Shown: positions 1-64,000 of the stretch, in pieces
How the letters are laid out: each line of letters opens with the position of its first letter
How positions within the stretch are numbered: position 1 is the first letter of the stretch
DNA from: Aquisalimonas sp. 2447
GTDB lineage: Bacteria > Pseudomonadota > Gammaproteobacteria > Nitrococcales > Aquisalimonadaceae
Reading direction: 5' to 3'
DNA length: 64,000 nucleotides
Assembly (NCBI RefSeq): GCF_012044895.1
Contig: NZ_CP050695.1
Coordinates: 248,001 to 312,000 of the forward strand
Program-made: the position numbers and the translations under genes
The notes under the pieces: model-generated
Told to the model about the DNA's origin: nothing
What the model saw: the letters and a program-made list of their open reading frames with translations, nothing else
The model's database searches: none

Positions 1-929
1 ATGGCCCGGTGCATTTCCGCTACCGGTACCGGCGCTACGAGGACTTCGATGGCCGCTATGATCGCAATCTCGTCGGTGTCGGGGCCCGCCTCAATGAGCA
101 GTGGCTGGCGACGCTCTACGGGGATGTGGAGGGCGCCAAGGAGAACATCGACGTCCAGACCGAACTTGCCTGGGCAGATAATGCCGGCAACCGGTTCCGT
201 GCGGCACTGGTGGCCCCGGATGTCGCCTTCGACGGCAAGCAGGACAATGCCGTCTACGAACGCCAGCCCTATACCTATTACCTGGAGGGGGCGCGGCGGT
301 TCGAGGGCGCCACGGTCTACGGGTTCACCAATTACAATGATTACCTGCGCCTGCGCGACAACGAGCGCGACTTTACCTACCGCTACGATCAGGCCCGCGC
401 CGGCCTGGGTGTGGACGTGTCGCTGAGTGACCGCCTGGAGGGCAGCCTCGAGGCGGAAGGCCTGTATACCACACGCCGCCTGGACGACCGCGACGGCGAA
501 TTCGAGGACAGCCGGCTGCGGCGTCGTCACGGCCAGATCACCGCGGAGCTGCGTCACGACTACCGCGCCGACCTGGATCTCTGGGGGGGCGCTCGGTACT
601 TCCGGCTTTCCGAGCGGGATCGCCGCCCTGCCGATGACGACCGTCTGGACCGACAGGAGCGCATCGAGCGGATGGTCTATGCAGGCGTTACCTGGCATCT
701 GAGCGATAATCTGCGTTTCGCGCCGGGGGTATTCATCAACCAGGCGGATGTCCGCGAACGCGAGGATGGCGAGGACGACGACGAAGATGGTCTCTACGGC
801 AAGCTGACGCTGCCGCTACAGATCACCGTGGACGGCAACACCGGCGGCTACGTCACGCTGAATCCCACGGCACGCCTTCACCGGGCGGCATTCGGTGGCG
901 GCAACATCCAGGTCGATCTGCCGTTCTGA
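1..929 (+). CDS. Outer-membrane beta-barrel-like protein, 5' partial
   Basis: The frame is already open at base 3 and has no convincing start, so the N-terminus lies outside the window; a GTG at 9 is internal. About 309 residues are visible. They form short alternating strands rich in Arg, Asp, Tyr and Phe with aromatic girdle residues (for example ERMVYAGVTWHLSDNLRF) and acidic loops (REREDGEDDDEDG). The chain ends in Phe after QVDLPF, which is the usual C-terminal signature of a porin-like barrel recognised by the Bam machinery. The pattern suggests a surface barrel, perhaps an autotransporter-free porin or uncharacterised OMP. No specific substrate can be read from it. The family assignment is an inference from strand pattern and C-terminus only. 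Confidence 0.6.
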   Translation, partial: GPVHFRYRYRRYEDFDGRYDRNLVGVGARLNEQWLATLYGDVEGAKENIDVQTELAWADNAGNRFRAALVAPDVAFDGKQDNAVYERQPYTYYLEGARRFEGATVYGFTNYNDYLRLRDNERDFTYRYDQARAGLGVDVSLSDRLEGSLEAEGLYTTRRLDDRDGEFEDSRLRRRHGQITAELRHDYRADLDLWGGARYFRLSERDRRPADDDRLDRQERIERMVYAGVTWHLSDNLRFAPGVFINQADVREREDGEDDDEDGLYGKLTLPLQITVDGNTGGYVTLNPTARLHRAAFGGGNIQVDLPF

Positions 930-963
930 ACGCCGCAGCACGCGTCGGGGGGCGCGGTGGGGT

Positions 964-2388
964 TCAGCGTAGGATCTTGCCGGGGTTCATGACGCCCCCG
1001 GGGTCCAGCGCGGTCTTGATGCTGCGCATCAGTTCCAGCTCCACCGGGTCCTTGAGCCGCTCCAGTTCCCCGACCTTGAGCTGGCCGACGCCGTGTTCCG
1101 CGGCGATGGAGCCGCCCATGGCGGCAACCACATCATGGACGATGCGGTTGCACTCCGCCCAGCGGGCGAGAAACGCGCCCGGGTCTTCGTGCCGCGGCTG
1201 TGACAGGTTGAAGTGGATGTTGCCATCGCCCAGGTGGCCGAAGGGGCACACCCGCACCCCCGGGATTGCCGCCTCGATGCGGGTGGTGGCTTCCTCGAGG
1301 AATGCCGGGATCCGGGAAACGGCCACGGAGACGTCGTGCTTGATACTGGCGCCGTCATGGCGCTGGCCCTCGGGGATGCTCTCCCGCAGGTGCCATAGGG
1401 TGCGTGCCTGCTGCACCGACTCGGCCACCACGGCGTCCAGCGCCCGGCCGCTCTCCAGCGCATCGCCCAGCGCCGCTTCCAGGCCCTCGCGCAGCTCGTC
1501 GCCGGGGCGGGGCGTGGAGAGTTCCACCAGCAGGTACCACGGGTAGGCCGCCTCGAAGGGGTCGGCGCAGCCTTGGATGTGGTCGATGGCGGTGGCCAGG
1601 CTGGTGCGGCTCATGAGTTCGCAGCCGGTGAGGGTGTCGCCGCTGCACTCCCGCAGCGCCGGCAGCAGTTGCACTGCCGCCGCCGGGGACTCCAGGGCCA
1701 CCAGGGCAGTCCGCGTCTGCCGAGGGCGCGGGAACAGTCGCAGCACCGCCGCGGTAATGACCCCCAGGGTTCCCTCCGCACCGATGAACAGATTCTTGAG
1801 GTCGTAGTGGCTGTTGTCCTTGCGCAATCCGCTGAGCCCGTTCCAGATCCGCCCGTCCGCCAGGACCACTTCCAGACCAAGGCACAGGTCCCGGGCGTTG
1901 CCGTAGCGCAGTACATTGGTGCCCCCGGCGTTGGTGGCCAGGTTGCCGCCGAGCATGCAGCTGCCTTCGGCGGCCAGGCTCAGCGGAAACAGCCGATCGA
2001 CATCCTCGGCCGCACGCTGCAGGTCGGCCAGGATACAGCCGGCTTCGGCGGTCAGGGTCTCGTTGGCGGTGTCGATCTCGCGGATGCGCCGCATCCGCCG
2101 CAGGCTCAGCAGCAGCTGCGTCCCGGACGTGTCGCAGGCGGCGCCACCACAGAGCCCGGTGTTGCCACTCTGGGGCACCACCGCGATGCCGGCCTCGCTG
2201 CAAAGGGCGAGAACCCGGGCCACCTCCGCGGTAGTCGCCGGTGCCACCACCGCCACCGGCACGCTCCGGTACAAACCCCGCCATTCCCGTAGCAGTGGCT
2301 CCCGGGCGTCACCGGCCAGCCAGCCCGCCTCGCCGACGGTGGCGCGAATGCGCGCGAGCGTAGTGTCAACGGGATCGGTGCTATTCAT
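964..2388 (-). CDS. FAD-linked oxidase / D-2-hydroxyacid dehydrogenase-like
   Basis: This is a 474-residue flavoprotein of the GlcD/D-2-hydroxyglutarate dehydrogenase type, which oxidises D-2-hydroxyacids to 2-oxoacids and passes electrons to the respiratory chain or an electron carrier. The FAD_binding_4 signature is visible as VPQSGNTGLCGGA near residue 80, followed by EGSCMLGGNLATNAGG. The C-terminal oxidase domain carries PFGHLGDGNIHFNLSQP and AEHGVGQLK, both typical of the family. The longer frame starting at 2490 would run into dinB on the other strand, so the ATG at 2388 (MNSTDPVDTT) is preferred. That leaves a 76-base divergent spacer to dinB. The exact substrate is not determinable from sequence. 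Confidence 0.9.
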   Translation of the reverse strand: MNSTDPVDTTLARIRATVGEAGWLAGDAREPLLREWRGLYRSVPVAVVAPATTAEVARVLALCSEAGIAVVPQSGNTGLCGGAACDTSGTQLLLSLRRMRRIREIDTANETLTAEAGCILADLQRAAEDVDRLFPLSLAAEGSCMLGGNLATNAGGTNVLRYGNARDLCLGLEVVLADGRIWNGLSGLRKDNSHYDLKNLFIGAEGTLGVITAAVLRLFPRPRQTRTALVALESPAAAVQLLPALRECSGDTLTGCELMSRTSLATAIDHIQGCADPFEAAYPWYLLVELSTPRPGDELREGLEAALGDALESGRALDAVVAESVQQARTLWHLRESIPEGQRHDGASIKHDVSVAVSRIPAFLEEATTRIEAAIPGVRVCPFGHLGDGNIHFNLSQPRHEDPGAFLARWAECNRIVHDVVAAMGGSIAAEHGVGQLKVGELERLKDPVELELMRSIKTALDPGGVMNPGKILR

Positions 2389-2464
2389 GCGCCCATTCTG
2401 CCATGCGCCGCCCGCTGCGGGGTGGTGGCTCCTGTACCCATGCCGCGCAGGATAGAATGCAGCC

Positions 2465-3544
2465 ATGAGCGAGCGGCCGCGCAAGATCATCCACGTGGAT
2501 ATGGACGCGTTCTATGCGTCCGTGGAACAGCGGGACGACCCGGATCTGCGCGGTCAGCCGGTGGTGGTGGGCGGCTCGCCGGACGGGCGCGGTGTGGTGG
2601 CGGCGGCCAGCTACGAGGCGCGCCAGTATGGCATCCACTCCGCCATGCCGGCGGCCCGTGCATTGCGGCAGTGCCCTCACGCCGTGTTCATCCGGCCCCG
2701 GTTCGACACCTACAGGGCCGTGTCCCGGCAGCTCCGGGGCATATTCCTGCGCCACACCAGCCTGGTCGAACCGCTGTCCCTGGACGAGGCGTATCTGGAT
2801 GTCACCGACACCCCCGACTTCGGCGGCTCCGCCACCCGGGTTGCGGAGGCCATCCGCCGGGCGGTGCGCGAGGAAACCGGTCTCACCGCCTCCGCCGGCG
2901 TCTCCTACAACAAGTTCCTGGCCAAGCAGGCCTCGGACATGGACAAGCCGGACGGCCTGACGGTCATCACTCCGGGCCACGGTGCGGATTTTGTCGCCAC
3001 CCTGGCCGTGGGCCGGTTCCACGGTGTCGGCAAGGCCACCGAGGCGCGCATGCACGAACTCGGCATCCATACCGGCGCCGATCTCCGGCACTGGGAGTTG
3101 CACGATCTCCAGGAGGTCTTCGGCAAGCGGGCGCCGTTCTACTACGGCATTGCCCGGGGCGTGGACGAGCGCCCGGTGGAGCCCACGCGGGAGCGCAAGT
3201 CCGTGGGCGCCGAGAACACCTTCCGCCGCGACCTGGCCGCCCGGGGTGACATGGTGGCTGCGCTGGAGCCCCTGGCGGGCAAGGTTGCGGAGTCCCTGGC
3301 GGCGAAGGGGCTGCAGGCGCGGACGCTGACGTTGAAGGTGAAGTACGCGGATTTCGAGCAGATCACTCGTCGCCGGACCGCCGCGGCCCCATTGCATGAC
3401 GCCGCGGGCATGATGCCGCTGCTGGATGTCCTGCTGGACGAGACCGACGTGCACCGGCGCGCCGTGCGCCTCCTCGGAGTCACGGCGTCTGGCCTGGAGC
3501 CACGGGAGCCGCGCGCGGTAAGGCAGCTCGCCTTTTCCCTATAA
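2465..3544 (+). CDS. dinB: DNA polymerase IV (Y-family translesion polymerase)
   Basis: This 359-residue protein copies past damaged bases without proofreading and is usually SOS-induced. The palm carries HVDMDAFYASVEQ (Asp12 metal ligand) and SLDEAYLDVT (Asp107-Glu108). The fingers contain AASYEARQYGIHSAMP, and SAGVSYNKFLAKQASDMDKPDG marks the thumb region. The length matches the family (about 350). It is transcribed divergently from the FAD oxidase and ends convergently, overlapping the rof-like gene by 6 bases. The start MSERPRK sits just ahead of the first conserved strand. I do not see a clear LexA box in the short upstream spacer. Confidence 0.97.
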   Translation: MSERPRKIIHVDMDAFYASVEQRDDPDLRGQPVVVGGSPDGRGVVAAASYEARQYGIHSAMPAARALRQCPHAVFIRPRFDTYRAVSRQLRGIFLRHTSLVEPLSLDEAYLDVTDTPDFGGSATRVAEAIRRAVREETGLTASAGVSYNKFLAKQASDMDKPDGLTVITPGHGADFVATLAVGRFHGVGKATEARMHELGIHTGADLRHWELHDLQEVFGKRAPFYYGIARGVDERPVEPTRERKSVGAENTFRRDLAARGDMVAALEPLAGKVAESLAAKGLQARTLTLKVKYADFEQITRRRTAAAPLHDAAGMMPLLDVLLDETDVHRRAVRLLGVTASGLEPREPRAVRQLAFSL

Positions 3545-3775
3545 CGGCATGAACCGCCGTATGCGGTCGAGGCGGATCTCCAGCGGCCGGCCCACGGCGC
3601 GCTGGGCGATCAGGAACTCCTCGTGCTCGCGGGTGCGCAGGTCCACCGGCAGCAGGGGCTCGATATGCCAGCGCCCGTCCGGGCTCTGCCAGCCCACCCG
3701 CAGCCGCGTGCCCTGCACGATGGCGATCTCCAGTGCGGCGTAGGTCTCGCAGCCGATGGGATGATAATCGCTCAT
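3539..3775 (-). CDS. rof: Rho-binding antiterminator (Rof/YaeO-like)
   Basis: This is a small protein of 78 residues from MSDYHPIGCETY. The family binds Rho factor and reduces Rho-dependent termination. The N-terminal pattern YHPIGCETYAALEIAI and the tail REHEEFLIAQRAVGRPLEIRLDRIRRF resemble the Rof fold (YxPIxCxxYDxLE and a C-terminal RLDKI strand). The ATG at 3775 is chosen over 3814 because conserved sequence begins there. It overlaps the end of dinB convergently by 6 bases. The call rests on short similarity seen by eye, so it is moderately firm. The 137 bases to the next leftward gene hold a GC-rich hairpin but no T tract. Confidence 0.72.
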   Translation of the reverse strand: MSDYHPIGCETYAALEIAIVQGTRLRVGWQSPDGRWHIEPLLPVDLRTREHEEFLIAQRAVGRPLEIRLDRIRRFMPL

Positions 3776-3912
3776 GGCCAATGCCCTTCCCCTCGTGGGG
3801 CCGGTGGGTGACACACCGCGCGATTCAGGTCGGCCCCTACCGCATGGTTATAGTACAGATCTCGGCGACCGCGACATGTGTCGCCGGAAATGTTCAGTGT
3901 TTCCCGAGGGGG

Positions 3913-4101
3913 TCAGTCGTCATCGCGGAGGACGGTGATGCCGGCCAGTTCGCCGGTCCCGTCCACCTCCACCATGAACTCGATGGGTCGGCAGCAGATC
4001 TCGCAGTCCTCCACGTACTGCTGGCTGCCGGCGGAGCAGTCCACGGCGGTGATGAAGGGCTCGCCGCAGTACGGGCATTCCACGGTGGTCTCGGTGATCA
4101 T
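3913..4101 (-). CDS. CPXCG-motif small cysteine-rich protein
   Basis: This is a 62-residue protein from MITETTVECPYCGEPF. It has two Cys pairs: CPYCG near residue 9, and CEICC with a further Cys near residue 22, consistent with a small zinc-binding fold. It belongs to the widespread CPXCG-motif family of proteobacteria, whose biochemical role is unknown. The start codon overlaps the stop of hemW (ATGA at 4098-4101), so the two are translationally coupled in the leftward rph-rdgB-hemW direction. A longer frame beginning at 4344 is only the overlap with hemW in another frame. Confidence 0.85.
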   Translation of the reverse strand: MITETTVECPYCGEPFITAVDCSAGSQQYVEDCEICCRPIEFMVEVDGTGELAGITVLRDDD

Positions 4102-5258
4102 TCCGTCTCCGGCAGGAAGCGCTGCAGCAGCGTGTCCAGGTGGTTGTGCCCGGCCGTCGTGGGCATGATGGCCCCGTCCCGGCGAGTCAGTAGTCCGTCC
4201 CGGGTGGCAGCGGCCATCATGGGCTCCAGGTCCGCGAAGGTCAGACCGGTGCGGGCTTCGAACAGCGCCGGCGTGAAGCCCTGTTCCAGGCGCAGGCAGT
4301 TCATGAGGAACTCCAGCGGGCGCTCCGCGGTGGGGATGGTCCACTCTTCGGCGTTGGCCGACCCCTGATCGGCCCGAGGCATGTACAGCGCCGGAACCTT
4401 GACCTTGCGGTAGCGGTGGATGGTGTCGGCGTCCGGGGCGGTGAGCTTGCCGTGGGCCCCGGCGCCGATGGCCAGGTAGTCACCGAACTGCCAGTAGTTC
4501 AGGTTGTGGCGGCAGGCATGCCCTGGACGGCCCCAGGCCGAAATCTCGTAGCGCAACAGTCCCTGCTCACGCAGATGTCCGGTGCACGCTTCCTGCATGG
4601 CCCACGCCGTGTCCGGATCCGGCAGCGCCGGCGGCCGTGCGTAGAACACCGTATTGGGTTCGATGGTGAGCTGGTAGTGGGAGATGTGGGGAGCACCCAG
4701 GCGGACCGCCTCGTCGATATCGGCCAGGGCGGCGTCCTGCGCCTGTCCCGGCAGAGCGAACATCAGGTCGACGTTGAAGGTCTCGAAGCCGGCGGCGTGG
4801 GCAGCTTCGATGGCCCGACGCGCCTCGTCGGGGCCGTGGATGCGGCCCAGAACCTCAAGCCGGTGGATGTCGAAGCTCTGCACGCCGATGGACAGGCGGT
4901 TCACCCCGGCGCTGCGGAAAGCGGCGAAGCGCCCCTGCTCCAGCGTGCCCGGGTTGGCCTCCAGCGTGATTTCGGCCCCCGGTGCCAGATGGGGCTGCAG
5001 CCACTCGATGACGCGGCTGATGGCCGCCGGCGGGAACAGGCTGGGCGTGCCGCCGCCGATGAACACCGTCTCGATGGTGCGTCCCGCCGCACGCTCGAGT
5101 TCGGCGTCAAGGTCCGCCCGCAGCGCCGCCAGGTAGTCCTCGACGGGAAGTTGCTCCGGGGCAGTGTGGGAGTTGAAGTCGCAGTACGGGCACTTGCGCA
5201 CGCACCAGGGCAGGTGCACGTACAGGCCGAGCGGTGGTGTGGTGAGGCGCGACGTCAT
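4098..5258 (-). CDS. hemW: Radical SAM heme chaperone HemW
   Basis: This 386-residue radical SAM protein is related to oxygen-independent coproporphyrinogen oxidase (HemN). HemW proteins bind and insert heme and usually lack coproporphyrinogen oxidase activity. The 4Fe-4S motif CVRKCPYC is at residues 19-26, just after GLYVHLPW. GGGTPSLFP and ANPGTLEQGRFAAFRSAGVNRLSIGVQSF are family signatures, and ISHYQLTIEPNT lies in the barrel. The short N-terminus without the extra HemN Cys favours HemW. The ATG at 5258 is preferred over 5306, which adds an unrelated extension. It shares ATGA with the following CPXCG gene. A REP pair separates it from rdgB. Confidence 0.93.
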   Translation of the reverse strand: MTSRLTTPPLGLYVHLPWCVRKCPYCDFNSHTAPEQLPVEDYLAALRADLDAELERAAGRTIETVFIGGGTPSLFPPAAISRVIEWLQPHLAPGAEITLEANPGTLEQGRFAAFRSAGVNRLSIGVQSFDIHRLEVLGRIHGPDEARRAIEAAHAAGFETFNVDLMFALPGQAQDAALADIDEAVRLGAPHISHYQLTIEPNTVFYARPPALPDPDTAWAMQEACTGHLREQGLLRYEISAWGRPGHACRHNLNYWQFGDYLAIGAGAHGKLTAPDADTIHRYRKVKVPALYMPRADQGSANAEEWTIPTAERPLEFLMNCLRLEQGFTPALFEARTGLTFADLEPMMAAATRDGLLTRRDGAIMPTTAGHNHLDTLLQRFLPETE

Positions 5259-5367
5259 GGTGCCTACTCTGCAGGTGTTTACGGCGGCCGGGCGCCGCAT
5301 GTTCACGCTGTCCGAAGGACGCCTCTTGATACACCGTCAAACCGGCGGTCGCGGCTGCAACTGCCCG

Positions 5368-5462
5368 CGTAGGGTGGACCTTCAGGTCCACCTTCCCGAG
5401 ACGTACCAGCCGAGGCGGCTCAGCGAAAACCGGCAACGGTGGACCTGAAGGTCCACCCTACG
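5368..5462. repeat. Inverted pair of REP palindromes with GTAG head (BIME-like)
   Basis: Two 25-base arms, 5368-5392 and 5438-5462, are perfect inverted copies 45 bases apart. Each arm is itself a hairpin (GGTGGACC, loop TTCA or TGAA, GGTCCACC) preceded by the tetranucleotide GTAG. A GTAG head followed by a small palindrome is the hallmark of REP sequences mobilised by RAYT transposases. The pair lies between rdgB and hemW, where it could modulate mRNA stability or coupling. No RAYT gene is present in the window. Confidence 0.85.
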
Positions 5463-5465
5463 GAA

Positions 5466-6059
5466 CTACGAGACGTTCAGTGCATCCAGCAGCGCCCGCA
5501 ATGCCTGCCCCCGATGGCTCAGCCGGTTCTTGGTGTCCGCCGGCAGTTCAGCCGCCGAACAGCCTTCCGTCGGCACCCGGAACACCGGGTCGTAGCCGAA
5601 GCCGCCCTCGCCGCGGGGGGCATCAAGGATTCGCCCTTCCCAGACGCCCTGGCAGATCACTGGGGCCGGATCCTCCGCATGCCGCATGTAGACCATGACG
5701 CAGCGGAATCGTGCCGTGCGTTCGGCCTCCGGCACGCCGGCCAGTTCGGCCAGCAACAGGCTGTTGTTGGCGTTGTCGTCGCCGTGGGTGCCGGCATAGC
5801 GCGCCGAGTGGACGCCCGGGTCCCCGTCCAGGGCGTCGACCTCCAGGCCGGAATCGTCGGCGATGGCAGGCAGCTGCGTATGCGCGCAGGCGTTCCGGGC
5901 CTTGATGATGGCGTTCTCGACGAAGGTCAGCCCCGTCTCCTCCGCCTCCGGTACCAGGTACTCGGACTGCGGGATCACGGTATAGCCGCCGGGCCGCAAC
6001 AGGGCGTCTACTTCGGCGACCTTGCCGGCGTTGTTGCTGGCGAATACTGTGCGCTGCAT
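5466..6059 (-). CDS. rdgB: XTP/dITP diphosphatase (non-canonical purine NTPase)
   Basis: This 197-residue Ham1/RdgB enzyme hydrolyses ITP, dITP and XTP to monophosphates, keeping deaminated purines out of nucleic acids. The phosphate-binding SNNAGK is at residues 8-13. FVENAIIKARNA and AIADDSGLEVDALDG carry the conserved acidic metal ligands, and GGFGYDPVF and SHRGQALRAL complete the family set. The length is as expected (about 197). It starts 31 bases after the rph stop, in the usual rph-rdgB-hemW order. Confidence 0.97.
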   Translation of the reverse strand: MQRTVFASNNAGKVAEVDALLRPGGYTVIPQSEYLVPEAEETGLTFVENAIIKARNACAHTQLPAIADDSGLEVDALDGDPGVHSARYAGTHGDDNANNSLLLAELAGVPEAERTARFRCVMVYMRHAEDPAPVICQGVWEGRILDAPRGEGGFGYDPVFRVPTEGCSAAELPADTKNRLSHRGQALRALLDALNVS

Positions 6060-6090
6060 TGCGTCTCCGGGTGGCGGGTGCCTCGGCCTC

Positions 6091-6813
6091 TTATTTCTGA
6101 TCTTCCAGGGCGTCGCGCTGGTGCGTGACCAGCCCCGCGATGCCTTTCTCCGCCAGTTCCGTCATGGCGTTGAGTTCGTCGCGGCGGAAGGCGTGACCCT
6201 CCGCGGTGCCCTGGATCTCGATGAAGGCACCGGCATCGTTCATGACCACGTTCATGTCCGTTTCCGCTTCGCTGTCCTCCGGGTAATCCAGGTCCAGAAC
6301 CGGCGTGCCGCGGTAGATGCCCACCGACACCGAGGCCACCTGGCCGTGCAGTGGATTGCGGCGAAGCAGTCGGCGGTCCACCAGCGAGCGCATGGCGTCG
6401 GCCAGCGCCACATAGCCGCCGGTGATGGAAGCGGTGCGGGTGCCGCCGTCGGCCTGCAGCACGTCACAGTCGATGACCACGCTGCGCTCGCCGAGCGCTT
6501 CCAGATCGATGGCCGCACGCAGGGAGCGGCCGATCAGCCGCTGGATTTCCACCGTGCGGCCCTGCTGCTTGCCCCGGGCGGCCTCGCGGCCCATGCGCGA
6601 GCCCGTGGACCGGGGCAGCATGCCGTACTCGGCGGTGACCCAGCCGCGGCCCTTGCCGCGCAAGAAGCCGGGCACGCTCTCCTCCACCGAGGCGGTGCAC
6701 AGCACCTGGGTGTCACCGAACTCCACCAGCACCGAACCTTCGGCGTGCTTGGTGTAACGGCGGGTGATACGCACTGGGCGCAGCTCGTCGGGTTGGCGAC
6801 CGCTGGGGCGCAT
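6091..6813 (-). CDS. rph: Ribonuclease PH
   Basis: This 240-residue phosphorolytic 3'-5' exonuclease trims tRNA 3' ends. It has the RNase PH fold: [13 protein letters not shown] at the N-terminus, [22 protein letters not shown], and [18 protein letters not shown] with the catalytic acidic residues. The ATG at 6813 gives the family-typical N-terminus MRPSGRQ; the upstream ATG at 6858 adds 15 unrelated residues. It is the first gene of the leftward set and is divergent from yicC, with a spacer of about 100 bases that must hold both promoters. Confidence 0.97.
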
Positions 6814-6914
6814 GAAATCTCTCCGGGGTGTCTGAATCGGGGTTGGTGAGGGTAACATAGCGTGTTTACCAATATCCGGTCTGCACCGGTCCTTGAAACA
6901 GGGAGGGTTGATCC

Positions 6915-8400
<1,486 letters not shown>

Positions 8401-8547
8401 CCCGCTGCATGCGGGTGGTCGCCTCCCGCGGTTGCCCCGCCCTGGTGCATGTTTCGGTCCAATTCTGGTGCAGAGCACCACTTGTTGCCGTGTTTCAGTT
8501 ACACTGAAGCGTCAGAAAGTGTTTTCAATCAGGGAGTCATTCACCCC

Positions 8548-8820
8548 ATGGCACGCGTTACCGTCGAGGATTGCCTCGAAAACGTCGATAACCGCTTCGA
8601 ACTCGTTCTGGTCGCCTCCAAGCGCGCCCGTCAGATCTCCCATGGCGTGGAGCCGCGGGTGCCACTGGAGAACGACAAGCCCACCGTGCTCGCGTTGCGC
8701 GAAATCGCCGGTGCCCATGTCGGCGCCTCCATCCTCGAAGAGGATCTGCAGGCGGAGTACCAGCAGGCGGTTGCCGAAAGCCCCGCGCCGGCCATGCCCG
8801 AGACTCCGGACGATACGTGA
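8548..8820 (+). CDS. rpoZ: RNA polymerase omega subunit
   Basis: This 90-residue protein, [23 protein letters not shown], is the omega subunit that helps fold and assemble the beta' subunit and forms a ppGpp site on RNA polymerase. RARQISHG and [13 protein letters not shown] are the conserved parts, followed by an acidic, Pro/Ala-rich tail. The internal ATG at 8548 is chosen because the 33 residues upstream of it in the same frame are not conserved sequence; GGGAG precedes it. The stop lies 8 bases before spoT. Confidence 0.97.
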
Positions 8821-8828
8821 GGTAGCCC

Positions 8829-11006
8829 TTGGCGAACGCGGACCCGCTCCCGGCGGCAGAGCAGCAGACCGGGGCTGACCCAGCCCGCCGGGCGAGCGAG
8901 CTTTGTTCCCTGCTCGAGACCTACCTTGAGCCGGAGCAGGTGCAGACCATCTACCGCGCTTACCAGTTCGGCGCCGCGGCCCACGAAGGGCAGCGGCGAC
9001 TCTCCGGCGAGCCCTACATCACTCACCCGCTGGCGGTGGCCAAAGTCCTCGCCGAAATGCGTCTGGACTACCAGAGCATTGTTGCCGCCATCCTGCACGA
9101 CGTCATTGAAGACACCCCCACCGCCAAGGAAAAGATCAACGAGGATTTCGGCGAGGAAGTTGCGGAACTCGTGGATGGTGTCTCGAAGCTCACCCAGATC
9201 CACTTCGAGAGCAAGGCCGAGGCCCAGGCCGCCAACTTCCGCAAAATGATGATGGCCATGTCCCGGGATATCCGGGTCATCATCATCAAGCTGGCCGACC
9301 GGCTCCACAACATGCGCACCGTCTGGGTGATGCCGCCCCACAAACGCCGCCGCATCGCCCGTGAGACGCTGGATATCTATGCCCCCATCGCCCACCGGCT
9401 GGGCATCAACAACATGCGCATCGAACTGGAGGACCTCTGCTTCGCCGCCATTCATCCCATGCGCTGCCGGGTCATCAAGGCGCAGGTGCGCAAGGTTCGC
9501 CGTAATCAGAAGAAGTTGGTGACCAAGGTCAGTGAGGCCTTCGGCGAGCGTCTCAAGGAGGTGGACGTCAGTGCCGCCCTGGAGTCGCGGGAGAAGCACC
9601 TCTACGGAATTTACCGGAAAATGCGCGGCGAGATCGGTGATCGCAAGGGCTTCCATGCGGTATTCGACGTCTACGGTTTCCGCGTCATTGTCGATTCCGT
9701 GGATGCCTGTTACCGGGTGCTCGGTATCATGCACGGCCTCTACAAGCCGGTGCCGGGTTGCTTCAAGGACTACATCGCCATCCCCAAGAGCAATGGCTAC
9801 CAGTCACTGCACACCACGCTCTGGGGGCCGAAGGGCATTCAGATCGAGGTGCAGATCCGCACCACGGAAATGCACCGGGTGGCGGAGATGGGGGTGGCCG
9901 CCCACTGGATGTACAAGGTGGGCGAGGCGGCGCAGAACACGGCCCAGAGCCGCGCCCGCGAGTGGGTCAAGGACCTGCTCGAGATGCAGCGCAATGCCGG
10001 CAATCCCCTGGAGTTCATCGAGAACGTCAAGATCGATCTCTTCCCCGACGAGGTCTACGTCTTCACTCCCCAGGGCGACATCATGGAAATGCCCCGGGGC
10101 GCCACCCTGGTGGATTTCGCCTACGCGGTGCACTCCGACATCGGCGACACCTGCCTCGCAGCCAAGGTGGACAAGCGCCTGGTGCCCCTGCGCACGCAAC
10201 TCGAAACCGGCCAGACCGTCGACATCATCACTGCCCCGGGCGCTCGCCCCAATCCCGCATGGCTTGATTTCGTGGTCACCGCCAAGGCTCGCTCCGCCAT
10301 TCGCCATTCGCTGAAGAGTCTGCGGGAAGAGGAAGCCGCCAGCCTCGGTCGGCGGTTGCTGGATCAGGCGCTGGAGAGTCTCTCCCTGTCGCTGGAAGAC
10401 CTGCCGCCGGAGCAGGTCCAGCGCGGGCTGGAAGCCCAGGGGTTCGAGACCATGGACGGACTGCTGGAGAATATTGGCCTCGGGCGCCGCATGCCCTGGC
10501 TGGCGGCGCGTCACCTGGCCGGGCTGTCCGAGGACCTGGTGGAGTCCGAGGAGGGTGGGCGCCAGCGCCTGACCATCCGCGGCACCGAGGGGGCGGTAGT
10601 CACCTTCGCCCGCTGCTGTAACCCCATTCCCGGGGATCCCATCATCGGCTTCGCCAGCTCCGGGCGCGGCATGGTGGTGCACCTGCAGGACTGCAAGAAC
10701 CTGCAGGAGTACCGCAAGCACCCGGAGAAGTGGCTGGATGTGCAGTGGGAGCCGGAGATCAGTCGCGAGTTCTCGGTGCCGGTCCGCGTCGACGTGGTCA
10801 ACGAGCGCGGCGTGCTCGCAGGAGTCGCTGCCACCATTTCGGAGAGCGAGGGCAACATCCTCAACGTTTCGGTGGACGACCGTGAGGGTATGATTGCCAC
10901 CATCAACTTCAGCATCGCCGTCAGGGGACGACGGCACCTGGCGCGGATCATGCGCCGACTGCGCGTACTCAACAGCGTGCTGCGGATCACCCGCGTCAAG
11001 GGATAA
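8829..11006 (+). CDS. spoT: Bifunctional (p)ppGpp synthetase/hydrolase
   Basis: This 725-residue RelA/SpoT homologue makes and degrades the stringent-response alarmones. The HD hydrolase domain has ITHPLAV near 64-70 and LHDVIED with His90-Asp91. The synthetase domain is marked by VYGFRVIVDS and GCFKDYIAIPKSNGYQSLHTT. The TGS domain runs VYVFTPQGDIMEMPRGATLVDFAYAVH, and a C-terminal ACT domain (VDVVNERGVLAGVAATISE) senses starvation signals. The hydrolase motif is intact, so it is SpoT-like rather than RelA. Translation appears to start at TTG (8829), 8 bases after rpoZ. Alternative GTG or ATG starts would remove conserved N-terminal sequence. Confidence 0.96.
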   Translation: MANADPLPAAEQQTGADPARRASELCSLLETYLEPEQVQTIYRAYQFGAAAHEGQRRLSGEPYITHPLAVAKVLAEMRLDYQSIVAAILHDVIEDTPTAKEKINEDFGEEVAELVDGVSKLTQIHFESKAEAQAANFRKMMMAMSRDIRVIIIKLADRLHNMRTVWVMPPHKRRRIARETLDIYAPIAHRLGINNMRIELEDLCFAAIHPMRCRVIKAQVRKVRRNQKKLVTKVSEAFGERLKEVDVSAALESREKHLYGIYRKMRGEIGDRKGFHAVFDVYGFRVIVDSVDACYRVLGIMHGLYKPVPGCFKDYIAIPKSNGYQSLHTTLWGPKGIQIEVQIRTTEMHRVAEMGVAAHWMYKVGEAAQNTAQSRAREWVKDLLEMQRNAGNPLEFIENVKIDLFPDEVYVFTPQGDIMEMPRGATLVDFAYAVHSDIGDTCLAAKVDKRLVPLRTQLETGQTVDIITAPGARPNPAWLDFVVTAKARSAIRHSLKSLREEEAASLGRRLLDQALESLSLSLEDLPPEQVQRGLEAQGFETMDGLLENIGLGRRMPWLAARHLAGLSEDLVESEEGGRQRLTIRGTEGAVVTFARCCNPIPGDPIIGFASSGRGMVVHLQDCKNLQEYRKHPEKWLDVQWEPEISREFSVPVRVDVVNERGVLAGVAATISESEGNILNVSVDDREGMIATINFSIAVRGRRHLARIMRRLRVLNSVLRITRVKG

Positions 11007-11025
11007 CCGGGTCAATCAGGGAGTG

Positions 11026-12720
11026 ATGAACGTGCCTCAATGGCTCAAGCGCAAGGACGTGCTGTGGACATGCGGCCTGGCCGCACTGCTTGCCAGCTAC
11101 CTCGTCTTCGGCGATGCCGCCGATTCCTGTCAGCCCGATCCGCAGACCGTGGCCGCCGTGGCCGGCCAGGGCAGCGATGCCATTGCGGAGGGTGAGCGGG
11201 TCACCGTGGAAGGCAGCGTGACCGGTGTGTTCCTCGGCGTTGACGCGCTGAACGGCTTCTTCCTGCAGAGCACCCGTGGCACCGACGGCCCGGCAGCCGT
11301 GTTCGTCTACGCCCCGGGGCTCGACGGTGCTGCGCGGGAGCGAGTGCGGCCCGGTGCGCGTCTGCAGGTCACCGGTATCACCGACCGGTTTCACGGACGC
11401 CCCCAGATCGGCTACCTGGATGGAGTACACCGTTGCGGACCGCGACGGAGTGTGGAGCCGGTCCCCCTGGAACTGCCCCTGGCCGAGGCGGATCGGGAGG
11501 CCATGGAGGGTCTGCTGGTGCACTACCCCGAGAAGCTGGTCGTCACCGGCAACCACCAGCTCGGCCGTTTCGGCACGCTCAAGCTTGCCCCCGAGCGGCT
11601 GTTTCGCACGCGCAGCGGCGATGACGTTGAGCCAGTGATCCTGCTGGACGACGGCAGCTACCGAACCGACCCGGACCCTGTGCCCTACCTCGATTCTGAT
11701 TCCGGAACCCGCCGTGCGGGTGACCGGGTCGAGCCCGTCACCGGCATCGTTACCTATGCCTTCGACGATTGGCGTCTGCACCCCGTGGAAACACCGGAGT
11801 TCCGGGCCGACAACCCGCGGCCGGAAGGCCCGGCGGACGTGGGCGGTGACCGACGCGCTGCTGCTTTCAATGTGGAAAACTATTTCCTGACCCTGGGCCA
11901 GCGTGGCGCCTCCAGTGAGGCTGAACTGGAGCGCCAGCGTCGGCGCCTGCTGGCCGCACTGGAAGCCCTGCAAGCGGATCTTATCGGGCTGGTGGAAGTG
12001 GAGAATGACCCCGAGGCGCTGCGCGATCTGGTGCAGCGCGCCAGTGATGCAGTGCCCGGTCCAGCGTACCGGGAGCTGTCCACGGGTGAGGCCGGTGGCG
12101 ACGCCATCAAGGTCAGCCTTGCCTACCGCCCCGAGCGGCTGCAACTGGTGGCCGGGCCGTTTCGTGATGACCGCCCCGTGCATCATCGCCCACCGCAGGC
12201 CGCCGTGTTCCGTCCCCCTGACGGCGAGCCGTTCCTGGCTGCCGTGGTGCATTTCAAGAGCAAGATCCGTTGTCCGGACAGTGGTGACGTGGACCGCGGC
12301 CAGGGCTGCTGGAACGAACGGCGTACCGCGCAGGCGCGGGCGCTGCGGGAATTCGTCAGCGAGACGGCCACCGAGCACGGTGTCGAGGACATCGTGCTGC
12401 TGGGGGATTTCAACAGCTACGCCGGCGAAGCCCCGATCCAGTTGTTTGAGCAGAGCGGGTTCCGCAATCTGGTGGCCCGCGACCTGCCGGCCGAGCGGCA
12501 ATACAGCTACGTCTTTCGCGGCGCCTCCGGGACGCTGGACTACGTTTTGGCGAACCCGTCCATGGCGCAGCGGGTCGCCGGGACCGAGGTCTGGCACATC
12601 AATGCCGATGAGCCTCCGGTGTTCGACTACCAGGGGCGGCTTGCGGACTCGCCGCAAGTGGACGGCACACCGTATCGGTCTTCGGATCACGATCCCGTGC
12701 TGATCGGGATCGGCGACTAG
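11026..12720 (+). CDS. Secreted endonuclease/exonuclease/phosphatase-fold nuclease (ExeM/NucH-like)
   Basis: This protein of 564 residues starts at the ATG at 11026 after AGGGAG. An N-terminal hydrophobic segment (VLWTCGLAALLASYLVF) is a signal peptide or anchor. Residues about 40-260 form an OB-fold-like region (VTVEGSVTGVFLGVDALNGFFLQ). Residues about 270-564 form an EEP nuclease domain: AAFNVENYF, LIGLVEVEND, VVHFKSK, ILLGDFNSY and SSDHDPVLIGI include the metal-binding Glu, Asp-Phe-Asn and catalytic Asp-His. Relatives are extracellular DNases used in biofilm release or phosphate scavenging. It sits between spoT and ridA, breaking a usually conserved run. Confidence 0.9.
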   Translation: MNVPQWLKRKDVLWTCGLAALLASYLVFGDAADSCQPDPQTVAAVAGQGSDAIAEGERVTVEGSVTGVFLGVDALNGFFLQSTRGTDGPAAVFVYAPGLDGAARERVRPGARLQVTGITDRFHGRPQIGYLDGVHRCGPRRSVEPVPLELPLAEADREAMEGLLVHYPEKLVVTGNHQLGRFGTLKLAPERLFRTRSGDDVEPVILLDDGSYRTDPDPVPYLDSDSGTRRAGDRVEPVTGIVTYAFDDWRLHPVETPEFRADNPRPEGPADVGGDRRAAAFNVENYFLTLGQRGASSEAELERQRRRLLAALEALQADLIGLVEVENDPEALRDLVQRASDAVPGPAYRELSTGEAGGDAIKVSLAYRPERLQLVAGPFRDDRPVHHRPPQAAVFRPPDGEPFLAAVVHFKSKIRCPDSGDVDRGQGCWNERRTAQARALREFVSETATEHGVEDIVLLGDFNSYAGEAPIQLFEQSGFRNLVARDLPAERQYSYVFRGASGTLDYVLANPSMAQRVAGTEVWHINADEPPVFDYQGRLADSPQVDGTPYRSSDHDPVLIGIGD

Positions 12721-12882
12721 TGTGTACACCAGGTTCGTGATCACCACAGCGGGTGCAGCTTTCTGATACCTTGGCCGGGTGCCGTTGGTGCGGCACCGGA
12801 AGCGCGGAGGCGCGCGGGATTCAGTCGCGTCTCCCTGGCTTTCCACTCCGTCTTTATTTCGACGCAGGAGAGGACTCAAATC

Positions 12883-13272
12883 ATGACGCGGGAAGTGATC
12901 CACACGGATCGGGCGCCTTCAGCCATCGGCCCCTATTCCCAGGCCGTTCGGGTCGGTGACACGGTCTATCTCTCGGGGCAGATTCCGCTGGAGCCCGAGA
13001 GCATGGATCTGGTGCGCGGCGACATCCGTGCCCAGGTCGAGCAGGTGTTCAATAATCTGCGCGCAGTCTGTGAAGCCGCCGATGCCGGGCTCGCGGATAT
13101 CGTCAAGCTCAACATCTATCTCACGGATCTCGGCAACTTCGGTCTGGTCAACGAGATGATGGAGGAGCACTTCGACGAGCCCTATCCGGCCCGCGCTGCC
13201 CTTGGCGTCGCCAGCCTGCCCAAGGGCGCAGGCGTGGAAATGGATGCCGTGCTGGTGCGCAGCAAGGGCTGA
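12883..13272 (+). CDS. ridA: RidA family enamine/imine deaminase
   Basis: This 129-residue protein hydrolyses reactive 2-aminoacrylate and other enamines made by PLP enzymes. Typical signatures are [14 protein letters not shown] at the N-terminus, YLSGQIPL, and [22 protein letters not shown], which contains the catalytic Arg and the substrate-binding Glu. An AGGAGAGG Shine-Dalgarno precedes the ATG. It stands 5 bases before recG, in the usual order downstream of spoT. The 162 bases upstream show no clear terminator or promoter. Confidence 0.95.
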
Positions 13273-13277
13273 CGGCC

Positions 13278-15368
13278 ATGGCCGCCGACAGGGATGTCAG
13301 CGCCCTCGCGCAGCCGGTCACCGCGCTGCGCGGCGTGGGCGCCCGTCAGGCGGAGCGGCTGACGAACCTGGGCATCCACTCGGTGCAGGACCTGCTGCTG
13401 CATCTGCCACTGCGCTACGAGGACCGTACCCGTGTGCGCCGGATCGGTGAACTCCGCCCGGGGGAGCAGGCGCTGACCAGCGGTACCGTGGAACTCACGG
13501 AGGTTGCCACGGGGCGGCGTTCGCGCCTGCTGTGTAGGCTGACCGATGGCACCGGGGGGCTTACCCTGGTGTTTTTCCACTTCCACCCATCGCAGCAGAA
13601 GCGGCTGGCGCGGGGCACCCGCGTGCGCTGTTTCGGCGAGGTGCGGGAAGGCCCCGCGGGGCTGCAGATCATTCACCCGGAGCTGGAGATCGGTGTCGAC
13701 GACGACGGTCAGGGTGATGGACTGCTGCCGGTCTACCCCACGACCCAGGGGCTCAACCAGAGTTCGCTGCGCCGTCTCACCGACCAGGCCCTGGCCTGGC
13801 TCGCCCAGGCACCGCCGCCGGAGCTGCTGCCCGAGTCCCTGCGCCGGCAATGGCAACTGCCAGGACTGATCGAATCCGTTACCACCTTGCACCGGCCGTC
13901 GTCCGGGATCTCTCTGGGGGCCCTCGAGGCGCCGGATCATCCCGCCCGCAGGCGGCTGATCATCGAGGAGCTCCTGGCTCATCACCTCACGCTGCGGTTG
14001 CAGCGCCATACCCTGCGAGAACAGGCAGCGGCGCCGGTGCTCCGTGGCAACGGTCGACTGACTGCGGCGTTCACCGACGGCCTGCCCTTCACGTTGACGG
14101 CGGCCCAGGCGCGCGTCGACCGGGAAACGGCGGCGGACATGGCCAGTCGCGCACCCATGCTGCGGCTGGTCCAGGGGGATGTCGGCTCCGGCAAGACGGT
14201 GGTCGCCGCGCTGGCGGCGTTGCGCTGCGTGGAGAGCGGCATGCAGACGGCCATCATGGCACCCACCGAGTTGCTCGCAGAGCAGCACTACCGCAATTTC
14301 CGCGACTGGCTTGAGCCACTGGGAGTGGCCGTGACCTGGCTGTCCGGCCGCATGGCCGCGGGCGAACGGCGACGGGCCCTGGAGGCCCTGGCCGGCGGTG
14401 ACACCCAGGTGGCAGTGGGCACGCATGCCCTGTTCCAGGACGAGGTGGAATTCCGGCGACTGGGCCTGGTGGTAGTGGACGAGCAGCACCGTTTCGGGGT
14501 CCACCAGCGCCTGGCGCTGCGGGAGAAGGGCCACTCCGAGCGGGCGCAGCCCCACCAGCTGATCATGACCGCCACGCCCATCCCCCGGACTCTGGCCATG
14601 ACTGCCTACGCCGATCTGGATGTCTCGGTTATCGATGAACTGCCCCCGGGGCGCAGTCCGGTGACCACTGTCGCAGTGCCCGACAGTCGGCGCAACGAGG
14701 TGATGACCAGTGTCGCCAAGGCCTGCGGCGAAGGCCGGCAGGCCTACTGGGTCTGTACCCTGATCGAGGAGTCCGATGCCCTGCAGGCGCAGGCGGCCGC
14801 CGATACCGCGGAGGAGCTGCAGGCGGCCCTGCCGGAACTGCGCATCGGTCTGGTGCACGGGCGCCTGCGGGCGGCGGACAAGGACGCGGCCATGAAGGCG
14901 TTCGCTGCGGGTGAGGTGGACGTGCTGGTGGCCACCACCGTCATCGAGGTGGGTGTGGACGTGCCCAATGCCAGCCTCATGGTCATCGAGAACCCGGAGC
15001 GCCTGGGGCTGGCCCAGCTCCATCAGTTGCGTGGCCGAGTCGGTCGCGGCGCGGCGGCGAGCAGCTGCGTGCTGCTCTATCATGCGCCGCTCAGCGACAC
15101 GGCCCGCGCCCGGCTGGCGGTGCTGCGTGAGTCCGGTGATGGTTTCGAGATCGCCCGCCGGGATCTGGAGATCCGCGGTCCCGGCGAGCTGCTGGGCACG
15201 CGGCAGACCGGCGCCTGGCAGCTCAAGGTGGCCGATCTGGTCCGCGACAGCGAGCTGATCGCCCCGGTACAGCAGGCCGCCGACCGCATGCTGTGGGAGG
15301 CACCCGCCGATGCCCATGCGCTGATCCACCGGTGGGTGGGCGAAGCCGCCCGCTACGGGCGGGTCTGA
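13278..15368 (+). CDS. recG: ATP-dependent DNA helicase RecG
   Basis: This 696-residue helicase regresses stalled replication forks and branch-migrates Holliday junctions. The N-terminal wedge/OB region contains GVGARQAERLTNLGI and LPLRYEDRTRV. The motor has Walker A LVQGDVGSGKTVVAALAAL (about residue 294), the motif II variant VVVDEQHRFGV, MTATPIPRTLAMT, and VATTVIEVGVDVPNASLMV and HQLRGRVGRG in the second lobe. The length matches the family. It overlaps nothing and is followed by ubiC. Confidence 0.98.
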   Translation: MAADRDVSALAQPVTALRGVGARQAERLTNLGIHSVQDLLLHLPLRYEDRTRVRRIGELRPGEQALTSGTVELTEVATGRRSRLLCRLTDGTGGLTLVFFHFHPSQQKRLARGTRVRCFGEVREGPAGLQIIHPELEIGVDDDGQGDGLLPVYPTTQGLNQSSLRRLTDQALAWLAQAPPPELLPESLRRQWQLPGLIESVTTLHRPSSGISLGALEAPDHPARRRLIIEELLAHHLTLRLQRHTLREQAAAPVLRGNGRLTAAFTDGLPFTLTAAQARVDRETAADMASRAPMLRLVQGDVGSGKTVVAALAALRCVESGMQTAIMAPTELLAEQHYRNFRDWLEPLGVAVTWLSGRMAAGERRRALEALAGGDTQVAVGTHALFQDEVEFRRLGLVVVDEQHRFGVHQRLALREKGHSERAQPHQLIMTATPIPRTLAMTAYADLDVSVIDELPPGRSPVTTVAVPDSRRNEVMTSVAKACGEGRQAYWVCTLIEESDALQAQAAADTAEELQAALPELRIGLVHGRLRAADKDAAMKAFAAGEVDVLVATTVIEVGVDVPNASLMVIENPERLGLAQLHQLRGRVGRGAAASSCVLLYHAPLSDTARARLAVLRESGDGFEIARRDLEIRGPGELLGTRQTGAWQLKVADLVRDSELIAPVQQAADRMLWEAPADAHALIHRWVGEAARYGRV

Positions 15369-15398
15369 AAGGGCCCGGGATGCAAGGGCCGCGGGTGC

Positions 15399-16034
15399 AT
15401 GCGATACTGCCCGCCCGTTTCGTACCAGGGGGCAGAGGCGTTGAATCCCGCGGCACAATGGCGTGTTCGTGATGGCCGGCCGGGCAGCGCCGTGCCGCAT
15501 CCCTACCGCGACTGGGTGGTGGATACCGGCTCCCTCACGGCCCGGCTGCGCACGCGATGCCCGGGCGCCTTCCGGGTGCGGCTGATCGGGCAGACGTGGG
15601 CGCGGCCCGCCCTGGAGGAGGCATGGCGCCTGGAGATCCCGCGCCGCCGACTGGCTTGGGTTCGGGAGGTCGCTCTGTGCTGCGCCGATCAGCCCCTGAT
15701 TCTGGCGCGCACCGTGATTCCCGGGGCATCGCTGGGTGGCGGTAACGAAGCACTGCGCCACCTGGGTACGCGGCCGCTGGGGGAGCTGCTGTTCCGCGGC
15801 GCGGGCAGCCGGCGTGAACCCATGGAGGCGGCACGCCTGCGGCGCGGTGACTGGCTCGCCCGGCGCCTGGGGCCGACTGCGGGTGCCTCGCTGCAGGGGT
15901 GCTGGGCCCGGAGGGTGGTGCACTACATGCACGGCTCCCCCCTGCTGGTCGCCGAGGTCTTTCTGCCGCCATTGTTCGCCGCGCAGGGCGTCGAGCCCGA
16001 CAACGCATCGATCCGGAAGAGGGCAAGCGCATGA
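15399..16034 (+). CDS. ubiC: Chorismate lyase
   Basis: This protein of up to 211 residues converts chorismate to 4-hydroxybenzoate and pyruvate, the first committed step of ubiquinone synthesis. UbiC-like features are the [15 protein letters not shown] stretch, [16 protein letters not shown], and the C-terminal [22 protein letters not shown]. The start is uncertain: ATG 15399, or TTG 15441 (LNPAAQ) after a GGGGGCAGAGG-like site; the family N-terminus does not decide between them. The stop overlaps the ubiA start (ATGA at 16031-16034), so the two are coupled. Confidence 0.9.
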
Positions 16035-16909
16035 ACACCGCTTTTGTCGCAGATCGCCTGTTGCAGTACGCCAGGCTGGCGCGGCTGGACCGCCCCATCG
16101 GCAATTTCCTGCTGCTCTGGCCGATGCTCTGGGCGCTGTGGCTGGCGGCCGAGGGATTCCCGGATCCGAAGGTGTTCACCGTGTTCGTCCTCGGCGTGCT
16201 GGTGATGCGTGCGGCAGGCTGTGTCATCAATGACTTCGCCGACCGCAACGTGGACGGCCACGTCAAGCGCACCACCCATCGACCCATGGCCCAGGGCAAA
16301 GTCAGTGAGCGCGAGGCCCTGATCCTGTTCGCGGTGCTGTGCCTTGTGGCCTTCGGGCTGGTGCTCTTGATGAATACCCTGACCATCCTGCTGTCCCTGG
16401 TGGCGGTGGCGCTGGCCGCCACCTACCCGTTCGCCAAGCGCTACACCCATCTGCCCCAGGTGCATCTGGGGGCGGCCTTCGGCTGGGCGGTGCCCATGGC
16501 CTTTGCCGCCCAGACCGGCACGGTGCCGGACCTCGCCTGGCTGGTGTTCATTGCCGCCGTGGTGTGGGCCACGGTCTACGATACCCAGTACGCCATGGTG
16601 GATCGGGACGACGATCTCAGGATCGGCGTCAAGTCTACTGCCATTCTGTTCGGCGACAATGACCGGCTTATCATTGGCCTGCTGCAGGGCCTGATGACAC
16701 TGACCCTGCTTTTCATCGGACTGCAGGCTGAACTCGGTCTGGCCTACTACGCGGGCGTGTTCCTGGCGACCCTGCTGTTCGTCTACCAGCAGCGGCTGAT
16801 CCGGGATCGCAGCCGGGAGGGCTGCTTCCAGGCGTTCCTCAACAACAACGTGTACGGTGGCGTGGTGTTCGTCGGCATCCTGCTGAGTTACGGCTGGTCC
16901 GCGTTGTAA
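16031..16909 (+). CDS. ubiA: 4-hydroxybenzoate octaprenyltransferase
   Basis: This 292-residue integral membrane prenyltransferase attaches the polyprenyl tail to 4-hydroxybenzoate in ubiquinone synthesis. Both aspartate-rich Mg-diphosphate motifs are present: [15 protein letters not shown] near 73-87 and [13 protein letters not shown] near 182-195. The N-terminal [19 protein letters not shown] and about eight hydrophobic segments fit UbiA. The ATG at 16031 is fixed by the 4-base overlap with ubiC; longer frames upstream are overlap with ubiC. Confidence 0.97.
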
Positions 16910-16941
16910 CCCTGCACCACCTCCGGCAAAGGCGTAGCGCC

Positions 16942-18366
16942 ATGGATTTCTGGTACAGCGTTGCCGCACTCATCGCCCCGCTATTCGCGATCATCGCCTC
17001 CGGCCATGCCGTCCTGACCAAGCGTGATTCGCGCAGCGCCCTCATGTGGGTGGCGTTGCTGTTCCTGGTGCCCCTGATCGGTGCCGTTCTCTATCTGCTG
17101 TTCGGCGTCAACCGGATCAACCGTCGGGCCGAGGCCATGCGGCGCGAGACGGTGGACGAGTTCCAGCGCGACCACGAGTGCGATCTGGGTGTGCTGAGCG
17201 CCAGGCTGGGCCCCGACGCGCGCTACCTGGAGGCACTGGCCAGGGCAAGCAACCGGGTGGTGCCGCGGCCGCTGGTGCAGGGCAACGAAGTTCAGCCGCT
17301 GGTGGACGGTGACGAGGTCTATCCGGCCATGATCGCCGCCATTGAGGCCGCCGAGCGCACGGTCACTCTGGCCACCTACATTTTCGGCAACGACCATATC
17401 GGCCACGAGTTCGCCGACGCGCTCGAGCGTGCCGGTGAGCGTGGCGTGGAAGTCCGGGTGCTGATCGACAATGCCGGCGAGCGCTACACCTGGCCCTCCA
17501 TGGTGGGTGAACTCCAGCGAAGGGGCGTTCCGGTGGCGCGGTTCTTCCCGGGTATGCCCGCGCGGCTGGTGGGGATCAACCTGCGCAATCACCGCAAACT
17601 GCTGGTGGTGGACGGCGAGGTCGGCTTCACCGGCGGCATCAATATCCGCCGCCACCACATGCGCAATGCGGGCCGGCGGACCACCCGCGACGTCCAGTTC
17701 CGGCTGCGGGGGCCGGTGGTGCGCCACCTCCAGGAGGTGTTCTACGAGGACTGGCTGTTTGCCACCGGCGAGCGGCTTCAGGGACCCGAGTGGTTCCCGT
17801 CCCTGAGCCCCGCCGGGAGCGTCGTGGCCCGCGGCATCCCCGACGGCCCGGACCACCACTTCATGTCCCATCAGATGGTCTTCCATGCGGCGGTGACCAC
17901 CGCCCGGGACTCCGTGCGCATCGTCACGCCCTACTTTCTCCCCGAGGCAACCCTGGTGGCGGCGCTCAACACCGCTTCCATCCGGGGGGTGCAGGTGGAC
18001 ATCGTGCTCCCGGAGGCGTCCAACCTGCCCTTCGTCCACTGGGCGATGATGGGCCACATCCGCCAGGTGCTCACCTACGACTGCCGCGTCTGGCTGTCAC
18101 CACGCCCGTTCGATCACTCCAAGCTGCTGGTGGTGGACGATGCCTGGTCGTGCTTCGGTTCCTCGAACTGGGATCCGCGCAGCCTGCGTCTGAACTTCGA
18201 GTTCAATGTTGAGTGTTTTGACCGCGGACTGGCACGGGATCTTGCTGGTCGCATCGATGCCCGCATCGCTGCGGCCCGGCGTCTCACCCTGGAGGACGTG
18301 GAGACCCGCCCGTTGCCCCTGAAGCTGCGGGACGGCGTCGCCCGCCTGGCCATGCCCTACCTGTGA
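16942..18366 (+). CDS. cls: Cardiolipin synthase (phospholipase D family)
   Basis: This 474-residue membrane enzyme condenses phosphatidylglycerol into cardiolipin. Two N-terminal membrane helices (FWYSVAALIAPLFAIIASG and ALLFLVPLIGAVLYLLFG) precede the domain with two HKD motifs: HRKLLVVDGEVGFTGGIN near 217 and HSKLLVVDDAWSCFGSSN near 392. This is the ClsA layout. It follows ubiA by 32 bases and may be co-transcribed. It ends about 150 bases before nasR, and the spacer carries the nitrogen-control sites. Confidence 0.94.
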   Translation: MDFWYSVAALIAPLFAIIASGHAVLTKRDSRSALMWVALLFLVPLIGAVLYLLFGVNRINRRAEAMRRETVDEFQRDHECDLGVLSARLGPDARYLEALARASNRVVPRPLVQGNEVQPLVDGDEVYPAMIAAIEAAERTVTLATYIFGNDHIGHEFADALERAGERGVEVRVLIDNAGERYTWPSMVGELQRRGVPVARFFPGMPARLVGINLRNHRKLLVVDGEVGFTGGINIRRHHMRNAGRRTTRDVQFRLRGPVVRHLQEVFYEDWLFATGERLQGPEWFPSLSPAGSVVARGIPDGPDHHFMSHQMVFHAAVTTARDSVRIVTPYFLPEATLVAALNTASIRGVQVDIVLPEASNLPFVHWAMMGHIRQVLTYDCRVWLSPRPFDHSKLLVVDDAWSCFGSSNWDPRSLRLNFEFNVECFDRGLARDLAGRIDARIAAARRLTLEDVETRPLPLKLRDGVARLAMPYL

Positions 18367-18378
18367 CGGCGATGTGCG

Positions 18379-18462
18379 CGCACCGTTATGGTGCTTGGCT
18401 CGTTGTCCCGGCGCTCTAACTCATTGAATTCTGGTGTTCGCCCACCTGGCCCGGTTCTTGAT
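18379..18462 (+). promoter_or_regulatory. Candidate NtrC site and sigma-54 promoter for nasR
   Basis: CGCACC-N5-GGTGCT at 18379-18395 differs at the outer base of each half from the NtrC consensus TGCACY-N5-GGTGCA. Fifty bases further on, TGGCCCGGTTCTTGAT (18447-18462) fits the -24/-12 pattern TGGCAC-N5-TTGCA with two main departures. No terminator or hexaloop hairpins follow, so nasR itself does not appear to be attenuated. The site pair is read by eye and needs experimental support. Confidence 0.55.
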
Positions 18463-18518
18463 GGTCGGATAGGAAACGTGGGCATATCGCTCGAAGCATT
18501 TCCGGAGTTGGGGCTCTT

Positions 18519-19850
18519 ATGGACAAGCAGATCGATCGCCGCCAGACCGCCGCCGACTATCTCATCGCCTCGAAGCGGTGTGACATTCTCAGCCTGGAGC
18601 AGCTGCTGCGCATGGGCCGGCTGGTGGTCAGCGTCAGCAACCTGGTCCATGCGCTGCAGCGGGAACGCGGGGTCTCCAACATGTACGTGGCCTCGGGCGG
18701 GCACCGCTTCGCGGATCAGTTGCGCCCCCTGCGAGAGCGCACCCATGAAAAGGAGGCGCAGTTTCTCACCTGTCTCGACGAGATCGATACCGAGTCGGCA
18801 TGCCTGCCCGGCGCCAGCCGTCTGTTCAGCCGGATTGCGTACGTGATCCACGGTCTCGACGCCCTGGAGACGATCCGGGCAGCCGTCGATCCGCTGAACG
18901 TCGACTCGGAAACCCTGATGACGGGCTACAGCGACCTGGTCCAGGGGCTGCTGGCGGTGGTCTTCGAGGCGGCGGATTCCGCCGCGGACCCGGATGTCTC
19001 CCGCGAGCTGGTGGCCATGTTCCACCTCATGCAGGGCAAGGAGTTCGCCGGTCAGGAGCGCGCGGTGGGCGCCGCCGGATTCGCCCGCGGCGGCCTGGAC
19101 GCGGCCATGGCCGAGCGGTTGCGTCACCTGATTGACAGCCAGGAGCGCTGTTTCGAGATCTTTGCGCAATTCGCCGACGAGGCGTCCCAGGCGTTGTGGC
19201 GTGACAGCGAGGTGGAGCCCTGTTCCGCGGACATGGAGCGCCTGCGCAGGATCGCGTTCGCGTCAACGGCCGAAGGCGGGGTCAACGCGGAATACTGTGA
19301 CCTCTGGTTCGAGCTGGCCTCCCGCCGCATCGACGCCATGAAGCAGATCGAGGATCAGATCGAGGCGACGCTGGATGCGCTTTGCCACCACAAGATCGAG
19401 GCGGCGCGGGATGACCTGAACTCCCACCGCAACGAGATCGACGCCCTTGCCGAGCAGCACCAGACTGCAGGCAGTTTCGCGGTGTTCGTCAACGGTGAAT
19501 TGAGCGAGTCCGCCGGGACGACCGGCAGCGCGGCCTACTCGGCGGACATGGCGAGTTCGCAGCTCGGCCGTTCGCTGGCCGATCTGGTACAGACACAGTC
19601 CCGCCGCCTCCAGGAGATGAGCGAGGAACTGAACGCCGCCCGCGCCGCGCTGGACGAACGCAAGACCATCGAGAAGGCGAAGGGCCTGATCATGCGCCAC
19701 CGCGGGCTCAGTGAAGAAGAGGCCTACAAGTTTCTGCGTCAGCTCGCCATGGCGCAGAGCCGCAAGCTGGCGGAAGTGGCCGTCGACACCATCAACATGG
19801 CGGACATCTTCCGTACTTCCGGTGATGCCCGCCGTTCCCGCGAGTCCTGA
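18519..19850 (+). CDS. nasR: Nitrate-sensing transcription antiterminator (NIT-ANTAR)
   Basis: This is a 443-residue RNA-binding regulator. Residues about 35-310 match the all-helical NIT nitrate/nitrite-sensing domain (LVHALQRERGVSNMYVAS is the typical entry helix). Residues about 365-430 form an ANTAR domain: LDERKTIEKAKGLIMRHRG, LSEEEAYKFLRQLAMAQS, KLAEVAVDTINM. In Klebsiella NasR, nitrate binding lets ANTAR bind a two-hairpin leader RNA and prevent termination. The three leaders downstream (20038, 23529 and 30738) carry the matching hairpins, so this protein is their likely reader. It stands alone, followed by a 300-base regulatory spacer before the ABC transporter genes. Confidence 0.95.
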   Translation: MDKQIDRRQTAADYLIASKRCDILSLEQLLRMGRLVVSVSNLVHALQRERGVSNMYVASGGHRFADQLRPLRERTHEKEAQFLTCLDEIDTESACLPGASRLFSRIAYVIHGLDALETIRAAVDPLNVDSETLMTGYSDLVQGLLAVVFEAADSAADPDVSRELVAMFHLMQGKEFAGQERAVGAAGFARGGLDAAMAERLRHLIDSQERCFEIFAQFADEASQALWRDSEVEPCSADMERLRRIAFASTAEGGVNAEYCDLWFELASRRIDAMKQIEDQIEATLDALCHHKIEAARDDLNSHRNEIDALAEQHQTAGSFAVFVNGELSESAGTTGSAAYSADMASSQLGRSLADLVQTQSRRLQEMSEELNAARAALDERKTIEKAKGLIMRHRGLSEEEAYKFLRQLAMAQSRKLAEVAVDTINMADIFRTSGDARRSRES

Positions 19851-19907
19851 TGGCGATGGCCGGAGCCGGCCTCGCCACGCCCTGTTAGGGGGCAGCGCGT
19901 TCTGCGT

Positions 19908-20020
19908 TGCACCATCATGTGCCGCTTTCCGGGCTCGCCGGGGCAGCCTCCCGTCCTGTTGAATCCCGCGCCATGTATGGCCGTGGCACTCATGAAACGC
20001 GTTCTGGCACGAATGATGTA
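19908..20020 (+). promoter_or_regulatory. Candidate NtrC half-site and sigma-54 promoter, nrtABD operon
   Basis: TGCACCATCATGTGC (19908-19922) holds one good NtrC half-site and a near-inverted second half whose spacing is a base short. TGGCACGAATGATGTA (20005-20020) has a perfect -24 element (TGGCAC) and a weak -12 element (ATGTA for TTGCA). Transcription would start near 20030, just before the first leader hairpin. The spacing between activator site and promoter (about 97 bases) resembles that upstream of nirB (about 92). Confidence 0.5.
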
Positions 20021-20037
20021 TTCCTTGTGAGGTAGAT

Positions 20038-20124
20038 GATGGTCAATGGTGACCATCTCGCTCGAACAATGGCGTTCATCCCTGCCCATCGGTCAGCCGG
20101 TGCGGGGATGAGCGCCTTTTTTTT
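20038..20124 (+). ncRNA. ANTAR-target antitermination leader 1 (nrtA)
   Basis: Hairpin P1 is GATGGTC-AATGGT-GACCATC (20038-20057, 7-bp stem, 6-base loop). Hairpin P2 is GAAC-AATGGC-GTTC (20064-20077). Both hexaloops have A at position 1 and G at position 4, the bases ANTAR proteins read. P2 shares bases 20071-20077 with the 5' arm of the terminator stem, so P1/P2 binding by NasR would exclude the terminator. The layout is that of the Klebsiella nasF leader. Confidence 0.9.
20071..20124 (+). terminator. Leader attenuator terminator upstream of nrtA
   Basis: GGCGTTCATCCC (20071-20082) pairs with GGGGATGAGCGCC (20104-20116) and is followed by eight T residues (20117-20124). It lies 27 bases before nrtA and is mutually exclusive with leader hairpin P2. 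Confidence 0.92.
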
Positions 20125-20150
20125 GCCTTCAGAAGGGAGAGCTTCGAGTC

Positions 20151-21569
20151 ATGAGCAATCACGGATCCGATGGTGACAGGACCAACCTTTCACGCCGCAG
20201 CTTTCTGCGCAACGCGGGGCTTGCCCTCGGTGGTTCCGCCGCACTGGGCGGGATTCCGGGGTGGCTTCAGAACGCGGCTCACGCGGGCGGGAGCGAAGGC
20301 CTCGAGAAAACCGATCTGACCCTGGGTTTCATCCCGCTGACGGACTGTGCCCCCATCGTTATCGCCTACGAGAAGGGGTATTTCAAAAAGCACGGTCTGA
20401 ATGTCCGCCCGAGCCAGGAAGCCTCCTGGGGCAACATCCGTGACAAGGTCACTGTGGGCGAGCTGGACGGCGCCCACATGCTCGCGGGCATGCCCATTGC
20501 CTCGTCCCTCGGCGTGGGCGCCACCGAGAAGCCCACCATCACGGCCTTCAGCATGGACCTCAACGGCAACGGCATCACCGTGTCCAACGCGCTCTACGAC
20601 CGCATGGTCGAAGCCGACCCCGAGGCCATGGAGGAGCGGCCCATCACCGCGCGGGCCCTGAAAAAGGTCATCGAGGACGACAAGGCCAACGGACGCCCAC
20701 CGCTGACGTTCGCGCAGGTCTTCCCGGTGTCCACGCACAACTACGAGCTGCGCTACTGGATGGCCGCCGCCGGCATCGACCCGGACAACGACGTGCGCCT
20801 GATCGTCGTGCCGCCGCCGCAGATGGTGGCCAACCTGCGCTCCGGCAACATGGACGGCTACTGCGTCGGCGAGCCGTGGAACATGCGCGCGGTCCACATG
20901 GGCATCGGCAAGGTCCTGATCACCAACTACGAGATCTGGAACAACAACCCGGAGAAGGTGCTGGGGGTCACCGAAGAGTGGGCCGACAAGCACCCCAATA
21001 CCCACCGCGCCATGCTGCGCGCTCTCATCGAGGCGAACCAGTGGATGGACCAGCCCGAGAACCGCGAGGAGGTGGTCAGCATCATCTCCCGGCGCTCGTA
21101 CGTGAATGCGCCGGAGGATATCGTCGCCATGTCCATGACCGGGACGCTGCAGTTTACCCCCGACGGGGAACCGCGGGAGTTCCCGGACTTCAACGTCTTC
21201 TATCGCTATGCGGCAACCTACCCCTGGCGCTCCCACGCCGCGTGGTTCATCACCCAGATGATCCGCTGGGGGCAGCTGGATCGCGCCATCGACATCCACA
21301 AGGCCGCGGATTCCATCTACCGCCCGGAACTCTATCGCGAGGCGGCGCGTGACCTGGGCATCGCCTATCCCACCGTGGACTACAAGCCGGAAGGCGTCCA
21401 CGAGGGGGACTGGACCCTCACCGATGCCAGCGAACCCATCACCATGGGGCCGGACCTGTTCCTGGACGGCATGAAGTACGACCCGGAGAACCTCATGGCG
21501 TACCTGGAGGGTTTTCGCGTGCACAACCGGCGGGTCGAACTTGCCGATCTTTCCGGTCTCAACGGATAA
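20151..21569 (+). CDS. nrtA: Nitrate ABC transporter substrate-binding protein (NrtA/NasF-like)
   Basis: This 472-residue protein captures nitrate in the periplasm for the NrtBD importer. The N-terminus has a twin-arginine signal, SRRSFLRNAGLALGG, cleaved near HAGG. The mature part begins DLTLGFIPLTDCAPIVIAYEKGYF, then LNVRPSQEASWGNIRDKV, GMPIASSLG and YCVGEPWNMRAV, all typical of the NrtA/SsuA-like nitrate-binding family. It is the first gene after leader 1 and is followed by permease and ATPase genes in one operon. A Tat signal is usual for this family. Confidence 0.94.
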   Translation: MSNHGSDGDRTNLSRRSFLRNAGLALGGSAALGGIPGWLQNAAHAGGSEGLEKTDLTLGFIPLTDCAPIVIAYEKGYFKKHGLNVRPSQEASWGNIRDKVTVGELDGAHMLAGMPIASSLGVGATEKPTITAFSMDLNGNGITVSNALYDRMVEADPEAMEERPITARALKKVIEDDKANGRPPLTFAQVFPVSTHNYELRYWMAAAGIDPDNDVRLIVVPPPQMVANLRSGNMDGYCVGEPWNMRAVHMGIGKVLITNYEIWNNNPEKVLGVTEEWADKHPNTHRAMLRALIEANQWMDQPENREEVVSIISRRSYVNAPEDIVAMSMTGTLQFTPDGEPREFPDFNVFYRYAATYPWRSHAAWFITQMIRWGQLDRAIDIHKAADSIYRPELYREAARDLGIAYPTVDYKPEGVHEGDWTLTDASEPITMGPDLFLDGMKYDPENLMAYLEGFRVHNRRVELADLSGLNG

Positions 21570-21585
21570 CCAGGGAGGCACTGTC

Positions 21586-22512
21586 ATGGCCACCGTTATC
21601 AATACCCGGGACGTGAACGCCGCCGCCGAGGGGGCGGAGGAGCAACACACCGAGGCACGGGATTCCGGAGCGCGGAGCCCCGCAAGGGCTGCCGGTAGCG
21701 CCGCACGCCTGCCCATGAGTCGCGCGCGGGCACAGCAGATCAGCGGCTGGGTGCTGACCGTGGTGCTCCCCATGGTGACCTTCGGCATCGTGCTGGCGCT
21801 GTGGTCCTTCCTCGGCAGCCAGGTCGCTTCGGCCCTGCCGGGGCCCCTGGCCACCTGGGAAGAGGCGAAGTATCTGTTCGCCGAGCCCTTCCACCAGCAC
21901 GGGCCCAACGACATGGGCATCGGCTGGCAGGTGACCTACTCCCTGGGGCGGGTGCTGGCCGGCTTCGGCCTGGCCATGCTGGTGGCCATTCCCATGGGCT
22001 TTCTCATGGGCATGAGCCGCAACTGCAACCGGGCCTGGCAGCCGCTGGTGCAGATCCTGCGACCGGTCAGTCCGTTGGCGTGGCTGCCCATCGGCCTGCT
22101 GGTGTTCGAGTCCTCCAACCCGTCGGCGATCTTCGTGATCTTCATCACCTGCATATGGCCGACCATGATCAACACCGCCGCCGGCGTGCGCGCCATCCCC
22201 GAGGACTACATGAACGTCGCCCGGGTGCTGCGCCTCAACGGCTGGGAGATCATGCGGCGGATCCTGCTGCCGGCAACGCTTCCGCACATCATCACCGGCA
22301 TGCGCCTGTCCCTTGGCATCGCCTGGATGGTGATCGTGGCCGCCGAGATGCTCACCGGCGGTGTCGGCATCGGCTATTTCATCTGGGCCGAGTGGAACAA
22401 CCTGCTGGTGGAGTCGATCATCGTCTCCATCATCGTCATCGGCATTGTCGGCATCCTCATGGAGTCCGGCATGAATCTACTTCAGCGTGTTCTGGACTAC
22501 CGCCAGGCCTGA
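21586..22512 (+). CDS. nrtB: Nitrate ABC transporter permease
   Basis: This 308-residue inner-membrane permease starts MATVINTRDVNAA after GGGAGG. A hydrophilic N-terminus of about 50 residues precedes a first membrane helix (WVLTVVLPMVTFGIVLALWSF). The core BPD_transp_1 region contains LVAIPMGFLMGMSRN and the EAA-type loop NVARVLRLNGWEIMRRILLPATLPHI, which docks to the ATPase, then AWMVIVAAEMLTGGVGIGYF. The ATG at 21586 is chosen over 21541 because 21541 lies inside nrtA. Confidence 0.94.
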   Translation: MATVINTRDVNAAAEGAEEQHTEARDSGARSPARAAGSAARLPMSRARAQQISGWVLTVVLPMVTFGIVLALWSFLGSQVASALPGPLATWEEAKYLFAEPFHQHGPNDMGIGWQVTYSLGRVLAGFGLAMLVAIPMGFLMGMSRNCNRAWQPLVQILRPVSPLAWLPIGLLVFESSNPSAIFVIFITCIWPTMINTAAGVRAIPEDYMNVARVLRLNGWEIMRRILLPATLPHIITGMRLSLGIAWMVIVAAEMLTGGVGIGYFIWAEWNNLLVESIIVSIIVIGIVGILMESGMNLLQRVLDYRQA

Positions 22513-22524
22513 GGAGGCACCGTC

Positions 22525-23322
22525 ATGAACAACTTCCTGACCATCGAGAATGTCGGCATTGAGTTCGATACCCGCAGCGGTCCCTTCCGTGCCCTGGAGA
22601 ACGTCAGTCTGGGCGTGGACGAAGGCGAGTTCGTGTCGCTGATCGGGCACTCGGGCTGCGGCAAGTCCACGGTGCTGAACATCGTTGCCGGCCTGCTGGA
22701 GCCCACCGAGGGCGGCGTGATCCTGGAGGGCAAGGAGGTCAACCGCCCGGGCCCGGACCGTGCGGTGATTTTCCAGAATCACAGCCTGCTGCCCTGGCTG
22801 ACCGTCTACGACAACGTGCGCCTGGCCGTGGACAAGGTCTGTTCCGGAACACGCAGCAAGGCGGAGCGGGACGAGTGGACCCGGGAGAACCTGGCGCTGG
22901 TGCACATGGAAGAGGCCATGCACAAGCGTCCCTTCGAGATCTCCGGCGGCATGAAGCAGCGCGTGGGCATCGCCCGGGCGCTGGCCATGGAGCCCCGCGT
23001 ACTGCTCATGGATGAGCCGTTCGGCGCCCTGGATGCGCTGACCCGCGCCCATCTGCAGGACTCGCTCATGGAGATTCATGCCCGCCGCGGCAATACCGTC
23101 ATCATGATCACCCATGACGTCGATGAAGCCGTGCTGCTCTCCGACCGCATCGTGATGATGACCAATGGCCCGGCGGCCACCATTGGGGAGGTGCTCCCGG
23201 TGGAGCTGGAGCGCCCGCGGGCTCGCCTTGAGGTGGCCGATCAACCGGTCTACACCGCTGCGCGGAAGTCGGTTCTCCGGTTTCTGTACGAGCGCCACGG
23301 TCGACCGGCCGACGCGGCATGA
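22525..23322 (+). CDS. nrtD: Nitrate ABC transporter ATPase
   Basis: This 265-residue ABC ATPase powers nitrate uptake. Walker A is GHSGCGKST near residue 48, the Q-loop is FQNHSLLPWLTVYDNV, and the signature is ISGGMKQRVGIARALAMEP. Walker B is VLLMDEPFGALD, with the switch His in MITHDVDEAVLLSDR. This matches the NrtD/NasD type without a fused NrtA-like domain (as NrtC would have). It follows nrtB by 12 bases with GGAGG. The 335 bases after it hold the nirB control region. Confidence 0.96.
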   Translation: MNNFLTIENVGIEFDTRSGPFRALENVSLGVDEGEFVSLIGHSGCGKSTVLNIVAGLLEPTEGGVILEGKEVNRPGPDRAVIFQNHSLLPWLTVYDNVRLAVDKVCSGTRSKAERDEWTRENLALVHMEEAMHKRPFEISGGMKQRVGIARALAMEPRVLLMDEPFGALDALTRAHLQDSLMEIHARRGNTVIMITHDVDEAVLLSDRIVMMTNGPAATIGEVLPVELERPRARLEVADQPVYTAARKSVLRFLYERHGRPADAA

Positions 23323-23403
23323 ATGGTCCCACGGTGGACGGCCCGAACCGTCCCCGCCGACGACACCGTTCATGCCCTGTGCTGATGCAATGTCGTATCG
23401 CAC

Positions 23404-23511
23404 TGCACCATCACGGAGCAGGACGCGGCGTCCGGCGCTTAACTGATGGGCCGTAAGTTCTCGTGATCGCGGGAAAATGCCTGGTTTGCCAGGCCTGGCA
23501 CGATTTCTGAA
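23404..23511 (+). promoter_or_regulatory. Candidate NtrC site and sigma-54 promoter, nirBD-nasA operon
   Basis: TGCACC-ATCAC-GGAGCA at 23404-23420 matches the NtrC consensus except for one base. TGGCAC-GATTT-CTGAA at 23496-23511 has a perfect -24 element and a weak -12. Predicted transcription start is near 23521, directly before leader hairpin P1. The rest of the 23322-23530 interval shows no other recognisable element. Confidence 0.58.
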
Positions 23512-23528
23512 AGCCTATTGGTAAGCAA

Positions 23529-23615
23529 TGCGGTCAATGGCGACCGCACCATGGACAACGGCGTTCACGATCGCTCGGCCCTGACAGGGCTGGCGATTGT
23601 GAGCGCCTTTTTTTT
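23529..23615 (+). ncRNA. ANTAR-target antitermination leader 2 (nirB)
   Basis: P1 is TGCGGTC-AATGGC-GACCGCA (23529-23548), a 7-bp stem and hexaloop. P2 is TGGAC-AACGGC-GTTCA (23552-23567) with one G-U pair. Both loops have A1 and G4. P2 shares 23560-23567 with the 5' arm of the terminator, giving the same switch as leader 1. The overall resemblance to leader 1, including the AATGGC and GGCGTTCA strings, indicates a common origin or strong selection. Confidence 0.9.
23560..23615 (+). terminator. Leader attenuator terminator upstream of nirB
   Basis: GGCGTTCACGATCGC (23560-23574) pairs, with G-U pairs, to GGCGATTGTGAGCGCC (23592-23607), followed by eight T residues (23608-23615). It lies 43 bases before the nirB start and is exclusive with leader hairpin P2. 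Confidence 0.92.
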
Positions 23616-23657
23616 GGTGCCTCAGTGGCACGACCGGGTTTCCGGAGGGAGGACGAC

Positions 23658-26090
23658 ATGAAAGAGAAACTGGTGCTGGTCGGAAACGGCATGGCGGGCA
23701 TGAAGGTCATCGAGGAACTGCAGACCATTGCCCCGGACAAGTACGACATCACCGTGTTCGGCGCCGAGCCCTACGGCAACTACAACCGCATCATGCTCTC
23801 GCCGCTGCTGGCCGGGGAGAAATCCCTGGACGACATCATGCTCAACAGCGAGGACTGGTACGACGCGCACGGGGTCACCTTCCATAAGGGCAAGGAAATC
23901 ATCGAAGTGGATCGCATCGGCAAGCGCGTTTTCGCTGCCGACGGCACCGTCGAGTCCTACGATCGCCTGCTGCTGGGGACCGGCTCCCACCCGGTGGTCA
24001 TCCCGGTTCCGGGGCGTGATCATCCCGACGTGGTGACCTACCGGGACGTCAAGGACGTGGACAGCATGCTGGCCGCCAGCCGCAAGCACCGCAAGGCGGT
24101 GGTGATCGGCGGCGGGCTGCTTGGTCTGGAGGCCGCCTACGGGCTCATGCAGCAGGGCATGGACGTAACGGTGGTGCACCTCATGCCGTGGCTGATGGAG
24201 CGTCAGCTCGACCAGACCGCCGGCAACTACCTGCAGCAGTCCCTGGAAGAGCGGGGCATGAAGTTCCGCATGGAGGCCCAGACCAGTGAGATCGTTGCCG
24301 ACGAGAACGGCATCGAGAAAGTGTGCTTCAAGGAGGGCCCGGAAGAGGACGCCGACCTGGTGGTCATGGCCGTGGGCATCAAGCCGAACAAGGAACTCGC
24401 CGAGAAGGCCGGCCTTTACTGTGACCGCGGCGTTGTGGTGTCCGACACCATGCAGACCTTCGACCCCAGCATCTACGCCGTGGGCGAGTGCGTGCAGCAC
24501 CGCGGTGTCTGTTACGGCCTGGTGGCTCCCCTTTTCGAGCAGGCCCGGGTGTGCGCGAACCACCTGGCGGGCTACGGCTTCCGGCTGTACCAGGGATCGG
24601 TGACCTCCACCAAGCTCAAGGTCACCGGGGTCGATCTCTACTCCGCCGGCGAGTTCCAGGATGCCGACGGCGTGGAGAACATCGTCTATCAGGACCCGGC
24701 CGCCGGGGTCTACAAGAAGATCTGCGTCAAGGACGACCGCATCGTCGGCACCGTGCTCTACGGCGACACCGGTGACGGCACCTGGTATTTCCAGCTGCTG
24801 CGCGACGGGACCTCCGTCGCCGACTTTCGCGACAGCCTGCTGTTCGGCCAGGCGCATCTGGGCGACTCCGGGCATGGTGGCGTCAATCAGGTGGCCAATC
24901 TGGCCGACGAAGCCCAGATTTGCGACTGCAATGGCGTGTGCAAGGGCGACATCGTCCAGGCCATCACCAAGGAGGGGCTGTTCACCCTGGATGACGTGAA
25001 GTCCCATACCAAGGCGGCCGCCTCCTGCGGCTCCTGCAGCGGACTGGTGGAACAGCTCCTGGCCGCCACCATGGGCGGTGACTACGAGGCCGGCAAGGCC
25101 AAGCCCATGTGTGGCTGCACCGACATGAGTCACGACCAGGTGCGCGAGGCCATCCGCACCGAGGGGCTGACCACCTTGCGCCAGGTGTTCGACAACCTGG
25201 CCTGGAAGACCGACGACGGCTGCGAGAAGTGCCGCCCGGCGCTGAACTACTACCTCATCTCCACCTGGCCGGATGACGCCGAGGACGACTCCCAGGCACG
25301 CTTCGTCAACGAGCGCATGCACGCCAACATCCAGAAGGACGGCACCTTCTCCGTGGTACCCCGCATCTGGGGCGGCGTTACCACGCCCCAGCAGCTGCGC
25401 TCTATCGCCGAGGTCGCGGAGAAGTACGAGGTGCCCACGGTGAAGATCACCGGCGGCCAGCGTATCGACCTGCTGGGGGTGAAAAAGGAGCAGCTCCCCG
25501 GCGTCTGGGGCGATCTCTCCGACGCCGGCTTCGTCTCCGGCCACGCCTACGGCAAGGCGCTGCGCACGGTAAAGACCTGTGTCGGTTCCGAGTGGTGCCG
25601 CTTCGGCACCCAGGACTCCACCACCTGCGGCATCGAGCTGGAGGAGATGACCTGGGGCACCTGGACGCCGCACAAGTTCAAGATGGCCGTCTCCGGCTGC
25701 CCGCGCAACTGCGCCGAGGCCAGCATCAAGGACTTCGGCGTGGTCGCCATCGAATCGGGCTGGGAGCTGCACGTGGGCGGCAATGGCGGCGTCAAGATCC
25801 GCGCCACCGACGTGCTCTGTCGCGTGGAGACCATGGAGGAGGTCAAGGAGTACGCCGCCGCCTTCCTGCAGCTCTATCGCGAGGAGGCCCGCTACCTGGA
25901 GCGCACCGCGCCGTGGATCGAGCGGGTGGGCCTCAGCTACGTAAAGGACCGGGTGGTGGAGGACGCCGAGGGTCGCAAGACCCTGGCGGAGCGCTTCGAC
26001 GCCTCCCAGAAGCAGGCCCAGGAGGACCCCTGGAAGTTCTACAGCAAGAACCACCAGGAGAAGTTCGAGCCGTTGAGGAAGGCGGGGTAG
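23658..26090 (+). CDS. nirB: NAD(P)H-dependent assimilatory nitrite reductase, large subunit
   Basis: This protein of 810 residues reduces nitrite to ammonium with six electrons. The N-terminal FAD domain starts LVLVGNGMAGMKVIEEL, and the NAD-binding fold has KAVVIGGGLLGLEAAYGL. Two BFD-type [2Fe-2S] domains follow in tandem (CDCNGVCKG...CGSCSG and CGC...CEKC, about 415-530). The C-terminal sulfite/nitrite reductase half binds siroheme and 4Fe-4S through CVGSEWC and SGCPRNCAEA (about 640-690). The start is ATG 23658 after GGGAGG. It heads the operon nirB-nirD-nasA-uroporphyrinogen methyltransferase behind leader 2. Confidence 0.97.
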   Translation: MKEKLVLVGNGMAGMKVIEELQTIAPDKYDITVFGAEPYGNYNRIMLSPLLAGEKSLDDIMLNSEDWYDAHGVTFHKGKEIIEVDRIGKRVFAADGTVESYDRLLLGTGSHPVVIPVPGRDHPDVVTYRDVKDVDSMLAASRKHRKAVVIGGGLLGLEAAYGLMQQGMDVTVVHLMPWLMERQLDQTAGNYLQQSLEERGMKFRMEAQTSEIVADENGIEKVCFKEGPEEDADLVVMAVGIKPNKELAEKAGLYCDRGVVVSDTMQTFDPSIYAVGECVQHRGVCYGLVAPLFEQARVCANHLAGYGFRLYQGSVTSTKLKVTGVDLYSAGEFQDADGVENIVYQDPAAGVYKKICVKDDRIVGTVLYGDTGDGTWYFQLLRDGTSVADFRDSLLFGQAHLGDSGHGGVNQVANLADEAQICDCNGVCKGDIVQAITKEGLFTLDDVKSHTKAAASCGSCSGLVEQLLAATMGGDYEAGKAKPMCGCTDMSHDQVREAIRTEGLTTLRQVFDNLAWKTDDGCEKCRPALNYYLISTWPDDAEDDSQARFVNERMHANIQKDGTFSVVPRIWGGVTTPQQLRSIAEVAEKYEVPTVKITGGQRIDLLGVKKEQLPGVWGDLSDAGFVSGHAYGKALRTVKTCVGSEWCRFGTQDSTTCGIELEEMTWGTWTPHKFKMAVSGCPRNCAEASIKDFGVVAIESGWELHVGGNGGVKIRATDVLCRVETMEEVKEYAAAFLQLYREEARYLERTAPWIERVGLSYVKDRVVEDAEGRKTLAERFDASQKQAQEDPWKFYSKNHQEKFEPLRKAG

Positions 26091-26103
26091 GCCGCGGTCG
26101 GAA

Positions 26104-26182
26104 TCGCGACTGACGTCGCTCCCACGGTGAGGCCTTTCCCGGTGCCTTCCCAAGGGCACCGTGGGAGCGACGTCAGTCGCGA
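26104..26182. repeat. Inverted REP pair between nirB and nirD
   Basis: Arms of 26 bases (26104-26129 and 26157-26182) are perfect inverted copies, 27 bases apart. The core reads GTGGGAGCGACGT followed by an AGTCGCGA half. The whole can fold into one long hairpin inside the operon mRNA. It has no T tract, so it is a REP/BIME rather than a terminator. It may protect the upstream nirB message or lower nirD-nasA expression. Confidence 0.88.
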
Positions 26183-26234
26183 CAGCTGCCTGCCTCGCCG
26201 GTACCAGAACACGCAATACAGCACAGGTGAATCC

Positions 26235-26585
26235 ATGACTGCACAAGCTCAACCCACTGCCGAGACAGCCCAATGGCTCCCTGTCGGCCGCCTGGATGAC
26301 ATTCCTCGCCTCGGCGCCCGGGTGGTGGAAACCGCCCACGGCCCCGTGGCCGTGTTCCGCAACGGGTCCGACGAGGTCTTCGCCCTGCTGGACCGCTGCC
26401 CCCACCAGGGCGGCCCGCTGTCCGAGGGGCAGGTCCACGGCCGGCTGGTCACCTGTCCCCTGCACCAGTGGAACATCCACATGGACAAGGGCGAGGCCAA
26501 GGCCCCGGATGTGGGCTGTGTGCCCCGCTTCGAGGTCCGCAACGACGATGGCGATCTGTATCTGAACCCTGAGCCCGTGACCTGA
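26235..26585 (+). CDS. nirD: Nitrite reductase small subunit (Rieske type)
   Basis: This 116-residue protein pairs with NirB for NADH-dependent nitrite reduction. It has the Rieske-like fold with DRCPHQGGPLSEG and VTCPLHQWNIHM, giving Cys-X-His and Cys-X2-His ligands. Both Cys and both His are present, so a [2Fe-2S] cluster is likely; some NirD proteins lack these ligands. The ATG at 26235 is chosen because the frame upstream is REP sequence. REP pairs lie on both sides of the gene. Confidence 0.95.
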   Translation: MTAQAQPTAETAQWLPVGRLDDIPRLGARVVETAHGPVAVFRNGSDEVFALLDRCPHQGGPLSEGQVHGRLVTCPLHQWNIHMDKGEAKAPDVGCVPRFEVRNDDGDLYLNPEPVT

Positions 26586-26598
26586 GGCCCCGGGACCG

Positions 26599-26677
26599 TC
26601 GCGACTAACGTCGCTCCCACGGCGGCTCTCGGGAGGGCATCGAGCATGCCTCCCGGTGGGAGCGACGTGAGTCGCGA
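26599..26677. repeat. Inverted REP pair between nirD and nasA
   Basis: Arms 26599-26620 and 26656-26677 (22 bases) are inverted copies with one mismatch, of the same family as the pair upstream of nirD (core GTGGGAGCGACGT). The loop is 35 bases and contains a smaller inverted repeat around GCATCGAGCATGC. No T tract follows. Confidence 0.87.
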
Positions 26678-26733
26678 TTCCACGCAGCCGCCCCATGCCA
26701 GCTCGGACGCGCGCAGCGCGAAGAGGTGTCACC

Positions 26734-29409
26734 ATGCACGACCAACACTCGCAAACGATCCGCACGACCTGCCCCTACTGTGGTGTCGGCTGCGGCATCC
26801 TGGCATCGCGCGACGTCGATGGCACCGCGAAGATTCAGGGCGACCCGGAGCACCCGGCCAATTACGGCCGCCTGTGCTCCAAGGGGGCTGCTCTGGGCGA
26901 GACCGTGGATCTGGAGGGCCGGTTGCTGCACCCGGTGGTGCACGGCGAACGGTCCGACTGGGATACAGCCCTGGACACGGTGGCCGACGGCCTCCGCCGG
27001 ATCATCGCCGAGCACGGACCGGAGGCCGTGGCGTTCTATGGCTCTGGACAGATGCTCACCGAGGACTACTACGTCTCCAATAAGCTGTTCAAGGGCTTCA
27101 TCGGCACGCCGCACGTGGACACCAACTCGCGGCTGTGCATGGCCTCGGCGGTGGCGGGGCACAAGCGCGCCTTCGGTGCCGACACGGTGGCCGGCAATTA
27201 CGAGGACCTGGAACAGGCCGAATTGCTGGTCCTGACGGGTTCCAACCTGGCCTGGTGCCACCCGGTGCTCTACCAGCGGGTGAAGGCGGCAAAGGCGGAC
27301 AACCCCGACATGCGGGTGGTGGTCATCGATCCGCGGCGCACGGACACCTGCGAGATTGCCGACCTCCACCTGCCGCTGGCGCCGGGAACCGACGTCTGGC
27401 TTTGGAACGGGCTGCTGCACCACCTGGCCCGGGACGGTCAGGTGGACTACGCCTTTCTCGAGCAGCATACCGAGGGCTTTGGTCAGGCCATCGAAATGGC
27501 GCGCAGTGGCGGTTCCGTTCCTGACGTCGCCGCCCAGTGCGACCTCCCGGAAGGCGATGTGATGCAGTTCTTCCGCCTGTTCACGCGCACCGACAAGACC
27601 GTCTCCCTGTTCTCCCAGGGGGTGAACCAGTCCAGTGCCGGCACCGACAAGGTCAACGCCATAATCAACTGCCACCTGCTCACGGGCCGTATCGGTCGAC
27701 CGGGCACGGGGCCGTTCTCCATCACCGGCCAGCCCAACGCCATGGGTGGTCGCGAGGTCGGCGGGCTGGCCAACCAGCTTGCCGCACACATGGACTTTGC
27801 CCCCGAGGATGTGGACCGGGTGCGCCGCTTCTGGGATGCACCGAAGCTGGTGACCGGCCCCGGTGACAAGGCCGTTGACCTGTTCCAGGCCATCGCCCGC
27901 GGCGAGATCAAGGCTGTCTGGATCATGTCCACCAACCCGGTGGTGAGCCTCCCGGACGCGGACAGGATGCGTGATGCGTTGAGGGACTGCGAACTGGTGG
28001 TGGTCTCCGAGGCCATGGCGCACACGGACACCACCGAAGTCGCCGACGTCCTGTTGCCGGCGCTGGCATGGGGCGAGAAGGACGGCACGGTCACCAACTC
28101 CGAGCGGCGCATCTCCCGCCAGCGCCCGTTCCTGCCCGCACCCGGCGAGGCACGGGCGGACTGGCAGGCCCTGTGCGCCGTCGCCGAGCGCCTGGGCTTC
28201 GGCGATGCATTCGCCTACACCGGGCCGCACCAGATCTTCGACGAGCACGCGCGGTTGTCCGCCTTCGAGAACGACGGCCGGCGCGATTTCGACATCGGCG
28301 GCCTGGTCGGCATGGACCGCGCGGCCTATGACGCCATGCCGCCGCGGCAGTGGCCGGTGCGCGCCGACGGCGCCGATACCTCGCGGTTGTTCGCCGACGG
28401 CCGCTATTACACCGAATCCGGACGCGCCCGGTTCGTGCCGGTGGAGCCCCGCGCCCCGGTGAATCGCCCCGACCCGCAGTTCCCGCTGGTGCTGAATACC
28501 GGCCGGGTGCGGGATCACTGGCACACCATGACCCGCACCGGCAAGGCGGCGCGTTTGTCCGCCCACGCGGTGGAGCCCTTCGTCCAGGTGCACCCCGAGG
28601 ATGCGCGGGTTTTCGGGCTGGAGCAGGGCGGTCTGGCCCGGGTCGGTAGCCAGTGGGGCCATTTCCTCGGTCGTGTGGTCCTGGATGAAGGCCAGCGCCG
28701 CGGCAACCTCTTCGTGCCCATGCACTGGAACGCGCAATATGCGTCCCAGGGGTGCGCCGACGCCGTGGTCAATCCGGAAACCGATCCCCTGTCCGGCGAG
28801 CCGGAGTTCAAGCATACGCCGGTGGCCGTGGCTCCGGCCAATGCGGCGTGGCATGGCTTCATGCTGCTGCGCGAGACTCCCGGGGCGCACCCGGGTTGCG
28901 CCTGGTGGGCATTCGCGCGGGGCGGTTCATTCGTGCGCTACGAGCTCGCGGGTAACGACGCCCCGGATACGCTGCCGGCGGTGGCCAGGGAGCTGCTTGG
29001 CAACAGCGGCGACTGGGTGGAGTTCGAGGATGCCGCCCGTGGCGCCTACCGCGCGGCCTGGATCGCCGACGGCCGGCTCATGGGGTGCCTGTTCATGGGG
29101 CCCCTGGAAACCCTGCCCGGACGCCACTGGCTTGCGAGTCTTTTCGACGAACCGACGTTGTCGTCCGCCGACCGCATGGCCTTGCTGTCCGGCCGTCCGC
29201 CGGCCGGGGTGCCGGATGCGGGCCGGACTGTCTGCTCCTGTTTCGGAGTCGGCGAGAACACCATCATCGATGCCATAACGGCCGGCGCCACGGCGTCGAA
29301 CGCCGTCACCGCCGCCTGTCAGGCTGGCGGCAATTGCGGAAGCTGTCTGCCCGAGATCCAGAACCTGATCGTGCAACACGCGCCGGCGGCCAACCGGAGG
29401 ACCGCGTGA
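26734..29409 (+). CDS. nasA: Assimilatory nitrate reductase catalytic subunit
   Basis: This 891-residue cytoplasmic molybdopterin enzyme reduces nitrate to nitrite. The N-terminal 4Fe-4S site is CPYCGVGC (residues 13-20) with a fourth Cys in GRLCSKG. Mo-bis-MGD domain motifs include SNKLFKGFIGTPHVDTNSRLCMASAVAGHKRAFG and GPFSITGQPNAMGGREVGG, shown here as separate short conserved blocks. The C-terminal 60 residues form a BFD-like [2Fe-2S] domain (CSCFGVGENTIIDAI and CQAGGNCGSC), as in Klebsiella-type NasA. No signal peptide. The start is ATG 26734, after the REP pair. The stop overlaps the next start by one base (TGATG). Confidence 0.96.
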   Translation: MHDQHSQTIRTTCPYCGVGCGILASRDVDGTAKIQGDPEHPANYGRLCSKGAALGETVDLEGRLLHPVVHGERSDWDTALDTVADGLRRIIAEHGPEAVAFYGSGQMLTEDYYVSNKLFKGFIGTPHVDTNSRLCMASAVAGHKRAFGADTVAGNYEDLEQAELLVLTGSNLAWCHPVLYQRVKAAKADNPDMRVVVIDPRRTDTCEIADLHLPLAPGTDVWLWNGLLHHLARDGQVDYAFLEQHTEGFGQAIEMARSGGSVPDVAAQCDLPEGDVMQFFRLFTRTDKTVSLFSQGVNQSSAGTDKVNAIINCHLLTGRIGRPGTGPFSITGQPNAMGGREVGGLANQLAAHMDFAPEDVDRVRRFWDAPKLVTGPGDKAVDLFQAIARGEIKAVWIMSTNPVVSLPDADRMRDALRDCELVVVSEAMAHTDTTEVADVLLPALAWGEKDGTVTNSERRISRQRPFLPAPGEARADWQALCAVAERLGFGDAFAYTGPHQIFDEHARLSAFENDGRRDFDIGGLVGMDRAAYDAMPPRQWPVRADGADTSRLFADGRYYTESGRARFVPVEPRAPVNRPDPQFPLVLNTGRVRDHWHTMTRTGKAARLSAHAVEPFVQVHPEDARVFGLEQGGLARVGSQWGHFLGRVVLDEGQRRGNLFVPMHWNAQYASQGCADAVVNPETDPLSGEPEFKHTPVAVAPANAAWHGFMLLRETPGAHPGCAWWAFARGGSFVRYELAGNDAPDTLPAVARELLGNSGDWVEFEDAARGAYRAAWIADGRLMGCLFMGPLETLPGRHWLASLFDEPTLSSADRMALLSGRPPAGVPDAGRTVCSCFGVGENTIIDAITAGATASNAVTAACQAGGNCGSCLPEIQNLIVQHAPAANRRTA

Positions 29410-30401
29410 TGCTGGGCCATCTGGTGCGGGCTCTGCATCCGTCGCGGCTGGCGCCGCTCCTACAGCGCGCGAGCCAGGCCGGTGCCGCCGGTAGGAGCGG
29501 CGCAACCCGCGACCTGCACGAGAGATCAACGCCACCGGAACGTGGGAGGGGCTTCAGCCCCGACAAGGAACGGTGTCGTTCCGGTGGCCCTTGTAGGAGC
29601 GGCGCAAGCCGCGACACCCGGCGAGCCACGACCGGGTCCGGCCGCGTCTACCTCGTGGGCGCCGGCCCCGGCGATCCGGAACTCCTCACCCGCAAGGCCG
29701 AGCGGGTGCTCCGCGAGGCGGATGTCATCCTGCACGACCGCCTGGTGTCGCCGGCGATCCTGGCCCTGGCCGGGCCCGGACCGGCGCGCGTCTACGCCGG
29801 CAAGAAATGCGGTGATCACCACGTGCCCCAGGGGCGGACCGAGGAGTTGCTGATCCGCTACGCCCGTCAGGGGCTCACTGTGGTACGGCTCAAGGGCGGG
29901 GATCCGTTCATCTTCGGTCGTGGCGGCGAGGAACAGGATGCGCTCCGCGCCGCCGGGATCCCCTGCGAGGTTGTTCCCGGCGTGACGGCGGCCCTGGGTT
30001 GTGCCGCAGCCACCGGCATTCCCCTCACCCATCGGGACTACGCCCGTTCGGTGCTGTTCATCACCGGTCACGACCGCGACGGCCGCAGCCCGGACGACTG
30101 GTCGACCCTGACCCGCCGAGACCGGACGCTGGTGGTGTACATGGGGCTGCAGCCGCTGGCGGACTTCTGCGCCGGTCTGCGGGCCAACGGGCTGCCGGAC
30201 GACTGGCCCGTGGCGGTGATCGCCGAGGGCACCACCAGGCAGCAGCGTGTCGTGCGGGGCACCTTGCGTGACATCGCTGACCGGGCCGCCGGTGCTGGCC
30301 TGCCAAGCCCGGCGCTCACCCTTATCGGTCGGGTGGTGGCGGCCGCCGATGACTGCGCCCTGAAGCGGACGGCGGCGGCGATTGCCCCCGCCGTCGACTG
30401 A
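29409..30401 (+). CDS. cobA: Uroporphyrinogen-III C-methyltransferase (siroheme branch)
   Basis: This 330-residue frame makes precorrin-2, the precursor of the siroheme needed by NirB. The methyltransferase domain starts at [18 protein letters not shown] (about residue 80) and contains [39 protein letters not shown] and VVYMGL. The first 75 or so residues are not conserved: they are translated REP palindromes. The ATG at 29409 is coupled to the nasA stop, and no other ATG, GTG or TTG lies between the REPs and the domain apart from one GTG at 29424, so translation must pass through them. There is no CysG-type dehydrogenase domain. Confidence 0.93.
29442..29615. repeat. Four REP units inside the 5' coding region of the methyltransferase gene
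   Basis: One inverted unit (29442-29463) and three direct units (29491-29512, 29542-29564, 29593-29615) share the layout GTAGGAGCGGC or GTGGGAGGGGC, CAA/TTCA loop, then a complementary CGCGA or CCCCGAC half. Two have the GTAG head of REP elements. They read in frame as peptides such as [16 protein letters not shown] and CRSGASRDT. Confidence 0.88.
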
Positions 30402-30505
30402 ACGCCCCTGCGCCATCCCGTCCCTCCGGTCCGATGCTCGTCCGCACCACCGGCCCGCGGTGTGGCGACGGCAACTGCAGGTGCGCCACGCTGATGCGGG
30501 GCGCC

Positions 30506-30722
30506 TGCACTGGTCGATTCTTGATGGCTGGGGGGCTGCCCCAGGGGGGTGCAGACGAGCGTTGCACTGCTCTGCCGCGGTGCAATATCGGCTTTTCCGG
30601 CATCTCGAGCCTGGACTGGGCAGGCCCTTGGCGGTCGCGCGTCTGCCGGGCGAGAGATTGCAGTGACGCCGGTTTCAGGGGTGGAGCCGAGAACCGGACA
30701 GCTATCTGGCACCGGGTTTGCA
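30506..30722 (+). promoter_or_regulatory. NtrC half-site cluster and strong sigma-54 promoter, nitrate transporter
   Basis: TGGCAC-CGGGT-TTGCA at 30707-30722 is an exact -24/-12 match. Upstream lie NtrC-type half-sites TGCACT (30506), GGTGCA (30548), TGCACT (30563) and GGTGCA (30579), though none forms a canonical N5-spaced pair. Predicted start is near 30734, just before leader hairpin P1. The remainder of the 435-base gap from 30401 to 30836 shows no gene. Confidence 0.72.
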
Positions 30723-30737
30723 ACCCCATTGTTGATC

Positions 30738-30821
30738 GCTGCCAATGCTGGCGGCACGAACAGGCACAGGCGCCTGCGCAGCATCCCTGGAGAGGGAGTG
30801 CCGCGCAGGCGCTTTTTTTTT
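30738..30821 (+). ncRNA. ANTAR-target antitermination leader 3 (MFS nitrate transporter)
   Basis: P1 is GCTGCC-AATGCT-GGCGGC (30738-30755, one G-U pair). P2 is CAGGC-ACAGGC-GCCTG (30761-30776). Both hexaloops have A1 and G4. The P2 3' arm and part of its loop (30770-30776) are also the start of the terminator 5' arm. The sequence is unlike leaders 1 and 2 outside the loop rules, which argues that structure is under selection rather than recent copying. Confidence 0.88.
30770..30821 (+). terminator. Leader attenuator terminator upstream of the nitrate transporter
   Basis: GCGCCTGCGC (30770-30779) pairs perfectly with GCGCAGGCGC (30803-30812), followed by nine T residues (30813-30821). The transporter start codon is 15 bases further on. 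Confidence 0.92.
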
Positions 30822-30835
30822 GTGGAGACGAAGCA

Positions 30836-32164
30836 ATGACCATGGCAGCACGTATTCGGGGGAGTCGCCTGGCGACCTTGATCGTTACCTCGTTCGGTTT
30901 CTTCATGGGGATATCAGGCATCGCGCTGTTCGGCCCCACCGCCGCCCAGTTGCGTGAACCCATGGAGCTGACCGCCACCCAGGTGGGCTGGCTGGTGGCC
31001 ATGCCAGCCCTCAGTGGCGCCCTCATCCGGGTGATGTTCGGCGCCTGGGCGGATGCCACCGGCGGCAAGAAGCCGTTTCTCGCCCTGCTCGGCATCATGC
31101 TGGCGGCCATGGCCGTGCTGGTGTGGCTGCTGTTCGCCTATTATCCGGACAACATGGGCCCCGCCTTCTTCCCGTTGCTGCTCCTGCTGGGGGCCGTGAT
31201 CGGTTTCGGCGTGGACGTCTTCTCCGTGGGTATTCCCATGAACGCCTACTGGAACCCCATGCGCAAGCAGGGAACGGCACTGGGCGTCTTCGCCGGCTTC
31301 GGCAATGCCGGCGCCGGCGCCTTTACGCTGCTGGTGCCGTTCATGGTGGCCGCGCTCACGCTGCCGGGAGCTTACCTGGTCTGGATCGCCCTGGTGGGGC
31401 TGGCCTTCGTTCTTGTTGCGCTGTTCGCCCAGAATGCCCCGTACTTCCAGCTGCGCGCCGATCACGGTCTGGATCAGGCCGAGGCGGAACGCGTGGCCGG
31501 TGAGCTCGGTCAGGAGGCCTTCCCGCGGGGCAGCATGTTCCCGGCGCTCATGGAGGCGGCACGCGCCTGGCGCACATGGGCCCTGGTCAGCACCTATTTC
31601 GTCTCCTTCGGCGGGTTCCTGGCGCTGACTGCATGGCTGCCCACCTACTGGTACACCTTCCACGAGTTGCCCATTACCACTGCGGGGGTACTGGCCGCCG
31701 TGTTCGGGATTCTTACCGGGCTGATCCGGGTCCCCGGCGGCCTGCTCGCGGACCGCATCGGCGGCGAGCCGGCCAATATGCTGGCCTTCAGCGCTGCCCT
31801 GGCCGGCGCCCTGCTGCTCACTTTCACCGGCACCGTTGCGGTTGCCTTCCTCGGCACCCTGCTGATTGCGTTCGGGTTCGGCGTGGCGAATGCCGCCCAG
31901 TTCAGTCTGGTGCCGGTCTATCTGCCCTGTGCCATCGGTGGGGCTGCGGGCTGGATCGGGGGGCTCGGCGGTTTCGGCGGCACACTGCTGCCCCCGGTGA
32001 TGGGTGCGTTCGCGGACTGGGGCGGGCACGGCGGCTATGCCACCGGTTTCGTTGTCTTCGCCGGCCTGTGCGTGTTCAGTCTGGCGGTGATCACGCTGCT
32101 GCGTCTGACCCGGCCGGATGCGGCCGACGAGCTGGTTGCCGCAGAGCCTGCAGCAGCCAGCTGA
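30836..32164 (+). CDS. MFS nitrate/nitrite transporter (NarK/NasA family)
   Basis: This is a 442-residue major-facilitator protein with about twelve hydrophobic segments. Nitrate-porter features include GFFMGISGIALFGPT in helix 1, GALIRVMFGAWADATGGKK (the substrate Arg and the helix 2-3 loop), and a glycine-rich nitrate signature GVFAGFGNAGAGAFTLLVPF, repeated in the C-half as GWIGGLGGFGGTLLPP. It would import nitrate or exchange nitrate and nitrite, giving a second uptake route beside the ABC system. It has its own leader and promoter. A second in-frame ATG is at 30842. It ends convergently 3 bases from the next gene. Confidence 0.93.
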   Translation: MTMAARIRGSRLATLIVTSFGFFMGISGIALFGPTAAQLREPMELTATQVGWLVAMPALSGALIRVMFGAWADATGGKKPFLALLGIMLAAMAVLVWLLFAYYPDNMGPAFFPLLLLLGAVIGFGVDVFSVGIPMNAYWNPMRKQGTALGVFAGFGNAGAGAFTLLVPFMVAALTLPGAYLVWIALVGLAFVLVALFAQNAPYFQLRADHGLDQAEAERVAGELGQEAFPRGSMFPALMEAARAWRTWALVSTYFVSFGGFLALTAWLPTYWYTFHELPITTAGVLAAVFGILTGLIRVPGGLLADRIGGEPANMLAFSAALAGALLLTFTGTVAVAFLGTLLIAFGFGVANAAQFSLVPVYLPCAIGGAAGWIGGLGGFGGTLLPPVMGAFADWGGHGGYATGFVVFAGLCVFSLAVITLLRLTRPDAADELVAAEPAAAS

Positions 32165-32167
32165 CTG

Positions 32168-32650
32168 TCAGGGAGCGGACGGAGGATCGCGTTCCGCCCG
32201 CTCCCGGGTTTCCGGTGCGGTGCCGTCCCGCATGCCGCTGAGCTGGATGTTCAACGCCTCCACGGAGATCTGTATCTCGCGCAGGGATAGCGCCAGGGAG
32301 AGCAGCATCAACAGCAAGCTGATGACGAACAGCGCCAGTGCCGTGCCGTGCCAGCCCGCCAGCAACACCAGCATGCACACCACGCACAGGAACAGGCTGG
32401 CCACGCCCATGACCTGCATGTTGCGGATCAGTAACACCCGTCGACGCAGGTTCTCGATCTGCTGATAGAGGTTGCGTTCGTGGGTATCCCGGTAGCGGGA
32501 CTGGAGATCCCGGATCAGCGCCGCCAGGGCCAGGAAACGGTTGGTGTAGGCCAGCAGCAGCAGGGAGATGGCCGGGAACAACAGCGCGGGCGTGGCCAGG
32601 GTGAGTTCCATGGCGGAGACTTGGTCCTCGATGGCGGCGAAAGGGATCAT
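32168..32650 (-). CDS. DUF2721 family membrane protein
   Basis: This 160-residue protein starts MIPFAAIEDQVSAMELTLAT. Three hydrophobic stretches are visible: LLFPAISLLLLAYTNRFL, the pair VMGVASLFLCVVCMLVLLAG and ALFVISLLLMLLSLALSL. The amphipathic TNRFLALAALIRDL region and the SLREIQISVEALNIQL stretch are typical of DUF2721 proteins, whose function is unknown. The ATG at 32650 is used; extending to 32701 adds a non-conserved Cys-rich stretch. It is convergent with the nitrate transporter. Confidence 0.82.
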   Translation of the reverse strand: MIPFAAIEDQVSAMELTLATPALLFPAISLLLLAYTNRFLALAALIRDLQSRYRDTHERNLYQQIENLRRRVLLIRNMQVMGVASLFLCVVCMLVLLAGWHGTALALFVISLLLMLLSLALSLREIQISVEALNIQLSGMRDGTAPETRERAERDPPSAP

Positions 32651-32760
32651 GGCGCCGCTTATCTTGCAGCCGGCTTGCGCGCGGGCGCAATACTGCGGCA
32701 TTTGGCAAGTGGCACCGGAGGCGGCATGCTAACTGCTCCTTCTCCAACCGAGGATCCTTC

Positions 32761-33381
32761 ATGGCCGCAGACTTCTACTTCTACGAGCCCGCCCGGGGGC
32801 ACGGCCTGCCCCACGACCCGTTCAACGCCATGGTGGCGCCCCGCCCCATCGGCTGGATCTCCTCGCAGGACGCGGCCGGCCGGTTGAACCTGGCCCCTTA
32901 CAGCTTCTTCAACGCCTTCAACTACCGGCCGCCCATCGTCGGCTTCGCCAGCATCGGCTTCAAGGACTCCGTGCGCAACATCCTGGAGACCGGCGAGTTC
33001 GGCTGGAACCTGGCCACCCGGTCGCTGGCCGAGGCCATGAACGCCAGCTGTGCCCACGTGGCCCCGGAGGTGGACGAGTTCGAACTGGCCGGACTGACGC
33101 CGGCCGCCTCCCGGGTGATCAGCGCGCCGCGGGTCGCAGAGGCGCCGGTGTCCTTCGAATGCCGGCTGACCCAGCATCTGCAGCTGCAGGGTGCTGATGG
33201 TCGCAAGGCAGATACCTGGATGGTGTTTGGCGAGGTGGTGGGCGTGCACGTGGACCGTTCCCTGCTGCGCGACGGCATCTACGACACCGCCGCCGCCCAG
33301 CCCATACTTCGTGCCGGCGGTCCGGCGGACTACTTCACGGTGACACCCGAACAGCTCTTCCGGATGCACCGGCCTGGTTAG
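32761..33381 (+). CDS. Flavin reductase-like, FMN-binding split-barrel protein
   Basis: This is a 206-residue protein of the flavin reductase/DIM6-NTAB family. The FMN-binding strand MVAPRPIGWISSQDAAGRLNLAPYSFFNAF is typical, as are PPIVGFAS and the DTWMVFGEVVGVHVD stretch near the end (all short conserved blocks). Such proteins either reduce FMN with NAD(P)H or use bound FMN in a dedicated reaction; no partner oxygenase is adjacent. It starts ATG 32761 after a spacer of 110 bases divergent to DUF2721. The 226 bases after it are an AT-rich control region. Confidence 0.88.
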   Translation: MAADFYFYEPARGHGLPHDPFNAMVAPRPIGWISSQDAAGRLNLAPYSFFNAFNYRPPIVGFASIGFKDSVRNILETGEFGWNLATRSLAEAMNASCAHVAPEVDEFELAGLTPAASRVISAPRVAEAPVSFECRLTQHLQLQGADGRKADTWMVFGEVVGVHVDRSLLRDGIYDTAAAQPILRAGGPADYFTVTPEQLFRMHRPG

Positions 33382-33499
33382 TGTCCTGTCCCCGAAGTGC
33401 GTTGTATTTCGAGCGCCTTTGCGGTGCCAGGGCGAACGCCCGGGATGGTTCCCTGCCGGACTTCACGGATGGGATCACCGCATTCCCCGCATCGACTGC

Positions 33500-33551
33500 G
33501 TCTCTAAAAGAGACATTTATATTTTGTGTGACATTTATTGATCCATATTGA
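33500..33551 (+). promoter_or_regulatory. AT-rich control region with palindrome and direct repeats
   Basis: An unusually AT-rich stretch in GC-rich DNA precedes the accessory cluster. It has the palindrome GTCTCT-AAA-AGAGAC (33500-33514), two direct GACATTTAT copies (33512 and 33530, 18 bases apart) and a possible -35 TTGTGT (33524) with -10 TATTGA (33546). This looks like an operator plus promoter for the gene starting at 33608. Confidence 0.5.
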
Positions 33552-33607
33552 CACAATGACTCACTGTCGCTAACGTCGAGGGAAACACCGGTAAAAGGAA
33601 CTTACTC

Positions 33608-36364
33608 GTGGCGCCTTCCCTGCCCGTTCTGGATTCCCGCGCATCTCACGTTTTCGTGTGTTTCGCGTGGGCAGTGCTCGCCGTCTTTTCGTCAGCCGCA
33701 CCCGCGCAGCCGTTGGATGCCGGAGCCGAATGGCTGGAAAATCGGCAAAACGTGGACGGCTCCTTCGAGCCTGGTGGCCCGGTGGCGAGCAACCTGCAAT
33801 CGGACGCGGAAGCGGAACTGGCGCTGCTGGTTCTCGACCGTGGGGGATTTGCCCCCGGAGACGGATTGCTCGAGCGGCTCAGTGCGGGGGTCGACGACCA
33901 CACCGAGCTGCTTGCGCTGGCAATCCGCCAGGCCAGCGTGCAGGGCCAACAAGCCCCGACTGAGCTCATTGAGACGCTTCTCGAGCGGCAGCAGCCGGAT
34001 GGCGGTTTCGCCGATGCCCCGGGTCACCCGAGTTCCGTCCAGGCAACTGCCTTTGCCTTGCTCGCGCTGCAATCAGCCGGTCATGAGGCGGATTCGGCGG
34101 TCGAATCCGGGGTGCTGTTTCTCCGCGAACAACAGCAGCACGATGGTGGCTGGGAGGAAATAGAGAGCCTTTCCAGGGTTTATACGAGTGCACTGGCGAC
34201 TCGTGCGCTGTCCCGCTACGCCTCTGCCTTTGGGCTTGGTCCCACTCTCACCGAAGCTCGCGCCTATCTGGTGGCTGAACGCCACAGTGACGGCGGCTAT
34301 GGCACCAGCTGGGAAACGGCACATGCCCTGCTTGCGATTCTCCCGGTAACGCCGCGCGAAGAAGCATTCGAGCCCCCGTTGCAGTGGTTGCTGGGGCAGC
34401 AGGCCAGCGATGGCGACTGGGACGGAGACGTGTACTCGACCGCACTCGCCCTGCGGGCACTACATACCGCACAGCAGCTGGACGGAGGCGAAACCGTTCT
34501 GCCCGACGATCCCGACAAAAGCACGGTTGTCGGCCGGATTACGAGCGCGGCCAACGGCAGGCCCGTGGCTCAGGCCAGCGTGTTCAGGGAAGGGGACGAG
34601 GAACTGGTTGCCAACACGGGCAGCGACGGTGCCTTTGAGCTGGTCGTTCCGGCGGATAAGGACGTCACTCTGGTGTACGCGGCAGACGGTTTCAGCGGTA
34701 CTACGCAGACAGTTCGGGTGAGCCGCTCTGAGCTGGTCGACCTGGGTGAGATCGCACTGATACCCGAGCCTGATACCGGGCGGCTGCTCGGTGCCGTGAC
34801 CGACCGCGAGACAGGTGCACCGGTAGCGGAAGCACAAGCGCGGATATCCGGGGACAGCGCAGCGGAGACCGGCACCGGGAGCCACGGAAATTACGCGTTC
34901 GTGCTGCCGGCGGGCTCGTACACCGTCACCATAACGGCGCCCGGCTACCATCCGGTGAGCGTCGAGTTTCAACTGGCCGTGGCCCAGGACCTCAAGTTCT
35001 CTCCGGGGCTGACCCCGGTATCGGAACCTCCTCCCGGGGATGAGCCCGTGACAGTTACTGGTGAGGTACGTTCCTCCGGTAGCGGTGAGCCACTGGCGGG
35101 CGCATTGGTCTCCAGCGGGGCGCAGGAGGTTGCCACCGACGATACCGGTGGCTTCCGGTTCGATGCCATCGACACCGGCGAACAGACGTTCACGGTGACC
35201 GCGGCAGCCCATGAGGGGGTCTCCCTGACGGTGGCGCTGCCTCCGGGCGGAATTGCCGAACTGGGTGCAATCGAGCTTGAGCCCGTTGAGGCGCCTGATG
35301 GGGTGACGTTGCGGGGCAGGGTATTTGATCGTGCCTCGCAGGCGCCGATAGAAGGCGCCACGATCAACGCGGGAGGCTCGTCGGCGGTCTCCGACGGCGA
35401 TGGACAGTACCGCATTGCCGGGCTCGATGTGGGGCAGACGACTCTGTCCGTGTCCGCGGAAGGCTACCGCAACAGGGAACTATCGTTCACCACGGGCGCC
35501 CATGGCGTCCTGGAACGCTCAATCGGGCTCGATCCGCGTGATCGCGGCGGTCTGCGGCTTTCCAGCCTCCGCGCCGATGCCGACAGTTACGAGGCCCACC
35601 GGGAAGCTGAGCTCGCGCTGGATCTGGAAAACACCGGCCACGAAACCCTGGTGACCCGACTGTACCTTGCCGTGTTCGCTGCCGACGGGGCGTTGCTGTC
35701 CGAAGAGCCGGTCACACCGGGACTGATCGGAGAGCATGGATCGTTGCCGGAGGAGGCGCTGGAAGAGGCCCGTATCCGGCTCGACGGTGGCGAGCAGGTA
35801 ACCGAAACCTTCTCCTGGTTTACCGATGCTCGTCCGCCGGGGGACTACGAGCTTCGGGTGCGGGCCTATGAAGCCTTTGATGGCGAGTTGCTGGCGGAGC
35901 GCAGCCGCACCGTCAGCGTGTTGCCCACGCGCCGGGTCGAATTGCTCTCGGTCCGACCGCAGCCACTGTATTTCCCGCAGGGCGCCAGTGACCCGCTGGG
36001 CTTCACGGTCCTGCTGCAGCATCGCTCCAATGAGGCGTTCACTGTCTCTGGTCAGTTCGAGCTGGCCGACCCCGACGATGAATTCGTGCGTCGCGAAGAT
36101 TTCTCTTTCGATCTCACACCGGAGCAGACGGACCACCGCCTGGATATTCCCGGTAGCGTCTTCCTGGCGCAGCAGCCGGGCGAGCACGCCCTCTCGATCT
36201 CCGTGATCGAAGGCCCCGACCCGGTGATCATTCACGGCGAGTCGCTGTTTGTCGCCCCCGGGACGCGCCTCGAAATCGAGCAGCATCGAAGCCCAGGGAC
36301 GGTTCCCCCGGACGGGGATCACCGCATTGACATCGAAATCCGGTTGCAAGGGAAGGAACAGTAA
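33608..36364 (+). CDS. Secreted protein with cyclase-like repeats and carboxypeptidase-regulatory-like domains
   Basis: This is a 918-residue protein with a GTG start. A signal peptide ends near APAQ (about residue 36). Residues about 40-290 contain terpenoid-cyclase/prenyltransferase-type alpha-toroid repeats (WLENRQNVDGSFEPGG, LLERQQPDGGFADAPGH, LLGQQASDGDWDGDVYST). Four carboxypeptidase-regulatory-like beta domains follow (about 300-650; VVGRITSAANGRPVAQASV, LRGRVFDRASQAPIEGAT and similar). The last 260 residues look Ig-like. No cyclase catalytic acid motif is obvious, so a structural or binding role outside the inner membrane is likely. The next gene starts 2 bases after the stop. Confidence 0.75.
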   Translation: MAPSLPVLDSRASHVFVCFAWAVLAVFSSAAPAQPLDAGAEWLENRQNVDGSFEPGGPVASNLQSDAEAELALLVLDRGGFAPGDGLLERLSAGVDDHTELLALAIRQASVQGQQAPTELIETLLERQQPDGGFADAPGHPSSVQATAFALLALQSAGHEADSAVESGVLFLREQQQHDGGWEEIESLSRVYTSALATRALSRYASAFGLGPTLTEARAYLVAERHSDGGYGTSWETAHALLAILPVTPREEAFEPPLQWLLGQQASDGDWDGDVYSTALALRALHTAQQLDGGETVLPDDPDKSTVVGRITSAANGRPVAQASVFREGDEELVANTGSDGAFELVVPADKDVTLVYAADGFSGTTQTVRVSRSELVDLGEIALIPEPDTGRLLGAVTDRETGAPVAEAQARISGDSAAETGTGSHGNYAFVLPAGSYTVTITAPGYHPVSVEFQLAVAQDLKFSPGLTPVSEPPPGDEPVTVTGEVRSSGSGEPLAGALVSSGAQEVATDDTGGFRFDAIDTGEQTFTVTAAAHEGVSLTVALPPGGIAELGAIELEPVEAPDGVTLRGRVFDRASQAPIEGATINAGGSSAVSDGDGQYRIAGLDVGQTTLSVSAEGYRNRELSFTTGAHGVLERSIGLDPRDRGGLRLSSLRADADSYEAHREAELALDLENTGHETLVTRLYLAVFAADGALLSEEPVTPGLIGEHGSLPEEALEEARIRLDGGEQVTETFSWFTDARPPGDYELRVRAYEAFDGELLAERSRTVSVLPTRRVELLSVRPQPLYFPQGASDPLGFTVLLQHRSNEAFTVSGQFELADPDDEFVRREDFSFDLTPEQTDHRLDIPGSVFLAQQPGEHALSISVIEGPDPVIIHGESLFVAPGTRLEIEQHRSPGTVPPDGDHRIDIEIRLQGKEQ

Positions 36365-36366
36365 CG

Positions 36367-37572
36367 ATGCGTGCGCCGACTACACCCCGCCTGACGGGTC
36401 TGTTGATGGTCCTGGTCTTGGTCCTGCTGACTGTCGGCGAGGCACAGGCGAGCCACTTTCGCTTCGGGCACCTGACCTGGGAGCCGCGACCGGAGATCAG
36501 CCCGACAACGGTGGATTTCAGCCTCACCGTTGCCGCCCGGCGAGGCTTCTACTCGGGGAGTGCCAGCGACGGTCGCGCCCAGGTGGGCGATACGATCAAC
36601 ATGATCTCCACATTGCGTTTCGGTGATGGCACCACCACCAATCCTGACTTTGAGGTCATTGCCTCCAATCCGGAAGAGGACTGGGTGATCGGTGTTGCCC
36701 GCACCGAGGACGGCGACGTCATTCGCAAGACGTATCCGGCTCAAACCGACGGTAATGGTGAGCCATGGCGCGCCCGGATCAGTCAGTGTTGTCGCCTCGG
36801 TGCCCTGCGTAACGCGGGCGGAAGCTTTCGGGTGGAAGCCCGGGTTGATTTGAGTGATGGCCTGCGTTCGCCCCTGAGCAGCATTTCCCCTGTGGTGACC
36901 TGTCAGCGCGGAACGTTGTGTCAGTTCGCGGTGCCGGCAGTGGATCCGGACGGGGAAGGCTTGCGTTGGCGTGATGCCCTGGCCAGCGAGTCCGGTATAT
37001 CCAGCCTACCCAGTGGTGGAGGTCAAACCCTGGCGATTGATGAAGACACCGGCATCATCACCTGGCAGACGAGTCAGCAAACCCCCCTGGGACTCTACAG
37101 CGTGCCTGTGCAGATCGAGGATCTGGACGCCGAGGGGGACGTGCGGAGTTCGGTACCGCTGGAGTTCATCGTCAGTATCCAGGACTTCGCCGACAATGCC
37201 CCGCCGGTATTCGATGTGCCGCCCAGCCCTGCCAGCGGCGAAACGGTCAGCATCCCGCGTGGACGAACACTGGAGTTCATGATCCAGGCCTCGGCCGCTT
37301 TACCACCGATGGCGAGCTCGCCCTGGCTGTCGTTGATGAAGACGACATCGTCGTCAGTGACCTGGGGCTGCGCCCGGTTGAGGAACTTGCGGCCGCGGAG
37401 TCGCGCAGTTTCGATGACCCGGCCTTCGCCACCGCGGGCATCTTGGCCGGCACCTACGTCGTGCGCGCGCAAGCCATTGGCGACACAGGCGATCCCGTGG
37501 CCACGGCGCGGGCACCGTTCGTGGTGGATACGGGCGCCACCGACGGCGATAGTGACCTCTCCGGGCGCGTGA
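36367..37572 (+). CDS. Secreted SHFRFG-type protein, N-terminal part of a frameshifted gene
   Basis: There is a signal peptide (LLMVLVLVLLTVGEAQA) followed by SHFRFGHLTWEPRPEISPTTVDFSLTV, a motif found at the start of secreted proteins with cadherin-like folds. Residues 150-300 resemble cadherin/Ig-type modules (AVPAVDPDGEGLRWRDA, IDEDTGIITWQT). After about residue 305 (near 37285) the translation degrades into Arg/Pro/Ser-rich sequence, while good protein sequence continues in the frame that contains 37299. The true gene therefore very probably spans 36367-39638 with one frame break. The function is unknown. It is tightly linked to the upstream 918-residue protein gene. Confidence 0.7.
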   Translation: MRAPTTPRLTGLLMVLVLVLLTVGEAQASHFRFGHLTWEPRPEISPTTVDFSLTVAARRGFYSGSASDGRAQVGDTINMISTLRFGDGTTTNPDFEVIASNPEEDWVIGVARTEDGDVIRKTYPAQTDGNGEPWRARISQCCRLGALRNAGGSFRVEARVDLSDGLRSPLSSISPVVTCQRGTLCQFAVPAVDPDGEGLRWRDALASESGISSLPSGGGQTLAIDEDTGIITWQTSQQTPLGLYSVPVQIEDLDAEGDVRSSVPLEFIVSIQDFADNAPPVFDVPPSPASGETVSIPRGRTLEFMIQASAALPPMASSPWLSLMKTTSSSVTWGCARLRNLRPRSRAVSMTRPSPPRASWPAPTSCARKPLATQAIPWPRRGHRSWWIRAPPTAIVTSPGA

Positions 37573-39638
37573 CAACGGACCGGAGTGTCTATGACGTGGG
37601 CGATGTGGTGGCCATTCGCGATCGTGTCGGCAACGTTGCGTCCAACGCCACCGCGCAGAGTGTTCGGGTTCAGACCCGGGTCCGAGATCCAGAGGGCGAC
37701 ATTGTCTGGGCGGAAGACGACGAAGTCGCCTTTATTGCCCCGGGTGCGGAGCAGGAACTGACCTATAGCCTGCCACTTGGCCGCGCGGCCCCGGGAGGCT
37801 ATCGCATTGAACTCGCCGTCGATGACGCCGAGGGAAGCCGAGCCGCGGAGGACGTGGCGCGTTTCGACGTACGCTCGACTTCCGAGAGTGGTGTCGGCCT
37901 GGTCGGTGATATCCAGGTCGAGCCCGATCCCGTGCGACGTACCGAGCAGCTGGATCTTCGGGCGCAGCTGCACAATGACGGCAACGCGCTGCTGGAAGAC
38001 CTTCCCGCTGAGCTGCTCATCACCGATGGCGAAACCGGGGAAGTACTGGCCGACTGGGAATTCCCCGGTACCGACCTCGGGGTCGATGGGCAGCGGGTGG
38101 TGACCCGTGAATGGGACGCCGTGACCGAACGTTCCGGCTCACGGTTCGCCGCACTGTTGCGCACCACCGTCGCGGATGAGCCGCGACCGCTTGCGCAGGC
38201 GTGGTTCACCGTTACTGACAAGCTGAATGTGACCGTAGACCGTGCGTCACGTGGCCGCGTGCTGGTCATGGTGGACGGGCCGGCCCGGGCGGCGACGGAT
38301 GGCGAGTGCCGCGAGGCCGACGAGATCGAGCTGGGCGTTGCCGAGCCGCTGGCGCTTGATCCCGACGACCAGGTGCGTGTAGCGCTCTATGACGAGGCTG
38401 GCGGTCTGATCAGCGCTCGCAGCGCCACCGTATCGGGCTTCCAGTCCCGTTGGGCCGAAAGAGGCGAAGCCGGCGAGATTCTCGCCCTGACCCACTTGAC
38501 CCGCGGGCGGGTCCATCTGGCGTTAATGAACCTGGCGGCGGAGAACCCGCAAGGCACCTGGCGCGTGGAGGTGGAGGCCGACGGCAAGCAGGGAATCCGC
38601 CGGTGGGACTCCGGATACTTCGCGGTGGATTGTTCCGGTGTGCCCGCCAATGGCTACGGTGACCTGGAGCGGGTTGCCGCCTGGGCAGCGGGCGCTGCCG
38701 ACCCGCACGGTCCGAAGGATGCGCCGAGCCTGGCGCACCAGCGCCGGCACCTTGAAGCCGCCCTGCGCTCCCGGGGATGGAGTTATCACCTGGCCGTCTC
38801 GGCGGATGACCTGGAACGGGCCCTCGGGTCCGGGCGCTTCAGTGCCTATGCCCTGCTCCACGAGCACGAGAAACTCCCGGAAGCGCTTCAGCATCGCCTG
38901 GTCGAGGCCGTTGATGCGGGCAGCGGGCTGCTTGTGGCCGGTCGGCATGATCAACGCAACGGACAGCTTGATCCCGCGCTCGGGATCGATTTCCGTGGGC
39001 GCCTGCCCCATGCCGACGGCGTCGAGGTGGATGCCCGCGGGGAGTTCGGGGGCGGCACCGCCGGATTCCTGACATCCACCAAACCGCTGAGTGCCCGCCT
39101 CGCTGGCGCCGAGTTGGCAGCCACCTTTACCGGTACCCATCCCGGGCGAGGCCCGGGGGGCGGTCGTGGCGGCGCCCGTCATGGCGAAGAGGTCGCCATT
39201 GCGTACCACAAGCCTGGTACCGGCGTCTCGGGTTACATGGGTTTCGACGTGCTCGCCGAGGCGACGTTGGCACAAGGCGGCTTCTTTGACGATGTGCTCC
39301 TCACGGGGCTTGAGCACATCGCAACGGCTCGAGACAAGGCCGGTTACGGCCCATCAGCGCGAATGCTCACCATCAGAAACCTCGGTGAGGGCACGGAAGG
39401 GCGCTTGCTGCTGCCCGCGGTCCCCGGCGTTGAGGTGGTCGATCCCGGTCCGGGACGTATCACCGGCGAGGGTGGTCTGGATCTGCGTTTTGACATCGCC
39501 GAGAAGGGGACCCTCGCATTCCCGCTCTGGATCGCAGTTGACGATCACGCGCCTGAGACCGTCGAGGCCACGCTGCGCATCGCAACCGCAAGTGGGGTCA
39601 TGGTGGATTACACCACCGTGACGATTCCCCTGCGCTAG
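37296..39638 (+). CDS. C-terminal part of the frameshifted secreted protein
   Basis: From about 37296 this frame reads RFTTDGELALAVVDEDDIVV and continues with good protein sequence to 39638 (about 780 residues). The first canonical start in the frame that I see is TTG 37443, which would lose about 50 good residues. Ig-like/CARDB-type modules occur (IRDRVGNVASNATAQSVRV, GDIQVEPDPVRRTEQLDLR). The last third resembles a Rossmann- or amidotransferase-like fold (SRGWSYHLAVSADDLERAL, GSGLLVAGRHDQRNG). It is probably the C-terminal two thirds of one secreted protein with the preceding entry. A sequencing error, a true inactivating shift, or programmed frameshifting are all possible. Confidence 0.65.
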   Translation, partial: RFTTDGELALAVVDEDDIVVSDLGLRPVEELAAAESRSFDDPAFATAGILAGTYVVRAQAIGDTGDPVATARAPFVVDTGATDGDSDLSGRVTTDRSVYDVGDVVAIRDRVGNVASNATAQSVRVQTRVRDPEGDIVWAEDDEVAFIAPGAEQELTYSLPLGRAAPGGYRIELAVDDAEGSRAAEDVARFDVRSTSESGVGLVGDIQVEPDPVRRTEQLDLRAQLHNDGNALLEDLPAELLITDGETGEVLADWEFPGTDLGVDGQRVVTREWDAVTERSGSRFAALLRTTVADEPRPLAQAWFTVTDKLNVTVDRASRGRVLVMVDGPARAATDGECREADEIELGVAEPLALDPDDQVRVALYDEAGGLISARSATVSGFQSRWAERGEAGEILALTHLTRGRVHLALMNLAAENPQGTWRVEVEADGKQGIRRWDSGYFAVDCSGVPANGYGDLERVAAWAAGAADPHGPKDAPSLAHQRRHLEAALRSRGWSYHLAVSADDLERALGSGRFSAYALLHEHEKLPEALQHRLVEAVDAGSGLLVAGRHDQRNGQLDPALGIDFRGRLPHADGVEVDARGEFGGGTAGFLTSTKPLSARLAGAELAATFTGTHPGRGPGGGRGGARHGEEVAIAYHKPGTGVSGYMGFDVLAEATLAQGGFFDDVLLTGLEHIATARDKAGYGPSARMLTIRNLGEGTEGRLLLPAVPGVEVVDPGPGRITGEGGLDLRFDIAEKGTLAFPLWIAVDDHAPETVEATLRIATASGVMVDYTTVTIPLR

Positions 39639-39736
39639 CAACGCGCTCGAACAAGTCCGCGCCCCGAGCTGTGGGGGAACTTTCGTTTCCCCTGACTCTG
39701 CTTCAGGACAGAACAAAGAGAGAAGGAAATCCCGTT

Positions 39737-42682
39737 ATGTACGACCACGCATTCCTCGGGTGGCTCAATTCGCGGACGCGAACCAAGAGGCTGATCGCGC
39801 TCCTGGTGATTCTCGCCTTTCTCGGCCTGTCCGCCACGCCGACGATTGCAGCCGTGCAGCAGGCCTCCGAGCGCAGGGCCGTTCAGCAAAGCCTGGAACC
39901 CTCGGGCTGGCAAGCCATGGAGCAAACCGTCACGCAGCTCCGCAGAACCTTGCTGGAGTTACGTGGGCATTGGGACGAACGCCGTGATGCCCTTGACCCT
40001 CAAGCCGTCGCTGACCTACTGGATAGAGTCGATCGCCTGCACCAGCGCCTTGAGAGACAGCAGGACAAAGCCCTGGCGCGTGAACAACGGCTTGCCGAGC
40101 GGCTTGCCCGGGGGAACGTGCCCGAGCATGTGCGCGAGCGCCACCGGCAATCCATGGACGGAGTAGGCGAGCGCCTGAATGCGGTGCTGAGCGCCCTCCA
40201 GGGCGTCACGGTCGAAGATCCTGAAACCCTGGGGCCGGACGCTATCGATGCCGCCCTGGGCGCCCTGTCGCCGGACGAGGACGTCCGGCCTGCGCGCGCT
40301 CCCGAGCCACTGCGACTGCCGTCGAAGGCCGTCGAACCAGAGGAAAGGCGTGAACCGCGGACGACCCCCGATGCGTTCATAAAGGACGAACTCAGCAGCC
40401 GGGCCCTGCCGGAACTGGCCGCTCATGGTGAATTCGATCTCGAAGGCCTGCCCGGAGCATCCGAGCCACGCTGGCTTGAAAGTACAGCGGAAGTCACGCT
40501 GACAGAGGCGATCAAGGACAAGGCCGCCGAGCTTGGGCACGACCCGGTACGGATTCACGCCTGGGTGCGCAACAACATCGCCTGGCTGCCGACCTGGGGT
40601 GCGGCGCAGACCGCAGAACACACCCTGTCGTCCCGCCAGGGTAACGCCTTCGATATTGCCTCTTTGCAGATAGCCCTGCTGCGGGCCTCCGATATTCCGG
40701 CCCGCTATGTGCACGGTACCATCGAAGTCGAGGCGGACGCGTTCCGGAACTGGGCCGGCGGTTTCGAGGACATCGGCAACGCGACCGACTTTGCCGCCTC
40801 CGGCGGTATTCCGCTGACGACGCTGGTGCAGGGCGGTGAAGTGCGTCAGGTGCGCATGGAACACATCTGGGTGGAAGCAGCCCTGGACTACTTCCCCTCC
40901 CGGGGCGCGGTCATGGAATCCGCCGACGCCTGGGTGCCGCTTGATTCCTCATTCAAGCAATACGAGTTTTTCGATGGCATCGATGTTGCCGAAGTCACGG
41001 GCATCGACCCGGAGCAGGTTGCCGAGCAGTTCCTTGGCAGCGGCACCCTGAAAGAGGAGGCCGGCTACATTCAGGGCTTTGACGCCGGCATCCTCCAGGC
41101 CACCCAGAACGATGCCGAGGGCGCCCTTGAGGCCCACATCGCGAGTCTGCCCGATGACGCCACCGTCCGCGACGTGCTCGGTGGCCGCGAGATCATTACC
41201 CGTGACTTCACCATGTTGCCCGCACGCCTCCCCAATGCCATCACCACCGTCGGAGCGCGCCACGACGCCCTGCCCGCCGCCCTGCAGCACCGCATCACCT
41301 TTGGCCTGGGCAGGGACATTCTCGGCAACCTGCTCAACACCGTCGAGTTCGCCTGGTCCGAGGTCAACGGCGAGCGCATCACCCTGTCGTTCAGCCCGGC
41401 GACCGCGGATGATGAAGCGGCGCTGGAAGCCCTGCTGCCCGAGGGGGATATCGACGACCCGGCTGATTTGCCGGACACCATCCCGGCGGGCCTGGTAAAT
41501 CTCGTGCCCGAACTGCGCGTGGCCGGTGAGGTGGTCGCCAAGGGCGAGCGCCTGGCCGTGGGCGAGGAGATGGATTTCGCCTTCCGGGTGAACCAGCGCG
41601 GCATCGGTGTCGATACGGCGGGGAAGGATGTGGTCGCGGGGTCGTATCTCCATGTCACCGTCGCCGGTGGCAGTGTGTCTCCGGCACGGCTCGACCGGGT
41701 GCGCCAGCGGGTCGAGGCCACCACCGATGCGCTTGAGTCCGAGAACGAGCAGCACCTTGCCGGCCTGACCCGGGAGGAGCTCCTCGGGGATCTGTTCCAT
41801 GCCGGCATGCTGGGGTACTTCGCCCAGCTCGAGGCATTCAGTCACCAACAGGCGCGGGAAGTGAGCGCACAGGTCAATCTTGCGCCATCAGCGGGCACCT
41901 ATGGCTACACCCCCAATGTCAGCACCCTGTTCGGCATCCCGAGAGCAATCACCCCCGGCGGGGTGACGATGGATCTGGACCGCATCGCCCGCACCGTGAG
42001 CCAGCCGGAGGACCCGGACTTCGACCGGGCGACGCTCAACACCCAGATCGGGGCGCTGACCTCGGCGCTGGAACACGGTATACCGGAGCAGCAGTTCTCG
42101 ACGGAGGATGAACGGGCGGAAGGGATATCGGCGGCCAAGGCGCTGGCGATTGCCAATGCCGAGGGCCAACGGATCTACACTATTGATCAGAGCAACCGCG
42201 ATGAGGCGCTCGCGGCACTGAACCTCTCCAGCGACACCACCTCGGAGATCCGCCAGGCGGTGGATGCCGGCCGGGAAGTGACCACGCACACCGACCCGGT
42301 GGCCGTGCCCGGTTGGCAGGGCGCGGGCTATGTTGTGCTGGACCCCGAGACTGGTAGCGGGGCCTGGTTGATCGAAGGGGGGTTGAATGGTGGGTTCCTT
42401 GATATCGTCAACAATCTTTTCTTTAACTTGTCCGGTGCTGCCGTTGATATCCTAAGCTTCCTAGGAAGAACCATCCAAGCAATTGGAGATTACGCCACTG
42501 CGCTACAGGATGTCTCCCGTCTACTGATTGGTGCGGCGGCCGTTATTAAGGCAGCAGCGACATGGACAGAGACCGAAAGCATTCAAAAGACTGCGATGGC
42601 TGTTGCAATAAACCTCATGGTTTCCTTCGTGGTCGTGGCAACAGTCGCCTTTTTGGCAACTCTGACCATTAGCTTGGCATAG
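39737..42682 (+). CDS. Transglutaminase-fold secreted protein with variable hydrophobic C-terminal tail
   Basis: This is a 981-residue protein. The N-terminal membrane or signal segment is LIALLVILAFLGLSATPTIA. A coiled-coil-like region (about 40-200) precedes a transglutaminase-like core: HAWVRNNIAWLP, RQGNAFDIASLQIALLRA and IPARYVHGTIE (about 285-330), then the His block RMEHIWVEAALDYFPSRGA (about 375) and WVPLDSSFKQYE. The canonical catalytic Cys is replaced (GNAFD), so it is probably not an active protease or transamidase. Near residue 870 the conserved junction YVVLDPETGSGAWLIEGG precedes a tail of about 95 residues with two to three hydrophobic helices. The DNA becomes AT-richer exactly there. 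It is followed by a membrane-protein gene. The ATG 39737 follows AGAAGGAA. Confidence 0.8.
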   Translation: MYDHAFLGWLNSRTRTKRLIALLVILAFLGLSATPTIAAVQQASERRAVQQSLEPSGWQAMEQTVTQLRRTLLELRGHWDERRDALDPQAVADLLDRVDRLHQRLERQQDKALAREQRLAERLARGNVPEHVRERHRQSMDGVGERLNAVLSALQGVTVEDPETLGPDAIDAALGALSPDEDVRPARAPEPLRLPSKAVEPEERREPRTTPDAFIKDELSSRALPELAAHGEFDLEGLPGASEPRWLESTAEVTLTEAIKDKAAELGHDPVRIHAWVRNNIAWLPTWGAAQTAEHTLSSRQGNAFDIASLQIALLRASDIPARYVHGTIEVEADAFRNWAGGFEDIGNATDFAASGGIPLTTLVQGGEVRQVRMEHIWVEAALDYFPSRGAVMESADAWVPLDSSFKQYEFFDGIDVAEVTGIDPEQVAEQFLGSGTLKEEAGYIQGFDAGILQATQNDAEGALEAHIASLPDDATVRDVLGGREIITRDFTMLPARLPNAITTVGARHDALPAALQHRITFGLGRDILGNLLNTVEFAWSEVNGERITLSFSPATADDEAALEALLPEGDIDDPADLPDTIPAGLVNLVPELRVAGEVVAKGERLAVGEEMDFAFRVNQRGIGVDTAGKDVVAGSYLHVTVAGGSVSPARLDRVRQRVEATTDALESENEQHLAGLTREELLGDLFHAGMLGYFAQLEAFSHQQAREVSAQVNLAPSAGTYGYTPNVSTLFGIPRAITPGGVTMDLDRIARTVSQPEDPDFDRATLNTQIGALTSALEHGIPEQQFSTEDERAEGISAAKALAIANAEGQRIYTIDQSNRDEALAALNLSSDTTSEIRQAVDAGREVTTHTDPVAVPGWQGAGYVVLDPETGSGAWLIEGGLNGGFLDIVNNLFFNLSGAAVDILSFLGRTIQAIGDYATALQDVSRLLIGAAAVIKAAATWTETESIQKTAMAVAINLMVSFVVVATVAFLATLTISLA

Positions 42683-42796
42683 GTGTCGCAGCCGCGTTTG
42701 TGGAAGCGGCTCTAGATCGAAGGTTTGTAATTCGTCTTCTGTATGGAGGTTGGGCAGAAGATTTGGACTTAAGCATTGACAAGGCCAGGGCGTGAT

Positions 42797-43579
42797 ATGT
42801 ACCGAATGCTCGTGACATGTGTCTGGCTTATCGGTTTTTCGGCCACTGTTTTTGGGGCGAGCTTTGCTGTTGTGCTTCTCCTTATTATCTCTGACCTTGG
42901 TGCGGAGTCTGCCGCATTGGTCGATGGATTCATCGTTGCGGCGATATCGGTTGCTTCCATCGCGTTGGCGGTCGGCGTACGGAGTGTATGGCCCAAGTTT
43001 GTGTTTACACGCGAGGGCTATCGTCAAACCGTTACTGGTGTAGGCGGTCTGGTTTGGTCCAAGAGTCGATTTTCACGCGCTTATTTTGGTGACATCGAGG
43101 TTGGTTACTGTTTCCCGCGTGATTTTATTTTCTTTAATCTGCAGTGGAGTCCGCCGCGTCACTCACGATTTCGTCGTCATATCCAGAGTAAAATCGAATC
43201 GAGTAGTGGCTGGATCTCGGCCACATATCTATGGCGTATCGCGGAGAACCTGGTTCCTCTGGTCATACGGATTGTTCCGTATCGAAGACATGACAGGCGT
43301 ATCCGCGACCTCCGCGAGCGACTGGCCTCCGAATCGGACGGCCGGGTCGTCGAGACCTGGATTCAGCGGTTACGCGACGGGGAGACGAAGGTTTGCCTAC
43401 TTGGCGACCACTCCGGGGTGGAGCCTGAGCCTGGAGATGATGTCTTCGTGCTGGTTTACGTCGAGCCCTGGCGCGCATCGATTTTCGAGCGCTTGATCGG
43501 GGTGGCTGCTGAGTTTGCGGAGCCCCGCACGGATGGGAAGCGGTTGAGCGGCCCCGGATGGCCGGCGAAATTCTATTGA
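42797..43579 (+). CDS. Membrane protein, candidate immunity partner of the preceding tail
   Basis: This is a 260-residue protein I do not recognise. Two N-terminal hydrophobic helices (MLVTCVWLIGFSATVFGASFAVVLLLII and FIVAAISVASIALAVG, given as two segments) are followed by a basic/aromatic soluble part (WPKFVFTREGYRQTV, YFGDIEVGYCFPRDFIFFNL). Base composition is AT-richer than flanking core genes. It lies about 115 bases after the tail of the transglutaminase-fold protein, where an immunity gene would be expected in a polymorphic toxin locus. The ATG at 42797 follows AGGG; a TTG at 42776 is an alternative. The immunity role is inference only. Confidence 0.6.
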   Translation: MYRMLVTCVWLIGFSATVFGASFAVVLLLIISDLGAESAALVDGFIVAAISVASIALAVGVRSVWPKFVFTREGYRQTVTGVGGLVWSKSRFSRAYFGDIEVGYCFPRDFIFFNLQWSPPRHSRFRRHIQSKIESSSGWISATYLWRIAENLVPLVIRIVPYRRHDRRIRDLRERLASESDGRVVETWIQRLRDGETKVCLLGDHSGVEPEPGDDVFVLVYVEPWRASIFERLIGVAAEFAEPRTDGKRLSGPGWPAKFY

Positions 43580-43658
43580 ACGCGGAGGCTGCGAGCGTGC
43601 AAGGCTGTGATCTAGACGCTCGAGCGCGAGCAGGATTTGGCGATCGATTACATCCCAT

Positions 43659-43962
43659 CCTGTCGTTCCGCCAGGGTAACGCCTTCGATATTGCCTCTTT
43701 GCAGATAGCCCTTCTGCGGGCCTCCGACATTCCGGCCCGCTATGTGCACGGCACCATCGAAGTCGAGGCGGACGCGTTCCGGAGCTGGGCCGGCGGTTTC
43801 GAGGACATCGGCAACGCGACCGGCTTTGCCGCCGTTTTGTATGTCATTTATGTGTCCGGAGAGTTCCCGCTAATTCATGGGGTCAGTGTTTCGAAAGAAA
43901 GTGATCCAATACACTTTTATTTTTGGTTTTTTCTTGCAGCCTCTTCGGTAATAGTCACCTGA
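43659..43962 (+). pseudogene. Partial copy of the transglutaminase core joined to a new hydrophobic tail
   Basis: Bases 43659-43833 repeat 40624-40798 of the transglutaminase-fold gene with only six differences, and in the same reading frame (SFRQGNAFDIASLQIALL, IPARYVHGTIEVEADAF). After GFAA the sequence switches abruptly to an unrelated AT-rich tail, VLYVIYVSGEFPLIHG and HFYFWFFLAASSVIV. The tail runs into the left end of the IS1595-like element, which supplies the stop codon. There is no credible start codon in front, so this is a silent cassette remnant rather than an expressed gene. Confidence 0.78.
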
Positions 43963-45006
43963 TTATGTACCTAACTCAGCAGGCGCCTGAAGCGCCTGCC
44001 TGGTGCAGGGTTTGGCTCGCAGAAGCGCCACGGCCAGGCGCGGGACCATGTCGGCCATCTGGAAGCGCCGGTTGAAGCGGTACTGCACATCGGCGAGGTA
44101 GCGAGCGGCGTACTTACGGAAGCGGAACGCATGATAGGTGCCACTGAGAGCGGTTTTCACGTTGCCGAGCACGACGTTGAGCCAGGGGAATGGTTCGATC
44201 TCGGTGCCGGCCTTGCCTCGCGGCGGCAGCACGACGTGGTGGGTATGGCCCATCTGGCCGAGCACCTCGAAGCCGAGCAGCCCGTCAGTGGTCACCTGAC
44301 AGCCGGGCGCCAGGGCCCGCTCGCCCCACGCCCGCAACGCCTTGAACGAGAAGCTCGCCACCGGATCGAAGCGCACAAAGTGGGGGCGGTCGTCGTGCAT
44401 CTCCACGGCGGCGATGAAGGCGACCTTAGTTCTCCGAGCCCCGCCCGGTGGTGCCGCCGGTGCGCTCGCCGCCGAGGTAGGCGTCATCGGCGCGCACATC
44501 GCCGGTGAGCGAGCGTGTGGCCTCGCGCTGGTGCATCGCCTCCATGATCTTGTGCTTGAGCAGCCAGGCCGTGCGATAGGACACCCCGAGGTGGCGACGC
44601 AGCTCCAGGGCCGCCATGTTGGTCTTCGACTGGGAGATCAGATAGATCGCCAGGAACCACGTGGTCAGAGGCAGATGGCTGCGCTCCATCATCGTCCCCA
44701 CGCGCAGGCTACACTGGTACTGGCAGCCCTGGCACAGCCAGTAGGGCTGATCACGGCGCCGGAAGGTGTGGGCGTGGCCGCCGCCGCAGCGCGGGCAGAC
44801 GAAGCCCTGTGGCCAGCGCCACTGGACGAGCGCCGCCTCGCACTGGGCCTCGGTGCCGTAGCTGGCCAGGAAGGCGCCGAGGGACAGGCCGGGTTGCATC
44901 TGGATCTCATTGATCGCCATGGGCTGGGCTCCGGCGGAAGTGTTATATAAATATGCAGCACTTATCCGTCCCCCGACAGCCGTTTTGAGCTACGTACATA
45001 ATCAGG
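43958..45006 (-). mobile_element. IS1595-family insertion sequence
   Basis: The element is 1049 bases long. Imperfect terminal inverted repeats start CCTGATTATGTAC at 43958 and, on the other strand, at 45006; the next eight bases differ at two positions. It carries one transposase gene, now frameshifted. The eight bases on each side (AATAGTCA and AGCAAGGA) do not match, so the expected target duplication is missing. That implies recombination or deletion at one edge after insertion. Confidence 0.85.
43963..44920 (-). pseudogene. IS1595-family transposase, frameshifted
   Basis: The N-terminal part (44426-44920) has the zinc-binding CPRCGGGHAHTF and CQGCQYQC blocks, then the helix region LGVSYRTAWLLKHKIMEAM and the first catalytic Asp in DVRADDAYLGGERTGG. 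It stops at GRGSEN. The remainder (43963 to about 44430) continues in another frame with VAFIAAVEMHDDRPHFVRF, TDGLLGFEVLGQMGHTHHVV and the C-terminal HAFRFRKYAARYLADVQYRFNRRF. A single extra base at GAGAAC-T-AAGGTC separates the two frames. Most likely it is an inactivating mutation; programmed shifting is possible but not typical of this family. Confidence 0.85.
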
Positions 45007-45255
45007 AGCAAGGAAGAGAACACCTGGAATGGCGCACGACGGTCCACCGTGTAAGCGATGGAGAGGTCGACGGTGCGGTGGTGGAGGGCCGTGTGGTCTG
45101 GGTCGCAGGGCGATTGTCGGCGGGTGCGCAAGACCGAACAGACACATTGCTTACCCGGACTCTGTCTAATGCTCGAATGGCCCCTATGCAGCGGTATCTC
45201 GTAATATAAAGAGGCAAAACCGGGGGGTATGTTGATCTGGCTATAAACGATTGGC
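45007..45255. other. Unassigned remnant between IS1595 element and small membrane gene
   Basis: No complete gene is visible. One plus-strand frame (to 45209) reads protein-like sequence such as REHLEWRTTVHRVSDGEV and GRVVWVAGRLSAGAQ, with no start after the element edge. It could be the 3' remnant of a gene cut by the insertion. The last 60 bases are AT-rich. Confidence 0.35.
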
Positions 45256-45504
45256 TTGAGTGTATTTGAGGCCTTTATTGGTCGATACTTGAGGAATAAA
45301 TATTTCGGTGAAGCGTCATCCTCCTATGCCTTCGTGGCAACCGCTTTTGTCGCCGGGCTTTGGGGGTTCGTTTGTGGGTTCGCCATTGCGATACTCACCG
45401 ACTGGTCGCTCGCCTCGAATATTAATTCGATGCTTAGTTTCTTTCTTTGTGGGATGATTGGCGGGGCTTTTATCCACGACAGCTGGTATAGGTTCGGGCA
45501 ATAA
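45256..45504 (+). CDS. Small membrane protein in the cassette debris
   Basis: This is an 82-residue frame with a TTG start, bounded upstream by a stop four codons away. Two membrane segments are clear: FVATAFVAGLWGFVCGFAIAIL and MLSFFLCGMIGGAFIH. I do not recognise a family. The DNA is AT-rich like the tail region at 42.4-43.5 kb. In this setting it could be an orphan immunity protein or a detached hydrophobic tail module. No Shine-Dalgarno is obvious, so expression is doubtful. Confidence 0.4.
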   Translation: MSVFEAFIGRYLRNKYFGEASSSYAFVATAFVAGLWGFVCGFAIAILTDWSLASNINSMLSFFLCGMIGGAFIHDSWYRFGQ

Positions 45505-45611
45505 TATCCAGCTATTAGTCCTTGGCGATTCCTCGATATCATCGGCCTCTTGTCCGCGCCTGGTTCCAATCTCATCACACGGTCGGCTTGCGCAACGACT
45601 CCCTGTGCTGG

Positions 45612-45660
45612 GCCCTGGAGCAGGGCATACCGGAGCAGCAGTTCTCGACGGACGACGAAC
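45612..45660 (+). pseudogene. Left half of a partial transglutaminase-gene copy, split by IS66
   Basis: Bases 45612-45661 repeat 42065-42114 (six differences in 50 bases), encoding ALEQGIPEQQFSTDDER. The IS66 element starts at 45661, and the copy resumes on its far side at 47976. The 108 bases before this block (45504-45612) do not match the intact gene and show nothing recognisable. Confidence 0.8.
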
Positions 45661-45682
45661 GTAAGCGCTCCGCGAACCCCAC

Positions 45683-47287
45683 CTACTCAGCGGGTTTGAG
45701 CGCGTATAGGCTCTCGTCCTGATGCCACGGCAGCAGTCGGTCGATGGCCTCGCCGGTTGTCGCGCCCGGCAGGTTCTTTAACACCTCGAGCAGGTACGCG
45801 TAGGGCTCCAGGCCGTTGATCTTGGCCGTCTCGATGACGCTGTAGATCGTGGCACTGGCGTGCGCACCCCGCGGCGTCTGACTGAACAGCCAGTTTTTGC
45901 GCCCCACCACGAACGGCCGAATGGCGTTCTCCGCGGGGTTGTTGTCCAGCGGGATGCGGCCATCCTCCAGGAAGCGGATGAGCCGGGGCCATTGGCTGTT
46001 GAGGTAGTGCACGGCCTTGCCGATGGCGCTCTTCGGCGGCACCTTCTCCAGGGACTGGTCAAGCCACTGGCGCAGATCCTCGATCAGCGGCCGGCTGTGC
46101 GTGGCGCGCAGGCGTTCACGCTTCTCAACGGGCAGGCCCTGGGCTTCGCGCTCCACCCGGTAGAGCTTGCCGATGGACGCCAGCGCCCGGTCGGCCTTGC
46201 CGGTCTTGCCCTTGGGCTGGACCTTCTGGGCCTCTTTGAACTTGCGGCGCGCATGCGCCCAGCACCCGGCATGGGTGATGGCATTATCGCGCACGACCTG
46301 GGCATAGCCCTCGTAGCCGTCGGTGAGCAGGATACCACCATAGTCATCCAGCAGGCGCCGCGGGACCTGGCCCGAGCGGCTGGGATCGTAGTCGAACAGC
46401 ACCACCTCGGCTCCGGGCGGCCCGCCGCGTTGGACCCACATGTACGAGGTGCTGGAGGCGGCCCGCCCGGGCTCGGTGTTCACCTGCACGGTGGTCTCAT
46501 CCATGTGGATGAGCTCCGCACTGTGCAAATGGGCGCGCATGCGCTCGGCCAGTGGCGCGAGCAACGCACCCAGGTCCACCATCCAGCGGGCGAGCGTGTT
46601 CCGTGGCAGCTCCAGGCCCAGTCGTTTGAAGACCTGCTCCTGGCGGTACAGCGGCAGCGCGTCCTGGTACTTGGCGGTGGCGATATAGGCAAGCAGTCCG
46701 GGGCTCGCGTTGCTCTTCGGCAGCGGCTGCGGCGGCAGATCGGCGATCTGGACACCGTCCTCGCAGGCCCGGCAGGCGTACTTGATGCGCACATGGCGCA
46801 GCACCTGGATCTGGGCCGGGATGATGTCGAGCTGCTCGGTGACCTCTTCGCCGATGCGGGTGAGCGCACCGCAGCCGCAGGCACACTGCTGTTCGTCCTC
46901 GGGGAGATCGTGGACGATGTCCACGCGAGGCAGCTCCGGCGGCAGTGGGGCGCGCCCACCCCGGCGACGCTTGCCGCCACTGGGGGCCGGCTGGTTTTCC
47001 TCTTCCGCCTCGGCAGTCTCACCTGACTCGGCGGGCTCTTCCACCAGGCTCTCGGCCTCGTCGAAGAACAGGTCCTGCTGCTTGATGCTGTACTTCTCGG
47101 TGGAGGGGCCGAAGCGGTTGTCCAGCAGCAGCCGGATTTGCTCGAACAGCGAGCGCTTCTCTGCCGCCCACGCGGCCTCCTTCTCGGCGAGTTGGGCCTG
47201 GAGGCGTTCGACCAGAGCGCGCTGCTCATCGAGCTCGCGCTGGAGATCGGAACTGGATGGCAACGTGTTGGTATCGGCCCGTTTCAT
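45683..47287 (-). CDS. tnpC: IS66 family transposase TnpC
   Basis: This is the 534-residue DDE transposase. The N-terminal coiled coil (LQRELDEQRALVERLQAQLAEKEA) is followed by an IS66 helix-turn-helix/zinc-binding part with CACGCG and CRAC. The catalytic core contains IHMDETTVQV, LLTDGYEGYA and HAGCWAHARRKF, with NNPAENAIRPFVVGRKNWLF near the end. The length is typical. Intact, so the element may still be mobile. Confidence 0.96.
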   Translation of the reverse strand: MKRADTNTLPSSSDLQRELDEQRALVERLQAQLAEKEAAWAAEKRSLFEQIRLLLDNRFGPSTEKYSIKQQDLFFDEAESLVEEPAESGETAEAEEENQPAPSGGKRRRGGRAPLPPELPRVDIVHDLPEDEQQCACGCGALTRIGEEVTEQLDIIPAQIQVLRHVRIKYACRACEDGVQIADLPPQPLPKSNASPGLLAYIATAKYQDALPLYRQEQVFKRLGLELPRNTLARWMVDLGALLAPLAERMRAHLHSAELIHMDETTVQVNTEPGRAASSTSYMWVQRGGPPGAEVVLFDYDPSRSGQVPRRLLDDYGGILLTDGYEGYAQVVRDNAITHAGCWAHARRKFKEAQKVQPKGKTGKADRALASIGKLYRVEREAQGLPVEKRERLRATHSRPLIEDLRQWLDQSLEKVPPKSAIGKAVHYLNSQWPRLIRFLEDGRIPLDNNPAENAIRPFVVGRKNWLFSQTPRGAHASATIYSVIETAKINGLEPYAYLLEVLKNLPGATTGEAIDRLLPWHQDESLYALKPAE

Positions 47288-47332
47288 GTGGGTAATTGTA
47301 CCAAAACGCCACCGGTGCGGCGAGCAAAAATT

Positions 47333-47689
47333 TCATCCAACCGACTGAAAATGCAACGCTTTGTGCGGCTGCATACGGGTGATGTCGATGCCGTCGAGCA
47401 ACCAGTTGAGCTCCTGGCCCGAGAGCGTGAGCCGCTCCCGCTCACCGCAAGCCGGCCACTTGAACCGCTCCTGCTCGAGGCGTTTGTACCAGACCACAAA
47501 GCCGTTGCGCTCCCAGAACAGGATCTTCACCTTATCCCGCGCCCGGTTGCAGAACACGAACACCGCCGCGGTGAACGGATCGCACGCCATGACCTCCTGG
47601 ACGAGCAGCGACAAACCGTCAATCGACTTGCGCATGTCCACGGGCTCGCGGCACAGATACACCGCCACATCCGTCCCGGGCCGGATCAT
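47333..47689 (-). CDS. tnpB: IS66 family accessory protein TnpB
   Basis: This 118-residue protein is the IS66 Orf2: VAVYLCREPVDMRKSIDGLS, VFVFCNRARDKVKILFWERNGFVVWYKRLE are its hallmark blocks (listed as two). It is required for IS66 transposition though its biochemical role is unclear. It overlaps tnpA by 4 bases and precedes tnpC by 45 bases. Confidence 0.95.
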   Translation of the reverse strand: MIRPGTDVAVYLCREPVDMRKSIDGLSLLVQEVMACDPFTAAVFVFCNRARDKVKILFWERNGFVVWYKRLEQERFKWPACGERERLTLSGQELNWLLDGIDITRMQPHKALHFQSVG

Positions 47690-47892
47690 GCCACCACCTC
47701 CACGGCCACGAACCGTGCGGGACGGTGACGCTCCGGAACCGGAACTCCGGCCTCATGCAGCCGGCGCTCCCAGTCCATCAACTCGGCGAGCGAGACATCC
47801 TGGCGCCGCGCATACTCACTCAGCGACAACCCCAAGGCATGGGCGTGATACAAATGACCCAGCCAGCGGGCGCGTACCGGGGATAACCACAT
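47686..47892 (-). CDS. tnpA: IS66 TnpA-like protein, short form
   Basis: This 68-residue protein starts MWLSPVRARWLGHLYHAH. It has a helix-turn-helix-like stretch LSLSEYARRQDVSLAELMDWE, as in the first gene of IS66 elements. It is shorter than many TnpA proteins (often 100 or more residues) but occupies the expected place, and ATGA couples it to tnpB. Confidence 0.8.
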   Translation of the reverse strand: MWLSPVRARWLGHLYHAHALGLSLSEYARRQDVSLAELMDWERRLHEAGVPVPERHRPARFVAVEVVA

Positions 47893-47975
47893 GCTCCAAG
47901 CCTCCCATCAATCTGGAAGGCTCAGTGTCGCGGAACTGGAATCGACTCAACAGATGGGGTTCGTGGAGCGCTTAC

Positions 47976-48134
47976 CGACGAACGGGCGGAAGGGATATCG
48001 GCGGCCAAGGCGCTGGCAATTGCCAATGCCGAGGGCCAACGGATCTACGCCATTGATCAGACTAACTGCGATGAAGTGCTGACGGCGGCCAGTCTGGCTC
48101 GGGAAGAGCTATTCGGGGATCTGTTCCATGCCGG
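47976..48134 (+). pseudogene. Right half of the IS66-split copy, with permuted segment order
   Basis: Bases 47977-48080 continue the copy of the transglutaminase gene (matching 42107-42210; RAEGISAAKALAIANAEGQRIY). Then 48100-48134 matches 41771-41805 (REELFGDLFHAG), which in the intact gene lies upstream, not downstream. The order is consistent with a former tandem array that lost the intervening part. The match ends near 48134, inside the 3' end of the leftward gene there. Confidence 0.8.
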
Positions 48135-49317
48135 TGAATCGCGCCTGCAGCTGCTCCGCCCGGTGCTGGCTCGTGCGCCAGAAGTCGTAACTCAGGAAGA
48201 TCCCGGTATCGCCGCTGCGATGGGTCACGCCCAGGGAAAACCTGTGATTGAGATGCGCCATGAGGCCGATGCCCACCACCGGGGTGCCCGCCCGGTCCGC
48301 CGCCGTGGCGACGATTGAGGCGCCGAAGGCGCGTCCGGTCCCACCGTCATCGCCCCAGGACCAGCGGTTGAAACCGATAATCTCCAGGGTCAGCGCCTCT
48401 TCCACCCGGGCGCCGGAGGGCTGGCCGTCAAGGTATTCCAGGGCGATGCCCGGATGCAGCACGATCCACTGGTGGGCCGGTGGTGCGCAGAAGCCGTCAT
48501 CCGGTTCGCAGTACTGCTCGCGATTGGCGCGGAAGCGCCACGCGTTGAAGGCCAGCTCCCAGGGCATCTGGCTGCGCGCTTCGGTGAAGTACGCGGTCCA
48601 CTGCCGGTCATATCGGGTCAGTCGCGTCTGCAGTTCCGCGAGCTTGATCCGTTGTACGGCCACGTCCACCAGCCATTCCATGGCGCGGGCCTGGGCCAGA
48701 AGGTCCAGCAGCGTGTCGATGGCGGCGTCGCAGTCCGGCCCGGGTGTCTCGCAGGCCGTGTCCACTATGTCTCCGGGCAGTCCGTCGGCCTCCGTTGCCG
48801 GCAGCCGCCAGCGGCCGCCGGCTTCCACGTGCATTTCCCAGTAGTCGATGGCGGTGGCGCCGGTGCCCGGCTGCTGATCGTCGGTGAGTCCGGTGGCGGC
48901 GGCCCGCATGCCGTCGGCCATGGCGGCGAACCATTCGGCGGCCGGCGGTTCCAGGGCCTGCGCTTGTTCCTGAGCCTTCGCGGCGACCTGGCGCGCCAGG
49001 TCGGCGGCCGCCACGCGCATCCTGGCGACGGATGCGAAACGGTCCGGGTGCAGCATCGCCTCCAGCGCGTCTCCGGCGGGTACTACGCTCACCCTGTGAT
49101 CGAGGCAACCCTGTCGGTAGGCGCTGTTCACTGCGGTCAGGCGGGTCTCCGTCGGTGCCGTGCCCCGGGCCAGTTCCACCAGGGTATCGCAGTCCATGGC
49201 CAGCGCCGGCTGGGGCAGCAGCCAGGCCAGGGCCAGGAGCAGGGCGAGCCCGAGCGTCCTGCCTGCGGAATAAACGCGGCCAGGGGTGTTGCGGCAGTCA
49301 GTCGCCAAAGTAGGCAC
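48109..49317 (-). CDS. Secreted protein of unknown function, C-terminus replaced by island DNA
   Basis: The frame has 402 residues and a GTG start that overlaps the upstream hydrolase gene by 20 bases. A signal peptide is clear (LGLALLLALAWLLPQPALA). The mature part is rich in Ala, Trp and acidic residues, and the end (VVGIGLMAHLNHRFSLGVTH, GIFLSYDFWRTS) looks like beta strands. I do not recognise a family. The last residues, TGMEQIPE and the stop, are encoded by transglutaminase-gene debris read in reverse, so the native C-terminus has been lost or altered. It is the third gene of a leftward operon with a lipase-like and a patatin-like gene. Confidence 0.7.
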   Translation of the reverse strand: MPTLATDCRNTPGRVYSAGRTLGLALLLALAWLLPQPALAMDCDTLVELARGTAPTETRLTAVNSAYRQGCLDHRVSVVPAGDALEAMLHPDRFASVARMRVAAADLARQVAAKAQEQAQALEPPAAEWFAAMADGMRAAATGLTDDQQPGTGATAIDYWEMHVEAGGRWRLPATEADGLPGDIVDTACETPGPDCDAAIDTLLDLLAQARAMEWLVDVAVQRIKLAELQTRLTRYDRQWTAYFTEARSQMPWELAFNAWRFRANREQYCEPDDGFCAPPAHQWIVLHPGIALEYLDGQPSGARVEEALTLEIIGFNRWSWGDDGGTGRAFGASIVATAADRAGTPVVGIGLMAHLNHRFSLGVTHRSGDTGIFLSYDFWRTSQHRAEQLQARFTGMEQIPE

Positions 49318-50314
49318 GGAACACCTCCAGGTACTGTCCCCAGTCGCCGGTGGGTGCCGGCATCATCCTCTCCAGTCGCCGCCGCAGGGCGTCCCGTGGA
49401 CCCTGGGGATGGTCCCGGGCGAAGGCCTTGTCCAGAGCGCGCGCCTCCTGCTCCGGGATCAGCCCCGGTGAGCCCAGCAGGCGGAACAGCGGTACAAAGC
49501 AGGCCGGATCCCGCAGGTGGTGGTCGAAGCCGTGGGGGTTGACGCCGCTGAGCCGGGTCAGGCGGACATCCATGTACCGGCCGGCGTCCCGGGTGTCCGG
49601 GTCAGGCCACTCGGCGTGGGGTGAGAAGGGCCAGCGTGCGGGAATGGGGTCCCAGCGGTGGCGGACGTTCAGGTAGTGGGCGGTCATGCCGTCGCCGCCG
49701 GGCAGGGCGGGGCGGCACCGCGAGGCGTAGGTCTTCACCGTTTCCTGCTGCAGGGTGCGGCTGACGTTGGCCAGCATCACCACCAGGTGGGCGCGCCGGA
49801 TATCTCCAGCGCCGTCCACCTGACCTGCGCCCAGGGCATGCAGGGTGTCGTGGGTCACCGCGGTGCCCAGGGAGTGGGCGATCACCGACCAGCAGCTGCC
49901 GGCCGGCGCCGCCGCCAGGGCGTCGACCATCTGGCGTGCCACGCTGACCTTGACCGCTTCGCGGATGGTGTCGACGAAGCGGTACATGAGCACGTCCAGC
50001 ACGTGCGTCTGCAGCACGCCGTCGGCGCCGAGGCGTTCGCGCAGGCGCTCCAGTTTGCGCATCGCCCGGGCGGCGAGACCGGCCTCCCGGAGCATGGTGA
50101 TCACCGCCGGGCTGTCGCGCTGCCAGCGGGCGCGGATGGCTTCGAAGGCGTCGTCGTAGCGAACTTCCACCGGGCGGAAGTGCTCGCCCCAGGAATACAG
50201 CTGGCTCCATTCCAGGTCGTGGTACTGGTCTGCCAGTTGCTGTTGCACGGCCTTTGACCAGCCTTCCTGGTGAACTCCCATGCCGTGAACGAGAAAGATC
50301 AGATGAGCGCTCAT
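49298..50314 (-). CDS. Alpha/beta-hydrolase, lipase/esterase-like
   Basis: This 338-residue protein starts MSAHLIFLVHGMGVHQEGW, where HGMG is the oxyanion-type motif of lipases. The nucleophile elbow is seen as WSVIAHSLGTAVTHDTLHAL (Ser in AHSLG, about residue 155). A C-terminal His may be in NPHGFDHHLRDP. No signal peptide, so it is probably cytoplasmic or membrane-associated. The ATG at 50314 overlaps the patatin stop (ATGA), showing translational coupling. The substrate is unknown; pairing with a patatin suggests lipid turnover. Confidence 0.82.
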   Translation of the reverse strand: MSAHLIFLVHGMGVHQEGWSKAVQQQLADQYHDLEWSQLYSWGEHFRPVEVRYDDAFEAIRARWQRDSPAVITMLREAGLAARAMRKLERLRERLGADGVLQTHVLDVLMYRFVDTIREAVKVSVARQMVDALAAAPAGSCWSVIAHSLGTAVTHDTLHALGAGQVDGAGDIRRAHLVVMLANVSRTLQQETVKTYASRCRPALPGGDGMTAHYLNVRHRWDPIPARWPFSPHAEWPDPDTRDAGRYMDVRLTRLSGVNPHGFDHHLRDPACFVPLFRLLGSPGLIPEQEARALDKAFARDHPQGPRDALRRRLERMMPAPTGDWGQYLEVFRAYFGD

Positions 50315-53025
50315 TCGCCGTTGTCCTCGGTGCCGGTGGGTGAGGACGCGACGCCGCCGCTCCGCAGCAGTTCGCCGAAGTCCCAGGCACCGTCGGCCGC
50401 TCCTTCGGCACAGAGCTGGCCGGCCAGGTGCTCGCCCAGCATGCGATAGCTCTCCCACTGGCTCTCGCCGAAGAACTGATCGCTGGTGGGTTCGTGGGGG
50501 AAGGCGGGATGGCGGTGCAGGTACTCGATGAGGTCCGCCGGTTCCGCACCGGTCAGGGTCGGTTTGACATACACCAGCCAGCCTTCGTCCGGCGCTTCAC
50601 CGTCGTCTGCACGGTAGCGAACCCGGGCCAGGGCGAAGTGACGCTCGCACAGGGCCGCCGTGTGGCCCTTCCTCACTCCATTTCGGGCATCGGTCAGTGG
50701 CCGGGTGTGGCGGAGCTGTTCCAGCGGGCCGAACCGGCGCGCCAGTCCCATGTCCGTGAGCGCGGTTTCATCCAGGAACCGGATGTCCGCACCGAAGTCC
50801 GTGCGGGCCTTGCGGATCAGGCCAGCCAGGCCGTCGAAGGTGCCGTCGGGGTCCGCCTCGGCGTCCACGAGGACGATCAGTGGTAGTCGACGGCGGATCA
50901 GTTCGTAGCCACCGAGGTTCTCGAAGTGGCCGCCATCGGAGAGGTACCAGTGCCGCCAGGCGGTGCCCCGGAAGCGGGCCAGCAGCTCGCCCAGGAGAAA
51001 GCTGTAGACCGGCAGGGCCCGGGTGAACACGCGCCGCCAGCCCGCCCGGGGACGGCCGTCACAGGGACGGTTGTCCGGATCGACGCCGGAGTCCCACCAG
51101 TAGCCCAGGCGGACGTTGGCGAGGCCGATCAATACGCTCATGGCCAGACTGGTGCGCGAGCCGAGACCGGTGGAGACGGCGGCGCCGGAGATGGCCGTGA
51201 TATTGCCGAGAGACAGGGGTTCGCCGGTGTAGGCTGGGTCGGCGTCGTCTTCGCGGGCGTAGGCGAACACCCGGTAGCCCGGATCGGTGGCATTGTCCGG
51301 GAACACGGTGACCGGGGAGTCGGGCACATGGGCCGACCCCGGGGCGAACACGGCATGGTGACGGATACCCACACTCAATGAACACGGCCCGAAGGCCAGC
51401 GTGGTGCCGCCGCGATCCCGTTGCTGGATCTGCGAGTGTCCGTCGATGGTCTCGTTGACGGTGACGTTGACCAGATGCAGCGGCGCGGCGGCCCGGGCTT
51501 CCTCGTCGGTCTCGTGGGCGGCGATTCGATGGTACGCCTGCAGGGAAGTGTTGTCGCCGGGCTGCACCCGCAGCACGGTACTGTCGGTGCCGCCGTGGCG
51601 CCGGGGGTTGGAGGCACCCAGGTAGGCGCGGGTCAGGCGCGCCATGTACAGCGCGTGATGACCGGAGCGGTTGAGGAATGCCATGCTGTTGCCGAAGCAT
51701 GCCACCAGAGCAGCCAGTATCAGCACCACGCCGAAGGCGAGCCCGACCCTCGCTTCGGCGGCGTCGCCGGTGATCAGCACGCCATGGGCTCCTGTGAGCC
51801 CGTGGGCCAGGGCGGCCATGATGACCAGGTATACCAATAGCAGGCCGATGGCGAGCAGCAGTGCAGTTACGGCGAGCGGTATGGCCGGCCGTTCGTGGGT
51901 CTCGGGGACGATGCGGGCGATGAGTCTCTGCGCCCCGGCCAGGATGCCGGCAAGCGTCGCGGCCAGGGCCGTCAACTGGCCCGTTGCGGCCTCGTCCGCG
52001 CTCCAGCCCGCGAGTAGCCCGCCGGCGGTGTCCACCAGGCCCAGCAACAGCAGAGCCGCAGCGACGGTGAGCGCCCGCAGGAAAGCGCGTGAAACCCCGC
52101 TGCGCGCCGCGGCCACATGCACCGCGGATTCGTCCTCGCCGGATCCGATGCCCGATTCCACGATTCGCAGCAGTGCCCGGTCCGTGAACAGGAAGATCAG
52201 CAGAACCGTCGCCGCAACCAGACTGCCGGTGGTACCGCCCAGCAGCAGGGCAGTGGCGTTGTCGACGCCGGTGGCACCGACGACCAGCGCAGCCAGCGAC
52301 AGCAACAGCAGCAGCACCGGTGGTCCCAGATTGGCGATGAACTCCCGGCGAGGTACTGAACGCGGGTGCCCGATCAGCCAGTAGGCCCAGCCCGCAGGCC
52401 CGGCGGCGAACACCACTGTGAGGCCGGCCAGGAACAGGTAGGGGCTGATGAGCGGCCAGGCAGCGATGGTGTTTACTGTCCCGGCCACCGCAGACACGAT
52501 CGGCAGGTAGGCGAGTTGGGCCAGCAGCAGGGCCAGCAGCACCAACATCGCCAGGACCAGGTGCACGCTGACCAGGTTGCGCAGCAGGACGGCGGCGCCC
52601 AGCAGCAGATCGCCCGTCCCACGTGGCGACAGGTAGCGGCCGTTCTCGCGCAGGTAGGAGAGGATCCCGCGCCGGGTCCGTTCGATGTCGTTGGCGCTGT
52701 CGGGTCGGGAGGATGGTTGCCCGGCAAGGATGGCCTCCACGTCGTCGACGCCGGTGACGACCTCCGGCCGCCGGAAAAGCTGTCCCAGGAAGGCGCCGAA
52801 ATAGCCGCCACCGGAGACGGTGGAGAGGTAGTCGACGTGACGGAGCAGACCGGCCCGGGCCAGCGCCTGGAAAAAACCGAGGGTGAACGTGGCGCTGCGG
52901 ATGCCCCCCCCGGAGAGCCCGAAGCCGACGCCGCCGCCATCCTGGGCAGCCCTGGCCGCCACCCTCCGGCGCTGCAGAAGTGCCTGTTCCTGGTCGGCCA
53001 GTGCCCGGGGGTAGTCTTCCCGCAT
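50311..53025 (-). CDS. Patatin-like phospholipase with membrane segments
   Basis: This is a 904-residue protein. The N-terminal patatin oxyanion motif is FGLSGGGIRSATFTLGFF, and the nucleophile lies in YLSTVSGGGYFGAFLG. A long central region (about 120-440) has eight or so hydrophobic helices (for example LVLAMLVLLALLLAQLAYL). The catalytic Asp is probably in WYLSDGGHFENLGGYEL near residue 695. Splitting a patatin domain around a membrane bundle is unusual but known in large bacterial patatins. It should hydrolyse phospholipid acyl chains at the inner membrane. It heads a three-gene leftward operon. Confidence 0.86.
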   Translation of the reverse strand: MREDYPRALADQEQALLQRRRVAARAAQDGGGVGFGLSGGGIRSATFTLGFFQALARAGLLRHVDYLSTVSGGGYFGAFLGQLFRRPEVVTGVDDVEAILAGQPSSRPDSANDIERTRRGILSYLRENGRYLSPRGTGDLLLGAAVLLRNLVSVHLVLAMLVLLALLLAQLAYLPIVSAVAGTVNTIAAWPLISPYLFLAGLTVVFAAGPAGWAYWLIGHPRSVPRREFIANLGPPVLLLLLSLAALVVGATGVDNATALLLGGTTGSLVAATVLLIFLFTDRALLRIVESGIGSGEDESAVHVAAARSGVSRAFLRALTVAAALLLLGLVDTAGGLLAGWSADEAATGQLTALAATLAGILAGAQRLIARIVPETHERPAIPLAVTALLLAIGLLLVYLVIMAALAHGLTGAHGVLITGDAAEARVGLAFGVVLILAALVACFGNSMAFLNRSGHHALYMARLTRAYLGASNPRRHGGTDSTVLRVQPGDNTSLQAYHRIAAHETDEEARAAAPLHLVNVTVNETIDGHSQIQQRDRGGTTLAFGPCSLSVGIRHHAVFAPGSAHVPDSPVTVFPDNATDPGYRVFAYAREDDADPAYTGEPLSLGNITAISGAAVSTGLGSRTSLAMSVLIGLANVRLGYWWDSGVDPDNRPCDGRPRAGWRRVFTRALPVYSFLLGELLARFRGTAWRHWYLSDGGHFENLGGYELIRRRLPLIVLVDAEADPDGTFDGLAGLIRKARTDFGADIRFLDETALTDMGLARRFGPLEQLRHTRPLTDARNGVRKGHTAALCERHFALARVRYRADDGEAPDEGWLVYVKPTLTGAEPADLIEYLHRHPAFPHEPTSDQFFGESQWESYRMLGEHLAGQLCAEGAADGAWDFGELLRSGGVASSPTGTEDNGE

Positions 53026-53158
53026 TATTCTGATCCCCTGTTCCCTGGTGGATTCTTGTTCAGCGTCTCATTCAGTGTAGTTCGGCCGGGGGGAGACGCA
53101 CCAAGCGAGCTGCGGCATCATTGGGACGTTGTCGTCTACACTCCGGCTACTGCCAGCG

Positions 53159-54133
53159 ATGCACCTGGATTCCGAAACCTTCCTGCGCCACAAGCTGGTC
53201 AACCTGCTACGGGCCGTGCTGCTCTTGACCGGCATGCTGCTACTGCTCGGCCTCATCGGGTGGGTGCTTGCCGGTTGGTACGGCGTGCTTTGGGCGGTGC
53301 TGGTGGGCGCGGTGGTGCTGGTGGTGGCGCCGGGGGTTCAGCCGCGGCTGATCCTTTCGCGTTCCGGCGCGCGGCGGTTGCCCCGTGAAGCGGCGCCGGT
53401 GCTCTACCAGGTGTTGGAGCGCCTGTACCAGCGGGCAGGCATTCAGGCGGCACCACAGCTCTGGTACGTGCCCTCGGCGGCACTCAACGCGTTCGCGGTG
53501 GGCGGTCGGCGCAGCGGGGCCATTGCGGTCACCGCGGGACTGCTACGCGCCCTGTCCCTACGCCAGATTGCCGGTGTTCTGGCCCACGAGACCAGTCACC
53601 TGCGCCACAACGATACCTGGGTCATGGCCCTGGCCAGCCTGATCACGGAACTGACCTCGTGGATGGCCCTGTTCGGCCAGATAATGATCCTGCTGGCGAT
53701 TCCGTATGTCCTGGCCGGTGAGGTGGATATTCCCTGGTTGGTGTTGCTGATTCTCGTGACCGTGCCTACGCTAAGCACGCTGCTGCAGTTGTCCCTGTCG
53801 CGCAACCAGGAGTTCAATGCCGATCTGGAGGCGGCGCGGCTGACCGGTGACCCGCAGGGCCTGGCAGAGGCACTGACCCGCCTGGAGCGTTCCCGGGGCG
53901 CGTGGCTGGATCGTGTTTTCCTGCCGCGCCGCCGACCGACCTGGGTGCCGGGCTGGCTGCGTACCCACCCGGAAACCGTTGAACGGGTCAAGCGGTTGCT
54001 GGATCTGACCGCGACACCTGATATGCAACCCATTGTGCCGCTGCGAACCCCGCTGCGGGCTCCCCACGGGGTCCGTGCTTCCTGGGGCATGCGTGGCCCA
54101 CGCTCGGTGGGGCGGCGCGTGTTCCGTCTGTGA
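53159..54133 (+). CDS. M48 family membrane metalloprotease (HtpX-like)
   Basis: This 324-residue protease starts MHLDSETFLRHKLVN. Two N-terminal membrane helices are followed by LWYVPSAALNAFAVGGRRSGAIAVTAGLL, as in HtpX/Ste24 relatives (two adjacent short blocks). The zinc motif HETSH is at 143-147, with the third ligand probably in RNQEFNADLEAARL. Two more helices follow the zinc site. It would cleave misfolded membrane proteins. The ATG 53159 is preferred over a TTG at 53129. The gene diverges from the patatin operon across about 130 bases. Confidence 0.88.
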   Translation: MHLDSETFLRHKLVNLLRAVLLLTGMLLLLGLIGWVLAGWYGVLWAVLVGAVVLVVAPGVQPRLILSRSGARRLPREAAPVLYQVLERLYQRAGIQAAPQLWYVPSAALNAFAVGGRRSGAIAVTAGLLRALSLRQIAGVLAHETSHLRHNDTWVMALASLITELTSWMALFGQIMILLAIPYVLAGEVDIPWLVLLILVTVPTLSTLLQLSLSRNQEFNADLEAARLTGDPQGLAEALTRLERSRGAWLDRVFLPRRRPTWVPGWLRTHPETVERVKRLLDLTATPDMQPIVPLRTPLRAPHGVRASWGMRGPRSVGRRVFRL

Positions 54134-54166
54134 CCGGACTGGACTGAATAGCAAGGTGAGTAACGG

Positions 54167-55801
54167 ATGCTGTTGAAACGCCTGTTCGCCCAATTCTCCA
54201 CCGCGGGCCTGCTCCTGGGCACGCTGTTCTTCGCGTTTTCGTTGACGCCCAGCCTGCTGCCGCGGCCGTTCGTGGTCCAGGGGGTCATCTCCGGGCTCTC
54301 CTTCGCTGCCGGGTATGTCCTGGGTTACTCAGCGCACTGGCTCTGGGCCTACCTGGAGCTTCCCGAGCCGCGGCGGCGGGTGGACTGGTGGATCAAGGTG
54401 GTGGCAACCGCCTTCTGTGTCCTGACCGCCGGCGTGTTCCTGTGGCGTGCCTCCGAGTGGCAGAACTCCGTGCGTGCCCTCATGGAAATGGATGAGGTCG
54501 GTGGTGTGCGCGCCTTCAGCGTGGCGTTCATCGCGCTGCTGGTGTTCGCCGTGCTGCTGCTGATTGCGCGCTGCTTCCGCTGGACGTTCCGATTTCTCTC
54601 CAGCCGCCTCCAGCGTTACGTGCCCCGGCGCGTGTCCCACGTGGTGGGCGTGCTCGCCGCCCTGGCGCTGTTCTGGTCAGTGATCGACGGCGTGATCTTT
54701 TCCTACGCCCTGCGGGTGGCGGACAACTCCTATCAGCAGTTGGACACCGTGATCCAGGATGACCTGGATCCCCCCACCGAATCGACCCGGGCCGGCAGTG
54801 CGGAGTCATTGATCACCTGGGAGGGCCTGGGTGGCCGCGGGCGGCGTTTCGTCACGGTGGCACCCTCCGCGGCAGATCTGGAGGACTTCCACGGCGAGCC
54901 CATGCCGGACCCGATTCGCGTGTACGTGGGTCTGAATGCGGCCGAGACACCGCGGGAGCGGGCCGAGCTGGCACTGGCCGAGTTGCAACGCACCGGCGGA
55001 TTTGACCGCTCGGTGCTGATTCTCGCCACGCCGACCGGGCGAGGCTGGCTCGATCCCGCCGCCCAGGATACGGTGGAATATCTGCACCGGGGCGATATCG
55101 CCACGGTCACCGCCCAGTACTCCTACCTACCGAGCCCCCTGTCACTGATGACCGAGGGTGAATACGGCGTCGAGATGGCCCGGGCGTTGTTCGAAGAGGT
55201 CTACGGTTACTGGACGGAGCTGCCCGAGGACGAGCGGCCCGAGCTCTACCTGCACGGGCTCAGCCTTGGTGCCCTCAACTCTGATCGCTCCTTTGACGTC
55301 TTCGATATCATCGACGATCCCTTCCAGGGCGCGTTGTGGAGCGGGCCGCCGTTTCGCAGCGAGACCTGGCGGACGGTCACCCGCGGCCGTGACGGGAACT
55401 CACCGGCCTGGCTGCCGCGTTTCCGCGATGGCCGGGTGGTGCGCTTCATGAACCAGCATCGAGGGCTGGACGAGCCGGACACCGACTGGGGCAATTTCCG
55501 CATCGCCTTTCTGCAGTACGCCAGTGATCCGGTGACCTTCTTCGATCCGCAGATGGTGTGGAACGAACCGGCCTGGATGAGTGGCGAACGCGGCCCCGAT
55601 GTCTCTCCGGATCTACGCTGGTTCCCGGTGGTGACCATGCTGCAGGTGGCGGCGGACATGGCGGTGGGGACGGCGCCCCGGGGCTACGGCCACGAGTACG
55701 CCTACGAGCACTACATCGATGCCTGGGTCGCGCTCACGGAGCCGGAGGGCTGGTCGGAGAGGGAAATCGAGCGGCTGAAGGAGCGGTTCCGGGACCGATG
55801 A
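54167..55801 (+). CDS. Abhydrolase_9-type membrane alpha/beta-hydrolase
   Basis: This is a 544-residue protein. The N-terminal membrane half has about four helices and the family stretch TPSLLPRPFVVQGVISGLSF. The C-terminal half (about 215-540) is the catalytic region: RRFVTVAPSAADLEDFHGEP, VYVGLNAAETPRERAELALAE, ILATPTGRGWLDPAAQDTVEY and the nucleophile elbow LYLHGLSLGALNSDRS (each a separate block). Proteins of this type are uncharacterised, mostly from actinobacteria and proteobacteria. It follows the M48 protease by 33 bases and may be co-transcribed. Confidence 0.85.
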   Translation: MLLKRLFAQFSTAGLLLGTLFFAFSLTPSLLPRPFVVQGVISGLSFAAGYVLGYSAHWLWAYLELPEPRRRVDWWIKVVATAFCVLTAGVFLWRASEWQNSVRALMEMDEVGGVRAFSVAFIALLVFAVLLLIARCFRWTFRFLSSRLQRYVPRRVSHVVGVLAALALFWSVIDGVIFSYALRVADNSYQQLDTVIQDDLDPPTESTRAGSAESLITWEGLGGRGRRFVTVAPSAADLEDFHGEPMPDPIRVYVGLNAAETPRERAELALAELQRTGGFDRSVLILATPTGRGWLDPAAQDTVEYLHRGDIATVTAQYSYLPSPLSLMTEGEYGVEMARALFEEVYGYWTELPEDERPELYLHGLSLGALNSDRSFDVFDIIDDPFQGALWSGPPFRSETWRTVTRGRDGNSPAWLPRFRDGRVVRFMNQHRGLDEPDTDWGNFRIAFLQYASDPVTFFDPQMVWNEPAWMSGERGPDVSPDLRWFPVVTMLQVAADMAVGTAPRGYGHEYAYEHYIDAWVALTEPEGWSEREIERLKERFRDR

Positions 55802-55860
55802 CCGGTGCTGTGACCGCGGGGCGTGCCGACAGCAGCCCGTGGTCAGACAACATGGGGTCA

Positions 55861-56628
55861 TCAGAACCCGAACGCTGTCCAGCCGCCGTCCACCATGATG
55901 GTTTCGCCGGTGACGTACGAGGAGGCGTCGGCGGCCAGAAAGATGGCGGCACCCACCATTTCCTCCGGCAGGCCGAGTCGCTTGAGCGGCGTGCGTTGCC
56001 GGATCGCATCGGCGAAACCCGCCCGCGAGTCGGTGATGGCCTTGACCAGCGGTGTTTCCGTATAGGCGGGGGCAATCGCATTGACACGGATGCCCCGGTC
56101 GGCCCATTCCGCTGCCAGTACGCGGGTGACCATCTTCACGCCGCCCTTGCTGGCGCAATAGGCCACTGATCCGGTGATGGCCGTTTCCGCCGCGATGGAG
56201 GAGATGTTGATGATTCGCCCGTCCCCCTGGTGAATCATCTGCCGCCCCACGGCCTGGGCCATCAGAAACACGCCGGTCAGGTTCACGTCGATGATCTGAC
56301 GCCAGTCCTCCGTGGTGTAGTCCTCGGCAGGCTTCTTCACTGTGAGGCCGGCGTTGTTCACCAGGATGTCGATGCGCGTGAAGTGCTCCACCGCCGCCTC
56401 CACTGCCTGCTGAATCTCCTCGGGGCGGGTGACATCGCAGGGGAAGGCCCGCGCATCGACGCCGAATCCCCGCGCTGCGGCGGCCACCTCCTCCAGCTCC
56501 CGGGGCGTGCGGCTGCACAGCGCCAGGTTGCAGCCCGCTTCCGCGAGGCCCAGGGCGATGCTGCGGCCAATACCCCGGCCGGCGCCGGTGACGATGGCCG
56601 AACGGCCGGACAGGTCGAATAGGCGCAT
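55861..56628 (-). CDS. SDR family NAD(P)-dependent oxidoreductase
   Basis: This is a 255-residue classical short-chain dehydrogenase. The cofactor motif is VTGAGRGIGRSIA (TGxxxGIG), with LVNNAG and the catalytic Ser-Tyr-Lys in NISSIAAETAITGSVAYCASKGG. The C-terminus EEMVGAAIFLAADASSYVTG and MVDGGW is typical. Resemblance to gluconate-5-dehydrogenase/3-oxoacyl-ACP-reductase-like enzymes is visible but the substrate is not. It is convergent with the hydrolase gene and 46 bases after the cupin stop region on the leftward strand. Confidence 0.9.
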   Translation of the reverse strand: MRLFDLSGRSAIVTGAGRGIGRSIALGLAEAGCNLALCSRTPRELEEVAAAARGFGVDARAFPCDVTRPEEIQQAVEAAVEHFTRIDILVNNAGLTVKKPAEDYTTEDWRQIIDVNLTGVFLMAQAVGRQMIHQGDGRIINISSIAAETAITGSVAYCASKGGVKMVTRVLAAEWADRGIRVNAIAPAYTETPLVKAITDSRAGFADAIRQRTPLKRLGLPEEMVGAAIFLAADASSYVTGETIMVDGGWTAFGF

Positions 56629-56683
56629 GGGGGCCGTTCCTCATTCTCTGGCGGCGAGTGCCGGCATGACTGTGGCGGCCGGG

Positions 56684-57001
56684 CTATTCCAGCACCGGTG
56701 TCGCCTTCTGGGACGAGACAAAAATGCACGCATTCGTGACCGCAGCCACGTCATGCTCTTCACCCGGCTCGGTGTACAGGTAATCGCCTTCACCGAGCTC
56801 GACTCCACCGATGCGCACCACGCCGGCAAGCACCACCACCTCTTCGGTGCCATGATGCGCGTGGCTCGGGAACCGTGCCCCGGCCTCCAGGCGAACCACC
56901 GAGGAGCGTCCGCCGCTGTCGTTGTGCCGAAACAGGCTTCGCTGAATGCCCGGGTAGTCCGTCGCCTGCCACTCCCGGTCGGCGGCCTTGTTGACGAGCA
57001 T
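56684..57001 (-). CDS. Cupin-domain protein
   Basis: This 105-residue protein starts MLVNKAADREWQATDYPG. The cupin motifs are visible as RFPSHAHHGTEEVVVLAG (metal-binding His-X-His and Glu) and EGDYLYTEPGEEHDV (final His). This resembles the ChrR-like cupin group used as single-domain metal-binding proteins. The ATG at 57001 is used; the upstream extension to 57103 is not conserved-looking. It lies upstream of the SDR gene in the same direction and may be co-transcribed. Confidence 0.82.
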   Translation of the reverse strand: MLVNKAADREWQATDYPGIQRSLFRHNDSGGRSSVVRLEAGARFPSHAHHGTEEVVVLAGVVRIGGVELGEGDYLYTEPGEEHDVAAVTNACIFVSSQKATPVLE

Positions 57002-57183
57002 GGTGTACACCTCCGTTCCCGTTTCCCCTGACCGCAGTGTAGCGAAAACCCGGCGAGGAGATACGTTGGTGTGCCGCCGTCCCGGCGCCGCGGCTTCATG
57101 CACTTCGTGTGCAGGGAGAGAAACGGCGTCGGCAGTACTAACCTTTCAGACAGGACAGGGGCATGGCGACGGGAGGTTGGGCC

Positions 57184-57561
57184 ATGGACGTGGAGCGCCA
57201 GACGGCGGCCGTCGATTCCCTGCGGGAATGGAGCAAGTGGTCCATTGGCCTCGGGTTTCTCTCTGCCACCGGTTGCGTGTTCGTGCTGCAGGGGGGCGTG
57301 CCCCTGCTGGCGCAGATCTTTCTGGTGCTGGCGATTTCCGCCTTCGCCGCCAGCGTGCTGTGCTCCATCCTGCTCCTGCGCGTGCTGGCTACACTGGTGG
57401 AACGGTTGCCGGTGCAGGATGGCCAGGGGAGCCCCGGGTCCATCTACCAACAGCAACTGCTGCCGGGCCTGACCGTTGCCCGGATCGCAGCCGCCCAGCT
57501 GCTGTTCCTGATGCTGGGCGGTGCGTCCTTTCTCGCCTGGATCGTGGCGCCCTTGTTCTGA
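57184..57561 (+). CDS. Small integral membrane protein, unknown function
   Basis: This protein of 125 residues starts MDVERQTAAVDSLREWSKW. The ATG at 57184 is chosen because GGGAGG lies 9 bases before it; the ATG at 57163 lacks such a site. Three hydrophobic segments are evident (WSIGLGFLSATGCVFVL, LAQIFLVLAISAFAASVL, AAAQLLFLMLGGASFLAWIV). I do not recognise a family. It converges on the DUF2189-type gene 9 bases away. Confidence 0.6.
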   Translation: MDVERQTAAVDSLREWSKWSIGLGFLSATGCVFVLQGGVPLLAQIFLVLAISAFAASVLCSILLLRVLATLVERLPVQDGQGSPGSIYQQQLLPGLTVARIAAAQLLFLMLGGASFLAWIVAPLF

Positions 57562-57570
57562 CGGCGACGA

Positions 57571-58374
57571 TCAGCCGCCTTCCGAGACAAGCTCCCGGTA
57601 GGCGTGCCAGCTGGCATGCCCGAGTACCGGCAGGGCCACGGCCAGGCCCACCAGGCCCACCGCCATGCCGGCGAAGGTGACGACGCTGAGAATGACACCC
57701 CACAGCAGCATCGGGCGCAGGTTCTTCTGCACCACGGCGAGGCTGGTGATCGCCGCTTCCAGTACGCTCGTCTTCGGCTGATCCAGCAGGCGCGGGATGG
57801 AAACCACGCTCAGGGCGAAAGCCGTGAACGCCAGCACCGCACCGATGGCCGTGCCCACCAGGATCAGCGCGACCCCGGCCTCCGAGAACAACAGGTCCGT
57901 GTAGACCAGCGTGGCCTCCACAGTGGGAATGCTGGTGCCGAAGAACAGCGCGAACAGCAGCGTGGCGAACCGGATCCAGGCCAGCAGGAAAACCATCAGC
58001 AGCACGCCCATCAGCGCAATCTGCGTGGCGTTGGTACGCCAGGCCAGCAGGGTTGCCGCCAGTGATGGTGTCTCGCCGCGTTCCAGGCTGCGGCTCATGG
58101 CGTAGGTGCCCACGGCGACCAGCGGGCCCATGAGCATGAAGCCCGCGACCAGGGGCAGCAGCCAGGAGCCCTGGCCCGCCGCCCACAGGGCGCCGACCAG
58201 GGCCATGCTCACCAGCACCCAGAAGGCGCCATAGCCCAAGCTGAGGCCGGGGCAGCGGGTCATGTCATGCCAGCCGGCACGCAGCCAGACCCAGGGGCGG
58301 TCCATGCCGACGCCGTGAACCGTGACGGGGTGCTCACCGCCCAGATCCAGCCGGGCCGTCGTGGTTGAATCCAT
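57571..58374 (-). CDS. DUF2189 family membrane protein
   Basis: This 267-residue protein starts MDSTTTARLDLGGEHPVTVHG. The family feature is WLRAGWHDMTRCPGLSLGYG followed by six or so membrane helices, with GPLVAVGTYAMSRSLERGE and SIPRLLDQPKTSVLEAAITS in the loops. DUF2189 proteins are common in proteobacteria near respiratory genes, but their role is unknown. The ATG 58374 follows AAGGAGGACACC-type sequence and is preferred over 58413. Confidence 0.82.
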   Translation of the reverse strand: MDSTTTARLDLGGEHPVTVHGVGMDRPWVWLRAGWHDMTRCPGLSLGYGAFWVLVSMALVGALWAAGQGSWLLPLVAGFMLMGPLVAVGTYAMSRSLERGETPSLAATLLAWRTNATQIALMGVLLMVFLLAWIRFATLLFALFFGTSIPTVEATLVYTDLLFSEAGVALILVGTAIGAVLAFTAFALSVVSIPRLLDQPKTSVLEAAITSLAVVQKNLRPMLLWGVILSVVTFAGMAVGLVGLAVALPVLGHASWHAYRELVSEGG

Positions 58375-58519
58375 GGTGTCCTCCTTCGTGTTTTCTCGAA
58401 TTCTACCCATCAAGTATTACGGAAGACACGCGGGTTTGCATGCGAAGGATGCGCCGTACGGAGGGGTATGGTAGCTTTCTGCAGCCCTCAACGGGCTTGG
58501 GAATGGGCAACAGGGACCA

Positions 58520-59029
58520 GTGAAAGACGCGATGAGTTACCTGTTCAAGAGTGCCGGCCGCTTCCGTCGACTGCTGAGCCTTTATCCACCTTACCTGGGC
58601 ACGGGGATTTCCGTGCGCCACGTGTCTCCGGACTTCAAGCGGGTGGAAGTGGTCATGAAGCAACGGTTCTATAACCGCAACGCCTACGGTACCCACTTCG
58701 GCGGCAGCCTCTACAGCATGTGCGACCCGTTCTACGCGCTCATGCTGCAGCCGTTGCTGGGGCGCGACTATCTGATCTGGGACCGCGGCGCGTGCATCGA
58801 CTACCGCAAGCCCGGTCGCGGCACCGTCACCGCGGTGTTCGAGTGGAGCGATGACCAGCTGGAGGAGATCCGCACACGCACTGCCGGCGGTAACAAGTTC
58901 GAGCCGGAGCGCGTGCTGGACATCACCGATGCCGAGGGCGACTGTGTTGCCCGGGTGCACAAGACCATCTACGTGCGCCAGAAACCGCGGGTGCGTCAGA
59001 GCAACGGTGATGGCCCTGGCGTGAAATAG
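58520..59029 (+). CDS. Hotdog-fold DUF4442 protein (thioesterase-like)
   Basis: This 169-residue protein is related to the DUF4442 hotdog family. RFYNRNAYGTHFGGSLYSMCDPFYALML is the core helix region (conserved N-x2-GTHFGG), and IDYRKPGRGTVTAVFEW is a central strand pair. The family is thought to bind acyl thioesters, with no confirmed substrate. The GTG at 58520 follows CAGGG closely; the ATG at 58532 is an alternative with a poorer site. Confidence 0.78.
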   Translation: MKDAMSYLFKSAGRFRRLLSLYPPYLGTGISVRHVSPDFKRVEVVMKQRFYNRNAYGTHFGGSLYSMCDPFYALMLQPLLGRDYLIWDRGACIDYRKPGRGTVTAVFEWSDDQLEEIRTRTAGGNKFEPERVLDITDAEGDCVARVHKTIYVRQKPRVRQSNGDGPGVK

Positions 59030-59084
59030 ACCGGTAACCACTCGGATCCTGCATGGATGGGCTGGTGTTCCTGCGCGCTTCTGT

Positions 59085-59297
59085 TATAGTGCGCCGCAAC
59101 GATGCGCTCCGGTTCGCATCTGCTTTCGCGGTTTTTCCTGATAGGGATTACAGCACCGCGGCCCCTCCACGAGGTTTGCCGCGCGGTTCGTCTCTCCCGA
59201 ATGGCCTGCCCGAATTCGCAATCTTTTCAGCCGTAACCGGGCCCCGATTACAGTGGCCGCTGGCCCACGGGTAGGCACAAACGGAGTATCCGAACGA
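59085..59297 (+). promoter_or_regulatory. Probable promoter and long 5' leader of rhlE
   Basis: A strong -10-like TATAGT lies at 59085-59090; the -35 about 17 bases upstream (CTGGTG) is weak. If used, it gives a leader of about 200 bases with no gene and no terminator. Long leaders are common for cold-induced DEAD-box helicases, but nothing here proves such control. Confidence 0.35.
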
Positions 59298-60584
59298 ATG
59301 TCCTTCAATGATCTCGGCCTTTCGGCCGCGCTGGTTCGTGCTGTCACCGATCAGGGGTATACGACCCCCACTCCCGTTCAGGCCCAGGCGATTCCCGCCA
59401 TCGTCGAGGGGAGCGACCTCATCGGTATCGCTCAGACCGGCACCGGCAAGACCGCTGGTTTCACCCTGCCCATGCTTCACCGGCTCATGGAACATCGCCC
59501 GGAAAGCAAGGGCCGGCCGGTGCGCGCGCTCATCCTGACTCCGACCCGTGAGCTGGCGGCGCAGGTCCAGGAGAGCGTGAAGACCTACGGCAACCACCTG
59601 CCGCTGAAGTCGGCGACCATCTTCGGCGGCGTCGGCATGCAGCCCCAGATCCAGACCCTGCGCCGCGGCGTGGACATCCTGGTGGCGACCCCCGGGCGGC
59701 TGCTGGACCACCTGCGTCAGGGCACGGTGGATCTCTCCCGGGTGGAGACACTGGTACTGGACGAGGCCGACCGCATGCTCGACATGGGCTTCATCCACGA
59801 CATCCGCAAGGTCATCGCAGCGGTGCCGAAGCAGCGGCAGACACTGCTGTTCTCCGCCACGTTCTCCGACGAGATCCGCAAGCTCGCCGGCGGCATGCTG
59901 CGTTCGCCGCAACACGTGGAAGTCGAGCGCAAGGCCAGTGCCGCGGAAATCGTCACGCAGACGGTGCATCCTGTCAGTCGCGGCAACAAGCGCGCCCTGC
60001 TGAGCAACCTCATCGGCGAAGGCGGCTGGAAGCAGGTGCTGGTGTTTACCCGCACCAAGCACGGTGCCGATCGTCTTGCCGAGCAGCTGGAGAAGGACGG
60101 ATTCAGTTCCTCCGCCATTCATGGCAACAAGAGCCAGGGAGCGCGGACGCGGGCACTGAGCCAGTTCAAGCAGGGGCGCGTGCGGGTGTTGGTGGCGACG
60201 GATATCGCCGCCCGCGGCCTGGACATCGACCAGTTGCCCCATGTGGTGAACTACGAGCTGCCCAATGTTGCCGAGGACTACGTGCACCGCATCGGCCGCA
60301 CCGGTCGCGCGGGTAACGAAGGCAAGGCGGTGTCGCTGGTGTGCGTGGACGAACTCAACCTGCTCAAGGGGATCGAGCGGCTACTCAACCGCAACATCGA
60401 CAAGCAGATCATTGCCGGCTTCGAGCCGGATCCCCGGGAAAAGCCGGAGCCGCTGTTCAAGAAGCCGAAGGGTGGTGGTGGACGGCGTCCCCAGGGCAAC
60501 AATGGCGGCGGTGGCCAGCAGGGACGTGGGCGTCGCCCGTCCCAGGGCCAGCGGTCCGCTGCCCCCGGGCGCGGTGGCCGTTGA
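59298..60584 (+). CDS. rhlE: DEAD-box RNA helicase RhlE
   Basis: This 428-residue ATP-dependent RNA helicase remodels RNA in ribosome assembly and mRNA decay. The motifs are all present: the Q motif region [22 protein letters not shown] (motif I), [22 protein letters not shown] (II), FSATF (III), [12 protein letters not shown] and [13 protein letters not shown] (V), [10 protein letters not shown] (VI). The C-terminal tail is Gly/Arg/Gln-rich (from about 395), typical of RhlE. The ATG 59298 begins MSFNDLGLS, the family start. A strong terminator follows. Confidence 0.96.
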
Positions 60585-60614
60585 TCTCCTGAGCCGCTGA
60601 CCTGCATTACAGCG

Positions 60615-60653
60615 AACGCCCGCTGCGCCGGATTCCGGCGCAGCGGGCGTTTT
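60615..60653. terminator. Intrinsic terminator after rhlE
   Basis: A 17-bp perfect stem (60615-60631 with 60635-60651) with a 3-base loop ends in a short T run. AACG...CGTT flanks make it usable from both strands, so it probably also stops the leftward gene that ends at 60695. Confidence 0.93.
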
Positions 60654-60694
60654 CGTTTCACCCGGCGAACTGGAATACGTCGCCCGGGCAGGCG

Positions 60695-61099
60695 TTACAT
60701 GCCGCTGGCCATGCGGTCCAGCCGCCGCCTGACCTCGTCATCGTTGCGGTAGAGATAGCCGATCCCCCGGTAGGTCTCGATGTCGATACCGGCGAACTGG
60801 ATGGCGGTTTCCATGTCGTCCGCTGCCCCCTGCCGTAGTTCCGCACGCTCGTCGGCATCCCCGGCCTCACGCAGCATCTCCGCATAGCTCGCGCGGATGT
60901 CCTGCACCTGACCGGCGGCATTGAGGAACGCCTCGAGCTGACGGTCGGACAGGTCGTCGCTGGTCAGATCCGTACTGTCGGCGACCTCGTTCTGGTAGAT
61001 ATCCTCGTGGTCCCCGGCCACGGCGGAACCCATGCCGAGCGCCAGTCCCAGGGCGGCGAGAGCAGCGATGATGGCGTGAAAGCGTGTGGTTGTACCCAT
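60695..61099 (-). CDS. DUF4168-type secreted protein
   Basis: This 134-residue protein starts MGTTTRFHAIIAALAALGLA with a signal peptide ending near AVAG, after an excellent AGGAG site. The mature part reads LSDRQLEAFLNAAGQVQDIR and ends IDIETYRGIGYLYRNDDEVRRRLDRM, which is the DUF4168 pattern (small helical periplasmic proteins). The function is unknown. Longer frames upstream to 61228 lack a ribosome site and are non-conserved. Confidence 0.83.
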   Translation of the reverse strand: MGTTTRFHAIIAALAALGLALGMGSAVAGDHEDIYQNEVADSTDLTSDDLSDRQLEAFLNAAGQVQDIRASYAEMLREAGDADERAELRQGAADDMETAIQFAGIDIETYRGIGYLYRNDDEVRRRLDRMASGM

Positions 61100-61224
61100 G
61101 ATTTTTCTCCTCCCAACAGTGTTATCCCGAGCAACATGCCATCTTTCGCCGGGCACGTCACGCCGGGAAACGGTGATTGACCCGAGGGCACGGGAATTGT
61201 TCAGCGCTACGGGGCGGTTCGTGA

Positions 61225-62130
61225 TCACCGGGATTCGAGCTGTCGGGCCTGCTCCTGCTCGTAACTACGCGCAGACGGTGCCACGCTGCCGCCGTCACCG
61301 GTGGTCAGCCAGCGCCGGGTGCGTCCGGCATCACCCAGTGGGCTGCGGGTGCCCCGGGAGTTGAGGAACACCATCGCCACCGGCTCGCCGGCGATCTCGG
61401 TGACCATGAGCAGGCAGCGTCCCGCCTCGTTCAGGTAGCCGGTCTTGCTGAGTGCCACCGGCCAGCGCGGGTTGCTGACCAGCGGGTTGGTGTTGCCGTA
61501 GCCGAGTCGGTAGCGCGGTGCGCGGAACGCGGCGCTCTGGTAGGGGGTCGTGGAATACCGCCGGATGGCCTCGTGCTCGTGGGCGGCGCGGGCCATCCGG
61601 AGCATGTCCGCAGCCGTGGACCGGTTCTCCGGCGACAGGCCGCTGGGGTCGACAAAGTGGGTGCTGTGCATGCCCAGTTCCTGTGCCTTGTCGTTCATGG
61701 CGGCGATGAACGCATCACGCCCGCCGGGGTGATGGCTGGCGAGCACATGGGCGGCGAGGTTTTCCGATGACATCAGCGCAAGCCGCAGCAGTTCCCCGCG
61801 CGTCAACTCCGAGCCGATACGGATCCGGGAGTAGGCGTTCTTCTCCGTGGCCTCGGTGCGCTCCACCACGATGAGCCACTCGTCCAGCGGCAGCCCCGAA
61901 TCCATCACCACCAGGGCGGTCATCACCTTGGTCAGTGACGCGATCGGTACGGTGTGATCCTCGCGCTTGCCGAACCACTGGGTGTCCTTGTCCACTGGCC
62001 CCACCGCGGCGTGAACCGAGGCGAGCTGGAGGGGTTGGTTCTGCGCCGCGGCGACGGGGAGCTGCCCGGCGTGCGGGGCTGCCGACACGAGCAGCAGGCA
62101 GAACAGCAGGGTCAGTCGGGTGCGCGGCAT
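61225..62130 (-). CDS. pbpG: D-alanyl-D-alanine endopeptidase (PBP7-type)
   Basis: This 301-residue periplasmic serine peptidase cleaves D-Ala-mDAP crosslinks in peptidoglycan. The signal peptide is LTLLFCLLLVSAAPHAG. The three active-site motifs are SLTK (residues 65-68), SEN (122-124) and KTG (229-231). The block FVDPSGLSPENRSTAADMLRMA is typical of PBP7/PbpG. The chain is short and has no C-terminal amphipathic anchor, favouring PBP7 over PBP5/6. Confidence 0.93.
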   Translation of the reverse strand: MPRTRLTLLFCLLLVSAAPHAGQLPVAAAQNQPLQLASVHAAVGPVDKDTQWFGKREDHTVPIASLTKVMTALVVMDSGLPLDEWLIVVERTEATEKNAYSRIRIGSELTRGELLRLALMSSENLAAHVLASHHPGGRDAFIAAMNDKAQELGMHSTHFVDPSGLSPENRSTAADMLRMARAAHEHEAIRRYSTTPYQSAAFRAPRYRLGYGNTNPLVSNPRWPVALSKTGYLNEAGRCLLMVTEIAGEPVAMVFLNSRGTRSPLGDAGRTRRWLTTGDGGSVAPSARSYEQEQARQLESR

Positions 62131-62282
62131 GGGGTCGCTCCTGCAAGATCAGGGATGGCAGGATTGTAGGGTGCGGTTGTCCGGGAAGCCAGAGTGACCC
62201 GTGGCCGCTTCCGGGGTTGAAACCATGGGGCGGCACCGCAAGGTGACCCGGGCAGGCAGTTGCAAGATGACGAGGAGCCGCC

Positions 62283-62714
62283 ATGAAGAAATGCATCGTT
62301 GTTGCCGACGCCAGCCGGGCACGCATCCTGTTTCGCGACGGTCTCGGCCCGGTGGAAGAGGTGGACAGCCTGGAGCACCCCGAAGGCAGGATGCATCCCG
62401 GCCAGCTCGAGGAAGAGGGCGAAGGGGCCCAGCACGAGTCCACCAAGACCACGCTCCGGCGTACCGATCCGCGCACGCCCACGTCCGAGAAGTACGCCCG
62501 CCGGTTCGCCGCCGAGGTGGCGGGACACCTGCGCTCCCTGCGCACCAGCGGTGATGCGGAGCAGTTCATACTCGCCGCTGAGCCGCGTTTCCTGGGGTAC
62601 CTGCGCGAAAGCCTGGATGCCCCCACCGCTGAACGCGTGGCAGCGAGCATTGCCAAGGACTACGGGGACTTGCCGGCCGAGGAGCTGGCGAAGAAGCTCC
62701 CCGTTTCCTCCTGA
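62283..62714 (+). CDS. Host attachment-type protein
   Basis: This 143-residue protein matches the family first described as required for attachment to host cells (PF10116-like). It starts KKCIVVADASRARILF, then ARRFAAEVAGHLRSLR, FILAAEPRFLGYLRESL and KDYGDLPAEELAKKLP. The fold resembles an eRF1/Pelota-like domain; the real role in free-living bacteria is unclear. The ATG follows AGGAGCCGCC. Confidence 0.85.
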   Translation: MKKCIVVADASRARILFRDGLGPVEEVDSLEHPEGRMHPGQLEEEGEGAQHESTKTTLRRTDPRTPTSEKYARRFAAEVAGHLRSLRTSGDAEQFILAAEPRFLGYLRESLDAPTAERVAASIAKDYGDLPAEELAKKLPVSS

Positions 62715-62861
62715 CGCCGGAGGCTGCCCCGGTCGCGGCCCGGTCGGGGACCGGCCGGGCCCGTCGCCGAGCAGGCCGGCACGGAGCCTGCATTGCTGCC
62801 TGGCACGGTCGGGTCGACAATATGTCCTGATGCCAGGACGCCGGCCGTGTGCAGGGGGACC

Positions 62862-64000
62862 ATGGAGAATCCGGATCAACCGTTCGGGCAGGGGCGTGCC
62901 GGAGCGGTGCTGTTACTGTTGTTGCTGGTCCTGCTCGGCGCGGCGGTCGGTGTCATCGCGGCCTTGCTGGGCCTGGGATTCGTCAGCCTGATCCGCTGGC
63001 TGAATGACCTGCTGGCGATCTCCCCCCGCGCCCGGATGCTGTTCCAGCCCGGCGAGTGGCTGCCGGCCGTGACCATTGCCGTGCCCGCCATCGGCGGCCT
63101 GGTGGTGGGGCTGTTGCACCTGTGGATCCCCGGCGGTCGCCCTCACACCCCCGCCGATGTCATCGCCGCCGTTCAGACCCGCCGGGGGCGTCTCCCGGCA
63201 CGGGCGGGCGTGCTCACTGCCTGCAGCAGCCTCGTTTCGCTCGGTTCTGGTGCATCGGTGGGCCAGTATGGACCACTGGTGCATATCGGCGCGACGCTGG
63301 GTTCCCTGGTTGCCAGGGCGCTGAGAGCGGGGCGCTCGGCGGACAATATTGCCATCGCTGCCGGCGTGGCGGCGGTGATTGCCACGGCCTTCAATGCGCC
63401 CCTGGCCGGGATCGTCTTTGCGCACGAAGTGGTGTTGCGTCACTACGCCCTGCGTGCCTTTGCGCCGGTGGCGGCCGCCGGGATCGTCGGGCACGTGCTG
63501 GCCGACGTGGTGTTCGATCGCGATGCCCTGTTCCACGTGGCCGAGACCGGCGTGCCGCAGGTCTGGGAGTTCGGCGCCTTTCTCCTGATCGGTGCCCTGG
63601 GGGCCCTCGTCGCCGGGGCGTACATGCACGCCATTCTCGGGGTTGGACGAATATCGGAACGCCTGCCGGTGCCCGCCCCGCTGCAGCCCGCCATAGCGGG
63701 GGCCCTGCTGGGGCTCACGGCCCTGTGGGTACCGGACATCCTGGGCATCGGCGAGGAAACCCTGCGCCTGGCCACCATCGACGGTGCCTTCGGGCCCTGG
63801 GAGCTGGCGCTGGTGCTGGTACTCAAGCTGATGGCTACCGCCCTGTGTCTGGGGATGGGGTTCAGCGGTGGCGTGTTCAGCCCGGCCCTGGTGGTGGGAA
63901 CGCTGTTCGGTGCACTCTGCGGTACGGTGATCGGCGGGCTTACCGATGCCCAGGGTGCGACCCTGGCGGTGTACGCGGTCTGCGGCATGGTGGCGGTTAC
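62862..64000 (+). CDS. ClC-family chloride channel/transporter, 3' partial
   Basis: The frame opens at ATG 62862 (MENPDQPFGQGRAGAVLL) and runs off the window after about 379 residues. Hydrophobic helices occur throughout. The selectivity-filter motif GSGASVGQYGPLVHIG (GxSxGxxGP form) is near residue 130, and GFSGGVFSPALVVG (GGxFxP) near 335. NAPLAGIVFAHEVVL carries the position of the gating Glu region. The tail, possibly with CBS domains, lies outside. It would move chloride across the inner membrane. The 148 bases upstream hold a hairpin GTCCTG-ATGC-CAGGAC with no T tract. Confidence 0.9.
   Translation, partial: MENPDQPFGQGRAGAVLLLLLLVLLGAAVGVIAALLGLGFVSLIRWLNDLLAISPRARMLFQPGEWLPAVTIAVPAIGGLVVGLLHLWIPGGRPHTPADVIAAVQTRRGRLPARAGVLTACSSLVSLGSGASVGQYGPLVHIGATLGSLVARALRAGRSADNIAIAAGVAAVIATAFNAPLAGIVFAHEVVLRHYALRAFAPVAAAGIVGHVLADVVFDRDALFHVAETGVPQVWEFGAFLLIGALGALVAGAYMHAILGVGRISERLPVPAPLQPAIAGALLGLTALWVPDILGIGEETLRLATIDGAFGPWELALVLVLKLMATALCLGMGFSGGVFSPALVVGTLFGALCGTVIGGLTDAQGATLAVYAVCGMVAV

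Follow-up and report, generated by a model that had tools for sequence, protein, structure and literature searches.

A probable ANTAR-type antitermination leader upstream of a NarK-like transporter gene in Aquisalimonas sp. 2447

Does the NarK-like MFS transporter gene that follows cobA in a nitrate assimilation cluster of Aquisalimonas sp. 2447 possess an RNA switch of its own, and would this switch place it under ANTAR control, as an earlier note on this DNA had claimed? The cluster lies in the 64,000-nucleotide stretch of DNA that we analysed as a whole (the window) and is ordered NIT-ANTAR regulator, leader 1, nrtABC, leader 2, nirB, nirD, nitrate reductase, cobA, leader 3, MFS gene. The regulator (443 aa; 18519-19850, + strand), encoded 11 kb upstream of leader 3, matches the Pfam families NIT (201 bits) and ANTAR (67 bits) with an N-terminal NIT and a C-terminal ANTAR domain in a single protein, the arrangement by which we call it NasR-type; it is the proposed cognate regulator. 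In a phmmer comparison it also matched the solved nitrate regulatory protein 4akk (E 7e-48) over two stretches that span the NIT and ANTAR parts.

Leader 3 (+ strand throughout) begins with two tandem hexaloop hairpins. P1 (30738-30755, GCTGCC-AATGCT-GGCGGC) pairs 30738-30743 with 30750-30755 around the loop AATGCT (30744-30749), and P2, the putative antiterminator (30761-30776, CAGGC-ACAGGC-GCCTG), pairs 30761-30765 with 30772-30776 around the loop ACAGGC (30766-30771). Both loops carry A at position 1 and G at position 4 and are closed by a C:G pair (GCC[AATGCT]GGC and GGC[ACAGGC]GCC); the coordinates and loops given in the earlier note, together with its remark that A1 and G4 are kept, were all correct on re-reading the sequence. 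The intrinsic terminator (30768-30821) is made up of a hairpin at 30768-30814, whose 12-bp outer helix pairs 30768-30779 with 30803-30814, and of nine T at 30813-30821. Because bases 30768-30776 belong to P2 as well as to the terminator, the two structures are mutually exclusive. When the leader was folded computationally, an RNA ending just past P2 formed P1 and P2, whereas the full-length RNA folded as P1 plus terminator (-50.1 kcal/mol versus -36.0 kcal/mol when P1 and P2 were enforced); the minimum-energy fold of P1 also pairs A1 with U6 within the loop. Between the end of the T-run and the ATG of the MFS gene (442 aa; 30836-32164, + strand) lie 14 bases, so that almost any MFS transcript must cross the terminator, and a likely ribosome-binding sequence, GGAG, was read at 30824-30827 (+ strand). 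The same P1/P2/terminator layout is found in leader 1 before nrtA (20038-20124, + strand; loops AATGGT and AATGGC) and in leader 2 before nirB (23529-23615, + strand; loops AATGGC and AACGGC).

Upstream of P1, the -24/-12 sequence TGGCACCGGGTTTGCA (30707-30722, + strand) is an exact match to the sigma-54 consensus TGGCAC-N5-TTGCA, with GG and GC ten bases apart, and transcription from it would start near 30732. This is the sole match in the window with no or one mismatch (1.45 expected per window at one mismatch or fewer), and the exact pattern is present in two copies in the genome versus three for the reversed control. The motif by itself is therefore not significant, and its support comes from position and conservation. 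With one genome match to the sigma-54 family and with the motif kept in a sister genome (see below), a sigma-54-like start of the MFS transcript is plausible; no sigma-70-type site was found within 30402-30860. Thus, the promoter sequence that the earlier note had described is exact as stated, and the start that it placed just before the first hairpin is plausible. Further upstream, TGCTCTGCCGCGGTGCA (30568-30584, + strand) is a tentative NtrC-like site with two mismatches to the consensus. Every base of it but the first is unchanged in the sister genome, and the support is weak, with 16 NtrC-like matches at two mismatches in the window against 6.6 expected.

An orthologous leader precedes the same MFS gene in the sister genome G002, which belongs to the same genus. 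The two leaders are identical at 78 of 90 positions, compared to 171 of 306 in the intergenic DNA upstream. All 18 bases of P1 and 15 of the 16 bases of P2 are identical, the single change turning an A-U pair into G-U, and identity amounts to 39/47 for the terminator and 13/16 for the promoter, whose boxes are kept as TGGCAT-N5-TTGCA. In the relatives G003, G006, G007 and G011 the MFS gene by the NIT-ANTAR cluster is distant (27-28% identity) and lies 3' of the reductase gene or of cobA; the 450 bases that precede it showed no leader and no T-run. Among these NIT-ANTAR genomes, a leader of its own for the MFS gene is thus seen only in G002 and in the genome studied here (G000).

We then asked how leader 3 stands against chance. 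A rule-based scan for two A..G.. hexaloop hairpins with stems of at least 4 bp and an overlapping terminator returned only three sites on the two strands of the window (20045, 23536 and 30744) and none on either strand of 30 first-order Markov copies of it. The rule had been devised after leader 3 had been seen, and a hold-out covariance model is the fairer test. For this model (R1), 17 leaders were aligned, of which L177, with its longer linker, and four leaders with 7-base loops were left out; the remaining 12 included leaders 1 and 2 and excluded leader 3. Leader 3 scored 22.1 bits (E 0.0009) and ranked third in the window, the next site reaching 11.7 bits and the training members leaders 1 and 2 reaching 42.3 and 39.5 bits. 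Over the whole genome, R1 gave other matches of up to 19.9 bits, leader 3 itself being absent among the matches listed (the best 150 of 5604 candidates), and none of the eight other matches that we inspected had an overlapping terminator. The two hairpins alone therefore stand modestly above background, and it is the overlapping terminator and the position that carry the case. At position 5, moreover, the P1 loop AATGCT has no G, unlike that of 10 of the 12 training leaders; L174 and L182 are the two others without it.

In a ten-sequence alignment that includes leader 3 and its orthologue, and from which L172, L174, L175 and L182 were further left out, 99 of 99 cells are standard pairs and eight of the ten pairs have changed on both sides; shuffled and slid controls gave lower values. 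As the ten sequences were picked and trimmed around the hairpins, the full pairing is partly by construction, and the two-sided changes are the informative part. The statement of the earlier note that the stems differ completely from those of leaders 1 and 2 is correct, and the stems nevertheless still pair.

Two further scans are to be read within the limits of their rules. A generic terminator scan did not list the leader 3 terminator, its single match in 30402-30860 being a weak 5-bp stem at 30714-30726, probably because its rules (loop of 3-8 bases, simple stem) are unsuited to a bulged helix. With five MFS proteins as queries, 80 related loci were found, and a strict scan of 113 loci gave matches in just two, L001 and L003, which correspond to leaders 1 and 3 of the window itself. 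This strict scan is no census, because it missed the nirB leaders of relatives, which have a 7-base first loop or fall outside other limits of the rule. These leaders, in NIT-ANTAR relatives, lie at L146:10699-10736, L148:12675-12712 (- strand), L149:6726-6763 (- strand) and L152:10566-10602, and before nirB in L147. Their first loops of seven bases (AUCGACG, AUUGAUC, ACCGAUA and ACCGGUC, and ACCGAUC in L147) keep A1 and G4, and the second hairpin retains a six-base loop; the L147 leader folds imperfectly.

The layout of leader 3 recurs in the Rfam family RF03032 (narK RNA), whose consensus has a GGCAC...TTGC stretch followed by two A..G.. hexaloop stretches (AACGGC and AAAGAC), of which Rfam indicates pairing for the first only; that the second is a hairpin is our reading of the consensus letters. 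Leader 3 departs from this consensus in the P1 loop AATGCT and in the P2 stem. Full-length matches scored 24.5 bits for leader 2 and 16.8 bits for leader 3, both short of the gathering score of 43.2 and hence of membership by this criterion, and leader 3 was absent among the matches listed in a whole-genome run (the best 150 of 883 candidates). Across 369 genomes of the class, RF03032 matched 16 sites in 15 genomes at E 0.001, and two sites exceeded the gathering score. Both lie before MFS genes with NarK as their best NCBIfam family (314 bits in L170 and 262 bits in L171, cut-off 311.7), and in L170 the leader lies 3' of a receiver-ANTAR gene. Among the 14 remaining sites, eight lie before NrtA-like frames, and the same comparison left six unassigned.

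All other Rfam matches fell below their gathering scores and were set aside as chance or generic terminator shape, among them SR6 antitoxin at leaders 2 and 3 (27.9 and 25.7 of 55 bits) and the strongest one, mir-605 (39 of 98 bits), at 26103-26184. The latter interval is an inverted repeat between nirB and nirD with sub-threshold matches to microRNA hairpin models. As the peptide GSDVSRDS is common to frames at 26103-26184 and downstream of nirD (26646 onward), this repeat may belong to a repetitive element.

The MFS protein matches Pfam MFS_1, has TIGR00886 NarK as its best NCBIfam family (156.3 bits, under the curated cut-off of 311.7), and matched NarK and NarU as the only solved structures at E 0.001. 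From the family and the surrounding nitrate assimilation cluster, its substrate would be nitrate or nitrite. A paralogue with 72% identity is encoded at 2.46 Mb in the same genome beside another NarK-like frame, and our scan found no such leader there. The region around it (L116, G000:C1:2456000-2470000) is a respiratory-looking block with several NarK-like frames, a two-component-like pair and, by eye, part of a nitrate-reductase-like frame, and an IS1595-type transposase frame (7090-8115 of L116) seems to interrupt one of its NarK-like frames. Transposase frames are also present in the window downstream of the nitrate cluster, one of IS1595 type with a zinc ribbon (44426-44920, - strand) and one of the IS66 family (45683-47287, - strand).

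Taken together, the anatomy, the hold-out covariance model, the conservation in the orthologue and the nearby NIT-ANTAR gene make an ANTAR-type antitermination leader before the NarK-like MFS gene a well-supported prediction. In this form the central claim of the earlier note stands as to the type of leader before the MFS gene, and the ANTAR control of a nitrate transporter that it announced is best worded conditionally. We consider it highly likely that the MFS gene is transcribed as a unit of its own from a sigma-54 promoter, through a terminator-antiterminator leader that is read by the nearby NIT-ANTAR protein in response to nitrate or nitrite. The choice of regulator, inducer, start site and transported substrate in this model follows by analogy with the published NasR mechanism (PMC7496416, PMC3369931). 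The promoter would be gated by nitrogen status, and RNA polymerase would start near 30732 and make P1 and P2 first. Without inducer, the longer terminator helix would displace P2 and halt transcription at about 30821, ahead of the MFS gene. With nitrate or nitrite at hand, the NasR-type protein would bind the two A..G.. hexaloops and stabilise P2, and P2, once held, would block the terminator and allow read-through into the transporter gene. The same NIT-ANTAR protein would also act on leader 1 (nrtABC) and leader 2 (nirBD onward), such that ABC uptake, MFS uptake or exchange, and reduction could be switched jointly.

That the reader of leader 3 is instead, or in addition, a NasT-like receiver-ANTAR protein strikes us as rather unlikely. 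Such a protein (193 aa) accounts for a second ANTAR match in the genome, at G000:C1:1697076, and its gene is followed by a same-strand frame that resembles NrtA by eye; receiver-ANTAR proteins use the same two-hairpin layout, as illustrated by the L170 leader, which has a receiver-ANTAR gene on one side and an MFS gene on the other, and the loops of leader 3 are unlike those of leaders 1 and 2. Against this, the receiver-ANTAR gene is 1.4 Mb off whereas the NIT-ANTAR gene adjoins the cluster, and the receiver-ANTAR gene seems to have an adjacent target of its own. This fourth candidate attenuator, read from the sequence between that gene and the NrtA-like frame (about G000:C1:1696750-1696930; L117:6750-6930, - strand in L117), comprises a sigma-54-like TGGCATGGGGTTTGCT, a hairpin with the hexaloop AATGGC and a terminator (GGGGTGCC...GGGGCACCCC-TTTTT), and neither inspection by eye nor the scan found a second hexaloop hairpin in it. 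G002 likewise combines the MFS leader with a NIT-ANTAR gene adjoining nirB, but with four ANTAR matches in all, that genome does not discriminate between the two regulators.

Two further readings were weighed. A terminator is to be expected after cobA, and as the scores of the two hairpins by themselves come close to the genome background, the hairpin and T-run could in principle merely end the nirB-to-cobA operon, with an ordinary promoter for the MFS gene and coincidental hexaloops. We hold this to be very unlikely: the 14 bases between the T-run and the ATG afford no space for a promoter, the terminator begins 367 bases past the end of the cobA frame, both hairpins, loops included, are conserved in G002 well beyond the flank, and P2 overlaps the terminator as it does in leaders 1 and 2. 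A plain operon terminator was accordingly rejected on the distance to the ATG and on the overlap with conserved hairpins. Even less credible is a protein that starts upstream, with leader 3 inside its coding sequence. Indeed, the frame is open from 30434 through leader 3, that is for 161 codons upstream of the ATG at 30836, but the same frame is open for just 33 codons in G002, where the T-run is one base different (eight instead of nine) and the frame is shifted. This extended frame was discarded, as it is not kept in the sister genome.

How does this arrangement compare with known ANTAR leaders? Published work describes the NasR target as a two-hairpin RNA with a C:G closing pair, part of the SELEX consensus for NasR (PMC7496416), and a preference for A1 and G4 (PMC7496416; PMC3369931), and a 2012 survey reported leaders of this type upstream of nitrate/nitrite transporters (PMC3369931). 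The Klebsiella nasF leader resembles leader 3 in regulator type (NasR, a NIT-ANTAR protein), two-hairpin target and terminator overlap, and general nitrogen (Ntr) control likewise extends to the nasF cluster (PMC7496416, PMC3369931 and PMC5424462). In Klebsiella, however, a single leader serves the nasFEDCBA operon, whereas the present cluster has three units, an MFS gene among them, each with its own leader. In Paracoccus denitrificans, nasA codes for a NarK-like nitrate/proton symporter, and its leader RNA is bound by the ANTAR protein NasT; mutation of hairpin I severely lowers expression, and the chromosomal mutant does not grow on nitrate (PMC3795266, PMC5424462 and PMC5217062). That case differs from leader 3 in its two-protein sensor, NasS-NasT, and in that the transporter gene heads the nasABGHC operon. 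The Bradyrhizobium narK-bjgb-flp-nasC unit includes an MFS narK gene with predicted NasT hairpins in its leader, and under assimilating conditions a narK-lacZ fusion is induced by nitrate and undetectable in a nasT mutant (PMC6759348 and PMC4724949); under denitrifying, non-assimilating conditions narK is higher in the nasT mutant (PMC6759348). NasT thus acts there, versus the NIT-ANTAR protein proposed for leader 3. With RF03032 and the NasT control of the MFS genes narK and nasA described in PMC4724949, PMC5424462, PMC3795266 and PMC6759348, the earlier note's statement that it was not aware of a well-described MFS porter attenuated in this way no longer holds. Leader 3 is a well-supported further example of a described class of switch, and no new system.

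A different conserved leader, absent from the window, was encountered in other genomes. It consists of a TGGCA-type sequence, the block GACCAGGCC-N-GGTACGAGT.CGTC and then a hairpin with an A..G.. hexaloop, and copies lie at L154:7351, L155:4131 (- strand), L156:6358, L153:7574 (- strand), L150:17357 (- strand), L152:6493 and, in L197, near 1500 (- strand). In the L153 copy, from G020, the hexaloop has G as its first base. These leaders precede NarK-like MFS genes in five genomes and nrtA in two, no T-run was found between leader and gene in six copies, the L154 copy had no Rfam match at E 1, and the exact GACCAGGCC-block pattern occurs in 2 of 369 genomes of the class. They may be NasT-type leaders with another first element and without an intrinsic terminator.

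Leader 3 leaves the picture of ANTAR control unchanged. It provides a clean case of an MFS transporter gene that makes up an ANTAR-type unit by itself, next to ABC-uptake and reductase genes that have leaders of their own, and a real RNA switch was here picked from raw sequence alone. As a tentative scenario, which we regard as possible though not probable, a duplicate respiratory-type NarK may, in this genus, have joined the assimilatory regulon by way of its own sigma-54 promoter and ANTAR leader, with the NIT-ANTAR protein tuning three units or, possibly, a NasT-like protein reading leader 3 and its divergent loops instead. If this recruitment had taken place, two ANTAR proteins in one cell might split the cluster between them, the stems of leader 3 being unrelated to those of its neighbours. 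Leader 3 is of use mainly as a case in which to study how targets are shared out between a NasR-type and a NasT-type protein within one cell.
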